From IMG/VR virus record IMGVR_UViG_3300042468_000162, positions 1 through 57,370 of that record: a DNA stretch of 57,370 nt; one strand, 5' to 3'. Positions 1 to 57,370 of this stretch are shown here, in pieces. Position numbers and translations under genes: made by a program. The notes under the pieces were generated by a model that saw only the letters and a program-made list of their open reading frames with translations, was not told the origin of the DNA and did no database searches. The stretch comes from a virus. Each line of letters opens with the position of its first letter. The stretch's first letter is position 1.

Positions 1-127
1 CAAGAGCCATTGAAGCCAAGCTGCGGGAGAAGAATCATGGATAGAGAAGCTATGCAGATGGCGCTAGAGGCTTTGGTGGAAATCAACAAGTTGAGTATTG
101 GTGAAAACGCCATCTGCCTGCCAGCGG
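1..127. repeat. Terminal direct repeat, left copy (assembly overlap)
   Basis: These 127 bases are identical to 57244-57370. The repeat lies inside coding sequence: the last 15 codons of the MSREAM-family gene at 56991-57287 and the first 30 codons of the next gene. The exact length of 127 equals a common maximum k-mer in short-read assembly, so the natural reading is a circularly closed contig rather than a biological terminal repeat. Positions 1-44 are therefore the tail of the gene that starts at 56991. Confidence 0.93.
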
Positions 128-327
128 AGATCGATGGTGCAATGGACGCCCTGCGCCAAGCACTGGAGACAAAGCGTGAATGGGTGGGGCTGACGGCAGA
201 TGAAATCTGGAAATGCAACAAAGCAAAGAGTGGCAGTGCTGTGGAGTTTCACATTTGCTATGCACATCAGAACGTGTTGGATTTTGCGGAATCTATCGAA
301 GAAAAACTCAAGGAGAAGAACACATGA
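37..327 (+). CDS. MSREAM-family accessory protein, paralogue 1
   Basis: A 96-residue protein of unknown function. I start it at the ATG at 37, which begins MDREAMQMA and is preceded by GGGAGAAG; a TTG start at 10 lacks support. It shares three short boxes with 542-949 and 56991-57287: an N-terminal xREAMxxA, a central ALRQALE, and WVGLTxDEI followed by a C-terminal AxAIExKLKEKN-like tail. The variable segments between boxes differ between copies. It overlaps the preceding gene (its copy at 57280 overlaps 57287) and the next gene (ATGA at 324-327), so the set is translationally coupled. Base use is richer in G and C than in the polymerase region. Such cassettes are common in phages of Burkholderiales; the function is unknown. 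Confidence 0.8.
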   Translation: MDREAMQMALEALVEINKLSIGENAICLPAEIDGAMDALRQALETKREWVGLTADEIWKCNKAKSGSAVEFHICYAHQNVLDFAESIEEKLKEKNT

Positions 328-545
328 GCAGAGAAGCTATGCAGATGGCGTGTGGTGCCATGAGCAAAAAAACAGGAGGGCCAGCGTTTCCAAGGACGCA
401 GTGGCCTAATGAAACTGGAATGACCCTGCGCGATTACTTTGCGGCAAAGGCAATGCAAGCACTGGTGCAGGGAAATTATTTTGATGTCACCGCGAAGCAG
501 GCTTACATGATGGCAGACGCCATGCTGAAAGCGAGGGAAGCATGA
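324..545 (+). CDS. Chimeric small phage protein (MSREAM start fused to GMTLRDYFAAKAM domain)
   Basis: A 73-residue protein. Residues 1-9 (MSREAMQMA) match the N-terminus of the neighbouring MSREAM paralogues. After an internal MSK, the rest belongs to a different common phage family recognised by GGPAFP and GMTLRDYFAAKAMQAL, which normally begins near that internal Met. The 21 bases at 330-350 are identical to 43-63. This suggests that recombination at the shared start box joined a new body to an old start. The ATG overlaps the upstream stop (ATGA) and the gene overlaps the next ATG at 542. Function unknown. Confidence 0.75.
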   Translation: MSREAMQMACGAMSKKTGGPAFPRTQWPNETGMTLRDYFAAKAMQALVQGNYFDVTAKQAYMMADAMLKAREA

Positions 546-949
546 GCAGAGAAGCTGTGAAACACATTAAGACTTGGCACGAACGGTGTGAAGAACACCC
601 CGATCATCAGGAGAGAATAATTAGCGAACGCATGATTCAGGCTCGGATGCAGGAAGAAATTGACGAACTCCGCCAAGCACTGGAGACAGAGCAAAAGCCT
701 GTGGCGTGGATGCACACAACTGGCACCGGGCATGTGTACTTTCGCAAAAAGCCACAGGACAAAGTCTATAGCCCGCAGCCTGTGTACACCGCACCACCAA
801 AAAAGCAATGGGTTGGGCTGACGGATGAGGAGATACAAGATTTGGGTTATCTGTCTGAAAAATTTGATGCGAGTAATTCTGAGTATTTTGATCGGTGGGG
901 TTTTGCCCGTGCCATTGAGCAAGCCTTGAAGGAGAAGAATCAGTGGTAA
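542..949 (+). CDS. MSREAM-family accessory protein, paralogue 2
   Basis: A 135-residue protein that starts with the ATGA overlap of the previous stop. It has the family boxes: MSREAV at the start, LRQALETEQKP in the middle, then WVGLTDEEIQDL and a C-terminal FARAIEQALKEKN tail. Between ALRQALE and WVGLTDEEI it has an extra insert with KPVAWMH and VYTAPPKK, a module often seen in short phage proteins of this type. It is probably soluble and has no known catalytic motif. Function unknown. Confidence 0.8.
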   Translation: MSREAVKHIKTWHERCEEHPDHQERIISERMIQARMQEEIDELRQALETEQKPVAWMHTTGTGHVYFRKKPQDKVYSPQPVYTAPPKKQWVGLTDEEIQDLGYLSEKFDASNSEYFDRWGFARAIEQALKEKNQW

Positions 950-1000
950 ATATCGTAACAGGACTACGACTGAAAGAATCAAGTTAAAGGGGCGCAATCA

Positions 1001-1252
1001 ATGAGATCACGAGCCTATGAAGCATGGAGAGAGTACGAAGCCTATCAAGTACCCATGACTCCCGCAGGTGTTGAAGCTGCTAATGGCAGGATGAGAGTGT
1101 TTATAAAAGGATTTGAAGCAGGTATACGTGAAGCTGCTAATATCCTTAAAGAAAAACACGAAGAACAGACAACCGAGTTACACAACTACTATCTGGTATC
1201 ATCCAGATTAGTGAGGGAGTTGTATAAAGATGATTACGATACTGGACGTTGA
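1001..1252 (+). CDS. Hypothetical protein upstream of DNA polymerase
   Basis: An 83-residue, charged, mostly helical protein (MRSRAYEAWREYEAY start) preceded by AAAGGGGC. It contains FIKGFEAGIREAANILKEK and a Tyr-rich C-terminus. It overlaps the polymerase start at 1230 by 23 bases, so the two are likely translated together. Base use returns to the AT-rich style of the replication genes, unlike the cassettes before it. No family recognised. Confidence 0.7.
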   Translation: MRSRAYEAWREYEAYQVPMTPAGVEAANGRMRVFIKGFEAGIREAANILKEKHEEQTTELHNYYLVSSRLVRELYKDDYDTGR

Positions 1253-3290
1253 GAACACAATCACAGTACGAGATGGAAAGAAACACTTAGATCCATTCGA
1301 GAAAGGTAATACTTTAGTCATGGTAGGTGTCAAGCACCTTGACCAAGAACCACAAGTCTATACCTTCGATCATTCGGAAGTGCAGGTAAATGTAGATAAG
1401 TACCGACATTATGTACAGGAAGCTCTCAATAAAACTACCTTACTTGTAGGGCACAATATATCTCATGATCTATTGTGGCTCTGGGAGTGTGGGTTTAAGT
1501 ACACAGGTAAAGTATTCGACACAATGTTAGGTGAATACATCTTACTGCGTGGTATAACTAACCCCCTTGACTTGGGATCAGTGGCAATGAGGCACAACTC
1601 CCCTGTCCAGAAACAAGATGTCATCAAAGATTATCTCAAACGTGGTATCTCAGTACGAGATATCCCCCATGCAACACTCTCGGAATACTTATGCCATGAT
1701 CTAGGTGCTACTGAATGGGTATACAAATCCATCCAGAACAAGCTACAACAGCCTGAATATGCGGGGCTAGTGGGTACTATGGATCTCACTAACGAAGTCA
1801 CTGTAGTGCTTGCTAGGATGTATCAGGCAGGGTTCAAGGTAGACATGGAAGCACTGGAACAAGTGAGACACCAGTTCATTACCGAGAAGTCTGACATTGA
1901 GAAGTATTTAAATGATCAGGTGCATAAGCTTATGGGTGACACACCGATCAATCTCAATAGTCCTGAGCAATTATCGTGGGTAGTTTATAGTAGGAAACCA
2001 TTAGACAAGTCTAGGTGGGTATCAGCTATCACACCTTACATGTCCGATGCAGATTTTAAAGTGGCAGTGAAACAGAACTTCGCTACCTTGTATAAAACAA
2101 AAGCTATACAGTGTAGTGATTGCTCTGGTGTAGGATCTATCTATAAAGTTAAAAAAGATGGTTCAGCATTCAAGAGGGCTACGAAATGCAATGCATGTAA
2201 TGGCTCAGGCTTTATCTATGAGCAGACGAAAGATGTCGCAGGACTCAAGTTCACAGCCCCCAATTCAAAGTGGGCATCAGCCAATGGTTTCGGTACATCA
2301 AAAGACAACCTTGAAATACTTGAAAGGGTAGCGGTATCAAAGCAAATGCATGAGGCATCTGAGTTTTTAAGTAAGCTCAGAAGACTGTCAGCCCTGGACA
2401 GTTACCTCAGCAATTTCGTAGATGGCATTGCAGCTTTCATAAAAGATGATGGCATGTTGCATGTGAGATTGAATCAGCACATCACTGCAACAGGCAGATT
2501 CAGTGGTTCCAATCCCAACATGCAAAACATGCCAAGAGGAAATACATTTCCTGTGAAGCGTGTATTTGTTTCACGTTGGGAAGGTGGGAAGATTATGGAA
2601 GCTGACTTTGCTCAACTAGAATTCAGGGTTGCAGCTTTCTTATCTCAAGATGAAACAGCAATCAAAGAAGTCAAAGAAGGATTTGATGTTCACTCGTACA
2701 CAGCAAAGGTTATTACGGAGGCAGGCCAAACAACATCTAGACAAACAGCTAAGACTCATACATTCGCACCCCTGTACGGAGCCACAGGATATGGAAGAAC
2801 ACCTGCAGAATCGGCGTACTACGAACACTTCATGGAGAAATATCAGGGAGTAGCCCAATGGCATAAGCAACTTGCAAGGCAGGTAGTTAGTTATGGGTAC
2901 ATTAAACTGCCCAGTGGCAGGGAGTTTGTATTCCCTAACACACAGCGTAAGAGAGATGGCACTGTAACAAACTTTACACAGATAAAGAATTATCCTGTGC
3001 AAGCATTTGCAACTGCAGATATAGTTCCATTAGCATTGGTAGAAATACATAAACGACTTGTGCATTATGAAAGTTGTGTGGTAAATTCTGTGCACGATTC
3101 GATTGTGATTGATGTACACCCAGATGAAATTGAGTATGTAGTACAAGTTATCGACGTAGTTCAAGCTGATCTTATCAATCTCATTAACAGGAGATGGTCG
3201 ATAGATTTCAATGTGCCACTTGCATTGGAAGCAAAGATAGGAAATAATTGGCTTGAACAAAAAGATGTTCCACAAACCACTTTAAATTAA
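1230..3290 (+). CDS. Family A DNA polymerase with 3'-5' exonuclease and DnaJ-type zinc insert
   Basis: This is the phage replicative polymerase, 686 residues. The N-terminal DEDD exonuclease shows LDVENT (D6, E8), VGHNISHDLLWLW near residue 75 and YLCHDLGATEW near 155. Two CxxCxGxG units (CSDCSGVGS near 294 and CNACNGSGF near 320) form a DnaJ-like zinc module between the exonuclease and polymerase domains. I know this layout from the HMO-2011 podovirus group. The polymerase domain has TGRFSGSNPNMQNMP, motif A EADFAQLEFR near 456, motif B RQTAKTHTFAPLYGATG near 504 and motif C NSVHDSIVID near 623. In motif C the usual Glu after HD is Ser. The first ATG at 1230 is used; GGGAG lies about 11 bases upstream. 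Confidence 0.97.
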   Translation: MITILDVENTITVRDGKKHLDPFEKGNTLVMVGVKHLDQEPQVYTFDHSEVQVNVDKYRHYVQEALNKTTLLVGHNISHDLLWLWECGFKYTGKVFDTMLGEYILLRGITNPLDLGSVAMRHNSPVQKQDVIKDYLKRGISVRDIPHATLSEYLCHDLGATEWVYKSIQNKLQQPEYAGLVGTMDLTNEVTVVLARMYQAGFKVDMEALEQVRHQFITEKSDIEKYLNDQVHKLMGDTPINLNSPEQLSWVVYSRKPLDKSRWVSAITPYMSDADFKVAVKQNFATLYKTKAIQCSDCSGVGSIYKVKKDGSAFKRATKCNACNGSGFIYEQTKDVAGLKFTAPNSKWASANGFGTSKDNLEILERVAVSKQMHEASEFLSKLRRLSALDSYLSNFVDGIAAFIKDDGMLHVRLNQHITATGRFSGSNPNMQNMPRGNTFPVKRVFVSRWEGGKIMEADFAQLEFRVAAFLSQDETAIKEVKEGFDVHSYTAKVITEAGQTTSRQTAKTHTFAPLYGATGYGRTPAESAYYEHFMEKYQGVAQWHKQLARQVVSYGYIKLPSGREFVFPNTQRKRDGTVTNFTQIKNYPVQAFATADIVPLALVEIHKRLVHYESCVVNSVHDSIVIDVHPDEIEYVVQVIDVVQADLINLINRRWSIDFNVPLALEAKIGNNWLEQKDVPQTTLN

Positions 3291-3299
3291 GGAAATTAA

Positions 3300-4181
3300 A
3301 TGGGTACAAGTTTAACACTCGTAAACAATGGCAACTTCGCTGCCATGGCAGATGCTATGGGTATGTCAGTGGACATGAAGACTTCCAAGCAATCAAGCAA
3401 TCTGGCTCGCTTGAAGATTAGTCACAAGGCAGTGATGGGTGAAGAAGAGATCAAAGGCAAGATCAAGAAAGTAGAAGTTCTTGAAGCTGGCTTGTATGTT
3501 CTTAACTACAATGAAATAGATTACTACCTACAGAATCCTAGCATTCGTTTGTTTAATCAACGATTCATGTACAAGCGATTCGTAAAAGGTGAACCCAACA
3601 TTTATGTGAAGACAGTGATGGATAAAGATCTTAATGCAGATCTCAGGGATAACCAGGGTGGGTTTAATTGTGGTAAGCCTTCAGGTTGGATCAAGGATTA
3701 TAGTGCATTGCCTACAGAAATCAAGACACTGATGAAATCTATCAAGCGTGTACGTGTATTATTTGGTGAGATCTCAGCCAATGATGTATACACTGCAGAT
3801 GGTCAGTCCGTTATGATTGATAACAATATCCCATTCATTTGGGAGATTGACAATAAGGATGCATTTAAATCTGCAGGTGCAGTCATTGCTCTGTTTGCTA
3901 AGCAGAATCGTTTGCTACCTCAGCATTCGGTACACCTTGGTACAGAAGCTAATCCACTTCCTAATGGTGAGCAGTTCTTTACGCCCATATTTAATGTGGA
4001 CTTTGGTAATGTGCTTTCCTTAGAAGATAAGGATCAGGTAACCTTTGCTAACTTTAATGATTGGATCAGTAATTATAATGATTACATCATTAAGAAGTTT
4101 AATGAGGGGTCAGCTAAGAAAGAACAGGAGCGTGATGATACGCTTGTCGAAGAGTTTGTCGATGTGGACGTAGCTGCCTAA
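3300..4181 (+). CDS. Probable single-stranded DNA-binding protein
   Basis: A 293-residue protein of unrecognised sequence family, placed exactly where T7-like phages keep their SSB: after the polymerase and before the exonuclease and endonuclease I. The middle is rich in aromatic and basic residues (NQRFMYKRFVKGEPNIYVK), and the C-terminus is strongly acidic (DDTLVEEFVDVDVAA), as in many SSBs that recruit partners through an acidic tail. The start is preceded by AAGGAA. It overlaps the next gene by one base (TAATG). The SSB role is inferred from position and tail, not from a recognised fold. Confidence 0.6.
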   Translation: MGTSLTLVNNGNFAAMADAMGMSVDMKTSKQSSNLARLKISHKAVMGEEEIKGKIKKVEVLEAGLYVLNYNEIDYYLQNPSIRLFNQRFMYKRFVKGEPNIYVKTVMDKDLNADLRDNQGGFNCGKPSGWIKDYSALPTEIKTLMKSIKRVRVLFGEISANDVYTADGQSVMIDNNIPFIWEIDNKDAFKSAGAVIALFAKQNRLLPQHSVHLGTEANPLPNGEQFFTPIFNVDFGNVLSLEDKDQVTFANFNDWISNYNDYIIKKFNEGSAKKEQERDDTLVEEFVDVDVAA

Positions 4182-5053
4182 TGAACCATCCTGCTGAGCT
4201 TAAGGTACACCAGTACCTCTCCAATCTACGGTTTGGTGATAGTACGTTATCACCAGAAGTGATTGAACAGATTGTAGAGGACATACGTGCTGCCTTAACT
4301 CGGCAGTTTGTAGATAAGTTAGACAATGGATTTTCATTACGTATGTCTAACGTAGGCAGGGCGTATTGCCAATTGTGGTTCGATAAGAATGAGCCACATA
4401 AGGCAATACCATATAGTACTAACTTCGTCATGAACATGATGATAGGCGATATCATTGAAGCTATATTCAAGGGATTGCTTAAACAGACAGGGGTAGCATA
4501 CTCAGATGGAGAGAGGGTTACCCTTGATCTAGGTGAGTACAAGATTCACGGCACACCTGATATTGTTATGGACGGTAAGGTAGATGATATTAAGTCTGCC
4601 TCACCGTGGTCCTATGAGAATAAGTTTAAGTCTTTCCAATCTCTTGCTGATGGTGATTCCTTTGGATATCTAGCACAGCTAGCTGGTTACGCTAAAGCTA
4701 TGGGCATAGAGGCAGGAGGATGGTGGGTAGTTAATAAAGCTACAGGACAGTTTAAGTATGTACCTGCAGATGGTTTAAATGTTGATGTACATGCGGAGAA
4801 TATCAAAGCAATCGCCGCAGAACTTGAAGGGAATATATTTCGCAGGTGCTATGAGGCAGAGGAAGAAACATATTACAACAAGCCAACGGGTAACAAAGTC
4901 CTTGGCAAAGAGTGTCAGTGGTGCAGTTACAGGTACGCATGTTGGGAAGGTCTTGAAGAAAGACCATCACTTGTCTCAAGGGCAGAAAATCCCCCAACTG
5001 TCTCGTATGTCTTTATCAAGAAGAAAGAAAATGAAAGTAAAGACAATACATGA
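4181..5053 (+). CDS. RecB/Cas4-like PD-(D/E)XK exonuclease
   Basis: A 290-residue nuclease of the PD-(D/E)XK superfamily. The catalytic core reads IHGTPDIV, then VDDIKSAS (D-x-K) near residues 121-142, followed by QLAGYAKAMG, the QxxxY element of RecB-type nucleases. A Cys near 223 and the cluster ECQWCSYRYACW near 245-254 give the one-plus-three cysteine pattern that binds an iron-sulphur cluster in Cas4/AddB-type enzymes. It probably supplies the 5'-3' exonuclease role of T7 gp6 in host DNA breakdown, primer removal and recombination. It sits between the SSB-like gene and the resolvase, and its end overlaps the resolvase start. Confidence 0.85.
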   Translation: MNHPAELKVHQYLSNLRFGDSTLSPEVIEQIVEDIRAALTRQFVDKLDNGFSLRMSNVGRAYCQLWFDKNEPHKAIPYSTNFVMNMMIGDIIEAIFKGLLKQTGVAYSDGERVTLDLGEYKIHGTPDIVMDGKVDDIKSASPWSYENKFKSFQSLADGDSFGYLAQLAGYAKAMGIEAGGWWVVNKATGQFKYVPADGLNVDVHAENIKAIAAELEGNIFRRCYEAEEETYYNKPTGNKVLGKECQWCSYRYACWEGLEERPSLVSRAENPPTVSYVFIKKKENESKDNT

Positions 5054-5507
5054 CACCCGTAAAGCCTGGGCTGTAGGCAAAAAGTATGGCTACAGAAGTG
5101 GGTTAGAAGTTAAAGTACAAGAGCATTTAAAAGAGAATGGTATACATGCTAAGTACGAACACATTAAGATCGAATGGGAAGATCTTATGTATAGGAAATA
5201 TACACCTGACTTCTTACTCCCCAATGGTGTTATAGTAGAAACTAAGGGTTTATTTACTTCACAAGATAGACGCAAGCATTTACTTATCAAGCAGCAACAC
5301 CCAATGCTTGATGTAAGGTTTGTATTTGAAAGGGCAGATAGGAAGCTAAGTAAAGTATCTAAGAGTACCTATGCATCCTGGTGTGAAAAGAATGGATTCC
5401 AGTATGCAGTTAAGTATGTCCCACTAGAATGGGCAGAAGAATCACCAAAGAGTTATTTTCCAGAGAAACTAATTATCTTTAAGGATAAAAAGCAAAATGA
5501 ATCCTGA
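5031..5507 (+). CDS. T7 endonuclease I-like Holliday junction resolvase
   Basis: A 158-residue protein, close to the 149 residues of T7 gp3. The four catalytic positions are visible with T7-like spacing: E26 (RSGLEVKVQ), D60 (YTPDFLLP), E70 and K72 (IVETKGLF). The conserved tail has RFVFERADRKLSKVSKSTYASWCEKNGF. The enzyme cleaves four-way junctions and branched DNA before packaging. I chose the ATG at 5031 (MKVKTIH) because the longer N-terminus is the shadow of the upstream nuclease gene; an in-frame ATG at 5007 is possible. It overlaps the nuclease gene by 23 bases. Confidence 0.92.
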   Translation: MKVKTIHDTRKAWAVGKKYGYRSGLEVKVQEHLKENGIHAKYEHIKIEWEDLMYRKYTPDFLLPNGVIVETKGLFTSQDRRKHLLIKQQHPMLDVRFVFERADRKLSKVSKSTYASWCEKNGFQYAVKYVPLEWAEESPKSYFPEKLIIFKDKKQNES

Positions 5508-5856
5508 TAATGTATTTAATGACGATGATGTAGCACTTGTACTAAGTCCTAACTTTGAGAAAGACGGTACATGGACAGGTACATTAGATCTTAATATTGC
5601 TATCATGCCTGTAGATAAAGGCTCAGAGGAATCAATAGGGGCTATTGAAGAACTCACTAACATGATGATCACATGCTTTCGTTTGATCACTGAAGATGAA
5701 GAGTTTCATCATCAAGTTATGAAAGCAATGATTGAATACGTAGATCGTGGAGAGTTACTGGATCAAGATAAGTTAGATGAAGTGGAGCAGATGATAGGTA
5801 CATCAGACAATGTGTATAAGCTTAGTGCTTGGACTAAGACTAGGGGGAATGCATAG
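5497..5856 (+). CDS. Hypothetical acidic protein
   Basis: A 119-residue acidic protein (MNPDNVFNDDDVALVLSP) whose start overlaps the end of the resolvase gene. Residues 5-40 look like a beta strand pair (WTGTLDLNIAIMPV); the rest is helical, with an EELTNMMITCFRLI segment. It ends immediately before the DUF3310 gene. Similar small acidic proteins occur beside DUF3310 genes in aquatic podoviruses, but I do not know a function. Confidence 0.7.
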   Translation: MNPDNVFNDDDVALVLSPNFEKDGTWTGTLDLNIAIMPVDKGSEESIGAIEELTNMMITCFRLITEDEEFHHQVMKAMIEYVDRGELLDQDKLDEVEQMIGTSDNVYKLSAWTKTRGNA

Positions 5857-6105
5857 ATGGATATGGTCAATAGCCCTGCCCATTACAACATGGGTAAATA
5901 TGAAACAATTGATATTATTGTAGATACATTAGGGACAGAAGGTGCTATTGCTTATTGCCGTGGTAATGTACTAAAGTACACCATCCGCATGATGCACAAA
6001 AGCAAGCCACTTGAGGACGCACGTAAAGCCCAGTGGTATCTGAATAAGACAATTGAATTGATGGGGGCATTTAAGCCCAATGAAATTACAGGGGCACTGA
6101 AGTAA
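5857..6105 (+). CDS. DUF3310 protein (SaV-like)
   Basis: An 82-residue protein with the DUF3310 signature: VNSPAHYN at the start, IAYCRGNVLKYTIR in the middle and LEDARKAQWYLNKTIEL at the end. The family is widespread in phages and is sometimes annotated as nucleotide kinase-like on weak evidence; no P-loop is present here. It lies at the border between the recombination genes and the ribonucleotide reductase genes, in keeping with a role near nucleotide metabolism, but the biochemical function is not established. Confidence 0.85.
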   Translation: MDMVNSPAHYNMGKYETIDIIVDTLGTEGAIAYCRGNVLKYTIRMMHKSKPLEDARKAQWYLNKTIELMGAFKPNEITGALK

Positions 6106-6329
6106 TGAAACAACTCAAGTTATTCGATGAGATTGAAGATCTAGAAGATAGCACTGCCTATGCAGATGTTAGCTTTGTGGTTACATTCGATAAGAAAGAA
6201 ATGCCAACTGTATACACAGATATACTGTACCTTGAAGATGAGATTAAGGATGCAATCATCAATGCCATGCATGACATAGGTGCTACAAAGACTGACGATA
6301 TCATCATTAATATTGAGGGCTTAGAATGA
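6105..6329 (+). CDS. Hypothetical small acidic protein
   Basis: A 74-residue acidic protein (MKQLKLFDEIEDLEDSTAYAD) coupled to both neighbours: TAATG overlap with DUF3310 and ATGA overlap with nrdA. It alternates strand-like (VSFVVTFDKK) and helical (DEIKDAIINAMHDIG) stretches. No family recognised. The tight coupling suggests it is made with the reductase. Confidence 0.65.
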   Translation: MKQLKLFDEIEDLEDSTAYADVSFVVTFDKKEMPTVYTDILYLEDEIKDAIINAMHDIGATKTDDIIINIEGLE

Positions 6330-7693
6330 AAGAATCATTAATGGACTATCACGGTATACAGATTGATATCTCCCGTGATTGGTTACTGTCAGAGCAAGCT
6401 ACGCAGTTACTACAAGACTACTACATGCTCCCCGGTGAGAGGAGTCCACAAGAAGCATATGCTCGTGCTGCGTTAGCTTACTGTGGTCACAACAAACCAT
6501 TTGCACAGCGTATCTATGACTATGCATCTAAGGGTTGGTTCATGTTTGCCAGCCCCGTACTTAGTAATGCACCACGTGTAGGTGAGTACTTTAAGGCTTT
6601 ACCTATCTCATGTTTTCTTACATACATAGGTGATAACCTGACTTCCCTTGTAGATCACAATGCAGAAGTTGCATGGCTATCAGTAAAAGGTGGAGGTGTA
6701 GGTGGGCATTGGTCAGATGTACGTGGTGTCAGTGATAAAGCACCAGGACCTATACCTTTTATGAAAGTTGTAGATAGTCAGATGACTGCATACAAACAAG
6801 GCAAGACACGGAAAGGTAGCTATGCTGCGTACTTGGATATTAGTCACCCTGACATTGTTGAGTTTATTAATTTTAAAGTACCCACTGGTGGTGACATCAA
6901 TAGAAAATGCTTCAATCTATTTAACGCAGTCAATGTCACTGACAAGTTTATGGAAGCAGTAGAGAAGGATCTTGAGTGGCACTTGATTGATCCTGCTAAT
7001 AAAGATGTACGTGGAACAATAAAAGCTAGGGATCTATGGCAACGTATCCTTGAAGCTAGATTTCGTACTGGCAGTCCCTATATCAACTTCATTGACGAAG
7101 CTAACAGGCAGCTTAATCCACAGCAGAAAGCATTAGGTTTAAAGGTACACGGTAGCAATCTATGCAACGAAATACACTTAGCTACAAGTGAAGATCGTAC
7201 TGCAGTATGTTGTCTATCTTCTGTGAACTTAGAGAAGTTTGATGAGTGGGTAGATACAGATATGGTCTATGACCTAACTGTTTTCTTAGACAATGTATTG
7301 CAAGCCTTTATCGATAATGCACCACGTGAGATCCATAAAGCTATCCGTAGTGCAGAGGCAGAGAGATCGTTAGGCTTAGGTGCTATGGGTTTCCATGGTT
7401 ATCTACAAAGCAAAGGTATCCCATTTGAAGGGCTGTCAGCTAAGATTGCAAACATTAGAATGTTCAAACATATCCAAGAGCAAGCAATTAAAGCTACAAA
7501 GTCTATGGCAATTACAAGGGGTAACTGCTTAGACGCAGACGAAGTATTAGAGGTAAAAACAACAGATGGCAATTTTATTTTAAGTAAGAATCACACAGTT
7601 CTTGCAAAAAGAAAAGAGCAAGATATAACTTTGCTAGTTAAAGACTTGCAAGAAGGAGATGAAATTGTTAATTTGCAAAGTGTGCAGTATTGA
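6326..7693 (+). CDS. nrdA: Ribonucleotide reductase alpha subunit, N-terminal part with intein-like tail
   Basis: A 455-residue protein. Residues 1-400 are the N-terminal catalytic part of a class I NrdA. It has the first redox Cys in PISCFLTYIGDN, the radical-site finger loop SNLCNEIHLA, and the second redox Cys in AVCCLSSVNLEKF. It breaks after MAITRGN, where a normal NrdA continues to the HLxAxAPNAxSS segment. From C401 the sequence reads CLDADEVLEV, then TDGNFILSKNHTVLA and LVKDLQEGDEIV, which match intein block B (G-x-I-x-x-x-x-H) and the usual end of a split-intein N fragment. About 40 residues normally found between block A and block B are missing. The reductase continues at 8024-8590. 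Confidence 0.9.
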   Translation: MKESLMDYHGIQIDISRDWLLSEQATQLLQDYYMLPGERSPQEAYARAALAYCGHNKPFAQRIYDYASKGWFMFASPVLSNAPRVGEYFKALPISCFLTYIGDNLTSLVDHNAEVAWLSVKGGGVGGHWSDVRGVSDKAPGPIPFMKVVDSQMTAYKQGKTRKGSYAAYLDISHPDIVEFINFKVPTGGDINRKCFNLFNAVNVTDKFMEAVEKDLEWHLIDPANKDVRGTIKARDLWQRILEARFRTGSPYINFIDEANRQLNPQQKALGLKVHGSNLCNEIHLATSEDRTAVCCLSSVNLEKFDEWVDTDMVYDLTVFLDNVLQAFIDNAPREIHKAIRSAEAERSLGLGAMGFHGYLQSKGIPFEGLSAKIANIRMFKHIQEQAIKATKSMAITRGNCLDADEVLEVKTTDGNFILSKNHTVLAKRKEQDITLLVKDLQEGDEIVNLQSVQY

Positions 7694-8027
7694 AAAACAA
7701 TATATAGATTTTCCCATAGCTAGTGTTACTAAAACAGGGAGGGCCGGAGAATGTAAAGAATGCAAGTCAGCTCGCACAAAAAAACTTAGGTCGGAAAGAG
7801 AAACGCTGCTATATGAGATGCTTTTAAAGCAGTGTAATATATGTAAAATGACACACAAGACACCTTCGTTTTTTGACTTTCATCACGTTGATAAAAAAGA
7901 TAAACATAGAGAAGTAAAACAAATACTATGTGGAGCCATTTCAACACTTTTGAGTGAAGTTAAAAAATGTGTGATGTTATGCCCTAATTGCCACAGAGAA
8001 ACCCACATAAAAGAAGGATGGAAATGA
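7659..8027 (+). CDS. HNH homing endonuclease inside the split nrdA
   Basis: A 122-residue HNH nuclease with two N-terminal zinc pairs (CKVC, CKEC), then CNIC, the catalytic FDFHHVDK and a closing CPNCHRETH. Its start at 7659 overlaps the end of the nrdA 5' part by 35 bases. Its stop (ATGA at 8024-8027) overlaps the start of the nrdA 3' part, so all three are coupled. Position and type say it is the mobile element responsible for the nrdA split. It is a different subfamily from the HNH genes at 30937 and 39358, which carry SLDRIDSSKGY. Confidence 0.9.
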   Translation: MKLLICKVCSIEKQYIDFPIASVTKTGRAGECKECKSARTKKLRSERETLLYEMLLKQCNICKMTHKTPSFFDFHHVDKKDKHREVKQILCGAISTLLSEVKKCVMLCPNCHRETHIKEGWK

Positions 8028-8590
8028 AAGTCTTAAGCGTTGAAAAAGTGTTGACAAGAAATATGCATTTAATCGCAGTGGCACCCAATGCTAATAGTAG
8101 TATTATTTGTGGTTGCTCTGCTTCCATTGAGCCTATTAAGTCTAACGCATATGTGCATAGAACTCGTGCAGGATCGCATCTGGTCAAGAACGTCTACCTA
8201 CAAAAGATCCTATATTCCATGGGCAAGGATACGCAAGAGGTATGGCAATCGATCATCATGAACGAAGGCTCAATACAGCATTTAGACTTTATAGATAAAA
8301 CAACTAAAGATATCTACAAGACTGCTTTTGAGATTGACCAGACATGGGTCATTGAACATGCAGCAGATAGACAACAGTTCATATGCCAGGGACAGTCTCT
8401 GAATCTATTCTTCCCTGCAGGTAGCCCCAAGTCTTATGTTAATGCAGTACACTTACGAGCTTGGAAATCTAAACTCAAAGGCTTATACTATCTACGTACT
8501 AGCGCAGGTGTACAAGCTGATAAGATCGGTTTAAAGATCGAAAGGAATGCATTGCAAGATGCTGAAGAATGTCTTAGCTGTCATGGGTAA
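8024..8590 (+). CDS. nrdA: Ribonucleotide reductase alpha subunit, C-terminal part
   Basis: A 188-residue protein. From residue 11 it resumes class I NrdA: TRNMHLIAVAPNANSSIICG, SIEPIKSNAYVHRTRAGSHL, the stacked Tyr pair in GLYYLRTSAGVQ, and a C-terminal redox tail ending ECLSCHG. The first ten residues, MKVLSVEKVL, resemble the start of a split-intein C fragment. The expected VYDIxV / HNF / HN splice block and the extein residues after RGNC are absent. I start at 8024 because AGAAGGA sits about six bases upstream; ATG 8018 is the alternative. Without splicing, NrdA would have to work as two polypeptides. Confidence 0.88.
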   Translation: MKVLSVEKVLTRNMHLIAVAPNANSSIICGCSASIEPIKSNAYVHRTRAGSHLVKNVYLQKILYSMGKDTQEVWQSIIMNEGSIQHLDFIDKTTKDIYKTAFEIDQTWVIEHAADRQQFICQGQSLNLFFPAGSPKSYVNAVHLRAWKSKLKGLYYLRTSAGVQADKIGLKIERNALQDAEECLSCHG

Positions 8591-9038
8591 ATCTTCTGAA
8601 GGTGGTAGTAAACGAAAACGATTCAGTAAAAGTTTGCATAGTGAGAATGATACACCCGCAAGGGCTGCAGCTATGCGGTACTGGAAAGCTTTAGGTTACA
8701 ATGTCTACGAGAACACTAACAATCATATACCTGATTTAACTATAGAGACAGAAAATGCAAGATTCTACAGTGAAGTTGAGGTTAAAAGGATATGGAAGGG
8801 AGAGGATTTTCAGTACGATACCCTACAAATACCTGAAAGGAAGCGAAAGTATACAGGACTTGATCTTCCGTGTACTTTCATGGTATTTAACAACGAACAG
8901 ACTCTCGTATTTCTCTGTGAGAGCAGCACACTTGTTACTTCCCCCATAGTAGAAGTGCCTAATAAGTTCGTACCTGAAGGGGAACTATTCTTTCAAGTCC
9001 CCATTAAACGTGTTAAATTAGCGAGGGTTCCAGTGTAA
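8583..9038 (+). CDS. Predicted PD-(D/E)XK-type nuclease or DNA-end protein
   Basis: About 151 residues. After a basic start (MGKSSEGGSKRKRFSK) comes RAAAMRYWKALGYNVYEN, then HIPDLTIET and FYSEVEVKRIW. Together these give the Asp and the E-x-K of a PD-(D/E)XK core, followed by strands such as TLVFLCESSTLV. This architecture is seen in small phage nucleases and VRR-Nuc-like proteins, so nuclease is the best guess. The start is uncertain: ATGs at 8547 and 8559 inside the nrdA end are also in frame. I prefer 8583 because MGKSS resembles starts of related phage proteins. It overlaps the next gene by one base. Confidence 0.6.
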   Translation: MGKSSEGGSKRKRFSKSLHSENDTPARAAAMRYWKALGYNVYENTNNHIPDLTIETENARFYSEVEVKRIWKGEDFQYDTLQIPERKRKYTGLDLPCTFMVFNNEQTLVFLCESSTLVTSPIVEVPNKFVPEGELFFQVPIKRVKLARVPV

Positions 9039-9421
9039 TGAATAAAGATGCTATCATTAACCAGCTTGAAAGGATCTATGCTAACCTAGTGGCACTAGGA
9101 ACTTATTATTTCCATGAGCATTGTGAATACAATAGTAACTATGCAGCTACTGGAGATATTGATACTGTAGAATTTGGATTGTGGGATGCAGAATTACGGA
9201 TTAAAGAAGTTATTCAATTGTTAGAAGAGTCATATGGAGCAAGCAATGGATTCAGAGATGCCAGAGATTTTAATGACACGGAATCTTGGGAAACATCCAA
9301 GTGGACTTACGATGCAGGAATGGCTATGGCCTTTCAAGACTGCGGAACAGAGAAAGCTAGTAGCAAAGTATCACAAGAAGATTCAGAAGCAGCAGCGCAA
9401 GAAGCAATTAGACGATATTGA
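9038..9421 (+). CDS. Hypothetical protein
   Basis: A 127-residue acidic protein with an aromatic N-terminal half (LVALGTYYFHEHCEYNSNYAA) and a low-complexity C-terminus (VSQEDSEAAAQEAIRRY). It begins with a TAATG overlap on the nuclease gene. A second open frame at 9234-9437 overlaps the last 60 codons and has a natural-looking basic tail (AEQRKLVAKYHKKIQKQQR). One of the two frames may have been displaced by a frameshift, or both may be used. No family recognised. Confidence 0.55.
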   Translation: MNKDAIINQLERIYANLVALGTYYFHEHCEYNSNYAATGDIDTVEFGLWDAELRIKEVIQLLEESYGASNGFRDARDFNDTESWETSKWTYDAGMAMAFQDCGTEKASSKVSQEDSEAAAQEAIRRY

Positions 9422-9454
9422 ACTTGCACCCTTTTAACTTAATAGGAGAAAACT

Positions 9455-9766
9455 ATGACTTACATTAAAGTAGACGATGAGATGGCAGATAAAATCTTAC
9501 GTGATGGATTAGTTGAAAGCTACTTCACAACGGAAGATATGATTGAAGCTGCCGAAACAAAGGAAGAAGCAGGTGAAAAACTTAAACCCTATCAGCAAGA
9601 AGACCTTGAGTACAATAGAAAATACCTTAAAGCACTCAAAAGAGTTATCGAACACTTTAGCGTCGGAGGAAACTTTAATGTCGAGGCTGAAAGACTTGAC
9701 TACTATGAAAGAAGTTATGACTCACCAGCCTACGTGCATGTCAAAGAAGACGAAGATGAAAACTAA
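9455..9766 (+). CDS. Hypothetical acidic protein
   Basis: A 103-residue, strongly acidic helical protein (MTYIKVDDEMADKILRDGLVES...), preceded by a good ribosome site (AATAGGAGAAAACT). The C-terminus ends KEDEDEN. It overlaps the next gene start at 9756 by 11 bases. Tyr-rich stretches (RLDYYERSYDSPAY) lie near the end. No family recognised. Confidence 0.7.
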   Translation: MTYIKVDDEMADKILRDGLVESYFTTEDMIEAAETKEEAGEKLKPYQQEDLEYNRKYLKALKRVIEHFSVGGNFNVEAERLDYYERSYDSPAYVHVKEDEDEN

Positions 9767-10229
9767 TACATTGGAAAGTCCAGATAGGTTTGACTTAGAG
9801 CAATCTATCATGGCTGTGTGGGGCTTAGAGGACGATTTAGATGCTCTCTTTTGTTATCTTTATGATACAGCGGCAGATCCAGACACTGTAGCTAACGCTT
9901 TGCTTGGGGCAAAGGTACTACACACAGCCCGATGCACTAAGCTGTGGGACATCTTTACTAAGCTTAATCAAACTAAGCAGTTTGCCAATGTATCTTCAGA
10001 TACGGTAGATGAACGTGTCTCTGATTTAAAGGCACACATTGAAGAGTTAAGGCAAGACAATGCTAACTTGCTAGCTGCCTTACATGAAAGCTACGAGAAT
10101 TGTGAAAGCATTGTGAAGTATGAGGGTCTAGGGCCAGGACAATCACAGCAAGGTATGAGTCTTCGTGATCAACTTGCAAATGCTATTAGACTAAAGGCTA
10201 AGGAAGTAAGTGAGGAGTATCTTAAGTAA
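9756..10229 (+). CDS. Hypothetical protein with coiled coil
   Basis: A 157-residue protein. I start at the ATG at 9756 (MKTNTLESPDRFDL) because the longer frame from 9543 is antiphase to the previous gene. The N-terminal half has FDLEQSIMAVWGLEDDLDALF; the second half contains a likely coiled coil (DLKAHIEELRQDNANLLAAL). The pattern SIMAVWGLEDDLDAL is common in small phage proteins near nrdB. It ends just before the nrdB promoter and hairpin. Confidence 0.65.
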   Translation: MKTNTLESPDRFDLEQSIMAVWGLEDDLDALFCYLYDTAADPDTVANALLGAKVLHTARCTKLWDIFTKLNQTKQFANVSSDTVDERVSDLKAHIEELRQDNANLLAALHESYENCESIVKYEGLGPGQSQQGMSLRDQLANAIRLKAKEVSEEYLK

Positions 10230-10257
10230 TTGACATAGACAAATAGCTACATATAAC
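10230..10257 (+). promoter_or_regulatory. Sigma70-like promoter for nrdB
   Basis: TTGACA at 10230-10235 and TATAAC at 10252-10257, separated by 16 bases, lie in the only intergenic gap of this block. Transcription would start near 10264, immediately before the hairpin at 10270-10288. Confidence 0.55.
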
Positions 10258-10269
10258 TTTACTTCCCCT

Positions 10270-10296
10270 GGGCACTTTCATAGTGCCCTTTATTTT
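10270..10296 (+). terminator. Rho-independent terminator-like hairpin in the nrdB leader
   Basis: GGGCACT (10270-10276) pairs perfectly with AGTGCCC (10282-10288) around a five-base loop and is followed by TTTATTTT. It can end transcripts coming from the nrdA side, but it also lies just downstream of the promoter at 10230-10257. It may therefore act as an attenuator, or as a 5' stabilising hairpin on the nrdB message. Confidence 0.6.
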
Positions 10297-10318
10297 CCCC
10301 TTTAACTTTGGAGTATCC

Positions 10319-11305
10319 ATGTCTGTAACAGCACCAAATACAACGTACAAACCCTTCACTTACCCATGGGCTATGGAGTATGCAGTTGAATCTGAAAAAG
10401 CTCACTGGGGGGAATGGGAAGCTAAGTTACAAGATGATGTAGCACAGTGGCAGAATGGCAAGTTGTCTGCCCAAGAAAAAAATCACATCACTCAAATCCT
10501 ACGATTGTTTACGCAGAGTGATGTAGCTGTAGGTACAAATTACTTAGAGCACTATGTACACAAATTTAAGAACAATGAAATCAGAGCTATGCTTACTAGC
10601 TTTGCTAATAGGGAGTTTGTTCATCAGCGTAGCTATGCCCTATTAAACGACACACTTGGATTACCAGAGGAAGAGTACTCAGCCTTCCTAGCATACAAGC
10701 AAATGCGTGATAAGATCGATTTCATGACACGAATAGATACCCATAGCCATGAAGGATTAGCGAAGGCTGTAGCTCGTTCTGTGATGAATGAGGGCATGTC
10801 TTTGTTTAGTGCCTTTGCCATGCTCTTAAATTATCAGAGATACGGTAAGATGAAGGGTATGTGTGAGATTGTTGAGTGGTCTATCCGTGATGAATCCATG
10901 CACTGTGAAGGTATGGTTAAACTGTTCAGGGAATTCTGTAAAGAGCATCCTCGTATTGTCACAGATGAATTTAAGAAAGATATCTATCAAATGTTCAGAG
11001 ATGGTGTAGCACTTGAGGATGCAGTCATTGATGGTGCATTTGAAATGGGTGGCATACAGGGCTTGACAGCAGATGATGTAAAAGGGTATATTCGCTACAT
11101 AGCAGATAGACGTTTAATTCAGCTAGGACTTAAGGGTAACTGGGGAGTTAAAACTAATCCGCTAGAGTGGCTTGATTGGATTGTTTCGGGTGACACACTG
11201 AAGAACTTCTTTGAGGGTGTAGTAACCGATTACAATGCAGCTGGTATGGTAGGTGATTGGGGATGGAAACACAATGAACCAGAGAAACACAAACTTGCAG
11301 CGTAA
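10319..11305 (+). CDS. nrdB: Ribonucleotide reductase beta subunit
   Basis: A 328-residue small subunit of class I ribonucleotide reductase, which supplies the radical for dNTP synthesis. The di-iron ligands are visible: the Asp of LFTQSDVAVGT, E and H of REFVHQRSY, the Glu of MNEGMSLF, and E and H of RDESMHCE. The Tyr seven residues after the Glu in REFVHQRSY is the radical Tyr position, so this is a tyrosyl-radical type. The ATG at 10319 follows GGAG; the upstream extension encodes low-quality sequence. It carries its own promoter, unlike nrdA. Confidence 0.96.
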   Translation: MSVTAPNTTYKPFTYPWAMEYAVESEKAHWGEWEAKLQDDVAQWQNGKLSAQEKNHITQILRLFTQSDVAVGTNYLEHYVHKFKNNEIRAMLTSFANREFVHQRSYALLNDTLGLPEEEYSAFLAYKQMRDKIDFMTRIDTHSHEGLAKAVARSVMNEGMSLFSAFAMLLNYQRYGKMKGMCEIVEWSIRDESMHCEGMVKLFREFCKEHPRIVTDEFKKDIYQMFRDGVALEDAVIDGAFEMGGIQGLTADDVKGYIRYIADRRLIQLGLKGNWGVKTNPLEWLDWIVSGDTLKNFFEGVVTDYNAAGMVGDWGWKHNEPEKHKLAA

Positions 11306-11528
11306 TGATACACATTACAAGAAGGATCGTGTACCGCCTTTATCCATTCAATATGATAAAGGTAGGTATGCCTTCACTAGAGGGTGGATTGCTAACCCAT
11401 ACAGTGAAGATGATCCAGGGAAAGAATGGCAACGTAAAGAGTGGCAGCGAGGATTTGATGCTGCCTATTTTGATAACCTCAGTAAATTAAAGGATAAGCA
11501 TGGAACAGCAACAAACATTCACAATTAA
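11274..11528 (+). CDS. Small protein resembling Rmf/CrpP-type phage proteins
   Basis: An 84-residue basic protein. Its core RYAFTRGWIANPYSEDDPG followed by EWQRGFDAAYFD matches the pattern G-x-A-x3-G-x3-NPY ... W-x2-GF-x-A of small ribosome modulation factor-like/CrpP proteins encoded by many phages. I start at the ATG at 11274, overlapping the end of nrdB by 32 bases; a GTG at 11253 is an alternative. The actual function in this phage is unknown. Confidence 0.55.
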   Translation: MNQRNTNLQRNDTHYKKDRVPPLSIQYDKGRYAFTRGWIANPYSEDDPGKEWQRKEWQRGFDAAYFDNLSKLKDKHGTATNIHN

Positions 11529-11685
11529 TTTTACACCTGCAGGATTACAGGCAGTAGTCGATGTACTACGTAAGTTGCCTAATGAGTCTAATCTCTACCC
11601 ATTGCTCAAGGACATTGAGCAACAGGCAGTAAATCAAATGAAGAAAGAAGAAACTAAAGAGACTATCGAAGAGCCTCAAGCCTAG
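11500..11685 (+). CDS. Small hypothetical protein, last gene of the rightward block
   Basis: A 61-residue protein (MEQQQTFTINFTPAGLQAVV) preceded by AAGGA. The pattern FTPAGLQxVxDVLRKLP...LLKDIEQQ is common in short phage proteins of unknown role. Its last 23 bases overlap, tail to tail, the end of the 1089-residue virion gene on the other strand, so the two transcription blocks meet inside coding sequence with no terminator visible between them. Confidence 0.75.
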   Translation: MEQQQTFTINFTPAGLQAVVDVLRKLPNESNLYPLLKDIEQQAVNQMKKEETKETIEEPQA

Positions 11686-14600
11686 GGGCATATCGATACA
11701 CAGCTTTGTAATCTTTAGTATCCTCAATAGTCTTGCCATCATTGTCACGTTTATACATTTCATTGATGGCTAGACGCTTCTCTTGTGACAGGGCATTGTA
11801 GGCCATCTTGTCTACACGTTCCCTGTCTTCCTTAAGCATCTTACCTTGAACCTTAGCACGTGCAGGTGACATAGCATCTTGCATTGTATTTGCTAGGGCT
11901 ACTTTCTTCTCACGTTCAGTGGCACTATTGTATCTGTCACTGTTTATAAGTTTAGTTATTCTAGGTTCTACAAACTGTCTAGAAGCTTCAATGACTGCAC
12001 GATCATACACTTTATCCCCAGTAGATACAAAGAATCTGTATGGATCTACATTGAGTTTAGTGAACTCTTTCTCTATCTCATTGACACGTGGTACGACACG
12101 GAAGCCAGACAGTATGTTGAAGAATTCACCTGCCCGTACAGGCTCCTCCTCACGTAAGTAACGCATAGCTACAGGTAGCTCTTCTTTCAATCCTGGTAGT
12201 TTAGATTTAATGCGATTCATAGCTGTCTCAGACACAATGTCTTCGCCAGTGATTACATTAGGATCTCTAGCTAATTGTGATTCACGGTCCATTAAATCAA
12301 AGTAAGCAAAGAAAGGTTGTCCTGGCTGAATGAATCGACCTGCAAAGTCACCTAAGATCTGACCCATTGCTTTCTTAAACTTGTCAGCTTCTTTACCTTC
12401 ACCTGCCATAAGTTCAGGCAGGCTATCAAGAATAGTTTTCTGTGTACCTGCAGGCATCTTCATACCTGCTATAGCTTCCATAGCCTCTGATACTTTAGCA
12501 TCTTCAAACTTGCCTAGCTTCATCTTAGCTGCAAGATCACCTACAGCTAGCCATGGACCTGCGGGGAAGATAGCACGTACATCAACGGTACTGCCGTCCT
12601 CACCTTGTACGTTGTACCACTCCGTATCTTGATTCTCCATACGATATTTATAGGCTGCATACAAAGCTGCAGTGCCTACTGTACCTCTAGAGAACTTCTC
12701 TAATCCATCACGATATAAACGATTAGCACCTTCTTGATCAGTGAGAGCACGTTTACCTGCAGCTAAGATATCGGACATGCCAGATGCAGCACCGAAGGGA
12801 CTATACTTGTACTGGAATGCCATAGCATTAGTCATGAATCGTGGGAAGGTTACAAGTAAACTACCCCCAGGAAGATTCTCAAAGAAGCTTACAAACTTAC
12901 TAGCTACCCCCTCAGCCTGTGCTTCCATAGTAACCTGCCCCTTACGCTGGGGCTTTGGCATATACGAGAAGGTAGCCTTAAGTGCTTCATCCCCTGCATT
13001 CTTTAGAACATCAGGAGGTATAGTCTTATCATTGGCAATAAGATCGTACATATCAATGCCTACACGCCTAAGCTGTCTTTCTACACTAGAAGTAAATACA
13101 GCCTTACGAAATAGTGCATCTTGTGCTACGTTCAATGTATTAGCCACACGTGCAGCTTTACTTAAATTCTCATTGCCTGTTTCTTGTAAAGCACTAAATA
13201 TCTGTTTCTGTATAGCAGGGTTATCCGCTAGTAATTTATCTACAACTTCAGAAGTAAATCCAGTGTTTGTTAAATAGGCAGCAGTACCAAAGGCATCCTG
13301 TATAATACCTCTCATACCCTTAGTTAGATCACCTCGTTGGTATGTACCATCGGCAGCAGTCTTAAGTACTTTACCTGTCTCGTAGATAGTGCCCTCCAAG
13401 AGTCTGGATGCAGCATCTAAAGTAAGAGCACCCGTAGAGCCATAGATGTTCCTGACCGTAGTACCAATACTTGATACTACAAGTGCTTTAGATTCTTTCT
13501 CCAGACGTTTAATGGCATTACCAAACATGCCCATAGCGGATGTCATGTCTTCACTACGACCATACATCTGCTTTATTAATGCATCTGTCTCTGGATCTAA
13601 GTCACTTAATCTACCTAGTACACGAGCAAGTGAGCTGTATCCCTGCATCACATTGGCTGCATCACCTACAGTAGCCAAGGAAGCCTGGGCAAATTCAGCA
13701 GGGGTTACATTAGCTCTCTTCAGTGCAGCTTCTAATGTAATGTCATCAATCTTATCGGTAGCCATAAACAAATCACGTACTGCTTCACTGACTAGCTGCC
13801 CCTTCTTAGGACGGAAAGTAGGATCGGCAATCATGACGTACTTAGCTACATCAATAGCCCTACGATTAATGTCTGTACGTATCTGTGCTTGTGTTAGTTC
13901 TGTCTGGGGAGATAGCTCATCAAGTGTCTTTTTGCCTTCAAAGATATCAAACTGCTTTAAGATATCTTCCATCTCACGATCAAAAGCTTGTGTCACTTGC
14001 TGTGCAGCTTGGTTACCTGCAGGTGTACGCTTAGCTGCAAGTCTATCTTCTAGATCTTTCTTATATGTAGCAGGCTTACGTGCTACACCAGCAGCTTCAA
14101 AGCCACTGAATACTGAGCCTAATACACCTGCAAAGGCAGCTTCAGTGACATCTACAGGACCTTCCTTAGCCCCACTCTCAATCCTAATACGTTGCTGTAC
14201 AACATTAGACCCAGCAGATATAGGGGCTTCTACAGCAGCGGCAGTCATACCTGTACGCAGAGGAGTACCGAATACTTTCTTTAAGAATTGTCTAGCGGCT
14301 GCATACTTACCGAATGATCCAATGCCAAAGCCCGTATAGGTAAGAGGATCACTGGCAATGGACATGGCAGTTTCAGCATAAGGTCTTATACCTTCTTGTC
14401 CACCTTTACTTATAGCAAACGGTACACGATCCCACAAATCAATAGCTTTACCTGCCTTCTCTGCATCTGCAGGTTTAGCATTAGCAATCCAGTTTAGTTC
14501 AGGTACTGCATTGAGTGTTGTGTTATATTCAATCTTACGCATCTCAGTAGCAAACCGTTTAGCGTAATCTTCATTGGATTCATCTTTCTTCTGCTCACCT

Positions 14601-14932
14601 GCCTTGCCAAATCTAGCTGTCATATAATCTTTAATGACAGCAAAGTTCTCCGGCTTCTGGTACAAGTCAACAAAGTCTACTTTATTCTCACGTTCGTATC
14701 GTTCTATATCAGCACGATCTTCCCGCTGCTTAGCCATAATACCCTTTGTCATCTGTACAATTTTAGGTGCAGGTTTACCATACTCCTTAAATACAGACGA
14801 GGGCTTATAGTTAGCTAAGTCATTAGCAGTACCACTAACTTCTATCTTCGGTGTGCTATCCCATTTAATACCTTCATCTTTCTGGGGTACTACAGAAGGT
14901 ATAGGGTCCCACTTAATGTTTTCATCTGCCAT
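11663..14932 (-). CDS. Large internal virion / DNA ejection protein
   Basis: A 1089-residue protein at the end of the late block, where podoviruses keep the largest ejection protein (T7 gp16 position). It is mostly helical. An N-terminal repeat pair, ENIKWDPIPS and EGIKWDSTPK, is followed by charged helices, Ala/Gly-rich stretches around FGIGSFGKYAAARQF, and a segment FENLPGGSLLVTFPRFMTNAM that could contact the membrane. I see no lysozyme motif. The role (core protein ejected with DNA) is inferred from size, position and composition. The start at 14932 abuts the next gene upstream. Confidence 0.75.
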   Translation of the reverse strand: MADENIKWDPIPSVVPQKDEGIKWDSTPKIEVSGTANDLANYKPSSVFKEYGKPAPKIVQMTKGIMAKQREDRADIERYERENKVDFVDLYQKPENFAVIKDYMTARFGKAGEQKKDESNEDYAKRFATEMRKIEYNTTLNAVPELNWIANAKPADAEKAGKAIDLWDRVPFAISKGGQEGIRPYAETAMSIASDPLTYTGFGIGSFGKYAAARQFLKKVFGTPLRTGMTAAAVEAPISAGSNVVQQRIRIESGAKEGPVDVTEAAFAGVLGSVFSGFEAAGVARKPATYKKDLEDRLAAKRTPAGNQAAQQVTQAFDREMEDILKQFDIFEGKKTLDELSPQTELTQAQIRTDINRRAIDVAKYVMIADPTFRPKKGQLVSEAVRDLFMATDKIDDITLEAALKRANVTPAEFAQASLATVGDAANVMQGYSSLARVLGRLSDLDPETDALIKQMYGRSEDMTSAMGMFGNAIKRLEKESKALVVSSIGTTVRNIYGSTGALTLDAASRLLEGTIYETGKVLKTAADGTYQRGDLTKGMRGIIQDAFGTAAYLTNTGFTSEVVDKLLADNPAIQKQIFSALQETGNENLSKAARVANTLNVAQDALFRKAVFTSSVERQLRRVGIDMYDLIANDKTIPPDVLKNAGDEALKATFSYMPKPQRKGQVTMEAQAEGVASKFVSFFENLPGGSLLVTFPRFMTNAMAFQYKYSPFGAASGMSDILAAGKRALTDQEGANRLYRDGLEKFSRGTVGTAALYAAYKYRMENQDTEWYNVQGEDGSTVDVRAIFPAGPWLAVGDLAAKMKLGKFEDAKVSEAMEAIAGMKMPAGTQKTILDSLPELMAGEGKEADKFKKAMGQILGDFAGRFIQPGQPFFAYFDLMDRESQLARDPNVITGEDIVSETAMNRIKSKLPGLKEELPVAMRYLREEEPVRAGEFFNILSGFRVVPRVNEIEKEFTKLNVDPYRFFVSTGDKVYDRAVIEASRQFVEPRITKLINSDRYNSATEREKKVALANTMQDAMSPARAKVQGKMLKEDRERVDKMAYNALSQEKRLAINEMYKRDNDGKTIEDTKDYKAVYRYAPRLEALR

Positions 14933-16245
14933 TACTGGATCTCACGAGTACCATCAGAGTATTCAATGACTTTCTTACCTTTATCTGGACCGGACTGTAC
15001 CGTACCTGTACGCACAACTGTCTTAGTCTTAGCACGTGCAGCAGATACACTAGAAGCAGCGGTAGGTGCAGGAGATGGAGGTGCTGATGATGGTGCTGCT
15101 TCACCTAATATGGGAACACCATTCTTGTCTGTCTTGATACCGAAAGAAGCTAGTGCCTCTCGCATACCTTGGGGAACACGACCCTGTGTATCGGATACAG
15201 TATCAAGTACCGATTTAATCTGTGTATTGACAGCCCCATTGAGGATACCACGAGCTTCAGGATCAATGCCCTTAACCAGCATACGACCATCTGCTGAATC
15301 CACAAACGTAGCTCCACCAAGTCTGTTCTCCACATTTGCAATAGCTGTACGTTCTGCATTCTTAAGAAGCCTAAAGAAGTCAGTACGAGTGGGTGCTTTA
15401 TCTTCACCTTTCTCTGGAGCTTTACCTAGGCTGGACAATTCAAGAATACGAGCATTAAGTTGTTTTTTCTTTGTTGGATCATCTGTATTAGCATATTCAA
15501 TTTTTAAATTATCGACAATGGCAGCAAATCTATCTGGCTTGTCTACCTTACCCAAATTCATATACGAGGATATCTCAGTAGCAAGTGCCTCTTTTGTCAC
15601 TGGATCTGTAGACATAGACCATGCATCTTTGAGTGCACGTAAATCCCTTTCAAATGTAGTGAGCTTTTCTTTCTCTGGTTTAGCTAGTGTCTCAAATTTA
15701 ATACGCCCACCTTCAGCAGGAGCCATTAAACCTTTAGGCTTAGTTGCCTCTTCTTCAGTAACACCTGCAGCTTTAAGGTATTTACTACGAACCTCTTCAC
15801 CTGCAGTTGAACGTAAACCAAATGCGGTACGATCTTGCATGGCAGGTAAATCAAGTCTGGGTATCCTACGGTCTGTCTCACCTGCAATGTACTCACTAGG
15901 ACTCATTACAGGGCCTGTAGCCTCTTGAATAAGCTCAGATGGCTTGTAGGTCTTACCTTGTTCTGTTTGTGCCTCTATGACCCCTTTAATGAGTGTATCA
16001 GCCTGTCCACTCTGCAACACAGTAGTGATTTGTGTATCTGTAATATCAGGCAATAAAGATTTTAATTGTTTAGCCTGGGTAGTAAGTTCTTCCTTACGTT
16101 TCTCAGCAATAGCTTCTGCACGTTTACGGGATTCGTACCAAGACTCCATAAGGATCTTATTATCCTCACGGATCTCTTTATCACGTTTATTGATTTCTTC
16201 TACAGCCTGAGTAGCAAACCCAGTAAAGAAAGATGCAAAGCTCAT
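14932..16245 (-). CDS. Internal virion protein (helical, second ejection protein)
   Basis: A 437-residue, highly charged helical protein. It begins MSFASFFTGFATQAVEEINK, a short hydrophobic helix followed by a long coiled coil (RKRAEAIAEKRKEELTTQAK). A linker with Pro/Ala/Ser (SSAPPSPAPTAASS) precedes a small basic C-terminal domain. It lies between the largest internal protein and a small structural gene, overlapping both by one base, which matches T7 gp15-type placement. No enzymatic motif is seen. Confidence 0.65.
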   Translation of the reverse strand: MSFASFFTGFATQAVEEINKRDKEIREDNKILMESWYESRKRAEAIAEKRKEELTTQAKQLKSLLPDITDTQITTVLQSGQADTLIKGVIEAQTEQGKTYKPSELIQEATGPVMSPSEYIAGETDRRIPRLDLPAMQDRTAFGLRSTAGEEVRSKYLKAAGVTEEEATKPKGLMAPAEGGRIKFETLAKPEKEKLTTFERDLRALKDAWSMSTDPVTKEALATEISSYMNLGKVDKPDRFAAIVDNLKIEYANTDDPTKKKQLNARILELSSLGKAPEKGEDKAPTRTDFFRLLKNAERTAIANVENRLGGATFVDSADGRMLVKGIDPEARGILNGAVNTQIKSVLDTVSDTQGRVPQGMREALASFGIKTDKNGVPILGEAAPSSAPPSPAPTAASSVSAARAKTKTVVRTGTVQSGPDKGKKVIEYSDGTREIQ

Positions 16246-16739
16246 TACATGCTCCCCCTAGACATCAAACCCTGCTTAGGCATGGTAGTATTGATCATAG
16301 GTTCATTATAAGGTTCATAGGACTCTATATTTTGCATAGCATCTTTAACTACAGACCTAGCTACACTACGAGGTACACGTTTCTCTTTCTCTATATTCTT
16401 ATAGGATTCTACATATTCAGTGTCTGTTGCATCTGCTACGTACATTAATAGTTCACGAACAATAGGATTCACTAAGAATGCTACATCGAGCGTATGAATG
16501 CCATTCATGACACTAGAAGTAGTCACTATATCTGCCAATGTTTCAATGTCTATCTTTTCTTCAAGGGCAGTTATAATGTAATCAGATACTTCTTCGTCAA
16601 GTAATCTTTCTGTATAGTATTTAAATGCCTCTTCGACAGTGTTAAGTTGAGATGGATTTTCCCAGGGTACATTCCTAGGTTGACCTGTTAGTGACATGCC
16701 AGGGACAGCACCTTGTAGAAACTTAGTATCCATGATCAA
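16245..16739 (-). CDS. Virion-associated hypothetical protein
   Basis: A 164-residue protein starting MIMDTKFLQGAVPGMSLT. The block PGMSLTGQPRNVPWENP is a pattern I know from small virion proteins of aquatic phages. The rest is helical (LEEKIDIETLADIVTTSS). It is coupled to the upstream and downstream structural genes. The function is unknown, probably part of the internal core or its assembly. Confidence 0.6.
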   Translation of the reverse strand: MIMDTKFLQGAVPGMSLTGQPRNVPWENPSQLNTVEEAFKYYTERLLDEEVSDYIITALEEKIDIETLADIVTTSSVMNGIHTLDVAFLVNPIVRELLMYVADATDTEYVESYKNIEKEKRVPRSVARSVVKDAMQNIESYEPYNEPMINTTMPKQGLMSRGSM

Positions 16740-16961
16740 TTACTCCGCTACTTTGTCTTTAAGGGACATTCTCATCATACGTATGTCATGCACATAATCA
16801 GCAATACGCCCCATCATGTCATCATCTGTGGGCATGTCTTTGGTAGGTTTTACTGGTACACTTTTAGAGGTCTTAGCAAGTAAGCCTTTTCCTGTAGGTT
16901 TGCTATGGGAGTTCATACGCTCAGCTACAAGCTTTTCAATTTTAGTAATATATTTATTCAT
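16740..16961 (-). CDS. Small basic hypothetical protein
   Basis: A 73-residue basic protein (MNKYITKIEKLVAERM) with a Lys/Thr/Pro linker and a Met-rich C-terminal helix (DDMMGRIADYVHDIRMMRM). It lies between the repeat protein and the 164-residue gene in the virion block. Not recognised. Confidence 0.6.
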   Translation of the reverse strand: MNKYITKIEKLVAERMNSHSKPTGKGLLAKTSKSVPVKPTKDMPTDDDMMGRIADYVHDIRMMRMSLKDKVAE

Positions 16962-16964
16962 AGT

Positions 16965-19900
16965 TTAACCTGGGGGTGGCGTAGCAATGTTAATATCAAA
17001 ACTAGACAATTCTGATATTAAGTTATTAAAGGTCGTGTCATCAATACCTAATGTCTCTGCGGACAATTCATTTAAGCTTATAGTGTTAGATCCAGTTAAA
17101 GTGCCTGAAAACCCTTTAATAGCATTAGTAGCCCATGTAGCTATATCACCTGCAATGGTTGTCTTACCTAATATAGCTGCAGTTACAGCACCAGCAGCTT
17201 GGTATGCACCTGCAGTACGTTGAGCTTTAGCTGCCTCAATCATGCCTTCTTTTTGCAGAGAAGCGATAGCTAAACGATTCTCACGATCTAGGTCATTCTC
17301 ACCTGCAGTAAAAGCAAATTGCATATTGTCACGATATGCCTGCCATTGATTGTTGTACTCTGCCATGCTAACTGCTAAAGCATTCTGAGCATTAATTTCA
17401 TTAGCTCTATTCTGTGCAGCCGTATTAGCAGTGGCAATATTTCTTCTCCACTCTGCATTTGATTGATCTACAATAAGTCTGTTTTGTGCATTGAATTGAT
17501 CTCTCTGATTCATTTGAGATGCATTAAACTGACTAAATGCATTATCTTGTGACACATTAAACTGTGATAGGGCATTGCTTTGTGAAGCATTGAACTGATT
17601 AACTTGAACCTTTAACCCATCATAGAATTGTGTAACTTGATTCTCGGAAGTAGCATTAAACTGTGCAGCTGCATTTTCAGCAGCAGCATCTGAAAGCATA
17701 ACTTGTGTAAGTTGCTGTGTCTTAAAGATAGCCATTTGCTGCTGAGCATCTAGATTACGCATGTCCATAGCTAAGAAGGCTCTAGCATTCTCTACTGCAG
17801 CTTGCTGTCTATTATTAAGATTAGCCATATCCATAGCTGCAATCGTAGCTGCATTCTGCAGTGTAGTTGCTTGTGCAGCATTTAAGTTGGCTATACTTAG
17901 AGACTTCATAATCTCTGAGTTTTGTAATGCAGCTTGCTGTTGTGCAGTAAATGTCAGGTTATTAGCTTCAGCTAAACGAGCAGAGTTAATTACAGCTGCC
18001 TGTTGCCTATTATCTAAATTCTTCATTTGCAATGCAGCATCTATTTGTGCATTAGCAAGTGCAGTTTGTTGCTTGTTACTTAGATTCTGAAGATCAACTT
18101 GCAAAGCATTAGCACTATTAGCGAGTGCAGTCTGCTGAAGGTTGTTTAAGTTAATATTATTGACTTCTGCATAACGTGCAGCATTAGCTATAGCTGCTTG
18201 TTGTTGATTGCTTAGGTTTTGACCTTGCAATGCAGCTTTAATTTGAGCATTGGCAATGACAGCCTGTTGCTTATTACTAAGGTTCTGAGACTGTAAAGCA
18301 AAGGCATTGGCTGAGTTTTGCAACTCAACCTGTTGCTCAGCATTAAAGTTAGCAAGCATAACACCTTGTTGTGCAGCTGCATTAGCCAAGGATACTTGCT
18401 GTCTATTATTAAGATTAGCAAGTCCCATATTAGCAAATGTTTGTGCATCTTGTGCTGCAATAGGTAGTGCAGATTCCATAGCAGCTTGTAAGATAGCTGC
18501 ACTTGCCATGGAAGATCCACCTAAACCTCTAGCTGCCATAGCTGCATTAGCTGCACGAATAGCACCAGCAGCCCATGCAGGTGTACCATCATCAAAAGAC
18601 TTCATGAGCTGAGTCAATTGACCTTGTACAGTAGCATTAGCGTCTACATTACCTTGAATAAATTCAGCTAACGTACCATCACTAACAGAGAATTTGCTAA
18701 GCTTTTTGGCTACAGCTATAGCATCCGTAGCTAAACCTGAATCGACAATAGCTTCAGCATATGCCATATCTTCAGGTTTAATGGTAGCTGCAGTGACTAA
18801 CTCTTGAGTAGATACGGCACGAGTAGCTGCAGTAATAGTGGCTACAGTACCCATAGTAGCTGCAGTAGCAGTAACTGCAGTTTCATCTGTAGCTGCAGTG
18901 ATTGTTTCACCAGGGGCTACCGTACGAGTACCTGCAGTTAAAGTAGATACAGGAGCAGCAGTTAATGTAGCTGCAGTAGCACCACTAGATACAGTACCTG
19001 TTACAGCTGCAAGTGTTGTGCTTACGCTGCCTGTAATAGCAGATACTTTCTCTAACTCTTTAGTAAAAGCATCTTCTACAGTAGTTGCAGCCATTGTAAC
19101 AGCAGTACCAGTACCTACAGTGGCTACAGTTGTAGCACCTGAAACAGTTTTAGCTGTCACTGTAGTCAGTGAGGGTAGCGTAGAGACTGTCAATTCTTGA
19201 TTAGTATCTGTTGCTAGTGTTACAGCTGAAAGCGTTGTTATAGTAGGTTTAGATAAACCTGAGAATAGATTATCTACCACATTACTTGTACTCCTGGTTG
19301 TACCTGCCGTAGTTACGGTCGCTCGTGCTGTTGTTGCAGCTGTAGTTGTGTTAGCGAATAGCGTCGTTATAGGGGCTTTAGTCGTAGTCCCAGTTGTAGT
19401 AGCTACTGTAGTGGTTGGTACAGTTGTAATAGTCCCAGTAGTAGCCCTAGTAGTAGTTGGATTAGTTTCTACATCAAGCCTAGTATCCCCTGCACGAGTT
19501 GTAGTTGTAGGGGGCTGGGTAGTAGTAGTAGCCTGTGTAGTAGTAGCCTGTGTAGTAGTAGCTTGTGTAGTAGAAACCGATGCATATATCTCTGCATCAG
19601 AAAGCCCACTATTTACTCTTGAAGCAATTAAAAATCTAGGTAGACCTGTTTCACTAACTAGTCTGTCAATTCGTGCAGCTAGCTCATCAGCGGGTGCTAA
19701 TGTGACAGTAGCTTCAGTAACAAAAACAGGTTCGGTTGTAGGGGGTTGAGTTATTGGTGCACGGGTTGTAGGTGGTTGCGTTGTGGGAGCTTCAGTGACA
19801 GCAGGAGCTTCAGTGACAACAACAGGATCTGCCCTAAATGTTAGGTTAGATATTGCTCTATCTGCTTCATCTGCACTAAATCCAAACTTATTGACAAGTG

Positions 19901-20276
19901 CCCAATGAGCAGCCTCAGCCTTTGACGGTGACCCAATAAAACCATTCTCATACATCCACTGAGCCTCTGCAGATGTTACTGAGTTTGCTGCAGCTTGTAA
20001 TGCTGTTAAAGTATATGCACCACCACCAAAAGTAATCTCATCTGAAGACACACTATTAGCTGAACTATCTTCTTGTGTACGTCCTACTCTACCGCCTATA
20101 GCAAACTTCTTAACATCTCCACCACGTGCCATATATTTATCAGCAACTAGTCCATACTTCTGTGCCATTGCAGGATCAGATTGAAGGAACTCATCAAACA
20201 TAGACATAGGACCATCGTAGCCCATCTTACGTGCTACAATTTCCTTCTGTTTTGCTGTGAAGTTTTTACTTGGCAT
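16965..20276 (-). CDS. Giant repeat-rich internal virion protein (Thr-rich region plus 22/11-residue repeats)
   Basis: A 1103-residue protein. Residues 1-130 include a predicted capsid-associated N-terminus (MARGGDVKKFAIGGRVG). A Thr/Pro-rich section follows (19200-19830), with TTQAT repeated three times from a 15-bp unit at about 19520-19573, then an Ala/Thr/Val-rich stretch. Residues about 620-862 form eleven consecutive 22-residue repeats of the type NLNNRQQAALANAxxxAAL. These shorten to at least six 11-residue repeats (QFNASQSNALS type) ending near 17455. An 11/22 period is the signature of long right-handed helical rods. Residues 1030-1060 are hydrophobic. It precedes the other ejection proteins, so a core or conduit role is likely (inference). 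Confidence 0.75.
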   Translation of the reverse strand: MPSKNFTAKQKEIVARKMGYDGPMSMFDEFLQSDPAMAQKYGLVADKYMARGGDVKKFAIGGRVGRTQEDSSANSVSSDEITFGGGAYTLTALQAAANSVTSAEAQWMYENGFIGSPSKAEAAHWALVNKFGFSADEADRAISNLTFRADPVVVTEAPAVTEAPTTQPPTTRAPITQPPTTEPVFVTEATVTLAPADELAARIDRLVSETGLPRFLIASRVNSGLSDAEIYASVSTTQATTTQATTTQATTTTQPPTTTTRAGDTRLDVETNPTTTRATTGTITTVPTTTVATTTGTTTKAPITTLFANTTTAATTARATVTTAGTTRSTSNVVDNLFSGLSKPTITTLSAVTLATDTNQELTVSTLPSLTTVTAKTVSGATTVATVGTGTAVTMAATTVEDAFTKELEKVSAITGSVSTTLAAVTGTVSSGATAATLTAAPVSTLTAGTRTVAPGETITAATDETAVTATAATMGTVATITAATRAVSTQELVTAATIKPEDMAYAEAIVDSGLATDAIAVAKKLSKFSVSDGTLAEFIQGNVDANATVQGQLTQLMKSFDDGTPAWAAGAIRAANAAMAARGLGGSSMASAAILQAAMESALPIAAQDAQTFANMGLANLNNRQQVSLANAAAQQGVMLANFNAEQQVELQNSANAFALQSQNLSNKQQAVIANAQIKAALQGQNLSNQQQAAIANAARYAEVNNINLNNLQQTALANSANALQVDLQNLSNKQQTALANAQIDAALQMKNLDNRQQAAVINSARLAEANNLTFTAQQQAALQNSEIMKSLSIANLNAAQATTLQNAATIAAMDMANLNNRQQAAVENARAFLAMDMRNLDAQQQMAIFKTQQLTQVMLSDAAAENAAAQFNATSENQVTQFYDGLKVQVNQFNASQSNALSQFNVSQDNAFSQFNASQMNQRDQFNAQNRLIVDQSNAEWRRNIATANTAAQNRANEINAQNALAVSMAEYNNQWQAYRDNMQFAFTAGENDLDRENRLAIASLQKEGMIEAAKAQRTAGAYQAAGAVTAAILGKTTIAGDIATWATNAIKGFSGTLTGSNTISLNELSAETLGIDDTTFNNLISELSSFDINIATPPPG
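17455..18418 (-). repeat. 22-residue (66-bp) to 11-residue (33-bp) coding repeats
   Basis: Eleven in-phase 66-bp units run from about 18418 down to 17692. They encode N-[LF]-[NSD]-[NA]-x-Q-Q-x2-[LIV]-x-N-A followed by nine variable residues. At least six 33-bp units beginning with QFN then continue to about 17455. The DNA copies are diverged while the protein spacing is exact, so selection acts on the helical period. Confidence 0.9.
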
Positions 20277-20294
20277 ATCAGTGTTGTCCCTGCT

Positions 20295-20756
20295 TTATCG
20301 CATCAATAAGGATTCAGCTTCTCTACGTTTAACTAATCCTGGTAGTATCTTGCCACCACCTCTAACCCATCTCATAAGCTGTTCTCTTGCACCTTCCCAA
20401 TCTTGGGCATTTATCTTACGTCTAAGTGTACTTGTCTGTAATGCCCCAACACCTAGGTTATATGCAAAATCTACAATGGCATTAAACTTACGCCAATCCC
20501 TAGACTGCATAGCTAATGATATTAAGATAGGGCACTGTCTAATTACACCGGGAGCGTATGTGTGCATAAGCTCAAACAGTAGAAGCTGCCTTGCTTGAGG
20601 TTCTGTTATAGCTACATCTGTTAATTTAACCTTACGCCCATCTGCATAGTAAGTACTTCCATACCCAATAGTAGGAATACCTGCAGGACATAAATAAGGC
20701 TTAGATGAAAACCCCTCAAACCTACGACATAACTCAGCAGCAATATCTAATTGCAT
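20295..20756 (-). CDS. Endolysin, GH24 muramidase (T4 lysozyme family)
   Basis: A 153-residue lysozyme that cuts the peptidoglycan glycan strand. The catalytic triad of the E-8aa-(D/C)-5aa-T type is visible: E14 in RRFEGF, C23 in YLCPAG and T29 in IPTIGYG. The later conserved NAIVDFAYNLGVGAL and WVRGGGKILPGLVKRREAE are typical of the family. There is no signal peptide, so release depends on a holin. It is the last gene of a lysis cassette with the holins at 20768 and 21265 and the membrane peptide at 21461. Confidence 0.95.
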   Translation of the reverse strand: MQLDIAAELCRRFEGFSSKPYLCPAGIPTIGYGSTYYADGRKVKLTDVAITEPQARQLLLFELMHTYAPGVIRQCPILISLAMQSRDWRKFNAIVDFAYNLGVGALQTSTLRRKINAQDWEGAREQLMRWVRGGGKILPGLVKRREAESLLMR

Positions 20757-20767
20757 ATACTATTATA

Positions 20768-21262
20768 CTACAAACCACGCTTGGCAAGTGTTCTATCTAA
20801 GAACCAATAATTAAGTGTCCCGCTAACTAAGGCACTCATATCTGTAGTCATCATAGTCTTAAATACAATCTCTGCAGGTGCACCTGATAGCCAAGCATTC
20901 CATGCAAACCATACATGGATAAATGACCATATGAACAATACCCAATAAGTAACTACAGGTCTAACACTTGCAGACAAGGAAGCTGCCCATCCACCTGCAG
21001 CTTTAACCATTTCACTTTGTTGATTGATGGCAGCTTCAAATGCAGCCATAACACCTGTATCAATAGCAGCTTCACGCTGAGCACCTATTTCTGCTAGTTT
21101 TTGTGCACCACGCTGAGCTTCTAAATCACATTGCCTACTGAACATAAGTAGTTCATGATTTCTCTCATTCTTTTTATCAAGCCATTTTAAGACCTCAGGT
21201 GCAAGTCTGAATAGCCCACCAAAGATAGATCCTAATAGACCACCACTTAATATGTCTAACAT
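20768..21262 (-). CDS. Three-transmembrane holin (GTA_holin_3TM-like)
   Basis: A 164-residue membrane protein. The N-terminal hydrophobic GGLLGSIFGGLFRLAPEVLKWL is followed by a charged coiled coil (KKNERNHELL, EAQRGAQKLAEIGAQRE), then two hydrophobic helices (VVTYWVLFIWSFIHVWFAW and the C-terminal SALVSGTLNYWFLDRTL). This matches the 3TM holin superfamily found in phages and gene transfer agents. It is placed directly before the lysozyme gene. It would permeabilise the inner membrane or time lysis. Confidence 0.85.
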   Translation of the reverse strand: MLDILSGGLLGSIFGGLFRLAPEVLKWLDKKNERNHELLMFSRQCDLEAQRGAQKLAEIGAQREAAIDTGVMAAFEAAINQQSEMVKAAGGWAASLSASVRPVVTYWVLFIWSFIHVWFAWNAWLSGAPAEIVFKTMMTTDMSALVSGTLNYWFLDRTLAKRGL

Positions 21263-21264
21263 AT

Positions 21265-21459
21265 CTAACTTTCTTCTTTATTAGCTTTTCTTCTAAATAT
21301 ACATTGAACTGTATCCGTTTCCCAGATACGAATAGCTGTCCATACAATAGTAAGTATGGCAGCTACAGCAGGTAATAGTTCAGCCAATGTACCTACAACT
21401 GTGATAATAGATATGGCATCACCTAATGTTTTTACTTGTTCATCAGCTTGCAATGCCAT
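21265..21459 (-). CDS. Small class II-type holin
   Basis: A 64-residue protein with the conserved phage pattern VKTLGDAISIITVVGTLAE, LLPAVAAILTIVWTAIRIWE and TVQ, giving two hydrophobic helices and a basic C-terminus (FRRKANKEES). Short holins of this pattern are frequent beside 3TM holins in podoviruses. It sits two bases upstream of the 3TM holin gene, so the cassette holds two distinct candidate holins. Confidence 0.8.
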   Translation of the reverse strand: MALQADEQVKTLGDAISIITVVGTLAELLPAVAAILTIVWTAIRIWETDTVQCIFRRKANKEES

Positions 21460-21460
21460 A

Positions 21461-21631
21461 CTATTTACCTTTCTCTATTTCATTGACATGTTTCCAAAGT
21501 TCAGTGATTTGTTTATCATAGCCCTTCTCTAGATAATCGACACGAACTTTAATAGTTACTGCATACGCTGCAATAGCTACAACTGCTGCCCCTAGATACC
21601 ATAGCTTACCCAGTGTTTCTATGGCTTCCAT
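21461..21631 (-). CDS. 56-residue single-helix membrane protein in the lysis cassette
   Basis: A short gene that small-gene cut-offs easily miss. It starts MEAIETLGKLWYLG, has one hydrophobic helix (YLGAAVVAIAAYAVTI, residues 12-27), and then a charged coiled-coil-like tail (DYLEKGYDKQITELWKHVNE). It fills the gap between the tail gene at 21638 and the holin at 21265 with two- to seven-base spacing. One N-terminal helix plus a charged periplasmic or cytoplasmic coil recalls i-spanins, but it is too short for a confident call. It may be an antiholin or spanin-like accessory. Confidence 0.65.
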   Translation of the reverse strand: MEAIETLGKLWYLGAAVVAIAAYAVTIKVRVDYLEKGYDKQITELWKHVNEIEKGK

Positions 21632-21637
21632 GGGTAA

Positions 21638-21976
21638 TTACACTGCAGATGCAGCCCAAGGTAGTGGTGGCGTAATCACCGGAGGATTGATCTGGTTATT
21701 GATATTGCTTTGCACCGCAGCTTCGGCGCTATCTTTATCCACGCCATTGGCCCATATCCAATTCAGCACTTCTTGCTGTGTCAGATTGGCGTAGGGGATG
21801 AAGCTAGCAGGGTCAGCAGGTGGTAGTGAGCAAGTGGAATAGACCGATGCTGTGTACGTCTTGCCATTGTCTACTTGCTCACCGTTACATGCCCAACCCA
21901 CTGTGATAACGGCTTCAGGTGGCGTGGCTGATGTGGTGGTTGTTTGCATCCATTGGATGATCCAGGTGGGGGCCAT
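21638..21976 (-). CDS. Conserved small tail-associated protein after the tail fibre
   Basis: A 112-residue protein (MAPTWIIQWMQTTTTSA) with VITVGWACNG, FIPYANLTQQEVLNWIW and a C-terminal PPLPW. This pattern recurs directly downstream of tail fibre genes in aquatic phages and is probably an assembly factor or minor virion protein. Its base use is G/C-rich, like the 3' half of the fibre gene, so the two likely moved in together. Confidence 0.65.
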   Translation of the reverse strand: MAPTWIIQWMQTTTTSATPPEAVITVGWACNGEQVDNGKTYTASVYSTCSLPPADPASFIPYANLTQQEVLNWIWANGVDKDSAEAAVQSNINNQINPPVITPPLPWAASAV

Positions 21977-21977
21977 G

Positions 21978-24521
21978 TTAGTTTCCTTCTAAAAGTGCCA
22001 CACGGGCGGTTAGGGATGTGATGAGGGCTTGCTGTTCTTGGATGGCTGCGGTCAGCGTGGCGACCAGGAAACTGGTGTCGATGCCTTGATATTGTGGGTT
22101 GCCTTCAGCATCCACAGCGTCTTTCTCGCCAGACACTGCTTGAGGACACACTTCAGCCAACTCGTGAGCAATGAAGCCTTCACCGTCAGAACCATCTACA
22201 TTCCACTTGTATGTGCAAGGCTTGAGCAATGCCACCTTAGCCAAAGCCCCTGTCATGGGTGTGATGGTGTTCTTCAGGCGGTAGTCGGAGGAAGTTACAT
22301 AGCTTGTAGATGATCCACTTGTATCGATAGTGCCAACAGTTCCGTTGCCATTGGTAAATGAAATAACACCTTGGTAAGTAGTCGTTATTGTGTTTGCCAA
22401 AGCAATACGGCCACCGGGTCCACTATTTCCAATCAAAGTCCCTGCAACGGATGAGGAGGGGCTACTCGTCGCCCCCACCAGCAAATCCCCCCCGCTGGTG
22501 ATACGGGCGCGTTCGGTGGTTCCACCGTTTCTGAAAATAAGGCTTTTACTTCCAAGGTTGCCTCTGTCTGCCGTGATGTAAAGCGTTCCATCAACATCGG
22601 CAAGTTCGGAATATCCGTTAGAACCACTATCCAAACGAAGCCCAGCGCCGCCTGCCAAATACGCATGCAGACGCGCCTGTGGACTCGTCGTCCCCACCCC
22701 CAAATTCCCACTCGCATCCAGCGTCATCGCCTGCGTGAAGGTGATAGCGTTTCCTGCTGTGCCGGAGCCTGCGGTGTGCCAAGAGTGAACGCCGTTTAAT
22801 TGCTGATACCTAGACGCAGCGTTGCTTGTTACATACTTCCATGTATCGGTTGCGGAGTAGTAAGCGTTAGCGTTAAAGGTTGTAAAACCGTAGTTGACAG
22901 TTTCAGTAAATATAGACCCGCCGCGACCAGAGCCGACATTAAGTCCAGTGCCTTCCACCCAAGCACTCGGCGTCACCCCAAGGCCGAGGTTGCCGGAGGT
23001 ATCCAAAACTAATCTAGTAACACCGTTGGTACTGTCACGAACAATAAATGAACCAACTGGGCCAAGACCTGCCGCAGCGCCGACAGTACCTATATTCCAA
23101 CTGTACCCGCCGGTGCTGGTGTTTACGATATTTACTAGCGTTGAACCGTTGGCGCTTGATTGAACCGCTAAAGGCTGACTAGGCGAACTCGTCCCAATCC
23201 CCAGGTTGCCGGAGGAGTCGAGGGTTGCCGAAAGACCTGCGGATGTCCCAAAAGAAAGCGTACTGCCGCGAATGCCAAATGGCACAACAGAAGAACGAGC
23301 GTCATTAAGCGCATCAATACCAACGCCGCCAACGACCGTGCCAAAAATTGCATCAGTCGTCCTAAATTCTGCATTCGCATTAGTTTGAACTTTTACAACC
23401 AGTTTGCTTGAAATTGAACTCGTCCCAATCCCCAGCCCTGTGCTGGTGAGGCGCATTTGTTCGGAAGCACCAAGCCAAATGTGCTCACCTGTTGAGGTAA
23501 TTAAATACCTGTCCTTAGCCGCCCCTGTGTCGTAAATAAAGAACTGTTGCGATTGAGCCGACTGACCGAATTGAAAGCCGGATGCGCCAGCGCCGTTATT
23601 GGTTAAGGTGATTTGCGTGTTACCAACCCCAGAAGGTCGGGAAATCTCAAGAACCCCACCCCCAACGCCAAGCGTGGTGCCGTTAAACGTCAGCGCACTA
23701 CCGCTTGTCGCCGCCTTGGAGCCGTTGAGGTACAGGACTCCGTTGGCAGTGCCACCAGAAAGTGTGACAGTAGAACTGGCAGATAGCGTAGTAAATGCAC
23801 CTGTAGAAGCTGAATTAGCACCAATGGCAGTACCATCAATAGCACCACTATCAATGTCAACTTTAGATATATCAACTTCGCCTGTGCCATTAGGAGTAAG
23901 GGCAATATTACCGTTAGCACCATCATAAATACGAATAACACCAGAGTTAGTACCTGCATTCGTATTGAATATCAGATCACCTGTGCCATTCGTTGTTACA
24001 GTAACATCTGTGTTACTATCTCCAACTTGTATGGTATCGGCAGTTAATATGACATCACCTGTACCATTGGGCACAAGGCTTATATTACCGTTCGTATCGG
24101 TTGAAGATATCGTATTACCATTGATATTGATGTTATCAATCTGGGCTTCTGTAACAGCTGAGTTAGTTCCCAGTGTAACACCATCAATTGTACCTGCATT
24201 GATATCTGCAGTATCAGCTACAAGTGCATCAATGTTAGCTGTACCATCAATATACAAATCTTTAAACTCAAAGCTGGAACTGCCTAAATCAACTGTATTA
24301 TCAGTCTTAGGTGTAATAGCTCCAGTGCTTATGACAAGATCTTGTGCAGGACCTATCTTGGTAATGGGTGCACCATTAGCTGCTGTACCATCGTGCGTAT
24401 GTCCCGTACTTGCATGGAATGCAGCTACAAGTGCATCAAATTCACCGTCTAAATCTGCAGCATTAATAACATTACCTGTGGCAATATTATTACTGGTATC
24501 ATTACGTGTATAGCCTGCCAT
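21978..24521 (-). CDS. Tail fibre / receptor-binding protein with S74 self-cleaving chaperone
   Basis: An 847-residue fibre. The N-terminal part (MAGYTRNDTSNNIATGNVINAADLDG, then HASTGHTHDG) attaches to the tail. Next come Asp/Thr-rich beta repeats (IDGVTLGTNSA, SLVPNGTGDVIL, ALTPNGTGEVDI) and several LGIGTSSP / GNLGLGVTPSA units. The C-terminus is a Peptidase_S74 intramolecular chaperone: SSDYRLKNTI carries the Ser and Lys of self-cleavage, and GFIAHELAEVCPQAV and a final coiled coil (IQEQQALITSLTARVALLE) follow. The AT-rich 5' third changes to G/C-rich sequence near 23760, indicating an exchanged receptor-binding end. Confidence 0.93.
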   Translation of the reverse strand: MAGYTRNDTSNNIATGNVINAADLDGEFDALVAAFHASTGHTHDGTAANGAPITKIGPAQDLVISTGAITPKTDNTVDLGSSSFEFKDLYIDGTANIDALVADTADINAGTIDGVTLGTNSAVTEAQIDNININGNTISSTDTNGNISLVPNGTGDVILTADTIQVGDSNTDVTVTTNGTGDLIFNTNAGTNSGVIRIYDGANGNIALTPNGTGEVDISKVDIDSGAIDGTAIGANSASTGAFTTLSASSTVTLSGGTANGVLYLNGSKAATSGSALTFNGTTLGVGGGVLEISRPSGVGNTQITLTNNGAGASGFQFGQSAQSQQFFIYDTGAAKDRYLITSTGEHIWLGASEQMRLTSTGLGIGTSSISSKLVVKVQTNANAEFRTTDAIFGTVVGGVGIDALNDARSSVVPFGIRGSTLSFGTSAGLSATLDSSGNLGIGTSSPSQPLAVQSSANGSTLVNIVNTSTGGYSWNIGTVGAAAGLGPVGSFIVRDSTNGVTRLVLDTSGNLGLGVTPSAWVEGTGLNVGSGRGGSIFTETVNYGFTTFNANAYYSATDTWKYVTSNAASRYQQLNGVHSWHTAGSGTAGNAITFTQAMTLDASGNLGVGTTSPQARLHAYLAGGAGLRLDSGSNGYSELADVDGTLYITADRGNLGSKSLIFRNGGTTERARITSGGDLLVGATSSPSSSVAGTLIGNSGPGGRIALANTITTTYQGVISFTNGNGTVGTIDTSGSSTSYVTSSDYRLKNTITPMTGALAKVALLKPCTYKWNVDGSDGEGFIAHELAEVCPQAVSGEKDAVDAEGNPQYQGIDTSFLVATLTAAIQEQQALITSLTARVALLEGN

Positions 24522-24534
24522 TTAAGTGTACCTC

Positions 24535-26511
24535 TTATCTTCGGTCAAAAGATGAATACTCTAGTACTGCTGCGTCGAGTGAAAACGGGGGGTCTGTGCC
24601 TATAGATTCAAATTGCAAAGAGACAGTAAATCCAGATCCTATAGTCTGTGTCGTAAATACTTTCTTTAATTTACTTCCAAATACAGATGTTCCGTATGTA
24701 GCTGTTACTGCACCATAGATAGCAACTGCACCTGCCACATTAGTTAGATTGATGTTCTCTGGTTGTATGATATTTTCTTCATCAAAATCAAACATCAAGT
24801 TCACTGAAATAGATACACCACCTTGTGGATCAATGTATAGTTTTAATTTATAAATTGATTTACGTAAACTAGGATCAGTGATAGGAACATAAGGTGTATA
24901 AAAGTAAGCTGTTATATCACCGCCATCAAAAGAGTTACCACTTTCCATCTTGTATACGTAGCCCGTATCATTGGAAAATATAATAGTCTCTGCTTTATTA
25001 CGATAGTTATAATCAGCTAAGTAAACTTTAATGCCACGTAATTCAGCCCAAGATACAGCGACATTGTTATCAACTTCGGTCTGTACACCTAAGATGCCTA
25101 CTGCATTTTCTGTAGATACATTAGTGTTGTACCCGAATATTCTATACTGTGACTTACTCTTAATAACTACAGATGCAAATGAAGTTGAAGTAGAGATCAT
25201 ATTAGTGACCTCTTTCTGTATAACTTTAGATACAACTGCTAATCCAAAATCTCCTACACGATCTGTAGCACTCAATAACCTGATACCATCTGGTCCAAGG
25301 AAAATAATGTCACTTCCATATTCTTGAATCGTATCAGTATCAATACAGCCTACATTCTCAGTGATAGGCTGCAGCACAAAGTCTGCAAGTGTATTGCCTA
25401 CAAGCCTTGTTATCTTACGTTGACTAAAGATAATAAGCTGTTCACGGAATACAATTAAACCTGTAATAGCACTTCCTACCGATATAATCCCTGCCCCATT
25501 AGCAGGTGTATAATCATTATCTGTATAGGGGGCAGTGAATATAAGCTTATCCCCCTTAGCTAAGAACAGATGATTCTTAAAGAAGACTACATGTTCCGCA
25601 CCAAAGGCATCTGCAGTTGCATTATTCTGTACTGTAAACGTCGTACCATCCCATGTCATGGGTGGATTCTGACCATCTACAATACATATTTTCTCTGTTG
25701 TAGCAATACGATACTTAGCATGTCTGGCTCTAGAACTATCGATTAAAGCTGCAGTTAGCCATGTAATTGCTGCATTGTCAGATGGGCTAGATGCAAGTGA
25801 AGGATTAATTGCTAAAGTAGCACCACCTGATGATACCGTTGCATCTGCAGTAACTGTGTATACTTTCTCTACACCTGCAATCGTAAATGTATCACCAGCT
25901 TGTGGTACTGAAGTTAACCCATCGACAACTAAACTAGAGCCAGTTTGACCCGCACCATTAACTAGTGTAGTGCCGTAGCTTGGGACATTGATCTGTGTCC
26001 ACGATGTACCCGTTGAATAATATATATTACTATTCTTAGCTGCAATGACTTTATTTTCCCATGCAGCAATGCCATGAATTGTACCTGTAGTAGTTGTAAA
26101 TGTAACTGCAGCTAAATCAGCAGGGCTAGAAGCAAGGCTAGAAGTCAGTGTCAGTGTAGCTCTTTTATTAGTAGAGTCATATGAGACACCTGCAGTTGCA
26201 ATTGTATATGTACCTGTAACACCTGCAATCGTTAGTTGATGTCCATCCGAAGGTGCTTTGTATATATTACCGACAACTAATGTCGTACCTGTTTGACCTG
26301 ATCCATGTACTTTAACTGCTGCATAAGAGGGGACTAAGGTACTTGAATACTTTTCATAGCCTAATATACGTTGATACCCGCCTTCTACAGAGGGTTCAAA
26401 GTTACGTAATACACGAGCTGAGCCTGGGAGTTTAATACCCTGTTGTAGTGGGGATAGATTAGTAACTAACCCACCTGCAAACTCAAAGGGATATGTAGCC
26501 CAACGATCCAT
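24535..26511 (-). CDS. Tail tubular protein B / nozzle
   Basis: A 658-residue protein placed directly after tail tubular protein A, as in T7 (gp11-gp12). It starts with the typical YPFEFAGGLVTNLSPLQQG and LRNFEPSVEGGYQRILGYEK and has the conserved middle ALIDSSRARHAKYRIATTEKIC, VVFFKNHLFLA and ITGLIVFREQLIIFSQRKI of phage nozzle proteins. Two copies of a beta domain (GSGQTGTTLVV... and GAGQTGSSLVV..., each ending SLASSP) are inserted in the N-terminal third. It closes the distal end of the tail tube. Confidence 0.85.
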   Translation of the reverse strand: MDRWATYPFEFAGGLVTNLSPLQQGIKLPGSARVLRNFEPSVEGGYQRILGYEKYSSTLVPSYAAVKVHGSGQTGTTLVVGNIYKAPSDGHQLTIAGVTGTYTIATAGVSYDSTNKRATLTLTSSLASSPADLAAVTFTTTTGTIHGIAAWENKVIAAKNSNIYYSTGTSWTQINVPSYGTTLVNGAGQTGSSLVVDGLTSVPQAGDTFTIAGVEKVYTVTADATVSSGGATLAINPSLASSPSDNAAITWLTAALIDSSRARHAKYRIATTEKICIVDGQNPPMTWDGTTFTVQNNATADAFGAEHVVFFKNHLFLAKGDKLIFTAPYTDNDYTPANGAGIISVGSAITGLIVFREQLIIFSQRKITRLVGNTLADFVLQPITENVGCIDTDTIQEYGSDIIFLGPDGIRLLSATDRVGDFGLAVVSKVIQKEVTNMISTSTSFASVVIKSKSQYRIFGYNTNVSTENAVGILGVQTEVDNNVAVSWAELRGIKVYLADYNYRNKAETIIFSNDTGYVYKMESGNSFDGGDITAYFYTPYVPITDPSLRKSIYKLKLYIDPQGGVSISVNLMFDFDEENIIQPENINLTNVAGAVAIYGAVTATYGTSVFGSKLKKVFTTQTIGSGFTVSLQFESIGTDPPFSLDAAVLEYSSFDRR

Positions 26512-27236
26512 CAGGAAGCCAGCCTTGGACCTGCTACATATCTGCGCTGCTGCTGTATCATTTTGCTACGAACATAATCATAGCGATTGATACAAATAAC
26601 CCGCATATTTTTAATGCCCTGCTCAAACTTCTGCTTAGATAGTGTGGCAGCTTGTTCATTACTTCTAAACATGTAAGTGTAATACATACCACCTTCAATG
26701 ATTACATGTTTAAATGTTTCAGGTATATCTGGCACATCATCATAATTTACAAGATCTACTGCATTCTTATAATACTCGTACACTAATGTATAAGCTTTAT
26801 CTGGACATGACACTAGACCAAATTCTAAACCAGGAGCACGAAATACATAAGTAGGAAGATCACGCACACTAGTATCACTAGTATATTCTTGATCTACATA
26901 CTGCTCCAAGTATTCTTCATAGGACATGATCTTAAGCTTTGAAGTATCATTATCCAGGGTACTATCTTCTTTAATCCTGAAGCTATCAAAATCAATAGTC
27001 TTTGCATCATTGGGGTAAGCATAACGTGTTTCACCTGCAGTCAATATAATCTCATCTCTGCAGTGATTAAAAGGCCATTCAAACTCTTCTTGGTTAATAT
27101 CTTGTATGGCATCATTAATTGCATCTTTAGCATGAGAGTAAAACCCTTTAGCTGATGCAAAGTTAGATGAAGTAAGTTCAACTTCATTAAACCTACGATT
27201 AATTGTATTAACTAAATCTAGATAGTTATATGCCAT
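26511..27236 (-). CDS. Tail tubular protein A / adaptor
   Basis: A 241-residue adaptor protein with the family pattern MAYNYLDLVNTINRRFNEVEL, DAINDAIQDINQEEFEWPF and LPTYVFRAPGLEFGLVSCPD, then a C-terminal helical part (SKQKFEQGIKNMRVI). It joins the portal to the nozzle. It overlaps the nozzle and the upstream small gene by one base each, so all are coupled. Confidence 0.85.
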   Translation of the reverse strand: MAYNYLDLVNTINRRFNEVELTSSNFASAKGFYSHAKDAINDAIQDINQEEFEWPFNHCRDEIILTAGETRYAYPNDAKTIDFDSFRIKEDSTLDNDTSKLKIMSYEEYLEQYVDQEYTSDTSVRDLPTYVFRAPGLEFGLVSCPDKAYTLVYEYYKNAVDLVNYDDVPDIPETFKHVIIEGGMYYTYMFRSNEQAATLSKQKFEQGIKNMRVICINRYDYVRSKMIQQQRRYVAGPRLAS

Positions 27237-27553
27237 TACTGCTCCCTAATACGCAATCTAACAGAGCGTTCAGCAGTGCTACCTGTATTATCCGTAATAC
27301 TACAAAAGAAAGTATATTCTTTATTCAATGTACCTGAGCCTAGATTAATCGTAGCTACTGTGCTTGTATTAGTCTGTGATATATTTTGAATACCATCTAC
27401 AGTAGCACCCGCAGCTATCGTAGTTTTAGCTGTACTTGAAGTGCTTACAGACCATGTGACTGTTGAGATTGTTGCACCACCTAAGAATCTAGACCAGTCG
27501 ATACTGTAGTCTAGAATCTCATTAGGATCTTTGCTAGGCCAACTATATGCCAC
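27236..27553 (-). CDS. Ig-like small virion protein (fibre-tail adaptor type)
   Basis: A 105-residue protein beginning MAYSWPSKDPNEILDYSIDW, followed by an all-beta domain (ISTVTWSVSTSS, NTSTVATINLG, YTFFCSITDNTGSTAERSVRL) that reads as one Ig-like fold. The start pattern DPNEILDYSIDWSxFL is common in small proteins placed before tail tubular protein A in podoviruses. It probably decorates the tail or links fibres to it; exact role unknown. Confidence 0.7.
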   Translation of the reverse strand: MAYSWPSKDPNEILDYSIDWSRFLGGATISTVTWSVSTSSTAKTTIAAGATVDGIQNISQTNTSTVATINLGSGTLNKEYTFFCSITDNTGSTAERSVRLRIREQ

Positions 27554-28524
27554 TATGCTACCCTCTCTTTTCGATCACCAGATGTACTACGTCTTTGTAC
27601 AGTTACAGATGTCTTAGGATAATCTGTGATGTAAACAATTCGTTTAGGACTTGCAGGTATTTTAATAGTTCTGTACGGGTTGTTAGAAAGCTCTACAGTT
27701 GTTGATTGAACTGCAGGTATGTAAACTAATCTATCTCTGCTATATAAATGTGCAACTGCTGCATAATCAAACTGTGTTGTCACTACAGTTACAGTACCCA
27801 CTGAACCTGTAGCACTTAAACCATTAAATGTAGGCTGGGCATTTTCAAATATAGATACAGTGCCAACTGAGCCTGTAGCATTTACACCTGTTACAGATAC
27901 AACTGCTTTAGCGAATACAGTTGTAGCACCAGCTTGACCTAAAGCATTTACACCAGTAGGTATAACAGAAGCTTTAGCTACTACAGTTACAGTGCCTGCT
28001 GCATTTGTTGCACTTACACCTGTTACAGGTACTCTATTAACAGTTACTTGTGTAGGTGTCCCTATTGATCCAGTGGCTTCATTACCAGTAACACTTACGT
28101 TACTATCACCAGATATAGAAGCTGTTGTTACTTGAGCAGTAGCAACTACACCTATGGCATTAACAGTAGCGTCTGCTGCAACAGTAGGCGCACTATTTGC
28201 ACCGGAGGCTGATACCCCTGTAACAGTATGACGTAGACCTAGACTAAAATTTAAACTATCATTAACAGCACCTGTGGCTGATACACCTGTAACAGCTACA
28301 TTGCTATCGCCACTTATTTGTCCAGGCCCTATGAGACCAACTGCACCTGTAGCTACAACGCCAATAACTACATGACTAGCGTCTGCTTCAATTACTACAC
28401 CACTATCTGTGGTACAAGTACCCTGTACCCCATCCGGTACTATAGATACATTAGAAACATCGTAATAAACACTACCATACGTTCCTATGCCATAGATAGC
28501 ACCAGAACGGGTAGATGTAGGCAT
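27553..28524 (-). CDS. Repeat-containing virion protein with 22-residue beta repeats
   Basis: A 323-residue protein. The start STRSGAIYGIGTYGSVYYDV resembles head or tail decoration proteins. From about residue 45 to 250 it has some nine units of 22 residues with the pattern VTGVxATGxxGTVTVxxxAxV. It closes with a basic domain (LYSRDRLVYIPAVQS, RIVYITDYPKTSVTVQRR). The exact 22-residue spacing with alternating small and aliphatic residues suggests a beta solenoid or a row of beta hairpins. Function unknown, probably structural. Confidence 0.7.
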   Translation of the reverse strand: MPTSTRSGAIYGIGTYGSVYYDVSNVSIVPDGVQGTCTTDSGVVIEADASHVVIGVVATGAVGLIGPGQISGDSNVAVTGVSATGAVNDSLNFSLGLRHTVTGVSASGANSAPTVAADATVNAIGVVATAQVTTASISGDSNVSVTGNEATGSIGTPTQVTVNRVPVTGVSATNAAGTVTVVAKASVIPTGVNALGQAGATTVFAKAVVSVTGVNATGSVGTVSIFENAQPTFNGLSATGSVGTVTVVTTQFDYAAVAHLYSRDRLVYIPAVQSTTVELSNNPYRTIKIPASPKRIVYITDYPKTSVTVQRRSTSGDRKERVA

Positions 28525-28536
28525 AGCTACACCCTA

Positions 28537-28980
28537 CTAAGCAATACGGATAATGGCATTAGACGCATCTGCCGCTGGAAACTGAATAACAAAATCTCCG
28601 TTAGTGGAAGTTTTATCTCCACCAAAAGCAAGAGCACATACGGCATTTGTAGTGCCAGACCCACCATCAGTCGTTGTGTTATAGATCAATGCACCATTTG
28701 CTGTAATCGTTGCAGAAGACCATGTAGTATCAGCAAAGTCACAAAAAGCAGTAGTACCACTGGTAGTAGGATCAATGTTAGTAAGTGCATTACCACCGGC
28801 AGTGTACCCAGTACCAGTGACTTCATTAGACGAGCTATAGTCAGTCGTACTAGCACCCAACGTAGCACTTGATGTGTATAGGGCAATTTTGAATGTATCA
28901 CCACTGGAGGCATTAAAATCATGTTTACCTTCCAGCAATTCTTTTTTAAAGGAGGTACACATTGCTGTTGTGATAGCCAT
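28537..28980 (-). CDS. Conserved phage structural protein (MAITTAMCTSFKKELLEG family)
   Basis: A 147-residue beta-rich protein with the recurring phage pattern CTSFKKELLEGKHDF, DTFKIALYTSSATLGASTTDY, SNEVTGTGYTAGGNALTN and a C-terminal GDFVIQFPAADASNAIIRIA. The family is common in tailed phages near the capsid and tail genes and is annotated as a head or tail decoration protein. It starts directly after the next gene upstream. Confidence 0.8.
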   Translation of the reverse strand: MAITTAMCTSFKKELLEGKHDFNASSGDTFKIALYTSSATLGASTTDYSSSNEVTGTGYTAGGNALTNIDPTTSGTTAFCDFADTTWSSATITANGALIYNTTTDGGSGTTNAVCALAFGGDKTSTNGDFVIQFPAADASNAIIRIA

Positions 28981-29228
28981 TACTTTATCCTTGCAATAAG
29001 ATGTCTTTCATGGGATACAATTGCCTGTTGAATATAGTATTCAATAATCTTTTGTATATTATTTTTGTAAGCTAATGCTTGATCACGTATGGGACCTTCT
29101 GTTTTGTCACCTACATGAATGATTTTATCTGCAGCTAGTTTAGCCCAATCAGTCACTGCTAAAGGACCATTGCTAGATGCAACGACATTAACTGCACCCG
29201 GAGAAAGATTTGCTGTAAATGTAAACAT
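28980..29228 (-). CDS. Hypothetical virion-block protein
   Basis: An 82-residue protein (MFTFTANLSPGAVNVVASSN) with LAVTDWAKLAADKIIHVGD and a C-terminal helix (KNNIQKIIEYYIQQAIVSHE). The pattern is frequent beside decoration genes of aquatic podoviruses; function unknown. A GTG at 29258 would add ten residues, but it would place the start inside the terminator-like hairpin at 29235-29265, so I prefer the ATG at 29228. Confidence 0.6.
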   Translation of the reverse strand: MFTFTANLSPGAVNVVASSNGPLAVTDWAKLAADKIIHVGDKTEGPIRDQALAYKNNIQKIIEYYIQQAIVSHERHLIARIK

Positions 29229-29234
29229 ATAGAA

Positions 29235-29265
29235 AGGGGGCAATGCCTTGTTAGACACTGCCCCT
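29235..29265 (-). terminator. Hairpin terminator after the capsid/decoration genes
   Basis: On the minus strand AGGGGCA (29265-29259) pairs with TGCCCC (29242-29237) around a 16-base loop and is followed by a short CTTTCT run. It lies between the capsid/decoration pair and the tail genes, where it could lower downstream expression relative to capsid. Confidence 0.45.
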
Positions 29266-29280
29266 ATAGTTAGTTAGCTA

Positions 29281-29766
29281 TTAAGCCAACTGATCACGAT
29301 CTACGTCAACGGGACCTACACGATCTGCGATGTTGCAAAGTAGTGCCCAAACACGGACCTTACCTGCAGAAATAGCAGTCGTAGAAGTTGCGATCAATAG
29401 ATCAATGGTATCTGCAGAACCACGAACAATGGGCTGATACGCTGCAGGTTGCGCTGCATAGCCAGTAGCTGAGCTATCTAGCACTGCACCATCAACAAAT
29501 GCGTCTGCATCAGCACCAGTGATGCCTAGATCGACAGTAACATCACCAGTGATGGTTGAAGTGACTTCATAACCAGCAGCAATGACGAGTGTCTCTGCTG
29601 GAACGTCAATGATTTCAATCACATCAGCAGCTGCAAGAGCACTGCCTTTGGTGGTAGTAGCCACTGCAAAGTCGAGTGTAGCTTCGACCATGTAGGGCAT
29701 ATTACGAATAGAACGTGCAGGATGAGTACCTGCTTGGATTCCTGGGGATACGTCAACGGTAGCCAT
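29281..29766 (-). CDS. Head decoration protein (probable)
   Basis: A 161-residue beta-rich protein (MATVDVSPGIQAGTHPARSI) immediately downstream of the major capsid gene, 15 bases away with a good ribosome site. VIEIIDVPAETLVIAAGYEV, TVDLGITGADADAF and KVRVWALLCNIAD are typical of decoration or cement proteins of podoviruses. The inferred role is capsid stabilisation; location and composition are the evidence. Confidence 0.7.
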   Translation of the reverse strand: MATVDVSPGIQAGTHPARSIRNMPYMVEATLDFAVATTTKGSALAAADVIEIIDVPAETLVIAAGYEVTSTITGDVTVDLGITGADADAFVDGAVLDSSATGYAAQPAAYQPIVRGSADTIDLLIATSTTAISAGKVRVWALLCNIADRVGPVDVDRDQLA

Positions 29767-29781
29767 TTATATTTCCTCCAA

Positions 29782-30852
29782 TTAAGCTGCGTTATATTTA
29801 GCGGTTACAATTGCTTCTGGCCTCAAAATTTTTCTGCCATACAAGTGCATACCACGTACAATGTCAGCAAAACTGTCAGGGTCACGATAGTTTTCAGTCT
29901 TGGTAATTTGCTGTGCAGTAGCAACAGCAGCTTCATGACCTGCTACAATAACACCGTAGTTGCTGTTCTGGTTAGCAGTACCTGTAGTACCTGGGCCAGT
30001 GCCAATCTTGGGAAGGTTGTTAGAAACATAAACACGGAAACCGTGAAGGTTGTTAATAACAAGACCATTTTGAAGACCAGAACCACCAAAGTCACTGTTC
30101 AATAGGCGACTATCTTCGTCTTTAAGCAATTCAATAAAGACGGGATCGACAACCAACCAACGACCTGTGGTATCAACAAACTGCTGATCTAGCAAACGAC
30201 CCATACGTGCAATAACCATTAAAGGTGATGCAGTTGCAGTGGGAAGTGCAGTTGCGCCAGGAAGACGAGCAGCAAGAGGAATGGAATGATCACCTGCAGA
30301 TGCAGTGGTAATATTACCAAAGCTATCTTTACGGAGCTTCATCGAAGTAAGCAATTCATCTGAACCTGCAGTTGAAACAGCCTTAGTGCCAGGAGCAGTT
30401 GTACGTGCAGTGTCAGCATTGACATGCTTAGCTGATTGATAGAAGCCTGCAAGGTAGCCAAGAACGTCTTGATCATACTGGTCACGCAAGCGATATGCTG
30501 CACGATCAGATGCCATAGACATGAAGTTTACATGACTGTGAGCAGCTTCAATGTCATCAATCTTAAATGCAAAGTAGTTTGCTTGATCAACGACAAGGGT
30601 GAAGTCTTCGTCATCAAGATCTTGTGCCGTGATTTGTGTGCCACGAGCATAAGATTGAACAGAAACTTCAGGCTCTTTGATGATCTTAACCGAATCACCC
30701 ATGTTAGCGATCTCACCGAAGTAGTCGCTGTTAGTGATATCTTCTACGGTTGAAGATTTACGGAATGCAAGTTGTACCTGTTTGCTGTAAATGACAGCTG
30801 AGAAATTGCCATTTGGCAGGTTGTTGTAATTCGGGGCTTTAGGAAAAGCCAT
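29782..30852 (-). CDS. Major capsid protein (HK97 fold)
   Basis: A 356-residue protein. MAFPKAPNYNNLPNGNFSAV, IYSKQVQLAFRKSSTVEDIT, GDSVKIIKEPEVSVQSY and ITAQDLDDEDFTLVVDQANYF followed by FKIDDIEAAHSH form the standard start of aquatic podovirus capsids. The C-terminus has RYVLRP-type strands (MHLYGRKILRPEAIVTAKY). It lies between scaffold and decoration genes and has a very strong ribosome site (TAGGAGGATAAATC). A consensus promoter lies about 0.7 kb upstream, on the far side of an inserted HNH gene. Confidence 0.9.
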   Translation of the reverse strand: MAFPKAPNYNNLPNGNFSAVIYSKQVQLAFRKSSTVEDITNSDYFGEIANMGDSVKIIKEPEVSVQSYARGTQITAQDLDDEDFTLVVDQANYFAFKIDDIEAAHSHVNFMSMASDRAAYRLRDQYDQDVLGYLAGFYQSAKHVNADTARTTAPGTKAVSTAGSDELLTSMKLRKDSFGNITTASAGDHSIPLAARLPGATALPTATASPLMVIARMGRLLDQQFVDTTGRWLVVDPVFIELLKDEDSRLLNSDFGGSGLQNGLVINNLHGFRVYVSNNLPKIGTGPGTTGTANQNSNYGVIVAGHEAAVATAQQITKTENYRDPDSFADIVRGMHLYGRKILRPEAIVTAKYNAA

Positions 30853-30936
30853 GATTTATCCTCCTAAGATAAATGAATAAGTATATAAATACGCTTAAAC
30901 ATTCACTACAGAGGCTGTCAATATTGAGTGCGAAAG

Positions 30937-31485
30937 TTATCGGGTCAATATATTTTCAGGTAAGTCTGATAGTCTATTGTTTTGCGCCACAAGATGACAC
31001 AAAGAAATGAACACATGTTCTGTATATTCTTGTTTCATCTTATTGATAGCAGCACAGACTAATTGGATATTATCCTTGTGATAGCCTTTACTACTATCGA
31101 TTCGGTCTAGGCTTATCGTATTAAACTGGTTGGCTACGGCTACTAGCGGCAGTTTTGTATAAGCACAAAGACCTTGCTGCACTTCAAAAACATCTAGTAA
31201 GTCTTCATTGACTAAACTAAATTCTTTATTTCGATTCTTTGCTTTAGTGCAAAGATTCTTTAACCTTGAATCTATATCTCTAGTATATTTTGGTATGTAA
31301 CTTTTTCGGGCTACAGACACTCTCTTTTTTATCGTGTTTTCATTTTTCAAGTAGTACTCGTGTCCAACAATGCAAGCACATGGCTTACATATACCACGAA
31401 CCCCAAACTTCTTATGTTTATCTTTATGAAACTCTGTCAGTGGCTTTTCAATGCCACACTTACGGCAACACTTTACCTGTTCCAT
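30937..31485 (-). CDS. HNH homing endonuclease between scaffold and capsid genes
   Basis: A 182-residue free-standing nuclease. An N-terminal zinc ribbon (CCRKCGIEK ... CKPC) is followed by YTKLPL, then the HNH-like core ISLDRIDSSKGYHKDNIQLVC and INKMKQEY. The same core is found in the gene at 39358. It is inserted between the strong promoter at 31568-31596 and the major capsid gene, so the capsid message must pass through it. Its base use is AT-rich, like selfish genes. Confidence 0.88.
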   Translation of the reverse strand: MEQVKCCRKCGIEKPLTEFHKDKHKKFGVRGICKPCACIVGHEYYLKNENTIKKRVSVARKSYIPKYTRDIDSRLKNLCTKAKNRNKEFSLVNEDLLDVFEVQQGLCAYTKLPLVAVANQFNTISLDRIDSSKGYHKDNIQLVCAAINKMKQEYTEHVFISLCHLVAQNNRLSDLPENILTR

Positions 31486-31567
31486 TTTATCTCCGACAAG
31501 AAAATGGGCTAGCTAATGTGTCGGCATTAGCAGGGGAGCTACCCTCTTCGCCCGTTACTTTGCTCTT

Positions 31568-31596
31568 GTTATATTGACTTAATTTAAATTTGTCAA
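31568..31596 (-). promoter_or_regulatory. Consensus sigma70 promoter for HNH-capsid transcript
   Basis: Reading leftward, TTGACA (31596-31591), a 17-base AT-rich spacer and TATAAC (31573-31568). It lies in the gap between scaffold and HNH genes. It matches the host consensus at 11 of 12 positions with ideal spacing. The transcript would carry the HNH gene, capsid and decoration genes. Confidence 0.7.
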
Positions 31597-31608
31597 GTTA
31601 CTATGATA

Positions 31609-32475
31609 CTAACGTGCGTGACCTGACTTATCATACACAAATTTACCAGAACGTATAGCAGCAATAATGAGATCTTGTTTCTTCTCATACTCAGCTGCTG
31701 ACATGCGCTCTACATCAGATTCATAAAATACGTCATTGTTTCTTTCACTAGGCTGTGATCGTTTAGAACCCATCACTGAACGTGCAGCATCCTTATATGT
31801 ATCCTTCTTACGACTACCTGCAATGCCCATATCAGCTTTGTACAGATCAATAGCACGTGCAGCTGAAATAGCGTCTGTTTCGTTGTCGTATAAAGCTTGT
31901 TGCACCCACTTGGGCTGCTTATCTACCCACTCATGGAATTCATCCTGCTCTCTGATTTCATCAAAGTCGGGATGTAACTTCATAAGCTGTGCTTCAGCTT
32001 TCTTCTTTTCAGCTTCCTCTGCCATCTGATTAATCTTATGAACACGGGATTCAAGTTCAGCAGACTGTTCTCGTGCTTTTTTAATGGCAATAGTTTCAAC
32101 AATCTTTGCTACGTCTGGATACTCACTAACCCATGCCTCTAATTCTTCTTCACTTTTGGGTAGCTTAATCTGTTCTTTTGTAGATGATTCTAGTTGTGCC
32201 TGTAGTTCATCGATCTTCTTTTGTAGATCTAGTTGTTGTTTTTGTGAGTGTCTACGTAGATCGCCATAACGCTTTTTAAAGCTACGTTCCTCTGCACTTT
32301 CAGGTACAACACCGTCATCATCTTCTGCATCTTCAGATTCAATATTTTTCTTATTATCTGAAGTATCAAGCATCTGCTTTAACTCTTCTTCTTCTTGTTT
32401 TATTTTTTCATGATTTGCATTACGTTTAATGAAACCTGCTACTTTTACGTGTTCAATTTGTTGTTGCTCAGACAT
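31609..32475 (-). CDS. Capsid scaffolding protein
   Basis: A 288-residue, very charged helical protein upstream of the capsid gene. Features: acidic stretch SEDAEDDDGVVPES, long coiled coil (KKRYGDLRRHSQKQQLDLQK, ELQAQLESSTKE), LHPDFDEIREQDEFHEWVDK, and a basic C-terminus (IRSGKFVYDKSGHAR) that would bind capsid. This matches the scaffold family of T7-like podoviruses. No protease motif is seen, so the capsid may be assembled without a prohead protease. Confidence 0.85.
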   Translation of the reverse strand: MSEQQQIEHVKVAGFIKRNANHEKIKQEEEELKQMLDTSDNKKNIESEDAEDDDGVVPESAEERSFKKRYGDLRRHSQKQQLDLQKKIDELQAQLESSTKEQIKLPKSEEELEAWVSEYPDVAKIVETIAIKKAREQSAELESRVHKINQMAEEAEKKKAEAQLMKLHPDFDEIREQDEFHEWVDKQPKWVQQALYDNETDAISAARAIDLYKADMGIAGSRKKDTYKDAARSVMGSKRSQPSERNNDVFYESDVERMSAAEYEKKQDLIIAAIRSGKFVYDKSGHAR

Positions 32476-32518
32476 ACTTACCTCTTTAGTTGGGGGCTGT
32501 TACATCAGGTGGCCCAAA

Positions 32519-32538
32519 GGCTATTATTTAAAATAGCC
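32519..32538 (-). terminator. Hairpin in the gap before the scaffold gene
   Basis: GGCTATT and AATAGCC form a perfect seven-base stem around ATTTAA, with TTTGGG following on the minus strand. It lies in the leader between the promoter at 32593-32622 and the scaffold ATG. A second inverted pair (GAAGGGT / ACCCTTC) lies just upstream. It is either a weak terminator or a leader structure. Confidence 0.35.
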
Positions 32539-32592
32539 CATAATGAAGGGTTATTGTTATTGAAAGCTACACCCTTCTATAGCTAACTATCT

Positions 32593-32622
32593 ATTATATC
32601 ATCCACCACCGGGAGTAGTCAA
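32593..32622 (-). promoter_or_regulatory. Sigma70-like promoter for scaffold gene
   Basis: On the minus strand, TTGACT (32622-32617), an 18-base spacer and TATAAT (32598-32593), overlapping the end of the 599-residue gene. It gives a leader of about 110 bases before the scaffold gene, the only sizeable gap in this part of the block besides the capsid promoter gap. Confidence 0.5.
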
Positions 32623-34398
32623 TGCTCGTGTTACAATGGTAGGCATATACATTTGTAAAGCTTTAGCTGGATCTAAATTTTTCATACTAGCATTAATGGC
32701 AACATTAGATGCCATCTTTGTAATACTGCCGATACGACGTATCGTGTCCGTGTTTACCGTACCACTTAATCCTTTCATTACATTTGCTGCTGCTATTTCT
32801 GAAACACCCGTAGATATAAGGGTGTCCTTAAAAGATGTTAAGAAATCACTCAAATCCCCGCCTTGTACTACTTTAATAACTCCACTACCTATAGAGTTAG
32901 CAAATATACTAGACACTTGAGCCGGTTTTAAATTTACGGCACTTGCAATAGAATTTACAGTATCTGCACCTAATATAGCATTTGTAATATCGCCAGCATT
33001 AGCATTAATAGCACCAGTAGCTGCACCACTCAATACAGCTTTTTTAACATCACCACCAACTGCTGCAGCACTGATTCCATTTACTGTAGCACCTATAATC
33101 GCAGATCCAACCGTTTGTGCTCCAACTGCACCAGCACCTAAAACAAACTCACCTACCGCAGTGGACCATCCAGCTGTAAATGGAGCTGCAGCCATAGCAG
33201 CAAATTGAACAAATGTACCTGCCGTTTTAGCATCTGGGTGCTCCCCAGTGTAGAAGCTAGCCTTTCCTACAGGTACAAGTTTATCGTCTATTTCTTTATA
33301 GACTTGTGTCATGCGCTCCCTGTTATCGCCGCCCGTCTTTCCTGATATTTGATAGTAAATACCATCAGGCTGTTCTATCTTTTGTACTGCAGTTGTTTTA
33401 TGATTAAGCACATCATACATAAAAGAAGAACCGGGTTTATCTTTAGCTGCGTCTGTCTGTAGCCACGCTCTGTATGGATTAACCCAGTAAGCATCATTTT
33501 GTACAGTCTCCATAATAGGAACACCGTCAGTGTCTACCCCTGTCTGTACTTCACTTGTGCCGAAATCTTTTAAGTCTTTAAAGGGGTTGTCCAATATCAT
33601 ACCAGGACCCCATGCTCTATTCTTAGCTTTATTTTCTGGTGCGTACTTAGTTGAATCTTTCTCTGCCAATGAAAGCAGGTACCTATTCATATCCGTATCT
33701 ACATCTAGTCCCGCATAAGTGGGGTCCATAGTAACTAAAGGCTGCTGTGTCACAGTACCTGTAATTGTAGATGCTTTACCGAATTGCCCGGGTTGACGTA
33801 TTGAACTGAGTAAAGGCTGCGCTTCACTGGGATCTCTGTATACACCACCTTTACTTACAACTTTACTTGTTTGTGTAAAACCTTCAGGTATGTCCAGTTG
33901 AGGTGTATCACCCATAAAGGGTATATAGATATCACGCTCACCTTCTTTACCGAAGCGACGCATTTGATAAGCCATGGAGGGGACAGCACCGCCGCTTTGA
34001 AATCTTAGCTGCCCCTCCTCAGACTTTTTTGATTGATTCTCTACCTCTTCAATAATGTCATCAATCTCTGTTTCAAATTCGCCAGTATCTTCCTCAGTTG
34101 CCTCATCTGCATTCCCCATCTGTCCCATAGCGTCCATCTTAGCTAATCCATTTTTAGCTGCCTGACGCATTTGCATAAGTCTTTCTAGCCCAATAAAACG
34201 TACTACATCTGCAGGAAATACAAACTCACCTTCACTAAGCTGTGCAGGTATATCGTCACGCACTTCTTTTTTCAGTGAGCCTACGGGTACTTCATTACCA
34301 CTTACTGTATCGACAGTGCCACCTTCTTGCATCATGCCACCGTCTTGAAAAAGACGTTGCATTTGTTTTTTAGATTTACTCTTGGGCATTGATTTCAT
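32599..34398 (-). CDS. Virion structural protein, 599 residues (function unknown)
   Basis: The start MKSMPKSKSKKQMQRLFQDG, then GGTVDTVSGNEVPVGSLKKE and IPAQLSEGEFVFPADVVRFI, is a signature I know from a large family of aquatic phage virion proteins. A middle acidic coil (TEEDTGEFETEIDDIIEEVE) is followed by a Gly/Ala-rich C-terminus (GAGAVGAQTVGSAIIGATVN) that could insert in or cross a membrane. It lies between the portal-side small gene and the scaffold. A minor head protein is likely, but the role is unproven. Confidence 0.65.
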   Translation of the reverse strand: MKSMPKSKSKKQMQRLFQDGGMMQEGGTVDTVSGNEVPVGSLKKEVRDDIPAQLSEGEFVFPADVVRFIGLERLMQMRQAAKNGLAKMDAMGQMGNADEATEEDTGEFETEIDDIIEEVENQSKKSEEGQLRFQSGGAVPSMAYQMRRFGKEGERDIYIPFMGDTPQLDIPEGFTQTSKVVSKGGVYRDPSEAQPLLSSIRQPGQFGKASTITGTVTQQPLVTMDPTYAGLDVDTDMNRYLLSLAEKDSTKYAPENKAKNRAWGPGMILDNPFKDLKDFGTSEVQTGVDTDGVPIMETVQNDAYWVNPYRAWLQTDAAKDKPGSSFMYDVLNHKTTAVQKIEQPDGIYYQISGKTGGDNRERMTQVYKEIDDKLVPVGKASFYTGEHPDAKTAGTFVQFAAMAAAPFTAGWSTAVGEFVLGAGAVGAQTVGSAIIGATVNGISAAAVGGDVKKAVLSGAATGAINANAGDITNAILGADTVNSIASAVNLKPAQVSSIFANSIGSGVIKVVQGGDLSDFLTSFKDTLISTGVSEIAAANVMKGLSGTVNTDTIRRIGSITKMASNVAINASMKNLDPAKALQMYMPTIVTRALTTPGGG

Positions 34399-34609
34399 CT
34401 CTTAGCCTTTTCATTTTCATAAGAGCATCAAGTGCCCCTTGTGCTTTATACAGATCTACTGGATCTTTAGCCTGCTCTAGGATCTTGTAGTATCCCCTAG
34501 CTCTAGTCTCCAATACACCTGTAAATGCATCCCATACCATCTGGGTATTAAATACACTCTTAAGCCTGTTGAGGTGTTGGTGGTGCTGCTGGTCTGATTG
34601 ATTGGACAT
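34376..34609 (-). CDS. Small hypothetical protein after portal
   Basis: A 77-residue helical protein (MSNQSDQQHHQHLNRLKSVF) with VWDAFTGVLETRARGYYKILEQ and LYKAQGALDALMKMKRLRDEI. Proteins with this RARGYYxxLExAxDPxDLYxxQG pattern follow portal genes in many podoviruses. Its start overlaps the portal end by 50 bases and its end overlaps the next gene by 23, showing tight packing. Confidence 0.7.
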   Translation of the reverse strand: MSNQSDQQHHQHLNRLKSVFNTQMVWDAFTGVLETRARGYYKILEQAKDPVDLYKAQGALDALMKMKRLRDEINAQE

Positions 34610-36668
34610 TACCTGTAAACCCTTGTTCTCCTGGGACGGGAGCTTGTCCTATCCCAATATTGCCACCACCTGTTCCTGCTGTATCTGCTACTCCCGGTAC
34701 TGCAGGTGCTCCAGATGCAGCAGGTTGTGCAGCAGGTTGTTGTGGCTGTATTATTGCTGCCTGTCTAGCAGCTTCTTCTAAACTATTAGTTACCTTATCT
34801 GGATCAAGATCCATGGACTTAGCAATCTCACGGATGATGTAAGGGAACTTAGCAAATGGCATTAATGCAGGTGAGCTTGCAATCTGTAAAAACTGCATTA
34901 AGCGTTGACTACGTACTTCATTTGCCATAAGGCTTTCAGTACCACGTGCTTTAACTTCTAAGTCACCACGTGCCTCTGGATCAAAGTCAAACTGCATATT
35001 AAAACTAAAGAATGCCTCACCCATGGGGCGTAGTAAATAATCATCGACATTCTTAATAACAGTCTTAATAGATCCCGTTGCAGCATTCATTAACATGCTA
35101 ATGCCACTAGCTGTCCTACCTACACCAGCTACACCTGTCTGACCGTGTGCAAATGAAGGGAACCCAGTAGACTCATCTGCAAGTACACGTGCTTTATCAA
35201 ACAATTGTAAATTCTCGTTAGATACATTGGGAAACTTAGTACCAAAGATAGCCTGTCCCGGTGCTCCGCCCTGTCTACGAAACACCTTACCTGGGTATAT
35301 TTGTAAATCCTGCCCAGGTACAAGATTAGTTTCATCTACTTCAAACACAAGATTACCGGATAGTACTGCATTATCTACAGCTAATCTCATAAATCCATTC
35401 ATCAGAGTCTGCGTATCATCCATGTTTTCACCGATACCAATACCGAAGAACGAATAAGGATTCAATTCATAAGGCACTGCATAGTATGGGATACGTGCAG
35501 GTTTAAATGGATTAAGTACCATGCGAATGACACGATTATTACATAGCCACACATTAGCCTGTAGCTCATCAACACCATCTAGTTCTGCTGGTATCTTTAC
35601 ACCATTGTCTTTAAGCATATCGCTATCAACAGTTCCCCAGAACTCTAGTACTTCAAATCGATTGACACCATGATCCGTTTGATAGTCATTGAGATCATCT
35701 TCCCAATATTCTTTAGTGTATGACTCACCTTCAGCAATAACGTCATCTATGACTTTTTTACGGAAGTAGGGACGCTTCTTTAAAGCACGTAACTGTGATC
35801 TACTAAGCTTGTGCCTTTCTACGACATAGCTAGCTTCTTCCATGTTAGCTGCATCTGGATCAGGATAAAAATTCCACACACTGACATGTGAAGTAGAGGG
35901 TACAGTTTTAATAGTGGGCTTATAGTCTCCAGATTCTTCCCAGCTAGGGTATTCTTTATCTAGAGCAAAGGGACCCTTCATGATCCCTGTACCAAACAAA
36001 GACATTTCAAATGCTGTAGACCTTAACTGCTTACTTGCCTTGCTTTCGTCCAGTTGATCTTTAATCTTCTTTTCCATCTTCTTAGCAGCTACCATAGCGG
36101 GGCTGAACGTAACAGAAGTTGGGGTAGTACCTGCACCTAGCTTAAGGTTTTTAATGCCGCCTAGAGCTGATTTAAGGGGTCCTAAGAGCCTATCTAAACT
36201 GTAGGCAGTTGAACCTGGGGGGAGCTTTTTACCATCACCTGCAAAGCCATAGATAGCTTCACCTGCAACTGGGGCTTGATTGGCTTTAGCTGGATCAAAG
36301 TGGACATCTTCAGCTACACCCTCTGGCAATACAGTGGGTTCAACAGAGATAGGGAATGAGTTGTTAGAAAACAATACCTCAGTGATAGCTCCATATGCAG
36401 CTAAAACTTTAGTCTTGGTTACCTTAATAAATACACGGCTCTTTTCATCTTCACGGAATTGGACATCGGGTCCATAAATACCACGATAATTACGATAGGC
36501 TCTTAGCCACCTTTCTTCATCGTACCTTCTTGCAGTTTTAGCACGATTGAATTTGCCTCTAACAAGTTCAATAATAGGCTTTGTAACCTCGTCTTCCTTA
36601 TTGAAAGATGGAGTGTCTTCTAAGCTTACCGTCGTAGATTCAGTGTAATCCGTTTTATCTTGGGCCAT
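34560..36668 (-). CDS. Portal protein
   Basis: A 702-residue portal, the dodecameric DNA gate of the head. Recognised by RYDEERWLRAYRNYRGIYGP, SRVFIKVTKTKVLAAYGAI, VWNFYPDPDAANMEEASYVV, IPYYAVPYELNPYSFFGIGI and GRTASGISMLMNAATGSIKT. The C-terminus is a Gln/Pro/Ala/Gly-rich tail. I start at the ATG at 36668 (MAQDKTDY); an in-frame TTG at 36680 lies inside the terminase end. It directly follows the terminase gene. Confidence 0.95.
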   Translation of the reverse strand: MAQDKTDYTESTTVSLEDTPSFNKEDEVTKPIIELVRGKFNRAKTARRYDEERWLRAYRNYRGIYGPDVQFREDEKSRVFIKVTKTKVLAAYGAITEVLFSNNSFPISVEPTVLPEGVAEDVHFDPAKANQAPVAGEAIYGFAGDGKKLPPGSTAYSLDRLLGPLKSALGGIKNLKLGAGTTPTSVTFSPAMVAAKKMEKKIKDQLDESKASKQLRSTAFEMSLFGTGIMKGPFALDKEYPSWEESGDYKPTIKTVPSTSHVSVWNFYPDPDAANMEEASYVVERHKLSRSQLRALKKRPYFRKKVIDDVIAEGESYTKEYWEDDLNDYQTDHGVNRFEVLEFWGTVDSDMLKDNGVKIPAELDGVDELQANVWLCNNRVIRMVLNPFKPARIPYYAVPYELNPYSFFGIGIGENMDDTQTLMNGFMRLAVDNAVLSGNLVFEVDETNLVPGQDLQIYPGKVFRRQGGAPGQAIFGTKFPNVSNENLQLFDKARVLADESTGFPSFAHGQTGVAGVGRTASGISMLMNAATGSIKTVIKNVDDYLLRPMGEAFFSFNMQFDFDPEARGDLEVKARGTESLMANEVRSQRLMQFLQIASSPALMPFAKFPYIIREIAKSMDLDPDKVTNSLEEAARQAAIIQPQQPAAQPAASGAPAVPGVADTAGTGGGNIGIGQAPVPGEQGFTGNVQSIRPAAPPTPQQA

Positions 36669-36669
36669 A

Positions 36670-38280
36670 TTAGTATCCAAAAGTGCGGTCAGCTACACTC
36701 ATACCGCTACGCTGATGTGCGGGATCATAATCCCATAAACTGCTTCTAGGTCTGCTCATAACACCATATCGTAGTGCATCGTATAAGTGATCTTCAGACT
36801 TTGTATTAATATCTTCAGGGTTTGATTTATCAAGGGGTATAACAGGAAGCTGTGCAATCAGGTTTGTACAGTTGTCCATAATCACAAGTCTAGGCTCTTC
36901 AGTAAAATCATCCAGCTGCAAGCGTCTATGTATCTCATTTTTACCTGCTACACGAGAACCTGCACTACGATCTGCTGGCCTCCACCTACAACCCTCGGCT
37001 ATCATCTGCTCAGCCAATGAAGGACCAGTATCACCCCTACGATGCCAACAGGAAGAATCAAGAACACCATAGCGGATCTGTCCATCTTCTTGTTCAATAT
37101 TCAATATCATCTTGGCAAGGTCTTTAGCTAGTATTTTACTAACGTACAATTCCCTATAAACGACAAGTTGTTCCGCTGGAGTCACTGCAAACCACAATAC
37201 TGCTGAGTAAGAACCGTATCCATAGTCACATGCCCTGAATCTAGCCCAGTTACTGGGTATTTTTTCATGTTTAATGACATGAATGCGCCTGTTGAACTCT
37301 GGAAATGCAGCACCTTCGGCTACATCCCAGTTCCCTTCCAGCAATTGTTTACGTTGGTGTTCAGGGAGTGACAAAAGCATAGTCTCATAGTCACCACCTT
37401 CAGCAAGATAGGGGTTATCTGAGAGCATAGCAGGTATAAACCTGCGTTTAAACAAAGGTTGACCCTCTTTACTGTGACCTTTTGGGTACGAAAGTGTGTC
37501 ACCTGTCTCTATGTCGGTAGCCCAGAACGCCCTACCAGCAGGACTAGGGTCAATAAACATCTTTTTAACCCACACATGACCTGGACCACCTGGGTTTGTA
37601 GTAGCTCTCATGTAGGTAGGTAGATCTGGTGCGGTACTCCGCAAGCGAGAACGCATGTAATTCCATGCAAATGGAGTTGACCACTGCGTCAATTCATCAA
37701 AACCTACCCAACTAAACGAGAGTCCCTGATACCTCAGTACATCCTCATCACGATCCAAGTAAGAAAACCACAGTCTTGCTCCACTTGGTGCCTGCCACTG
37801 CATCTTTCTCTCGGACCATTTGATCCCAGGATAGATTCTTGGGTACAATTCCTGACTTTTCCAAATCAGTTCCCTTAATTCTTCTGTTGTATGTCGCAAT
37901 AGTAGCCCACTAAACTGTGGATGTCCCATATATCGCATGGGATCTGCCAACATTGCATATGATTTACCTCCACCTGCAGCCCCACCATACAGTACTTCAC
38001 GCTCACTTGCAGCTAAAAAGAAGGACTGTGGTCCTGCGTTGGGCTTAAATATTACATTATTATCCTGTTGTACTTTCTGTATGAGTACTTCTTGCCTTTG
38101 TATCTCCTCCTTGTTTAAAGTCTGGATCGAGATGTCTGGCACTTTCGACGATTCTTTTGGCTTGGTTGTAGATTTTTGTACCTTTTTTGTCTTCGTACTT
38201 TTCCGCAAGCTCAAGGGCTTCTTTGTACCTTCTGGCCCATGACCTAAGTAAGCTAATTTTGGCTCTTCTTTGTCGCTCAT
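36670..38280 (-). CDS. Terminase large subunit
   Basis: A 536-residue packaging motor ATPase and nuclease. Walker A GGAAGGGKS is at residues 99-107, the adenine-binding QSFFLAASER precedes it, and Walker B FSWVGFDEL lies near 190 with the coupling motif ATTNPGG after it. Nuclease carboxylates are visible in RACDYGYGS, YGVLDSSCW and DHLYDALRYG. The first 85 residues are Lys/Ser/Thr-rich and seem disordered; they overlap the preceding gene for 221 bases in another frame. There is no internal ATG before the Walker motif, so the overlap cannot be removed by moving the start. Confidence 0.96.
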   Translation of the reverse strand: MSDKEEPKLAYLGHGPEGTKKPLSLRKSTKTKKVQKSTTKPKESSKVPDISIQTLNKEEIQRQEVLIQKVQQDNNVIFKPNAGPQSFFLAASEREVLYGGAAGGGKSYAMLADPMRYMGHPQFSGLLLRHTTEELRELIWKSQELYPRIYPGIKWSERKMQWQAPSGARLWFSYLDRDEDVLRYQGLSFSWVGFDELTQWSTPFAWNYMRSRLRSTAPDLPTYMRATTNPGGPGHVWVKKMFIDPSPAGRAFWATDIETGDTLSYPKGHSKEGQPLFKRRFIPAMLSDNPYLAEGGDYETMLLSLPEHQRKQLLEGNWDVAEGAAFPEFNRRIHVIKHEKIPSNWARFRACDYGYGSYSAVLWFAVTPAEQLVVYRELYVSKILAKDLAKMILNIEQEDGQIRYGVLDSSCWHRRGDTGPSLAEQMIAEGCRWRPADRSAGSRVAGKNEIHRRLQLDDFTEEPRLVIMDNCTNLIAQLPVIPLDKSNPEDINTKSEDHLYDALRYGVMSRPRSSLWDYDPAHQRSGMSVADRTFGY

Positions 38281-38587
38281 TCTTTACACGATGCAATAAA
38301 CCGACATGACTTATATACCTTCCAGTGACTTTTGTTAGCCATGCAGCTACATTACGAGAGGCATATTGTTTTAAATACTTCTTAGCTTTCTCTAATGCTT
38401 CTAATTCATGGGGTATTGGTATTAATAACAGCTTAGATTCTTCAGAAAACTTATATCCAAACGGAGGTTTAACGAGCATTACTGTTACGGGTATGGGTAC
38501 GTATTCCCCTGTTTCCGCTGCATCTTTAGGCTGAGGCAATAGCCATTTACCTGCAGCCTTTCTTAATGGCAATACACTGTCTGGCAT
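38060..38587 (-). CDS. Helix-turn-helix protein upstream of and overlapping terminase
   Basis: A 175-residue protein. YVPIPVTVMLVKPPFGYKFS is followed by HELEALEKAKKYLKQYASRN and VAAWLTKVTGRYISHVGLLH, which looks like a resolvase-type HTH. A basic coiled tail (ARRYKEALELAEKYEDKKG) follows. Proteins of this pattern lie just before the large terminase in many podoviruses and are sometimes called small terminase. The last 73 codons overlap the start of the large subunit in another frame. The second candidate small subunit is at 38590. Confidence 0.7.
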   Translation of the reverse strand: MPDSVLPLRKAAGKWLLPQPKDAAETGEYVPIPVTVMLVKPPFGYKFSEESKLLLIPIPHELEALEKAKKYLKQYASRNVAAWLTKVTGRYISHVGLLHRVKNERQRRAKISLLRSWARRYKEALELAEKYEDKKGTKIYNQAKRIVESARHLDPDFKQGGDTKARSTHTESTTG

Positions 38588-38589
38588 AG

Positions 38590-38964
38590 TTACTCATCAT
38601 CTTGAGAAGTATCTTTAGGGGGTAAAATCATTAAGCCGTTATTTGTTTCAATCTGCATCTTTTCTGTCTTAGCTAAGCCTACACGATCTAGCAAGTCTTT
38701 AGCTGCACTTAGTTTGTCCCTGATGCCTAACTCTGTAGGATCTACCATACCGTCTACAAGTGACATAGCTGCACGGGGTGCATTACGTGCCATAAAGATT
38801 TGTGTAGCTTCTAGTATTTCTTCTTTAAGACCTTTAATGATATCACGAGTGTAGTATGTAGGTGAATACCCTGCTAGTACTTTAGCACGATTAACATCTC
38901 CCCCTGCCTCATCAAATAAGACATCAAGAAACTTTTGTTGTAGTTCAGTTAATTGTCTTGCCAT
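38590..38964 (-). CDS. Probable terminase small subunit
   Basis: A 124-residue protein starting MARQLTELQQKFLDVLFDEA, then GGDVNRAKVLAGYSPTYYTR, the DNA-binding HTH pattern (LTxxQxxFLxxL...AGYS) of small terminases. APRAAMSLVDGMVDPTELG and the helix KLSAAKDLLDRVGLAKTEKM would mediate oligomerisation. It recognises phage DNA for packaging. It is two genes upstream of the large subunit with the HTH protein in between. Confidence 0.75.
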   Translation of the reverse strand: MARQLTELQQKFLDVLFDEAGGDVNRAKVLAGYSPTYYTRDIIKGLKEEILEATQIFMARNAPRAAMSLVDGMVDPTELGIRDKLSAAKDLLDRVGLAKTEKMQIETNNGLMILPPKDTSQDDE

Positions 38965-38966
38965 AA

Positions 38967-39365
38967 TTAATCCCTGTAAGGTCGAACCTTCTTAGCAATA
39001 GCCTTTGGTTGGCTTACAAATTGTTTACCCTGCTTTGTACCTTCTCGTTTAGCTTTAGTTGTAGCTGCGTATTCTGCAGGTGATAGGGCCTCTCTAGCTT
39101 TCTTTGGTAAGTATCTTTCACCTGTAGCTTGTGGACCTTGTGTGGAAGGTTTACCTGACTTAGTTCCCCAATCTTCTTTAGTCCACTTACTGAGACTCTT
39201 TTGGGCTTTAGTCTTTTCTCCTGTATACCCACCGCCTTTATCTTTGTAAATCTTACCTGCTAACTGTGCTTTCCTAGCTGACCATTGACCTGCGCTTCCA
39301 CCTTTAGTACTGGCTTTTACTTGGGCCACTACTCTGTCCCATAATTTTTCATTTGATCTAGGCAT
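38967..39365 (-). CDS. DUF5872-type basic protein
   Basis: A 132-residue, very basic protein. MPRSNEKLWDRVVAQVKAST, GGSAGQWSARKAQLAGKIYK and DKGGGY form a conserved start seen in aquatic phages and some bacteria (DUF5872 in my recollection). The remainder is Lys/Gly/Ser-rich (KWTKEDWGTKSGKPS, KAREALSPAEYAATT). It probably binds nucleic acid or is packaged, but the function is unknown. The first ten residues resemble the start of the HNH gene next to it, and the two genes overlap by eight bases. Confidence 0.75.
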   Translation of the reverse strand: MPRSNEKLWDRVVAQVKASTKGGSAGQWSARKAQLAGKIYKDKGGGYTGEKTKAQKSLSKWTKEDWGTKSGKPSTQGPQATGERYLPKKAREALSPAEYAATTKAKREGTKQGKQFVSQPKAIAKKVRPYRD

Positions 39366-39846
39366 AAGTGCTTACCTTTTTGCACAAGTTAACAAATTCA
39401 ATGAGAGACAAATCCTGTTTACAATTATTAACTTCCCAGGTAGTTAACACTACATTAGTTTTTACATACCCCTTACTTGAATCTATTCTATCTACAGACA
39501 AAGTTTTTTTACTTCCTGCAGACACTTCTAAATCATCACCTGTGTACTTACATTTTCCGTTTTGCTGCGTATACAGCTCAATTAAAAAATAAAAATCAAA
39601 ATCTAACTCTAATGATTTTTGACGTACCCTTCGTTGCAAATAAGAAAATATTCTTTTGCAGGCTCTTTCTAGAGTTGTTGGGCCTTTTCTATAGACTTTA
39701 TTTCTTTCATTGTTACAGTCTTTACAATAAGACATGTATCCTGTTTTTTGATTTTTATTTGCTGTAAATTCCGTTATACTTTTACTTTGTTTGCACGTGC
39801 TACAAGCCTTAGCCTTTTCCCATAGCTTTTCGTTAGTGCGTCCCAT
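39358..39846 (-). CDS. HNH homing endonuclease carrying a copy of the neighbour's start
   Basis: A 162-residue nuclease. Residues 1-13 (MGRTNEKLWEKAK) are a diverged copy of the first residues of the DUF5872-type gene (MPRSNEKLWDRVV). After them come the zinc ribbon ACSTCKQSK ... YCKDC, then KCKYTGDDL and the core TLSVDRIDSSKGYVKTNVVL with ELNxCKQDLS-like tail, shared with the gene at 30937. The arrangement suggests that the HNH gene homed into the start of the DUF5872-type gene and kept the displaced first codons and ribosome site. Confidence 0.85.
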   Translation of the reverse strand: MGRTNEKLWEKAKACSTCKQSKSITEFTANKNQKTGYMSYCKDCNNERNKVYRKGPTTLERACKRIFSYLQRRVRQKSLELDFDFYFLIELYTQQNGKCKYTGDDLEVSAGSKKTLSVDRIDSSKGYVKTNVVLTTWEVNNCKQDLSLIEFVNLCKKVSTYA

Positions 39847-39854
39847 TTATTTAC

Positions 39855-40211
39855 TTATGCTCTATTAGCTGGATCAAAGTATTCTTCTACAGTGACTGTA
39901 GCACTCATAGTCGATCCAGACTCCGGTGTAATGCGTAATTTATCACCGCCATTTAAAACTAAATAACTATCCGATAACTGTAAATAACCGTAAGCACTTA
40001 GTATATATCCACCTAAAATAAAATACCATGTAGATGTCGAAGTGTCGTACCATTCAATTGTTAAATTTTTATTCCCACCCGTAGCATTAGTTACAAATAG
40101 CAAAACTACATGAGCTGTCCAATTAGAAGGACACTCATAAATTGTATTAGCTGAACCTGCAGTTAAGTTAGTACCTATACTGCGGGATTTATAACCATCA
40201 TTGATTGGCAT
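39855..40211 (-). CDS. Small beta-rich virion protein
   Basis: A 118-residue protein (MPINDGYKSRSIGTNLTAGS) with ANTIYECPSNWTAHVVLLFV, then LTIEWYDTSTSTWYFILGGY and a closing TMSATVTVEEYFDP. It reads as a single beta sandwich, like phage decoration or head-fibre-type proteins. It lies in the small-gene cluster at the start of the late block. Exact role unknown. Confidence 0.65.
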   Translation of the reverse strand: MPINDGYKSRSIGTNLTAGSANTIYECPSNWTAHVVLLFVTNATGGNKNLTIEWYDTSTSTWYFILGGYILSAYGYLQLSDSYLVLNGGDKLRITPESGSTMSATVTVEEYFDPANRA

Positions 40212-40366
40212 TATTTCTTCTTCATACTACGAGCTTGACTAAGAGCAATGGCAATAGCTTGTTTAGGGTTCTTTACTACCGGACCCTTCTTGCCAGAGTG
40301 TAGGGTTCCTTCTTTGAATTCACCCATAACCTTCTTCACTTTCTTTTGCTCTTTAGTCATTTTCAT
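40211..40366 (-). CDS. 51-residue basic protein (DUF6496-like)
   Basis: A small gene starting MKMTKEQKKVKKVMGEFKEG. It has the recognisable core GEFKEGTLHSGKKGPVVKNP followed by KQAIAIALSQARS, typical of the short basic DUF6496 family of phages and bacteria. The stop overlaps the next gene's ATG by one base (TAATG). The high Lys content suggests nucleic acid or capsid interior binding. Confidence 0.75.
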   Translation of the reverse strand: MKMTKEQKKVKKVMGEFKEGTLHSGKKGPVVKNPKQAIAIALSQARSMKKK

Positions 40367-40388
40367 AATATGCTCGCTTTGCTGCGCT

Positions 40389-40550
40389 TCATTTTGCTTT
40401 CTTTACTTTAGCTACTTTAGGCATAGCCACTGCAATCATGATAGATGGGGTTTTAACTTTCCCCATACCACCTTTAGCATACTTACCTTTAAGACATTTA
40501 CCTGCCTTGTTGCATTTGGCAGGTGTAGGACAGTTAGGGCAAGCTTTCAT
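40389..40550 (-). CDS. 53-residue Cys-rich basic protein
   Basis: A small gene starting MKACPNCPTPAKCNKAGKCL: four cysteines in a CxxC...C-x5-C pattern likely bind one zinc ion. A hydrophobic SIMIAVAMPKVAK and a Lys-rich tail follow. It sits one base from the next gene (starts at 41007, ends 40552). The same GGM / K-rich style occurs in 40552-41007. Function unknown. Confidence 0.65.
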   Translation of the reverse strand: MKACPNCPTPAKCNKAGKCLKGKYAKGGMGKVKTPSIMIAVAMPKVAKVKKAK

Positions 40551-40551
40551 A

Positions 40552-41007
40552 TTACTTCTTAGCTTTCTGTGCAGGTTTCATGGAAGCACCACAATTAGCC
40601 ATACCACCTTTGTTTAGCATCTTAGGTTTAGCTGCAGATGCATAACCACCACCCATCATCTTTTTCTTAGCTGGCTTCTTGACCATACCACCCTTTTTGT
40701 ATCCTAGGCTTTCCTGTAGTTCTTTCTTTTCTCTCTCTGTAAGCCCACGCTCTTTCATGACACGTGACATACCTTCTGGCTTCTCTGAACCACCTTCACG
40801 AATACGCTGACTCATAAGCTGATCTAAACGTCTTTCTTCACGTGCAGTAAGCTCACTGGACTTCTCTTTCTTTTTAAGTGCAGCTAGCTCTTCTGCAAGG
40901 TTAGGATCAACATCCATTGATTCACGAGCCATGCGACGCTCACCTGCCTTCAGTGCTTTAGCTTCTGATGGGGACAACATCTTACTTACTCTACCGAAAC
41001 CTGCCAT
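40552..41007 (-). CDS. Basic helical phage protein
   Basis: A 151-residue, strongly charged helical protein (MAGFGRVSKMLSPSEAKALK) ending in a Lys/Gly/Met-rich tail (YKKGGMVKKPAKKKMMGGGY). Such KKGGMxKK tails are frequent in small virion-associated proteins of aquatic podoviruses. A ribosome site TAGGAGA precedes the start. It may be packaged with DNA; no direct evidence. Confidence 0.65.
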   Translation of the reverse strand: MAGFGRVSKMLSPSEAKALKAGERRMARESMDVDPNLAEELAALKKKEKSSELTAREERRLDQLMSQRIREGGSEKPEGMSRVMKERGLTEREKKELQESLGYKKGGMVKKPAKKKMMGGGYASAAKPKMLNKGGMANCGASMKPAQKAKK

Positions 41008-41057
41008 TTAAGTTCTCCTAGGAAATTAAGATACTGCTAATATTTTTTATACTACGA

Positions 41058-41396
41058 TTACTTACCAAACTTTAATTTTTGTGACTTAGGGGGTTCCTTC
41101 TTAGATCCACTGGGACCTGCCCACAATCGTTTATCTGCCCAATATGCAGCGGATAATTTACCTTTAGCTATGTTCTTACCGTGCCTAGCCTTAAAGTTTT
41201 TACGAGCTTCTTCACTGTAATTGTGACCCATTGACGAATCACCGTAATGGATCAGCTTAACTGTGTCACCCTCTTTAGCTACTACCATCTCTTTCTTTCC
41301 TGGCTTATTAGACTTCTTAGGTTGGTTGTAGCCAGTAAACCCCAGCTTTTTATATCGTTCCGGTAGTGCTCGCTTCGCTGCGCTCTTTTTGTCCAC
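41058..41396 (-). CDS. Conserved basic phage protein (HYGDSSMGH...RHGKN...YWAxKxLW)
   Basis: A 112-residue basic protein using a GTG start preceded by AAAGGGG. The core KLIHYGDSSMGHNYSEEARK, NFKARHGKNIAKGK and SAAYWADKRLWAG resembles a domain I have seen in other aquatic phage proteins, with a G-D near strands and an RHG...YWA-K-W block. It is the second gene of the late block. Function unknown. Confidence 0.7.
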   Translation of the reverse strand: MDKKSAAKRALPERYKKLGFTGYNQPKKSNKPGKKEMVVAKEGDTVKLIHYGDSSMGHNYSEEARKNFKARHGKNIAKGKLSAAYWADKRLWAGPSGSKKEPPKSQKLKFGK

Positions 41397-41407
41397 TTAC
41401 ACCCCTT

Positions 41408-41653
41408 TCACCTATTACCCTTATATCTGTGATCACTCTTAAGTATTCTACCCTCAGACCACCCTTCTGCCTTCATTGCTGTTTCTACCTGTTGCAATGG
41501 AAATCTTATACCTGTGCGTTTCTCTAAAGCTGCACGAACATAGAATACATCGCTATGGGGTATATGCACTTGATCTAACTTATCACGATAGACTGCATTA
41601 ATGAAGTCGTTGAATAAGTGATTTTCTCTTAGGTATATTTTCTTTTTCTTCAT
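41408..41653 (-). CDS. First gene of the leftward block, hypothetical
   Basis: An 81-residue basic protein (MKKKKIYLRENHLFNDFINA) with VYRDKLDQVHIPHSDVFYVR and LEKRTGIRFPLQQVETAMKAEG, a short alpha/beta protein that could bind DNA. AAGGGAGCGAGG precedes the start. Being the promoter-proximal late gene, it could be regulatory, but no motif proves it. Confidence 0.65.
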   Translation of the reverse strand: MKKKKIYLRENHLFNDFINAVYRDKLDQVHIPHSDVFYVRAALEKRTGIRFPLQQVETAMKAEGWSEGRILKSDHRYKGNR

Positions 41654-41839
41654 ACGTCAATAGCAATCCTCGCTCCCTTATTCGCTTTGCTCATTGCAGT
41701 CGCTGCGGAAGGGTACAGATAAGAGGCTACTGAAAATCGAGCACAGATAGTATTGTATAGTTTTATTGTCTCAGACCCGAAGTTTCATGCTCATTTATAG
41801 TGAGCACTTAAATGTTACTTAAGTACTTACTATAAGTGT

Positions 41840-41868
41840 ATTATACAGTAATATTATATTTATTACAA
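41840..41868 (-). promoter_or_regulatory. Leftward sigma70-like promoter
   Basis: On the minus strand, TTGTAA (41868-41863), a 17-base spacer and a perfect TATAAT (41845-41840). It points into the late block about 190 bases before its first gene. Confidence 0.5.
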
Positions 41869-42071
41869 GTACATAGTATCTTAAGTTGTATATTGTAAGT
41901 GTATATATTCTAGTAATATTGTATCTATTACTTTTAAGTTGTATATAGTAAGTGATTTATATACGAAGTATGTATATATATTTAACTATGTATTGTAAGT
42001 GTATATATATATATAAGTGATTTAAGTGTTACACTTATATGTATCACTTTCAGTGAGGGCTGTTACCCTAT

Positions 42072-42099
42072 GGTATATGTGTTTGGTTGTAGTTGTCAA
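42072..42099 (-). promoter_or_regulatory. Second leftward promoter candidate
   Basis: On the minus strand, a perfect TTGACA (42099-42094), a 16-base spacer and TATACC (42077-42072). The -10 is weaker than at 41840, but the -35 is consensus. Confidence 0.4.
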
Positions 42100-42453
42100 G
42101 TTATTTGTGTCTCAGACCCAATATCTATGCACTTCTGTAACATCTACACCACATTCATTATCGATAATCTCACTTACTCTAGGCATCTTAATCGATACTA
42201 GTCATTACTGTACATTCATCCAGTATTCATTCTCTTAACCCTATGTGCCTGTATACATATACAGTATTTCATAGCCAGTTGCCTATTTTTTGTGCACATG
42301 TGTAGTGTACATGTATATAAATACAAACGAGAGTGATTCTCATTTAGAGTGTGTGTGTATGTTAGTGTGTACTAACATAAGTAATTGATATATGAGAACT
42401 ATTCTTATTTAGAGTGAAAATACCTGATCTGTGTAAGAAGCCATATACAGTAG

Positions 42454-42484
42454 CGCCCCACCCCACCCTGGCCCACGCCCGCCC
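42454..42484 (-). other. G-quadruplex-capable tract
   Basis: The minus strand reads six runs of three or four Gs separated by one to three bases over 31 bases. This satisfies the usual quadruplex pattern with runs to spare, in the middle of AT-rich sequence. Confidence 0.7.
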
Positions 42485-42711
42485 ATGCTCGTGATCACCC
42501 GTGTGTATGCGCCTACGATCACGTGCGATGTAATGTCATCATGCATGGGCTATGATATACACGTTCTATAATGCATTTAAAATCAAGTACTTAGATGTAT
42601 CATTAAACTGTTACGATGTCAGTTAGTCACAAAAAAGTGCATATCGAAAGTGATGATTTTTAGAGCAGTTCAAGGGTGGTCAAGGCGGTGCATCATTTTC
42701 AATGATCCCAC

Positions 42712-42727
42712 TGTCGAACATTCGACA
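42712..42727. promoter_or_regulatory. Palindrome TGTCGAA-N2-TTCGACA, intergenic copy
   Basis: A perfect seven-base inverted repeat with a two-base centre, followed by CTAA. The same 20-base word (TGTCGAACATTCGACACTAA) recurs at 43562-43581, and a related copy (GTCGAATGTTCGAC then ACTAAA) is at 44008-44021. It has the size and symmetry of a dimeric repressor or activator site. Confidence 0.6.
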
Positions 42728-42859
42728 CTAACCATATCCCCCATTGCCAATGTCCAACATCGACCGTATATCAGCTCAAACCTACCATTCGTCGGCTGAA
42801 ATCGACCGTCTGTCGAAGTTGGCATGGCAATTGCAATAGGTCACCGGCTTTGGACACTT

Positions 42860-42953
42860 TACTCTCAGAGGTTTATGGGGACATGTATTTATCCCCTCAC
42901 TGAAAGTGAAGGGGAAATAAATACTGTCCCCTGTTTATAAACCTCAGAGAGTA
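42860..42953 (+). promoter_or_regulatory. 94-nt near-perfect hairpin leader
   Basis: The left arm starts at TACTCTCAGAGGTTTAT (42860) and runs through GGGGACATGTATTTA and CCCC-TCACT. The right arm (to 42953) is its reverse complement with a few mismatches and small bulges, closing on the loop GAA near 42903-42905. The right foot is directly followed by the ribosome site AAGGAG for the gene at 42966. A fully formed stem would hold the leader next to the ribosome site. Confidence 0.85.
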
Positions 42954-42965
42954 AGGAGTAGGAAA

Positions 42966-43739
42966 ATGGCACAATCGAACCTAGCAGTTATCAGCGACAA
43001 TGGCATGTTCAACGTCAAATCGGCAGTCAAGAACGCTACATTGCCGAAGGCAAAACCACCCATCAACGATGCAGTCATGTACAATGCCGAAGGCATCCTG
43101 CTCACAACGACAACGTATCAAGGCAATAGCCTTGGAGAAGCAATTGATGCTCAGGCTAAAGCCTACAAATCGATCAAGAAACAACAGAAAGCAGCTTTAG
43201 AAAAGCTGAAGGGTATCGGTGATGTCCTTAACTACGTTAGGTCGCTGTTCAAATCCGATGTGCTATTCGGTCAGTTTTTAATGAAAACTGAATTGTCCAT
43301 CATGTCAAGGCAAGATCGTTCCGATGCCATGTGGTTAGCGGACAATTGGAATGAAATCCAATTGCAAATGAAAAAGTTGGATATATCCTCTAGCTCTGCT
43401 AGCTATCTTCGCCAAGCAATCAGAAAAGCTACTGCTACTGTGCAGGAAAGCAAAGCTTCACCTGTGGTAGCAGTTGCTACTGTCGAACCCCAAGTCAAGC
43501 CTACTGCTACCACACAGGAAAGCAAAGCTTCACCTGTGGTAGAAAAGCCAGTTGCTGCTACTGTCGAACATTCGACACTAAAGCCTACTGTGCAGGAAAG
43601 CGAAGCTTCACCTGTGGTAGATACCCTTGAGATCATCGTAGATGATGCTGAAGCTTTCGCTGATTCAGTAGCTAGGGTAGCGAAAGCCGAAGGCTTAGAC
43701 TTGAATGCAATCATCGAAGCTTTGCTTAAGCGTATTTGA
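42966..43739 (+). CDS. Hypothetical protein, first gene of the rightward block, with internal repeats
   Basis: A 257-residue protein. Residues 1-150 are mixed, with SLGEAIDAQAKAYKSIKKQQ, then FGQFLMKTELSIMSRQDRSD and AMWLADNWNEIQ. Residues 155-222 contain three copies of QES(K/E)ASPVV separated by Val/Ala/Thr/Pro-rich spacers, forming a flexible linker. The end is an acidic helix (EIIVDDAEAFADSVARVAKA, then IIEALLKRI). The ATG at 42966 follows AAGGAG and the long hairpin. Being first after the control region and structurally regulated suggests an early takeover or replication role, but no family is recognised. Confidence 0.8.
   Translation: MAQSNLAVISDNGMFNVKSAVKNATLPKAKPPINDAVMYNAEGILLTTTTYQGNSLGEAIDAQAKAYKSIKKQQKAALEKLKGIGDVLNYVRSLFKSDVLFGQFLMKTELSIMSRQDRSDAMWLADNWNEIQLQMKKLDISSSSASYLRQAIRKATATVQESKASPVVAVATVEPQVKPTATTQESKASPVVEKPVAATVEHSTLKPTVQESEASPVVDTLEIIVDDAEAFADSVARVAKAEGLDLNAIIEALLKRI
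43443..43620 (+). repeat. Three 28-bp direct repeats within the 42966 gene
   Basis: Copies at 43443-43470, 43515-43542 and 43593-43620. The first two are identical over 28 bases and the third differs by one base. They encode QES(K/E)ASPVV. The stretch between copies 2 and 3 includes the palindrome at 43562-43577. Confidence 0.93.
43562..43577. promoter_or_regulatory. Palindrome TGTCGAA-N2-TTCGACA, coding copy
   Basis: Identical to the intergenic copy at 42712-42727, including the flanking CTAA, but inside the coding repeat linker, where it reads VEHST. The identity at DNA level in a coding context suggests either selection for the site or recent transfer. Confidence 0.55.
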
Positions 43740-43748
43740 TAGCCTTAC

Positions 43749-43768
43749 AAGGGGCTTAAATGCCCCTT
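43749..43768 (+). terminator. Hairpin after the 42966 gene
   Basis: AAGGGGC and GCCCCTT form a perfect seven-base stem around TTAAAT, ten bases after the stop. The following T-run is broken (AAATCGATTTTC), so termination would be partial. Confidence 0.4.
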
Positions 43769-43802
43769 AAATCGATTTTCTTTCATAACCTAGGGGTAAC
43801 CT

Positions 43803-43895
43803 ATGCACGACAATGATTTTCTCGTTATGGCAGGCATGATCGTAATCTTACAAGCCTTGATTGCACTCATGGCCTTCGGCATCATCACGCTGTAA
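43803..43895 (+). CDS. 30-residue hydrophobic membrane peptide
   Basis: A very short gene with a good ribosome site (AGGGG six bases upstream). It encodes MHDNDFLVMAGMIVILQALI and then ALMAFGIITL, that is, a short acidic N-terminus and one transmembrane helix filling the rest. It stands alone between a hairpin and the next leader module. Such peptides often modulate host membrane proteins or superinfection. The function is unknown and existence rests on ribosome site plus helix. Confidence 0.5.
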   Translation: MHDNDFLVMAGMIVILQALIALMAFGIITL

Positions 43896-43943
43896 TGACG
43901 ATGCACAGGAAAGCTGCCGTTCATCTGGCACTGTCTACCGTCT

Positions 43944-43982
43944 GTCGGTTTTTACTTAACTTTTCGTTTTCTTGACCGTTAA
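43944..43982 (+). promoter_or_regulatory. Leader module, copy A
   Basis: Three boxes: GTCGG (43944), ACTTAACTTT (43954) and GACCGTTA (43974). Copy B at 45630-45668 has the same boxes with spacing 10 and 21 instead of 10 and 20. Each copy is followed by a TTCGACAC half-site and then the ribosome site of a gene (44053 for A, 45717 for B). Confidence 0.6.
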
Positions 43983-44007
43983 CCTAGTTGCAAGCCAAGC
44001 TTCTACC

Positions 44008-44021
44008 GTCGAATGTTCGAC
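44008..44021. promoter_or_regulatory. Palindrome GTCGAATGTTCGAC
   Basis: A perfect 14-base palindrome of the same family as 42712 and 43562 in opposite centre orientation, 32 bases before the gene at 44053. A single half-site (GAATGTTCGACA) is at 44824. Confidence 0.55.
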
Positions 44022-44052
44022 ACTAAAACTCACCTGAAAGGATACACACACC

Positions 44053-44757
44053 ATGGAACTACTTTCACTAGACACTAACAGCAAGCTTGCCGAAACCAAT
44101 GCCAAGCAAAACGATTACATGTTCGTAGGCTTATCGATGATGCCTAACGACAGGCTATGCCCAGGTGCAAAGGCTGCAGGGTGCATGGATGTATGCCTGA
44201 AATCTGCAGGTATGGGTAAGTTTTCCAATGTGGCACAGGCAAGGCAAGCCAAGTCTAACTTTTTCATGACTAATCGTGAAGCTTTCATGGCTCAATTGGT
44301 CAAGGAAATGAAGTCTAGGGTTCGCACTGCCACTAAAAAGGGTAAGACATTGGCAGTAAGACTTAACGTCTTATCTGATGTGCAGTGGGAGGATATACCT
44401 GTAACCCTTGATGGCACACACTATGACAACATCATGGAAGCTTTCCCCATGGTGCAGTTTTACGACTACACCAAGATTGCAGCAAGATTCCGTAAGGTAT
44501 TGCCTAGCAATTATGATCTGACCTTTTCGTACTCAGCCTCACCCAAGTACAAGAGTCAGGTTACATCTGCACTTGCCCATAGGGGTACGAAGATGGCAGT
44601 GGTATTTGCAGGTGAGTTTCCCCTAACTTTCATGGGTCGTAAGGTTATCGACGGTGATGCTCAAGATGCCCGTTTCTTGGACGCTCAGGGTGTAATCGTA
44701 GGCTTGAAGGCTAAGGGTAAGGCTAAGACTGTGCAAAACGATTTCATTGTGCATTAA
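44053..44757 (+). CDS. Gp88-family phage protein
   Basis: A 234-residue protein of the Gp88 family first named in mycobacteriophages. Recognised by LCPGAKAAGCMDVCLKSAGM, GKFSNVAQARQAKSNFFMTN, REAFMAQLVKEM, LAVRLNVLSDVQWEDI, VQFYDYTKIAARF, YDLTFSYSASPK, VVFAGEFPLTFMGRKVIDGD and ARFLDAQGVIVGLKAKGKAK. The cysteines in the first block suggest metal binding. The family's biochemical function is not established. The leader contains module A and a palindrome, and a terminator pair follows the gene. Confidence 0.9.
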   Translation: MELLSLDTNSKLAETNAKQNDYMFVGLSMMPNDRLCPGAKAAGCMDVCLKSAGMGKFSNVAQARQAKSNFFMTNREAFMAQLVKEMKSRVRTATKKGKTLAVRLNVLSDVQWEDIPVTLDGTHYDNIMEAFPMVQFYDYTKIAARFRKVLPSNYDLTFSYSASPKYKSQVTSALAHRGTKMAVVFAGEFPLTFMGRKVIDGDAQDARFLDAQGVIVGLKAKGKAKTVQNDFIVH

Positions 44758-44774
44758 TCCTAGGCATACACATT

Positions 44775-44789
44775 GGGGGCTTTGCCCCC
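44775..44789 (+). terminator. GGGGGC-TTT-GCCCCC hairpin after Gp88 gene
   Basis: A perfect six-base GC stem with a three-base loop lies 18 bases after the stop. The tail is T-poor; the hairpin at 44805 follows directly and gives the T-run. Confidence 0.5.
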
Positions 44790-44804
44790 TAATTCTAGTG
44801 TCTT

Positions 44805-44823
44805 GGAATCTTCGATTCCTTTT
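44805..44823 (+). terminator. Rho-independent terminator GGAATC-TTC-GATTCC-TTTT
   Basis: A perfect six-base stem with a UUCG-type tight loop (TTCG context) and a four-T tail. It ends the Gp88 transcript and overlaps the half-palindrome at 44824. Confidence 0.6.
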
Positions 44824-44855
44824 GAATGTTCGACAGTAACAATGAAGGTTTAATT

Positions 44856-45029
44856 ATGAATCCCGATACCCGTGATCTTATCGCCCAACTTATCCAGTAC
44901 ATATTAGACAATGAAGAAAGTCACTATGAAATGGTGTTAGACACTTTTGGCCCTGACTCAGAGCAAGTGCGATCACATGCCTATACATTGGCATGGGATA
45001 TTGCTACTGAGTTGGAAATAACCCTTTAA
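44856..45029 (+). CDS. Small acidic hypothetical protein
   Basis: 57 residues (MNPDTRDLIAQLIQYILDNE) of helical, acidic protein with a good ribosome site GAAGG. I start at the ATG at 44856. Its pattern, with LAWDIATELEITL at the end, is like short phage proteins of unknown use. An upstream in-frame ATG at 44826 overlaps the half-palindrome and is less likely. Confidence 0.65.
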   Translation: MNPDTRDLIAQLIQYILDNEESHYEMVLDTFGPDSEQVRSHAYTLAWDIATELEITL

Positions 45030-45045
45030 TCTGGAGTCCATTACC

Positions 45046-45231
45046 ATGAAACTAGTTAAAGATCTCAAGCAAGGTGAGTATTTCAAGCGTAATGCTGCAT
45101 CTAAAACTGTCTACTGCCGTGGTCAGTACATGCGTGAGTCAAAGAGGTATGCAGCACAGAGGTTCGATGATATATGCATGTTTATATATCTAAAGCCTGA
45201 TACACCTGTATTTGTAGATTTTGAATTTTAA
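45046..45231 (+). CDS. Small basic hypothetical protein
   Basis: 61 residues: MKLVKDLKQGEYFKRNAASK, then TVYCRGQYMRESKRYAAQRF and a beta-like VFVDFEF end. CTGGAG precedes the ATG. The pattern (KDLKxGEYFKR...VYxRGxY...KRYxxxxFDDI) is a recurrent small phage protein family. Function unknown. Confidence 0.7.
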   Translation: MKLVKDLKQGEYFKRNAASKTVYCRGQYMRESKRYAAQRFDDICMFIYLKPDTPVFVDFEF

Positions 45232-45248
45232 TTGAGGGTATCGCTACC

Positions 45249-45617
45249 ATGGAATACGTGACATTAAAAGTATCGGAATTATCGGGTGCTGCCCTTGATT
45301 GGGCAGTGGCGAAGTGTGAGGGGCGGCAAGAGCCGGAAGTGGTGAACAACTTTGCCGTGGCTTGGTACACATGGCCCAACACCCACTATTCAACCGACTG
45401 GGCACAAGGTGGCCCGATCATTGAGCGAGAGGGTATATCCATCCGTTACAGCGAAAAAGATGCCCGTGGGGCGTGGTATGCCGTTCTCGGCCCAAACAGA
45501 TTCCTAAGCCCAGATCATGAAGGTTCAGGCCCAACCCCACTAATCGCAGCCATGCGCTGCTACGTAGCCAGCAAGCTTGGCGATGATGTAGACGTCCCTT
45601 TACCACTTATCGGCTAG
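45249..45617 (+). CDS. NinX-like protein (DUF2591)
   Basis: A 122-residue protein of the P22 NinX family: VSELSGAALDWAVAKCEGRQ at the start, YSTDWAQGGPIIEREGISI in the middle and TPLIAAMRCYVASKLGDDVD at the end. The family is widespread in phages, with no established function. The gene is richer in G and C than its neighbours, pointing to recent acquisition. It is not linked to other nin-type genes here. Confidence 0.85.
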   Translation: MEYVTLKVSELSGAALDWAVAKCEGRQEPEVVNNFAVAWYTWPNTHYSTDWAQGGPIIEREGISIRYSEKDARGAWYAVLGPNRFLSPDHEGSGPTPLIAAMRCYVASKLGDDVDVPLPLIG

Positions 45618-45629
45618 AACCTGCCACCC

Positions 45630-45668
45630 GTCGGAAATGACTTAACTTTCCACTGCCATCGACCGTTA
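45630..45668 (+). promoter_or_regulatory. Leader module, copy B
   Basis: GTCGG (45630), ACTTAACTTT (45640) and GACCGTTA (45661), then AAGACAATTCGACAC and the ribosome site of the gene at 45717. It is a shorter version of copy A (43944), with the same box order and nearly the same spacing. Confidence 0.6.
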
Positions 45669-45716
45669 GTTTATATACGCAAGACAATTCGACACACTTT
45701 CACTGGAGCACTGAAC

Positions 45717-45944
45717 ATGGAAATCCACTTCACCCTAAAGCAAACCTACGGAAAGGCACGTGCAGTACCCTTGTGCCCAAATGCCCTGACCTTTGCAGAC
45801 ATTGCAGGTACAAGCACACTGACCTTGCGTACATTGCAGAATGTGGAAGCACTAGGATACAGGCTCATGTGTGGTGTCAAGCATGTACCTGTACCCATGG
45901 TGCAAATGACTTCCGACCAACTCAAAGAGGCAGGGGTAGAATAA
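45717..45944 (+). CDS. Small hypothetical protein
   Basis: 75 residues (MEIHFTLKQTYGKARAVPLC) preceded by GGAGCA. The pattern KARAVPLCPNALTFADIAGT followed by LTLRTLQNVEALGYRL is a recurring short phage protein. It ends with TAATG overlap on the next gene. Function unknown. Confidence 0.7.
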   Translation: MEIHFTLKQTYGKARAVPLCPNALTFADIAGTSTLTLRTLQNVEALGYRLMCGVKHVPVPMVQMTSDQLKEAGVE

Positions 45945-46159
45945 TGTTAGATGCACAGATTGTAGGTTACTTGCTGTCTTACCGTGTCAATGGGTCAGGC
46001 AATGTATGGATGCTCAGATTCGACACTGAAGCACAGGCACAGGCCCATATCAAGCGAGTAGGGTTAGATGTACCCATGTATCAATGCGTAGTGAATCCGA
46101 TTGTCGAGATGACTACCGTCGAGGAACCGAAGGGACTACCTATGTGGCGTAGACGTTAA
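45944..46159 (+). CDS. Small hypothetical protein
   Basis: 71 residues (MLDAQIVGYLLSYRVNGSGN) with VWMLRFDTEAQAQAHIKRVG and a basic end PMWRRR. The ATG overlaps the preceding stop, and AGGGG lies upstream. The longer open frame back to 45773 is a shadow of the previous gene. Function unknown. Confidence 0.7.
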   Translation: MLDAQIVGYLLSYRVNGSGNVWMLRFDTEAQAQAHIKRVGLDVPMYQCVVNPIVEMTTVEEPKGLPMWRRR

Positions 46160-46171
46160 GGAGATATGCAC

Positions 46172-46552
46172 ATGCGAGTATTTGTTTATTACAACCTGCA
46201 CAAACACATGTGGTCAGTGAAGGCACTGGAAGGTGTAAACAAGGGCAGGGTTATTACACACACTCGACACTTAGCCCTCATGGATTGCACTTTCAAGGTG
46301 TCTGAGGCAGGTAGGCAGAGGGTTCTACGTGAGAGGCGTAAGAACGTACATGCAGGGATAATAGGCACAGCACCCAAGTCCATCTTAACGGCTATCAAGT
46401 CGGACTACATGGTAGGTGATGGTGTACCCGTTACCTACAACCCTTACAAGTATGATTCGTTTGTGTCCAAGCTAGATGACACACGGAAGATTAAGCAAGC
46501 CAAGATTGTGACACTTTTTGATCGTGCAGTAACCGCATTTGCAATAGCTTAA
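46172..46552 (+). CDS. Conserved phage protein (MRVFVYYNLHKHxWSVKALEG family)
   Basis: 126 residues. MRVFVYYNLHKHMWSVKALE and FKVSEAGRQRVLRERRKNVH mark a well-conserved family found in many Gram-negative phages, of unknown function. I choose the ATG at 46172 because AAGGAG sits eight bases upstream, while the ATG at 46166 is too close. The C-terminus DGVPVTYNPYKYDSFV is also typical. Confidence 0.8.
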   Translation: MRVFVYYNLHKHMWSVKALEGVNKGRVITHTRHLALMDCTFKVSEAGRQRVLRERRKNVHAGIIGTAPKSILTAIKSDYMVGDGVPVTYNPYKYDSFVSKLDDTRKIKQAKIVTLFDRAVTAFAIA

Positions 46553-46569
46553 CCAGAGGAGCAGTGACC

Positions 46570-46875
46570 ATGCAGTATGAACTTCTAAATCTAGCCGAAG
46601 CTAGGCAATTGTTCACACACTACATCTTCAGGGATGAGGAGGGTGAGTACTACTTAGCTGACCATAGCATCCGTAACCTGCATGATCCTGCAAGTACAGA
46701 TGACGGTCTGCTGAGGGTAGACTTCAGTGAACCTGCAAAGGTAGACAATCGTATGGGTAACGTACACATCACAGTGACACAGAATGGCTTGAGGAAATGC
46801 AACCTAGTCACTTCGTTGTATGTAGCCCGTGAATTAGGCATGATCGATTACACATCCGTAACCACCAAGGAGTAG
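46570..46875 (+). CDS. Hypothetical protein
   Basis: 101 residues (MQYELLNLAEARQLFTHYIF) with a good AGAGGAG site eight bases before the ATG. It has an acidic middle and the strand HITVTQNGLRKCNL. A GTG at 46564 is less likely. Not recognised. Confidence 0.65.
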   Translation: MQYELLNLAEARQLFTHYIFRDEEGEYYLADHSIRNLHDPASTDDGLLRVDFSEPAKVDNRMGNVHITVTQNGLRKCNLVTSLYVARELGMIDYTSVTTKE

Positions 46876-46880
46876 ACATC

Positions 46881-47330
46881 ATGGGTTTAGATATGTACTT
46901 GAAGGCAAAGAAGTTTTATTACGATGAAGCTGAAGGCAATGCAATCATCAAGCTAGCTTTGCCTGAGAATCACCCGTTCAAGAAGCTACGCTCAGTAGAT
47001 GTATGCATTGATATTGGGTACTGGCGTAAGGCTAATGAGATTCACAACTGGTTTGTGACTAACGTACAGGACGGGGAGGACAATTGCAGGGAGTACTACG
47101 TAGCCCCTAAGCATATCGAGGAGTTGCTTGCAACTGTCCGTGAGGTACTTGATAACCCCAAGCTAGCTGAGAACATGCTACCTACACAAGGCGGATTCTT
47201 TTTTGGTTCCACTGAGTATGATGAGTACTACTTCAGTGAGCTAAGGCATACAGAAGAGATGCTAGCCAATGTGCTTAGCTTTGTGAAGGACAACCCAGGC
47301 TATCATTTGTACTATCAATCATCATGGTAA
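46881..47330 (+). CDS. Conserved phage/bacterial protein (MGLDMYL ... GYWRKANEIHNWF)
   Basis: 149 residues. MGLDMYLKAKKFY, IDIGYWRKANEIHNWFVTNV and QGGFFFGSTEYDEYYFSEL define a widespread family of small phage and prophage proteins of unknown function. The GYWRKANxIHxWF block with its His, Trp and Lys looks like a ligand site. A good context follows the previous gene; the end overlaps the next start. Confidence 0.82.
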   Translation: MGLDMYLKAKKFYYDEAEGNAIIKLALPENHPFKKLRSVDVCIDIGYWRKANEIHNWFVTNVQDGEDNCREYYVAPKHIEELLATVREVLDNPKLAENMLPTQGGFFFGSTEYDEYYFSELRHTEEMLANVLSFVKDNPGYHLYYQSSW

Positions 47331-47551
47331 TGCGTATGTTTTCCAGATACCTTGACGCTGTAAATTTCTGTAGGTACAATTCAGTCAGTCCTGCACACAT
47401 CCAACGTACAGGGCATGGACTGAATCGCAAATGGCACATTAACATGGAGCAAACACAATGGGATACTATGAAAAACGCACTAAGTTCCTCGGTTTACCCA
47501 TCATTATCCGTAAAAGAGCGAAGAAGAGCAGAGGATTTTCTGTTCTCATAG
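47324..47551 (+). CDS. Small hypothetical protein (overlapping frames)
   Basis: 75 residues (MVMRMFSRYLDAVNFCRYNS). The first 45 residues are supported because no other frame is open there. The last 30 overlap the gene at 47458 in another frame and look less natural. The gene may originally have ended nearer 47460. Not recognised. Confidence 0.5.
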   Translation: MVMRMFSRYLDAVNFCRYNSVSPAHIQRTGHGLNRKWHINMEQTQWDTMKNALSSSVYPSLSVKERRRAEDFLFS

Positions 47552-47661
47552 CCGATCCCACTACAGACTTCAACGCTATCCACATGGGTAAGCTTTCATT
47601 GTACTGGCACAGATTCACACCCGTTAAAGGAGTCTATCGCACTTGGTCACCGAAATCGTAA
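47458..47661 (+). CDS. Small basic hypothetical protein
   Basis: 67 residues (MGYYEKRTKFLGLPIIIRKR) with GGAGC upstream; basic, beta-rich, ending FTPVKGVYRTWSPKS. It overlaps the gene before by 94 bases and the TTG-started gene after by 19. Not recognised. Confidence 0.55.
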   Translation: MGYYEKRTKFLGLPIIIRKRAKKSRGFSVLIADPTTDFNAIHMGKLSLYWHRFTPVKGVYRTWSPKS

Positions 47662-48086
47662 TCGACAATCATCCCCATGCCCGTAGCTACACTAAGTATG
47701 GGGGTGCTTGTGACATCAAGGAACATGATTGGGTACACAGCAATGTTGTATTCCAGGCTAACCCAATCACCTATCAACCCATCATGGAGGCATTCAAAAC
47801 CAGTGAGCCATTCAAACTACTAGCTTGGAACCCAGTGATCGATTGCCCTACCAAGACAATCACTCGCTGGTACATGCAAGAATCACCTGTACCACTACAT
47901 GAAGGTGAGGCACTGTGGCTATCGTTTGAATCCATTAACAAACCACCATTCAGTTTCCTGCAATACCTATGTGACAAGTACCACATACCGATTGAAGTAA
48001 ACAGCATTTATCCGTACCAGATTTACCAAAAACGCATCCATTTACAACCGTTCGTAAACTCACAACCGTTATTAACAAGGAACTAG
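47643..48086 (+). CDS. Hypothetical protein with TTG start
   Basis: 147 residues. No ATG is available near the beginning; a TTG at 47643 has a fine ribosome site (AAAGGAG at 47626-47632), so I use it. The sequence has Trp and Pro-rich stretches (LAWNPVIDCPTKTITRWYMQ, SFESINKPPFSFLQYLCDKY). It precedes the DUF932 gene by one base. Not recognised. Confidence 0.6.
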   Translation: MVTEIVIDNHPHARSYTKYGGACDIKEHDWVHSNVVFQANPITYQPIMEAFKTSEPFKLLAWNPVIDCPTKTITRWYMQESPVPLHEGEALWLSFESINKPPFSFLQYLCDKYHIPIEVNSIYPYQIYQKRIHLQPFVNSQPLLTRN

Positions 48087-48087
48087 C

Positions 48088-48957
48088 ATGAACGCAACAC
48101 TCGACACCGTACTTCCCGCACTTCCACAGATCCTTGACTTCGATCCAGTGCGTGAGCCTCAGATCCGTAATGGTGTAGCTATCCGTAACCAGTACTGGGT
48201 AGTCAATCCTAACACAGACACCGTTATTGGTAACGGTAAGTCCATTCACAATCCCCAGAACTTCAGCAAGGTATGGGACAGTTTCCGTGAGGGGTTACTG
48301 CACTCAGGTCTGGATACGTCCGAGGCCGAGGTCAAGTTCAATGTCATCAAGGAAGGTGCAGCCATGGAAGCACAGATCGTACTGAAGCGTTACCAGTACG
48401 AACAAGTGCTTGGTGAACCTGCCAAGATGACCATGAGTTTCCGTGACTCACATGACCAGTCAATCCGTAGGCAGATCAGGGCTATGATCTATCGCCTAGC
48501 TTGCCTGAACGGTATGATTGCACCACGTGAGGCAGTTGGTATTGTACAGAAGCACACTACTTACAGTGATCCAGATACCGTAGGTAAGATTGCTTCCAAG
48601 TTCCCTGACCAATTGCTGAAAGATGCACAGGTCATGCGCTTGATGCAGGGTGTCAAGGTTCAACGTGCAGATGCCATTGATTTCCTTGAGCGTAACGTAG
48701 CTACCTATCCAACCAAGACAGGTACGAAGGTTAACAAGAAGTGGTTAGATCGTATCGTAGGTATTCACGATAGCTACAATATCCTAGGTGAGAATAGTTA
48801 TCATTTGTACAATACTCTCACTCACATCAGTACTCACGTGGAATCACGCACTGCTGATGTAGCTACCAAGCGTATCCGTATCGAGCAGGACATCGAGTCT
48901 GTGATTCGTGGTGAAGAGTTCCAGACTAGGTTTATGCCTGAATTGCTAGCTGCATAG
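48088..48957 (+). CDS. DUF932 phage/plasmid-like protein
   Basis: 289 residues, of the DUF932 type. Features: GVAIRNQYWVVNPNTDTVIG, VWDSFREGLLHSGLDTSEAE, QIVLKRYQYEQVLGEPAKMT, and the central RAMIYRLACLNGMIAPREAV characteristic of the family, with a C-terminal helical NSYHLYNTLTHISTHVESRT. Found in phages and plasmids; proposed to act around DNA, but its biochemistry is not established. Confidence 0.8.
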   Translation: MNATLDTVLPALPQILDFDPVREPQIRNGVAIRNQYWVVNPNTDTVIGNGKSIHNPQNFSKVWDSFREGLLHSGLDTSEAEVKFNVIKEGAAMEAQIVLKRYQYEQVLGEPAKMTMSFRDSHDQSIRRQIRAMIYRLACLNGMIAPREAVGIVQKHTTYSDPDTVGKIASKFPDQLLKDAQVMRLMQGVKVQRADAIDFLERNVATYPTKTGTKVNKKWLDRIVGIHDSYNILGENSYHLYNTLTHISTHVESRTADVATKRIRIEQDIESVIRGEEFQTRFMPELLAA

Positions 48958-48967
48958 GAGAGTAGAC

Positions 48968-49117
48968 ATGAAGACGGGACATAGGCGTAGTCGTAACCCA
49001 GTAGCAAAGGACTTACGTACACCTAAGTACCGTCTTCGTGTACTCAAGGATAAGCGTAAGCAGTTGCAAGAAAAGCTTATTAAAAAGGAGATTGAAGATG
49101 CTAAGCAGGATGTTTGA
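48968..49117 (+). CDS. 49-residue basic protein (DUF7230-like)
   Basis: A short gene starting MKTGHRRSRNPVAKDLRTPK, then YRLRVLKDKRKQLQEKLIKK. The core RNPVAKxLRxPKYRxRVxKDKR is a small conserved phage family (DUF7230 in my recollection). AGGAG precedes it. Very basic, probably binding nucleic acid. It overlaps the next gene start at 49098. Confidence 0.75.
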   Translation: MKTGHRRSRNPVAKDLRTPKYRLRVLKDKRKQLQEKLIKKEIEDAKQDV

Positions 49118-49355
49118 TTTTATATTCTCATCCATGCAGGTAATATTAGTTGCCTCATGTATCTGTCTCATTGTCTTTTTCTTAATTGAAGCTGACAATA
49201 AGAATGTATCCGAACGTGTAGCACGTAATCTGTGTAAGCCTACGGAGGGACACTTGGTACGTGAACTAAATGATCGGGGTGATTACTTTTGTTACTCACG
49301 AAACAAAGATGGTAAGACATTCAATAGGGTTGTATTAAATACAGGAGAAAATTAA
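49098..49355 (+). CDS. Small membrane-anchored protein
   Basis: 85 residues. The start MLSRMFDFIFSSMQVILVAS runs into one transmembrane helix (VILVASCICLIVFFLIEAD), then a soluble domain with two Cys (NLCKPTEGH ... DYFCYSRN) that may form a disulphide in the periplasm. AAAGGAG precedes the ATG at 49098. It is one base from the next gene. A lysis or superinfection role is possible; nothing proves it. Confidence 0.65.
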   Translation: MLSRMFDFIFSSMQVILVASCICLIVFFLIEADNKNVSERVARNLCKPTEGHLVRELNDRGDYFCYSRNKDGKTFNRVVLNTGEN

Positions 49356-49750
49356 TGGCTGAAGTAGCGAGTATTGTAGAGCATGAAGATGGCAGTGTTA
49401 CCCTGACCTTGGACATGACAAGTGAGGAGACATCTACCTTACTTTCATGGGCACTGAAGGAAGCAATTAACAATGCGATTAAGATGGACAAAGAGTACCA
49501 ATGGAGTGCTACACAGAAGGATAGCAAAAGCATTGTGAGATACAGACAAGGATCTGCACATTGGGAAGATGATGATCACATATCTGTGTATGCATTAGAT
49601 CATCCCAAGTATGGTGAAGGTATCACAAGAACTTCCACTGTACTACGTGTTAGAGCCACTGCCTTTGGTGGCATTTATGAAACAAGGAATTCTATCTATG
49701 TCCCAGATCAATACACCCCAAAGCACACCAACACCAACGATGAAGCATAA
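49355..49750 (+). CDS. Hypothetical protein
   Basis: 131 residues, acidic. The start MAEVASIVEHEDGSVTLTLD is a beta pair, followed by a helix EETSTLLSWALKEAINNAIK and a beta C-terminus. AGGAG precedes the ATG. Its last part overlaps the start of the next gene by 53 bases. Not recognised. Confidence 0.65.
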   Translation: MAEVASIVEHEDGSVTLTLDMTSEETSTLLSWALKEAINNAIKMDKEYQWSATQKDSKSIVRYRQGSAHWEDDDHISVYALDHPKYGEGITRTSTVLRVRATAFGGIYETRNSIYVPDQYTPKHTNTNDEA

Positions 49751-50207
49751 TTACCTGTCCGTAGCATACCGATTTGGACAGACTAATAACCACTGGTACG
49801 TAGTTTACTTAGGTGATGACCAAGCGAAGGCTATGGCATTAGCTGAGGATGAAGTAGCAGAACGTGGTGGTAAGTACGGTGTAGCTACCTTTAAAGTACC
49901 CGATACACATGTACCTGAAGTGTCTTATAAAACCATGCTTTGCTACTTCCCATCTGCAGCCAATGAACGTGTGCCCTATCATACCTACAGGTACGATGAA
50001 CTCATGGATATGGGTATGATCCTAGAGGATTACATGCAAGGACATGTGTACAGGATTGAAGAGACTAATCCACAGACACCTGCATTTGTGGAGAAGGTAG
50101 GCATTGAACCCGATGCAATTGTAGTCAAGGAAGCTACTCGTAGGAAGGAGAAGTACGCTATGCTTACCCAGGCACAGATACAAAGGCTTGCTATCTACAC
50201 TGACTAA
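49698..50207 (+). CDS. Hypothetical protein
   Basis: 169 residues if the ATG at 49698 is used (AAGGA upstream); an ATG at 49740 (MKHNYLSVAYRF) would shorten it by 14 residues and reduce the overlap with the gene before. It contains VAYRFGQTNNHWYVVYLGDD and a metal- or ligand-like YFPSAANERVPYHTYRYDEL. Not recognised. Confidence 0.6.
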   Translation: MSQINTPQSTPTPTMKHNYLSVAYRFGQTNNHWYVVYLGDDQAKAMALAEDEVAERGGKYGVATFKVPDTHVPEVSYKTMLCYFPSAANERVPYHTYRYDELMDMGMILEDYMQGHVYRIEETNPQTPAFVEKVGIEPDAIVVKEATRRKEKYAMLTQAQIQRLAIYTD

Positions 50208-50215
50208 TCATTATT

Positions 50216-51202
50216 GTGAACAATAAACTATTCATTAGCATTGCTAGCTATAATGATCCTTTGTTGTGGTTTACGGTGAAAGATGCCTACGATAAAGCTA
50301 CACACAAAGACCAGTTAGTCTTTGGTATCTTTGATCAATCGCCGTATCCACAGCATGTAAGATTGAATAAGCTACCTTTCCACAAGCAGATCAAGTATGT
50401 ACACATACATACTATGGATGCTAGGGGTGCATGTTGGGCTAGAGCAGTGACACAAACACTGCTAGCAGATGAAAGGTACTTCATGCAGATAGATTCACAT
50501 ACGTGGTTTGAGCGAGGGTGGGATGACTTTTGCATACGTATGCTACATGCACCTGTCGTTAAGAATCTTAAGCGTGTGTACACTTCCTACCCACGTGCCT
50601 TTGAGTTTAAGGATAAGATACCTGTATCTGTAGCACAGTCGAGTGATCTCATTCATATCTTTCCCAAGGAAGGTGTGACACTTAAAGATAACACACCTGC
50701 TATTGAGTTTGCTTCCGCATTCCATAGTATTAAAGACAACATACTTGCACACCACATAGCAGGTGGTTTTATATTTAGCTTCAGTCAGTTCGCCCGTGAA
50801 GTACCCTATGATCCTAACCTATACTTTTTAGGTGAAGAGCAGACACTTGCAGTGAGGGCATGGACACACGGTTGGGATCTTATACACCCACCCTATGTGC
50901 CTTTGTATCACTACTATGGAAGAGAGACAGAGGCTAGACACTGGACTGATGGAGAGAATGAACAACGCACTGTGCCCTGGTGGGAGTTTGCAAAACAAGC
51001 TGATCAACGTATGGCAGATATGCTTTATCACGGAAAGGATTTAGGTGCATATGGTCTAGGTACAGTAAGAACACTAGCTGACTTCGCATTGTTTTGTGGT
51101 ATTGATTATGAGGCAAAGACCATAGACTTTGAGAAAGCTAAAAATATTAATAAGGTGTATGTCATACCGCAGTTTTATAAGGAACCTATTGATGAAAGTT
51201 AA
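50216..51202 (+). CDS. Glycosyltransferase of the GlcNAc-transferase (GT60-like) family
   Basis: 328 residues. NKLFISIASYNDPLLWFTVK, the donor-site ARGACWARAVTQTLL, YFMQIDSHTWFERGWD with a DxH-type metal motif, and HIAGGFIFSFSQF and YLFLGEEQTLAVRAWTHGWD-type blocks match the Skp1-type GlcNAc transferase family known from eukaryotes and some bacteria and phages. The likely role is modification of phage or host surface glycans or nucleotides. It uses a GTG start at 50216 because no ATG is available; no strong ribosome site is visible. Confidence 0.8.
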   Translation: MNNKLFISIASYNDPLLWFTVKDAYDKATHKDQLVFGIFDQSPYPQHVRLNKLPFHKQIKYVHIHTMDARGACWARAVTQTLLADERYFMQIDSHTWFERGWDDFCIRMLHAPVVKNLKRVYTSYPRAFEFKDKIPVSVAQSSDLIHIFPKEGVTLKDNTPAIEFASAFHSIKDNILAHHIAGGFIFSFSQFAREVPYDPNLYFLGEEQTLAVRAWTHGWDLIHPPYVPLYHYYGRETEARHWTDGENEQRTVPWWEFAKQADQRMADMLYHGKDLGAYGLGTVRTLADFALFCGIDYEAKTIDFEKAKNINKVYVIPQFYKEPIDES

Positions 51203-51863
51203 ATTGATTTCGTATACATATGTAAACACAGGAGCATTTGTAGATGACGATGGCGTTTATACAGGACATCCCCAAACGATTAAGGAATTGGTTGCGTACT
51301 GCGCTCGTGTCTCGAATCCATCCAATCAATTCAACAGCAGAACCGCAGACAAACTACTGGAGTACCTCATTGAACATAAGCACTGGTCGCCTTTCGAGAT
51401 GGTCAACCTCTGCCTTGAAATCACTACCACCAGAGACATTGCAAGGCAGATCCTCAGACATAGATCCTTTAGCTTCCAAGAGTTTAGCCAACGATATGCT
51501 GACCCAACTAAAGAACTCGCATTTGTACTTAGAGAAGCAAGGCTACAAGACAAATCTAACCGACAGAATTCTATTGAAACTAATGACAAAAGATTGCAAG
51601 AAGTCTGGGAGTACCACCAACTCGCAGTGAAACATGCAGCATTGGATGCCTACAACTGGGCTATCAAGCATGGGTTAGCTAAGGAAGTTGCAAGGTCTGT
51701 GTTACCCGAAGGCATGATGGAATCTAGGATGTATATGAACGGTACATTGCGTAGTTGGTTACATTACCTAGACCTACGCACTAAGAATGGTACACAGAAA
51801 GAGCATGTAGAGGTAGCACTGGCATGTGCAGAGGCTATTGCTAGTGTCTTTCACTTGGAGTGA
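51192..51863 (+). CDS. thyX: Flavin-dependent thymidylate synthase
   Basis: 223 residues, the usual size for ThyX, which makes dTMP from dUMP using FAD and folate. The signature RHRSFSFQEFSQRY (RHRxxSxxxxSxRY) is complete near residues 90-103, and the C-terminal LPEGMMESRMYMNGTLRSWL binds substrate. The ATG at 51192 (MKVKLISYTY) overlaps the glycosyltransferase end by 11 bases. It supplies thymidylate alongside ribonucleotide reductase. Confidence 0.97.
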   Translation: MKVKLISYTYVNTGAFVDDDGVYTGHPQTIKELVAYCARVSNPSNQFNSRTADKLLEYLIEHKHWSPFEMVNLCLEITTTRDIARQILRHRSFSFQEFSQRYADPTKELAFVLREARLQDKSNRQNSIETNDKRLQEVWEYHQLAVKHAALDAYNWAIKHGLAKEVARSVLPEGMMESRMYMNGTLRSWLHYLDLRTKNGTQKEHVEVALACAEAIASVFHLE

Positions 51864-51872
51864 GGAGTTAAT

Positions 51873-52064
51873 ATGAACACAGATGACTTCGTTCGTATCG
51901 CTAGGTACACCCATGTGGGATCTATCTATGCCAATAAATCCCTTGTAGATTTTGCTGAAGCAATTGCCTATGAAGCTAGTGAAGATAGGCTAACTAATTG
52001 CATCAATGTATTGGAGAAGTATGGCATGAAGAAAGCTGCAGATATATTAAGAGGTGAAGGATGA
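51873..52064 (+). CDS. Small hypothetical protein
   Basis: 63 residues (MNTDDFVRIARYTHVGSIYA) with GGAGTT upstream. It resembles the N-terminal pattern of the next gene (MNREDIIRMAREAG), so the two may be distant relatives. ATGA overlap with the next gene. Function unknown. Confidence 0.65.
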   Translation: MNTDDFVRIARYTHVGSIYANKSLVDFAEAIAYEASEDRLTNCINVLEKYGMKKAADILRGEG

Positions 52065-52393
52065 ACAGAGAAGACATCATCCGCATGGCTAGGGAGGCTG
52101 GATTAGCTTACGGATCTGACGAAAAGCCATTAAGTTCTGTAACACGCTTCGCTGCCCTCATTGCTGCTGCCGAGCGTGAAAAAGTTGCCGCATGGATGAT
52201 GCGACAAGGCTACGCAACCGGCCACGGCGACACCGTGGAGGACTTGCTGAAAGAGCTTGAGTGGCAAATTGAAGAGCGCATAAGAAACGAGCGTGAGGCC
52301 GTGATAGCCATCGTGAACGACAACTCAGATAGCGATGGGGTGTGCTGCACAGATGATCTACTTGTTGCCATACGAGCAAGGGGAAACATATGA
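52061..52393 (+). CDS. Accessory phage protein (MNREDIIRMAREAGLAY family)
   Basis: 110 residues. The start MNREDIIRMAREAGLAYGSD and the middle FAALIAAAEREKVAAWMMRQ mark a family common in phages and prophages of Burkholderiales. From about base 52150 the composition is visibly richer in G and C than in the flanking genes. It ends in IRARG, a tail shared with the next gene. Function unknown. Confidence 0.75.
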   Translation: MNREDIIRMAREAGLAYGSDEKPLSSVTRFAALIAAAEREKVAAWMMRQGYATGHGDTVEDLLKELEWQIEERIRNEREAVIAIVNDNSDSDGVCCTDDLLVAIRARGNI

Positions 52394-52890
52394 ACATATA
52401 TCCATTCGCAGGGGAAATCAAAATGATTAAGGCAATTAAAGACGGGCAGGAAGTGGTTGAGTGGCAGCGGGTTGATCTTACCTACCACGCTGACGGGAAT
52501 GTGGGTATCGGCACTCCACCGGATGCGTCTGCGCCGCTGGTGATGGGTGAGCCTGTTGAGCGTATACGTTTCATAATGAGCAATCAAGAACCAGAAGCGC
52601 ATGTGTTCGCTCATCCAACAACCGAATGGGCACGAGTTGACAAAGACTTAAACGTCACCCATCTCGACATGGAGTTATGCGCTAAAGGCCCGCAGAATGT
52701 TTATACAGCCCTGGCACTTGCTATCTGGAACAAGGCGATTGCACAAGAGCGTGAGGCGTGTGCGAAGGTGTGTGAGGATATTCCTTTGCCAAAAGATTCA
52801 GAAGCATTGACGCATCTGCCAACGATTGAGAGATGCGCCGCCGCCATACGAGCAAGGGGCGAAGCCGAGTACGGAAGGGGTGAAGGATGA
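52390..52890 (+). CDS. Accessory phage protein, GC-rich island
   Basis: 166 residues starting with an ATGA overlap; an internal ATG at 52423 (MIKAIKDGQEVVEWQ) with AGGGGAAA upstream is also possible. It contains DGQEVVEWQRVDLTYHADGN, a QEREACAKVCEDIPLP block and a C-terminal TIERCAAAIRARGEAEYG, typical of mosaic accessory proteins in phages of beta-proteobacteria. It is part of the composition-shifted island at 52150-52890. Function unknown. Confidence 0.7.
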   Translation: MNIYPFAGEIKMIKAIKDGQEVVEWQRVDLTYHADGNVGIGTPPDASAPLVMGEPVERIRFIMSNQEPEAHVFAHPTTEWARVDKDLNVTHLDMELCAKGPQNVYTALALAIWNKAIAQEREACAKVCEDIPLPKDSEALTHLPTIERCAAAIRARGEAEYGRGEG

Positions 52891-53192
52891 ACCACACTCA
52901 AATCATACAAGCTGTAACTGCCACACCATTAACTGCTATCGATCTACAAAAGAAGTTTAAAGTACCACATGCCCGTGTAGTAGCTGTATTACAGTACATG
53001 CGTAAGCAAAACATGGTCATTGCAGTTAAGGTAGGTACTAAGTGGGCATGGACAGTGCCCGACTATGTACCCGAAGAAGCTGTCATTACGCAGCCTGAGT
53101 CTAAGAAAGAACGTATGAAGTTCCTATCAACTGTATTCAACAATTGGGGTAGGCAATCACATGAGGCAAGCCAAACGAACACGGATAGCTGA
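52887..53192 (+). CDS. Winged-helix DNA-binding protein
   Basis: 101 residues with a clear winged HTH: HTQIIQAVTATPLTAIDLQK, KFKVPHARVVAVLQYMRKQN and the wing VIAVKVGTKWAWTV, followed by a flexible acidic/basic tail. It is the only obvious DNA-binding regulator I can see beside the integrase gene, which it overlaps by 32 bases. It could act as excisionase or repressor, or control early genes. Confidence 0.7.
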   Translation: MNHTQIIQAVTATPLTAIDLQKKFKVPHARVVAVLQYMRKQNMVIAVKVGTKWAWTVPDYVPEEAVITQPESKKERMKFLSTVFNNWGRQSHEASQTNTDS

Positions 53193-54081
53193 TGCAGTAG
53201 AGCAGTACTACAAGTCACTTGAGTACCGATCACTCTCTCCACAAGCACAGAAAGATTATCGGTACTGTCTTAACACTTTCTTACAGACACCTCTCATGGG
53301 CAGGAAGGTAGAGGTTATGTACCTACAAACACTTACTACACCCTTAGCCCAACGTGCATACAACACTTGGGCTGAGAGAGGTGTACCTTTTGCTAATCAC
53401 ACCATGTCAGCTGCCTCTGTAGTATTCAATCATGCCATACGTCTGGGATACTGTGAGATAAATCCCTTCAGCAAGGTACTTAGAAGGCCCCACAAGCCAC
53501 GCAAAGTAGTCTGGACTAGGGAGGATATCACCCGCTTCCTAAACGTGGCTTATAGCTCGTTTAATACCCGTTCTGTGGGATTGATAGTTCAGATGGCATA
53601 CGAGTGGTGTCAGAGACTTGGGGATATGTCCAATCTTAAGTGGACTAACTACAATTTTGATACTAAAGTACTATCACTTGAGCAGTCAAAGCGTAGGGCT
53701 AGGGTAGAGTTACCTACAACGGAGGAGTTACATGAGATGTTAGTGCAGCAGAAGCAGGAAGTAGGCACAGATTATGTAGCTCCTCAGTGCCATAGCAATA
53801 GGATCTTTAACAAGCCTTACGATAAGTTTCAATTGGCACTCGTGGCAAGGAAAGTGATACGTAAGGCAGGGTTACCTGAAGAGCTACAGATTATGGATAT
53901 GAGAAGGACAGGCACGATGGAGATGGTCGATGCAGGTGTTTCGTTACCACAAATCATGTCAGTGACAGGACATGTAAGTCCTGGTTCAGTAACCCCTTAC
54001 ATGAAGAACACTTTGACAAGTGCTAAAAATGCTGCTAAGCTTCGCTTCACCAACACGGACAGTGTACATTTAAATGATTAA
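53161..54081 (+). CDS. Tyrosine recombinase / integrase
   Basis: 306 residues with an N-terminal SAM-like domain (SLSPQAQKDYRYCLNTFLQT) and a catalytic domain. Visible active-site residues: Arg in WCQRLGDMSNLKW (about 149), Lys in LEQSKRRARVELP, Arg in MDMRRTGTMEM, His in SVTGHVSPGS (about 271) and Tyr in VTPYMKNTL (about 280). The position normally held by His before RxxR-like motif (HDLRRT) is Met here. The gene lies inside the replication block, not beside an obvious att site. It may integrate the phage or resolve genome multimers. Confidence 0.9.
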   Translation: MRQAKRTRIADAVEQYYKSLEYRSLSPQAQKDYRYCLNTFLQTPLMGRKVEVMYLQTLTTPLAQRAYNTWAERGVPFANHTMSAASVVFNHAIRLGYCEINPFSKVLRRPHKPRKVVWTREDITRFLNVAYSSFNTRSVGLIVQMAYEWCQRLGDMSNLKWTNYNFDTKVLSLEQSKRRARVELPTTEELHEMLVQQKQEVGTDYVAPQCHSNRIFNKPYDKFQLALVARKVIRKAGLPEELQIMDMRRTGTMEMVDAGVSLPQIMSVTGHVSPGSVTPYMKNTLTSAKNAAKLRFTNTDSVHLND

Positions 54082-54910
54082 TATAAAAGACTATGTATCT
54101 AATTTAGATTTATACATAGGTCAAACATATAGAAGTACATGTCCAGTGTGTAGTAGAAAGAATACATTTACAGTTACTAATGATAACGGTACACTTGTAT
54201 GGAATTGTTATGCTAATAGCTGTACATTGAGAGGTAAGTTAGGTGTAGGTTTACGTGTAGAAGATATACGTAAACTTATACATGGCAGTAAAGATAAAGA
54301 AGATATACCCTTTGTACTACCTGAATGGATCGTTAAAGACCATGAACACATTCAAACATTTCGTAGGCAGAACTGTATCCCCGACACCGTGGAACTACGC
54401 TTCGATATCCGAGATAGTCGAATTGTATTTACAGTCATGGACAGAGGTAAGATGGTTGATGCTGTCGGAAGACATTATTCCCCAGAGGGGGGTGGAAGGA
54501 TCTTTAATGCACCATCTGTTCGCCGTACCCCGAAGTGGAAAAGGTATGGCAATTCTCGCAGAGCGTACACTTGCGGGGAAAGTTCTACAATTATCCTCGT
54601 TGAAGACTGTGTTTCAGCTACCCAAGCATTGCACTTTCAATGCACAGGATTCGCTATCATGGGGACAGCCTTACTTAGGGAACACATTGAGCAACTACAA
54701 GGTTACTCACGTGTCATAGTGGCACTTGACCCCGATGCAATGGCTAAGACTGTTGCATACACCAGAGAACTCAAGTCACATGGCATTGACGCATATGCAT
54801 TGAAGCTGTATGATGACTTGAAATATCGCCAACCCCAGGACATGCAACGTGTCCACTCATTGATTGAGAGTAAAGATGGAACATGCCTTACTGAAGAGCC
54901 TACTCGATAA
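54074..54910 (+). CDS. DNA primase (zinc-binding and TOPRIM)
   Basis: 278 residues. N-terminal zinc site C23, C26, C45, C50 (TCPVC ... WNCYANSC), then a TOPRIM-type domain with IILVEDCVSA (catalytic Glu) and RVIVALDPDAMAKT (DxD). It makes primers for the lagging strand. It corresponds to the N-terminal half of T7 gp4, and the helicase half is the separate next gene, whose start overlaps by 35 bases. Confidence 0.92.
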   Translation: MINIKDYVSNLDLYIGQTYRSTCPVCSRKNTFTVTNDNGTLVWNCYANSCTLRGKLGVGLRVEDIRKLIHGSKDKEDIPFVLPEWIVKDHEHIQTFRRQNCIPDTVELRFDIRDSRIVFTVMDRGKMVDAVGRHYSPEGGGRIFNAPSVRRTPKWKRYGNSRRAYTCGESSTIILVEDCVSATQALHFQCTGFAIMGTALLREHIEQLQGYSRVIVALDPDAMAKTVAYTRELKSHGIDAYALKLYDDLKYRQPQDMQRVHSLIESKDGTCLTEEPTR

Positions 54911-56102
54911 AGATTTCTACGATGAAACACGAGGGGCTAAGTGTCCCGACAAGATCTTTAGCAAGGATCTACGCAAGATAAAACAACTCATTGACAGTGC
55001 CATGGAAGAGTACCAACGGGACATAACTCCAGAGGAACTAGAGGCTCTGTACTTCACCGAGAATCCCACACTTACAACGGCACAGAAACATGCCATGCAT
55101 CTTGAGTTTAAAAAGATACATGGAAGTTCTGCCATGGGTGCAGATGTAGCACAGAAAATAATCAGTAACCTGTTCAGACAGCTAGTAGGTGAGGAGGTAG
55201 CTAACCTAGGATTCCAGTATGTGAATGGTGAACAGAGCACCATGGAACCACTGAGGCAGATCCTTGATAACTATCAGGATGATTTCACCCCACAGATAAG
55301 AGTTAATTACGTAGACAATAGCATTGATAACCTGTTACAAAAGGCAGCTAGCAATACCAAGTGGAGATTCAACATACCTTCATTGTTTAATTCAGTGCAA
55401 GGCTTAGACAACGGTATGCTGTTTGTGATCGGTGCTAGATCTAACGTGGGTAAGTCAAGCTTTCACAGTACCTTATGTGCCTCACCCCATGGATGGGCAT
55501 CACAAGAAGCACGTATACTAGTCTTGTGCAATGAGGAGAAACCAGAGCGAGTGGCTAGCAGGTACATGACAGCAGCTACAGGTATGACCATGACACAGAT
55601 AGCTGCTGACAAGGCACAGGCACACAGGCTTTATGATCCCATAAAAGATAATATAAAGTTTGTAGATGCTACAGGTAAGACCATGCGATGGGCAGAGTCA
55701 GTGATCAAGACACACAAGCCTGACATTGTAGTGCTTGACATTGGATCTAAGTTCGCTGAAGATGGTGCATCTACTCAAGATCCTGCAGTACTTAAAGCCA
55801 ATGCAGTGTATGCAAGAAACATTGGGAAGATGTACGGTTGCCTTGTAGTTTATTGCACACAGTTATCTGCTGAGGCTGAAGGTAAGATCGTTCTATCTCA
55901 AGCCATGATCGAAGGTAGTAAGACAGGACTTGCAGGAGAGAGTGACCTAATGATTTTAATTGCACGTAATCCTCCATTGCAGGACTCTACAGATGGAGAT
56001 GATGGGCAGAGGCACTTGAACATTGTAAAGAATAAGATCAATGGTATACACCGAATCATCCATGCAGAGTTTGATTATTCCACTGGAGTGTACTTCTCAT
56101 GA
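54876..56102 (+). CDS. Replicative DNA helicase (DnaB/T7 gp4 type)
   Basis: 408 residues. RecA-like core with Walker A IGARSNVGKSSF near residues 183-194, ILVLCNEEKPERVASRY after it, Walker B DIVVLDIGSKF, and arginine/sensor region VVYCTQLSAEAEG ... NKINGIHR. It is the hexameric 5'-3' helicase that works with the primase encoded upstream. The N-terminal 150 residues are a helical domain with no zinc finger. I start at the ATG at 54876 (MEHALLKSLLD); a longer GTG-like start is less likely. It overlaps the next gene by four bases. Confidence 0.93.
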   Translation: MEHALLKSLLDKDFYDETRGAKCPDKIFSKDLRKIKQLIDSAMEEYQRDITPEELEALYFTENPTLTTAQKHAMHLEFKKIHGSSAMGADVAQKIISNLFRQLVGEEVANLGFQYVNGEQSTMEPLRQILDNYQDDFTPQIRVNYVDNSIDNLLQKAASNTKWRFNIPSLFNSVQGLDNGMLFVIGARSNVGKSSFHSTLCASPHGWASQEARILVLCNEEKPERVASRYMTAATGMTMTQIAADKAQAHRLYDPIKDNIKFVDATGKTMRWAESVIKTHKPDIVVLDIGSKFAEDGASTQDPAVLKANAVYARNIGKMYGCLVVYCTQLSAEAEGKIVLSQAMIEGSKTGLAGESDLMILIARNPPLQDSTDGDDGQRHLNIVKNKINGIHRIIHAEFDYSTGVYFS

Positions 56103-56329
56103 ATAAAAGTATTGAAAATCAGGCAAGGTGGTATGCAATCAAGGTATTGCTAGGGTATCTAGTGCCTATTGTATTGTTTGGTATCTTTGCCTACATAGAT
56201 GCAAAGCTACTTTTGATAGCCCTAACTGCAGTGTTTGTAGGATTTATATGTGCAGGTATTTATCGTGATTACTACAACGAGAAGCTAGAGGAGTTAAAGA
56301 ATGAACACAAGAATCAAGGAACTTGCTGA
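56099..56329 (+). CDS. Small membrane protein with two helices
   Basis: 76 residues (MNKSIENQARWYAIKVLLGY) with two hydrophobic helices (VLLGYLVPIVLFGIFAYID and LLIALTAVFVGFICAGIY) and a charged C-terminus (YYNEKLEELKNEHKNQG). ATGA overlap with the helicase. Similar two-helix proteins occur in phage accessory regions; function unknown. Confidence 0.65.
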   Translation: MNKSIENQARWYAIKVLLGYLVPIVLFGIFAYIDAKLLLIALTAVFVGFICAGIYRDYYNEKLEELKNEHKNQGTC

Positions 56330-56507
56330 ACAGGCTGGATTTCAATACATCAAAGATGAAGGTATCGGCTGGGCGGGGAATCATAATGCTAGTTTGCCAA
56401 AGTTTGCCGAGTTGATTGCTGCTGAAGTTATCAGCAAGGCTGAAGATTATGGTCTTGGATGTGATGCTGTCGAGCAATTGAAAGAAGATTTCGGAGTTGA
56501 AGAATGA
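56301..56507 (+). CDS. Small phage protein
   Basis: 68 residues (MNTRIKELAEQAGFQYIKDE) with the recurring phage pattern IKELAEQAGF ... LPKFAELIAAEVISKAEDY, a family seen in many phages of Gram-negative hosts. It overlaps the membrane gene before it. Here the composition turns richer in G and C, marking the accessory cassette island. Function unknown. Confidence 0.75.
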   Translation: MNTRIKELAEQAGFQYIKDEGIGWAGNHNASLPKFAELIAAEVISKAEDYGLGCDAVEQLKEDFGVEE

Positions 56508-56710
56508 CTGTAGATACTTACACACGAAAAGCCAAGTTCACTGAACTTAAACCGTACGATACATTTGCTAGTGCAGATGACTTTATGGAAGTCTGTGAGT
56601 GGCACAATGGTGAAGGGTTTGATGTCACCATAAACAATCGTGTTGTTTCATTCACTTTGGGACAGTGGGAATGCCTACAAGTGTTGGTGAATTACAAGGA
56701 GTCAGTTTAA
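56504..56710 (+). CDS. Small phage protein (EWHNGEGFDVTI family)
   Basis: 68 residues (MTVDTYTRKAKFTELKPYDT) with DFMEVCEWHNGEGFDVTINN followed by SFTLGQWECLQVLVNYK, a conserved short phage pattern. ATGA overlap with the gene before. Function unknown. Confidence 0.75.
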   Translation: MTVDTYTRKAKFTELKPYDTFASADDFMEVCEWHNGEGFDVTINNRVVSFTLGQWECLQVLVNYKESV

Positions 56711-56712
56711 TC

Positions 56713-56994
56713 ATGAGTGGTGATCACAACATGTATCAAAAAACTAAGTCATACCTTGATGATTTTGAGTGTCCAAGGTGTGGTCATTGCTGCCAAGCTG
56801 AGGCGAATAAAGAAATGAAACCAAAATTTATGCAATTACTTGAGCGGTGCATTGTTAACGGCGTGATACTTGGTCACAACCAAGCATACAAGTACAACCC
56901 TATACCTGAGCGTTACGAAATAAATCAAGCCATCTGCAATGAAGTAATGAATGAAATCCATGAGTGGTTTGATTTTGATGAGGGTAAAGCATGA
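56713..56994 (+). CDS. Small Cys-containing hypothetical protein
   Basis: 93 residues if started at the ATG at 56713; an ATG at 56731 (MYQKTKSYL) is possible. It has the metal-like cluster ECPRCGHCCQAE, then helices and an acidic end (MNEIHEWFDFDEGKA). ATGA overlap with the next MSREAM gene. Function unknown. Confidence 0.65.
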   Translation: MSGDHNMYQKTKSYLDDFECPRCGHCCQAEANKEMKPKFMQLLERCIVNGVILGHNQAYKYNPIPERYEINQAICNEVMNEIHEWFDFDEGKA

Positions 56995-57287
56995 GCAGAG
57001 AAGCTATGAAGCAGGCGCTTGAGGCGCTGGAGAGTGATCCAACAAGTCTTGCTTGGCTTATTAACAAAAAGCAAGCCATCACTGCCCTTCGCCAAGCACT
57101 TGTTGATGCTGACGACACATCGCAAGAACGTGTCGATGAAACGGTGAAATGTAAACATGAATGGGTTGGTCTGACGGATGAGGAAATAAACAGCGTTCGT
57201 CATAACCGAGATTGGACTGCGGATTGGACTGATACGACTTTTGCAAGAGCCATTGAAGCCAAGCTGCGGGAGAAGAATCATGGATAG
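56991..57287 (+). CDS. MSREAM-family accessory protein, paralogue 3
   Basis: 98 residues with the family boxes MSREAMKQALEALESD, ALRQAL and WVGLTDEEINSV plus FARAIEAKLREKNHG. Its last 44 bases are the start of the window as well (1-44). On the circular genome it is followed by paralogue 1 at 57280/37, overlapping by eight bases. Function unknown. Confidence 0.8.
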   Translation: MSREAMKQALEALESDPTSLAWLINKKQAITALRQALVDADDTSQERVDETVKCKHEWVGLTDEEINSVRHNRDWTADWTDTTFARAIEAKLREKNHG

Positions 57288-57370
57288 AGAAGCTATGCAG
57301 ATGGCGCTAGAGGCTTTGGTGGAAATCAACAAGTTGAGTATTGGTGAAAACGCCATCTGCCTGCCAGCGG
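57244..57370. repeat. Terminal direct repeat, right copy
   Basis: Exact copy of 1-127; see the left copy. The partial gene at 57280-57370 is the beginning of the gene annotated at 37-327. Confidence 0.93.

What the first reader, a model, noticed from the sequence alone, without database searches (positions are those of the whole stretch)
42860..42953. 94-nt near-perfect hairpin as the leader of the first rightward gene
Arms of about 45 bases pair almost completely, with a three-base loop, ending directly at the ribosome site. Such a long stem is unusual for a phage leader. Possible roles: RNase III processing, translation switch, protein-binding autoregulation, transcription attenuation, or a hairpin origin / mobile-element remnant.
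Basis: seen in the sequence. Interest (0 to 1): 0.8.

Follow-up and report, generated by a model that had tools for sequence, protein, structure and literature searches.

The report
Repeated RNA hairpin in aquatic phage leaders
The long hairpin just before this phage's first rightward gene is real and is kept by compensating changes in many relatives; it belongs to an apparently undescribed family of RNA hairpins that sit in front of genes in several lineages of aquatic phages, probably marking where the messenger RNA is cut or protected.

Summary
The hairpin is confirmed. It is the most stable 94-nt stretch of the window (-53 kcal/mol, z -9.3). It is not quite perfect: 40 base pairs are interrupted by a 5' one-base bulge, 3' bulges of 1, 2 and 5 bases and one A.A mismatch. 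This layout recurs in relatives. The window is an HMO-2011-type podovirus. In relatives found by protein homology the arms diverge (5' arm identity as low as 21/45) yet pair again; none of 306 arm swaps pairs as well as the native arms. The element also occurs in HMO-2011 itself (unannotated there) and, by pattern and covariance-model searches, in unrelated phage contigs, with up to 10 copies per contig. Of 102 usable copies, 96 have a start codon with a ribosome site within 90 nt downstream on the same strand (12 on the opposite strand; 20% at random positions). No Rfam family matches. G.U pairs are almost absent (1.5% against 14% in terminator-like hairpins), which I cannot explain. Best explanation: a cis-acting mRNA processing or stabilising hairpin that works like the RNase III sites of T7; in this leader it also covers the ribosome site. 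Structure and covariation are shown; the enzyme and the effect are inferred.

The parts
42858..42955 (+). Leader hairpin, whole element (as listed 42860-42953, extendable by about 2 nt each side)
42860..42876 (+). Lower stem P1, 5' arm (7 + 9 bp with 42937-42953; A.A mismatch 42867/42946)
42877..42891 (+). Middle stem P2, 5' arm (7 + 7 bp with 42918-42931; U bulge at 42884)
42892..42915 (+). Upper stem and apical domain: UCCCCU/AGGGGA, A bulge 42909, CACU-GAA-AGUG. Corresponds to the conserved core (tandem G.A in most other members)
42916..42917 (+). Conserved 3' bulge (AA; 1-4 nt in most relatives)
42932..42936 (+). 3' bulge of 5 nt (UGUUU), kept at 4-6 nt in freshwater leader copies
42953..42958 (+). 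Ribosome-binding site AAGGAG, largely paired into the base of the stem (mean unpaired probability 0.19)
42966..43739 (+). First rightward gene, 257 aa, no Pfam or PHROG family; helical model of low confidence, no PDB match
42820..42835 (+). Sigma54-like -24/-12 element TGGCATGGCAATTGCA; predicted transcript start near 42846, about 12 nt before the stem
   Evidence: exact match, only one in window; same spacing in 12 of 12 members of two relative clades; start site is an inference

Best explanation
The hairpin is a cis-acting RNA element in the 5' leader of the rightward (early) operon. It belongs to a family of hairpins placed between or before genes in several aquatic phage lineages. It most likely acts as an RNase III-type processing and stabilising signal, as the R sites of T7 do: host RNase III cuts at or near the 3'-side bulges, giving the downstream gene a defined 5' end and the upstream RNA a structured 3' end. 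In leader copies like this one the lower stem also abuts or covers the ribosome site, so cutting or opening it would release translation of the first gene. Shown: structure, covariation, sense orientation, position, multiplicity, absence of a terminator U-tract. Inferred: transcription start, RNase III as the enzyme, cleavage position, effect on translation.
For: Stability. Independent folding of leader hairpins found by protein homology gives the same layout with different sequence; native arms -46.3 kcal/mol, swapped arms -22.8, 0 of 306 swaps as strong. Covariation: 98.8% of cells paired, 184 double changes against 41.5 in shuffles, score 0.552 against 0.141 and at most 0.138 in slid controls; smaller set 0.377 against 0.129. 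Sense orientation: 96 of 102 copies before a start codon with ribosome site, 12 antisense, 20% random; median 39 nt from core to start. Copies sit between the stop of one gene and the start of the next, up to 10 per contig. T7 R sites, folded here, have the same plan: upper stem of about 10 bp, loop mainly on the 3' side, lower stem, intercistronic; T7 R1.1 has an asymmetric 4/5 nt internal loop and lies between genes 1.0 and 1.1 (PMC6121014). Known HMO-2011-type hosts are alphaproteobacteria (PMC9038755), and an alphaproteobacterial RNase III needs longer dsRNA than the E. coli enzyme (PMC6121014).
Against: No cleavage data. The conserved tandem G.A apical domain is more sequence conservation than RNase III is known to need. 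G.U pairs are nearly absent (1.5%), whereas T7 sites contain U.G pairs in their stems. Some copies have only about 15 bp. The ribosome site is clearly covered in only 16 of 30 leader copies. Several HMO-2011-type isolates show no such hairpin.
Confidence: 0.42

Rival explanations
1. Protein-binding regulatory RNA: a phage or host RNA-binding protein recognises the apical domain (tandem G.A two pairs below the loop) and controls translation or stability of many phage genes as a regulon.
For: The apical domain is the most conserved part across lineages: 5'-UGA-NN-loop-NN-GAA, with AC/GU replaced by GU/AC in some copies. Many copies per contig.
Against: Core to start codon is about 39 nt and the ribosome site of internal copies is often free, so direct translational blocking is unlikely there. 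No shared candidate binding protein was found in a comparison of partial contigs.
Confidence: 0.25
2. Cis-acting antitermination RNA like the put sites of phage HK022: the transcribed hairpin binds RNA polymerase and lets it ignore terminators downstream.
For: In HMO-2011-type phages the leader copy lies near the start of the long early operon, close behind a probable promoter.
Against: Other lineages have up to 10 copies, one before each of many small genes, which antitermination does not need. Sequence similarity to put RNA was not tested.
Confidence: 0.13
3. DNA-level function: an extruded or single-stranded DNA hairpin acts as promoter (as for N4 virion RNA polymerase), origin or protein site.
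For: Near absence of G.U pairs (1.5% against 14.2% in terminator-like hairpins of the same loci) fits a constraint on DNA, where G.T is a mismatch. Tandem G.A is also stable in DNA (own knowledge).
Against: Strict sense orientation close before ribosome sites. No T7-type RNA polymerase in 14 records (positive control T7), though an N4-type virion polymerase was not searched for as such and many records are fragments.
Confidence: 0.1
4. Stable 5' hairpin that only protects the mRNA end from 5'-end-dependent decay, without cutting.
For: In the window the stem would start about 12 nt from the predicted transcript start (inferred).
Against: Internal, intercistronic copies are not at a primary transcript end as far as the gene layout shows; conserved bulges are not needed for this.
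Confidence: 0.1

Closest known systems
RNase III processing sites (R sites) of phage T7
   Same: Intercistronic or leader hairpins before early genes, several per genome, upper stem of about 10 bp followed by a loop mainly on the 3' side, then a lower stem (PMC6121014)
   Different: No sequence relation (model R1 finds nothing in the T7 early region); conserved tandem G.A; G.U pairs nearly absent; lower stem in HMO-2011-type leaders is much longer and reaches the ribosome site; cleavage not shown
Leader of phage lambda gene N (RNase III hairpin before the N ribosome site; own knowledge)
   Same: Long hairpin directly before the ribosome site of a first early gene, giving a route to control by processing
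   Different: No boxA/boxB looked for; first gene here has no recognised family; not a lambdoid phage
put antitermination RNAs of phage HK022 (own knowledge)
   Same: Structured RNA just behind an early promoter
   Different: Single long hairpin instead of two short ones; many copies before single genes in other lineages
N4 virion RNA polymerase hairpin promoters (own knowledge)
   Same: Short three-base loop on a hairpin before early genes
   Different: Stems of 15-40 bp instead of 5-7; covariation and sense placement before ribosome sites fit RNA

Membership tests
T7-type RNase III sites | Hairpin with asymmetric internal loop or 3' bulge between an upper and a lower stem | tested here: met
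T7-type RNase III sites | Located between or before genes, in sense orientation | tested here: met
   96 of 102 copies
T7-type RNase III sites | Cleaved by RNase III in vivo or in vitro | not testable with these tools
   needs RNA end mapping or enzyme assay
T7-type RNase III sites | Sequence homology with T7 sites | tested here: not met
   model R1 has no hit in the T7 early region
Intrinsic terminator / attenuator | U-tract directly after the stem | tested here: not met
   window sequence; 8 of 103 copies T-rich
Any Rfam family | Covariance-model match | tested here: not met
   window and ten relatives, no relevant match
Sigma54-dependent promoter (upstream element) | -24/-12 consensus TGGCAYR-N4-TTGCW with exact spacing | tested here: met
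   only exact site in the window; constant place in 12 of 12 relatives of two clades, absent in other clades
Sigma54-dependent promoter (upstream element) | Activator of the PF00158 type in the phage | tested here: not met
   none in the window; a host activator remains possible
put / nut antitermination sites | Terminator readthrough dependent on the RNA | not testable with these tools
   needs a reporter assay

The most novel reading that the evidence does not exclude
A new class of phage leader RNA, shared by unrelated aquatic phage lineages, in which a tandem-G.A apical domain on a pure Watson-Crick stem is read by one dedicated host or phage factor that sets RNA ends or expression of many early genes, and whose arms are kept complementary by a correction process that avoids G.U.
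Probability: 0.3. Interest if true: 0.8.

Novelty: new variant of a known kind. Interest (0 to 1): 0.62.

Why it matters
HMO-2011-type and HTVC023P-type phages are among the dominant groups in the ocean (PMC9038755, PMC12753301), and the papers checked say nothing about hairpins or RNA processing in them. A conserved RNA signal before many of their genes would be a handle on how these phages express genes in bacteria that are hard to grow, and it can be tested on HMO-2011 RNA. The near absence of G.U pairs in a strongly covarying RNA is unusual and worth an explanation.

Tried and rejected
Intrinsic terminator: no U-tract. Known RNA family: no Rfam match. Hairpin specific to the first gene: rejected, in L010, L011 and L014 the hairpin precedes a different small ORF, and second copies precede other genes. 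ORF1 as the binding protein: no family, low-confidence helical model, no PDB match; in distant ORF1 relatives L065-L072 no such hairpin was seen. Phage T7-type RNA polymerase promoter: no such polymerase found in 14 records. Ribosome-site blocking as the general function: only 16 of 30 leaders below 0.3 unpaired, and internal copies often free. Sequence-based MAFFT alignments misplace the stems and understate pairing, so the arm-swap test and per-sequence folding were used. The CM alignments A6 and A7 are fitted to the structure and lean towards it. Some copies were collected with a pattern that fixes the core, so core conservation there is partly by construction. Bacterial genomes: 3 matches to one core pattern in 257 Gb, none with the phage layout. 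Blast of two element sequences against named phages found only HMO-2011 convincingly. Literature searches found no description.

Full report
Observation. The stretch 42860-42953 folds at -53.1 kcal/mol, z -9.3 against shuffles, and is the most stable 94-nt stretch among 11,456 windows of both strands. The stem has 40 base pairs, a GAA loop, a U bulge on the 5' arm, 3' bulges of A, AA and UGUUU, and one A.A mismatch. It ends at the ribosome site AAGGAG of ORF 42966-43739. There is one copy in the window.

Where it lies. The window is a virus record of 57,370 bases. Its terminase is 76-79% identical over the aligned part to HMO-2011 and Roseobacter phage CRP-1, and its DNA polymerase about 60%: an HMO-2011-type podovirus. 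Leftward genes carry packaging and structure, rightward genes replication. The hairpin heads the rightward genes behind a largely non-coding divergent region of about 1.3 kb. Upstream, at 42820-42835, is an exact sigma54-type -24/-12 element, the only exact one in the window; in 12 of 12 relatives of two clades it stands 63-67 nt before the hairpin core. Other clades lack it, and marine relatives have a different conserved block near that place, so the sigma54 reading is likely but not secure. No sigma54 activator gene was found in the window.

Relatives and covariation. Relatives of ORF1 were fetched by protein homology, without regard to the hairpin. Most of the closer ones with enough upstream sequence have a long hairpin at the same place. 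Folding each on its own gives the same order of parts: loop, 2-4 pairs, a 3' GA bulge or tandem G.A, about six pairs rich in G-C, a 3' bulge of 1-4 nt, 12-15 pairs, usually a 3' bulge of 4-6 nt, about nine pairs, a mismatch or bulge, and seven or eight pairs. The sequences of the arms differ strongly: the 5' arm of the window shares as few as 21 of 45 positions with others. Native arms average -46.3 kcal/mol as duplexes, swapped arms -22.8, and none of 306 swaps equals the native partner. HMO-2011 itself has the hairpin before gp74, where nothing is annotated. CRP-1 and CRP-345 have a variant. Several other isolates do not show it.

A wider family. Four freshwater relatives have a second, shorter copy in the early operon, L016 a further one, and HMO-2011 a weak second candidate. 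Two core patterns match 91 stretches of viral contigs but only three in 257 billion bases of bacterial and archaeal genomes, none with the phage layout. A covariance model finds further copies, some without the CCCC core. Carriers include HMO-2011-type contigs, contigs with a portal protein 45-49% identical to HTVC023P-type pelagiphages, and two lineages with weak or no relatives among named phages. Contigs carry 1 to 10 copies. In one contig seven copies lie within 4 kb, mostly between consecutive small genes. Covariation is strong: 184 double changes against 41.5 in shuffles, score 0.552 against 0.141, slid controls at most 0.138. These alignments are fitted to the structure, so the arm-swap test above is the independent support.

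RNA or DNA. Of 102 copies with enough flank, 96 have a start codon with a ribosome site within 90 nt downstream on the same strand; 12 on the opposite strand; 20% at random positions. Where tandem G.A occurs it is on the sense strand. This argues for RNA. One fact does not fit easily: G.U pairs make up 1.5% of pairs against 14.2% in 69 terminator-like hairpins of the same loci; in the 23 leader copies 6 of about 896. Possible reasons are selection for stability, a role in DNA, or copying of one arm from the other during replication. I leave this open.

Mechanism. There is no U-tract, so it is not an intrinsic terminator. Position between genes, sense orientation, number of copies and the 3'-side bulge after about ten pairs resemble the RNase III sites of T7, which I folded for comparison (site positions from own knowledge) and which are described for R1.1 in PMC6121014. 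I therefore favour an RNA processing or stabilising signal, most likely cut by host RNase III. In the window the ribosome site is largely paired into the stem (0.19 unpaired); over 30 leaders 16 are below 0.3, against 9 of 26 internal copies. So gating of translation is plausible for this phage but not general. A specific binding protein is the main rival because the apical domain is so conserved.

Novelty. No Rfam match and no mention in the papers checked. I file it as a new variant of a known kind: it works like phage mRNA processing hairpins, but membership in the T7 class is not claimed because cleavage is untested and sequence relation is absent.

Noticed in passing
42712-42728, 43562-43578, 44007-44023: Palindrome TGTCGAANNTTCGACA, followed by CTAA, three times in the early region; expected 0.02 by chance. 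Found in most freshwater relatives, also inside ORF1 and after second hairpin copies. Possibly an operator.
   Followed up: partly
42820-42835: Exact sigma54-type promoter element before the early operon of a phage, kept at constant distance in two relative clades, duplicated in L009; unusual for a phage.
   Followed up: partly
42740-42815: Direct repeats of about 21 nt (ACCNRCCRTTCGTC) between the palindrome and the sigma54-like element, clearer in relatives L003, L004 and L007.
   Followed up: no
hairpins in L093, L101, L111 and relatives: Near absence of G.U pairs in the whole hairpin family compared with terminator-like hairpins in the same loci; unexplained.
   Followed up: partly
L033 and marine HMO-2011-type leaders (L160, L145, L162): Conserved block CGGCANGSGCAGAGGAT before the hairpin in marine relatives, near the place of the sigma54-like element of the freshwater ones.
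   Followed up: no
41058-41396, minus strand: Small protein near the start of the leftward genes is shared with otherwise unrelated hairpin-bearing contigs (41-46% identity) and other marine phages.
   Followed up: no
L013:6641, L017:6601, L018:6601, L020:5561, L021:681: Another strong long hairpin (CCTGTGCC...GGCACAGGGT, about 100 nt) downstream of ORF1 in distant relatives.
   Followed up: no
53161-54081: Tyrosine-recombinase (integrase) gene among replication genes; HMO-2011 and CRP-1 have one at a similar place.
   Followed up: no
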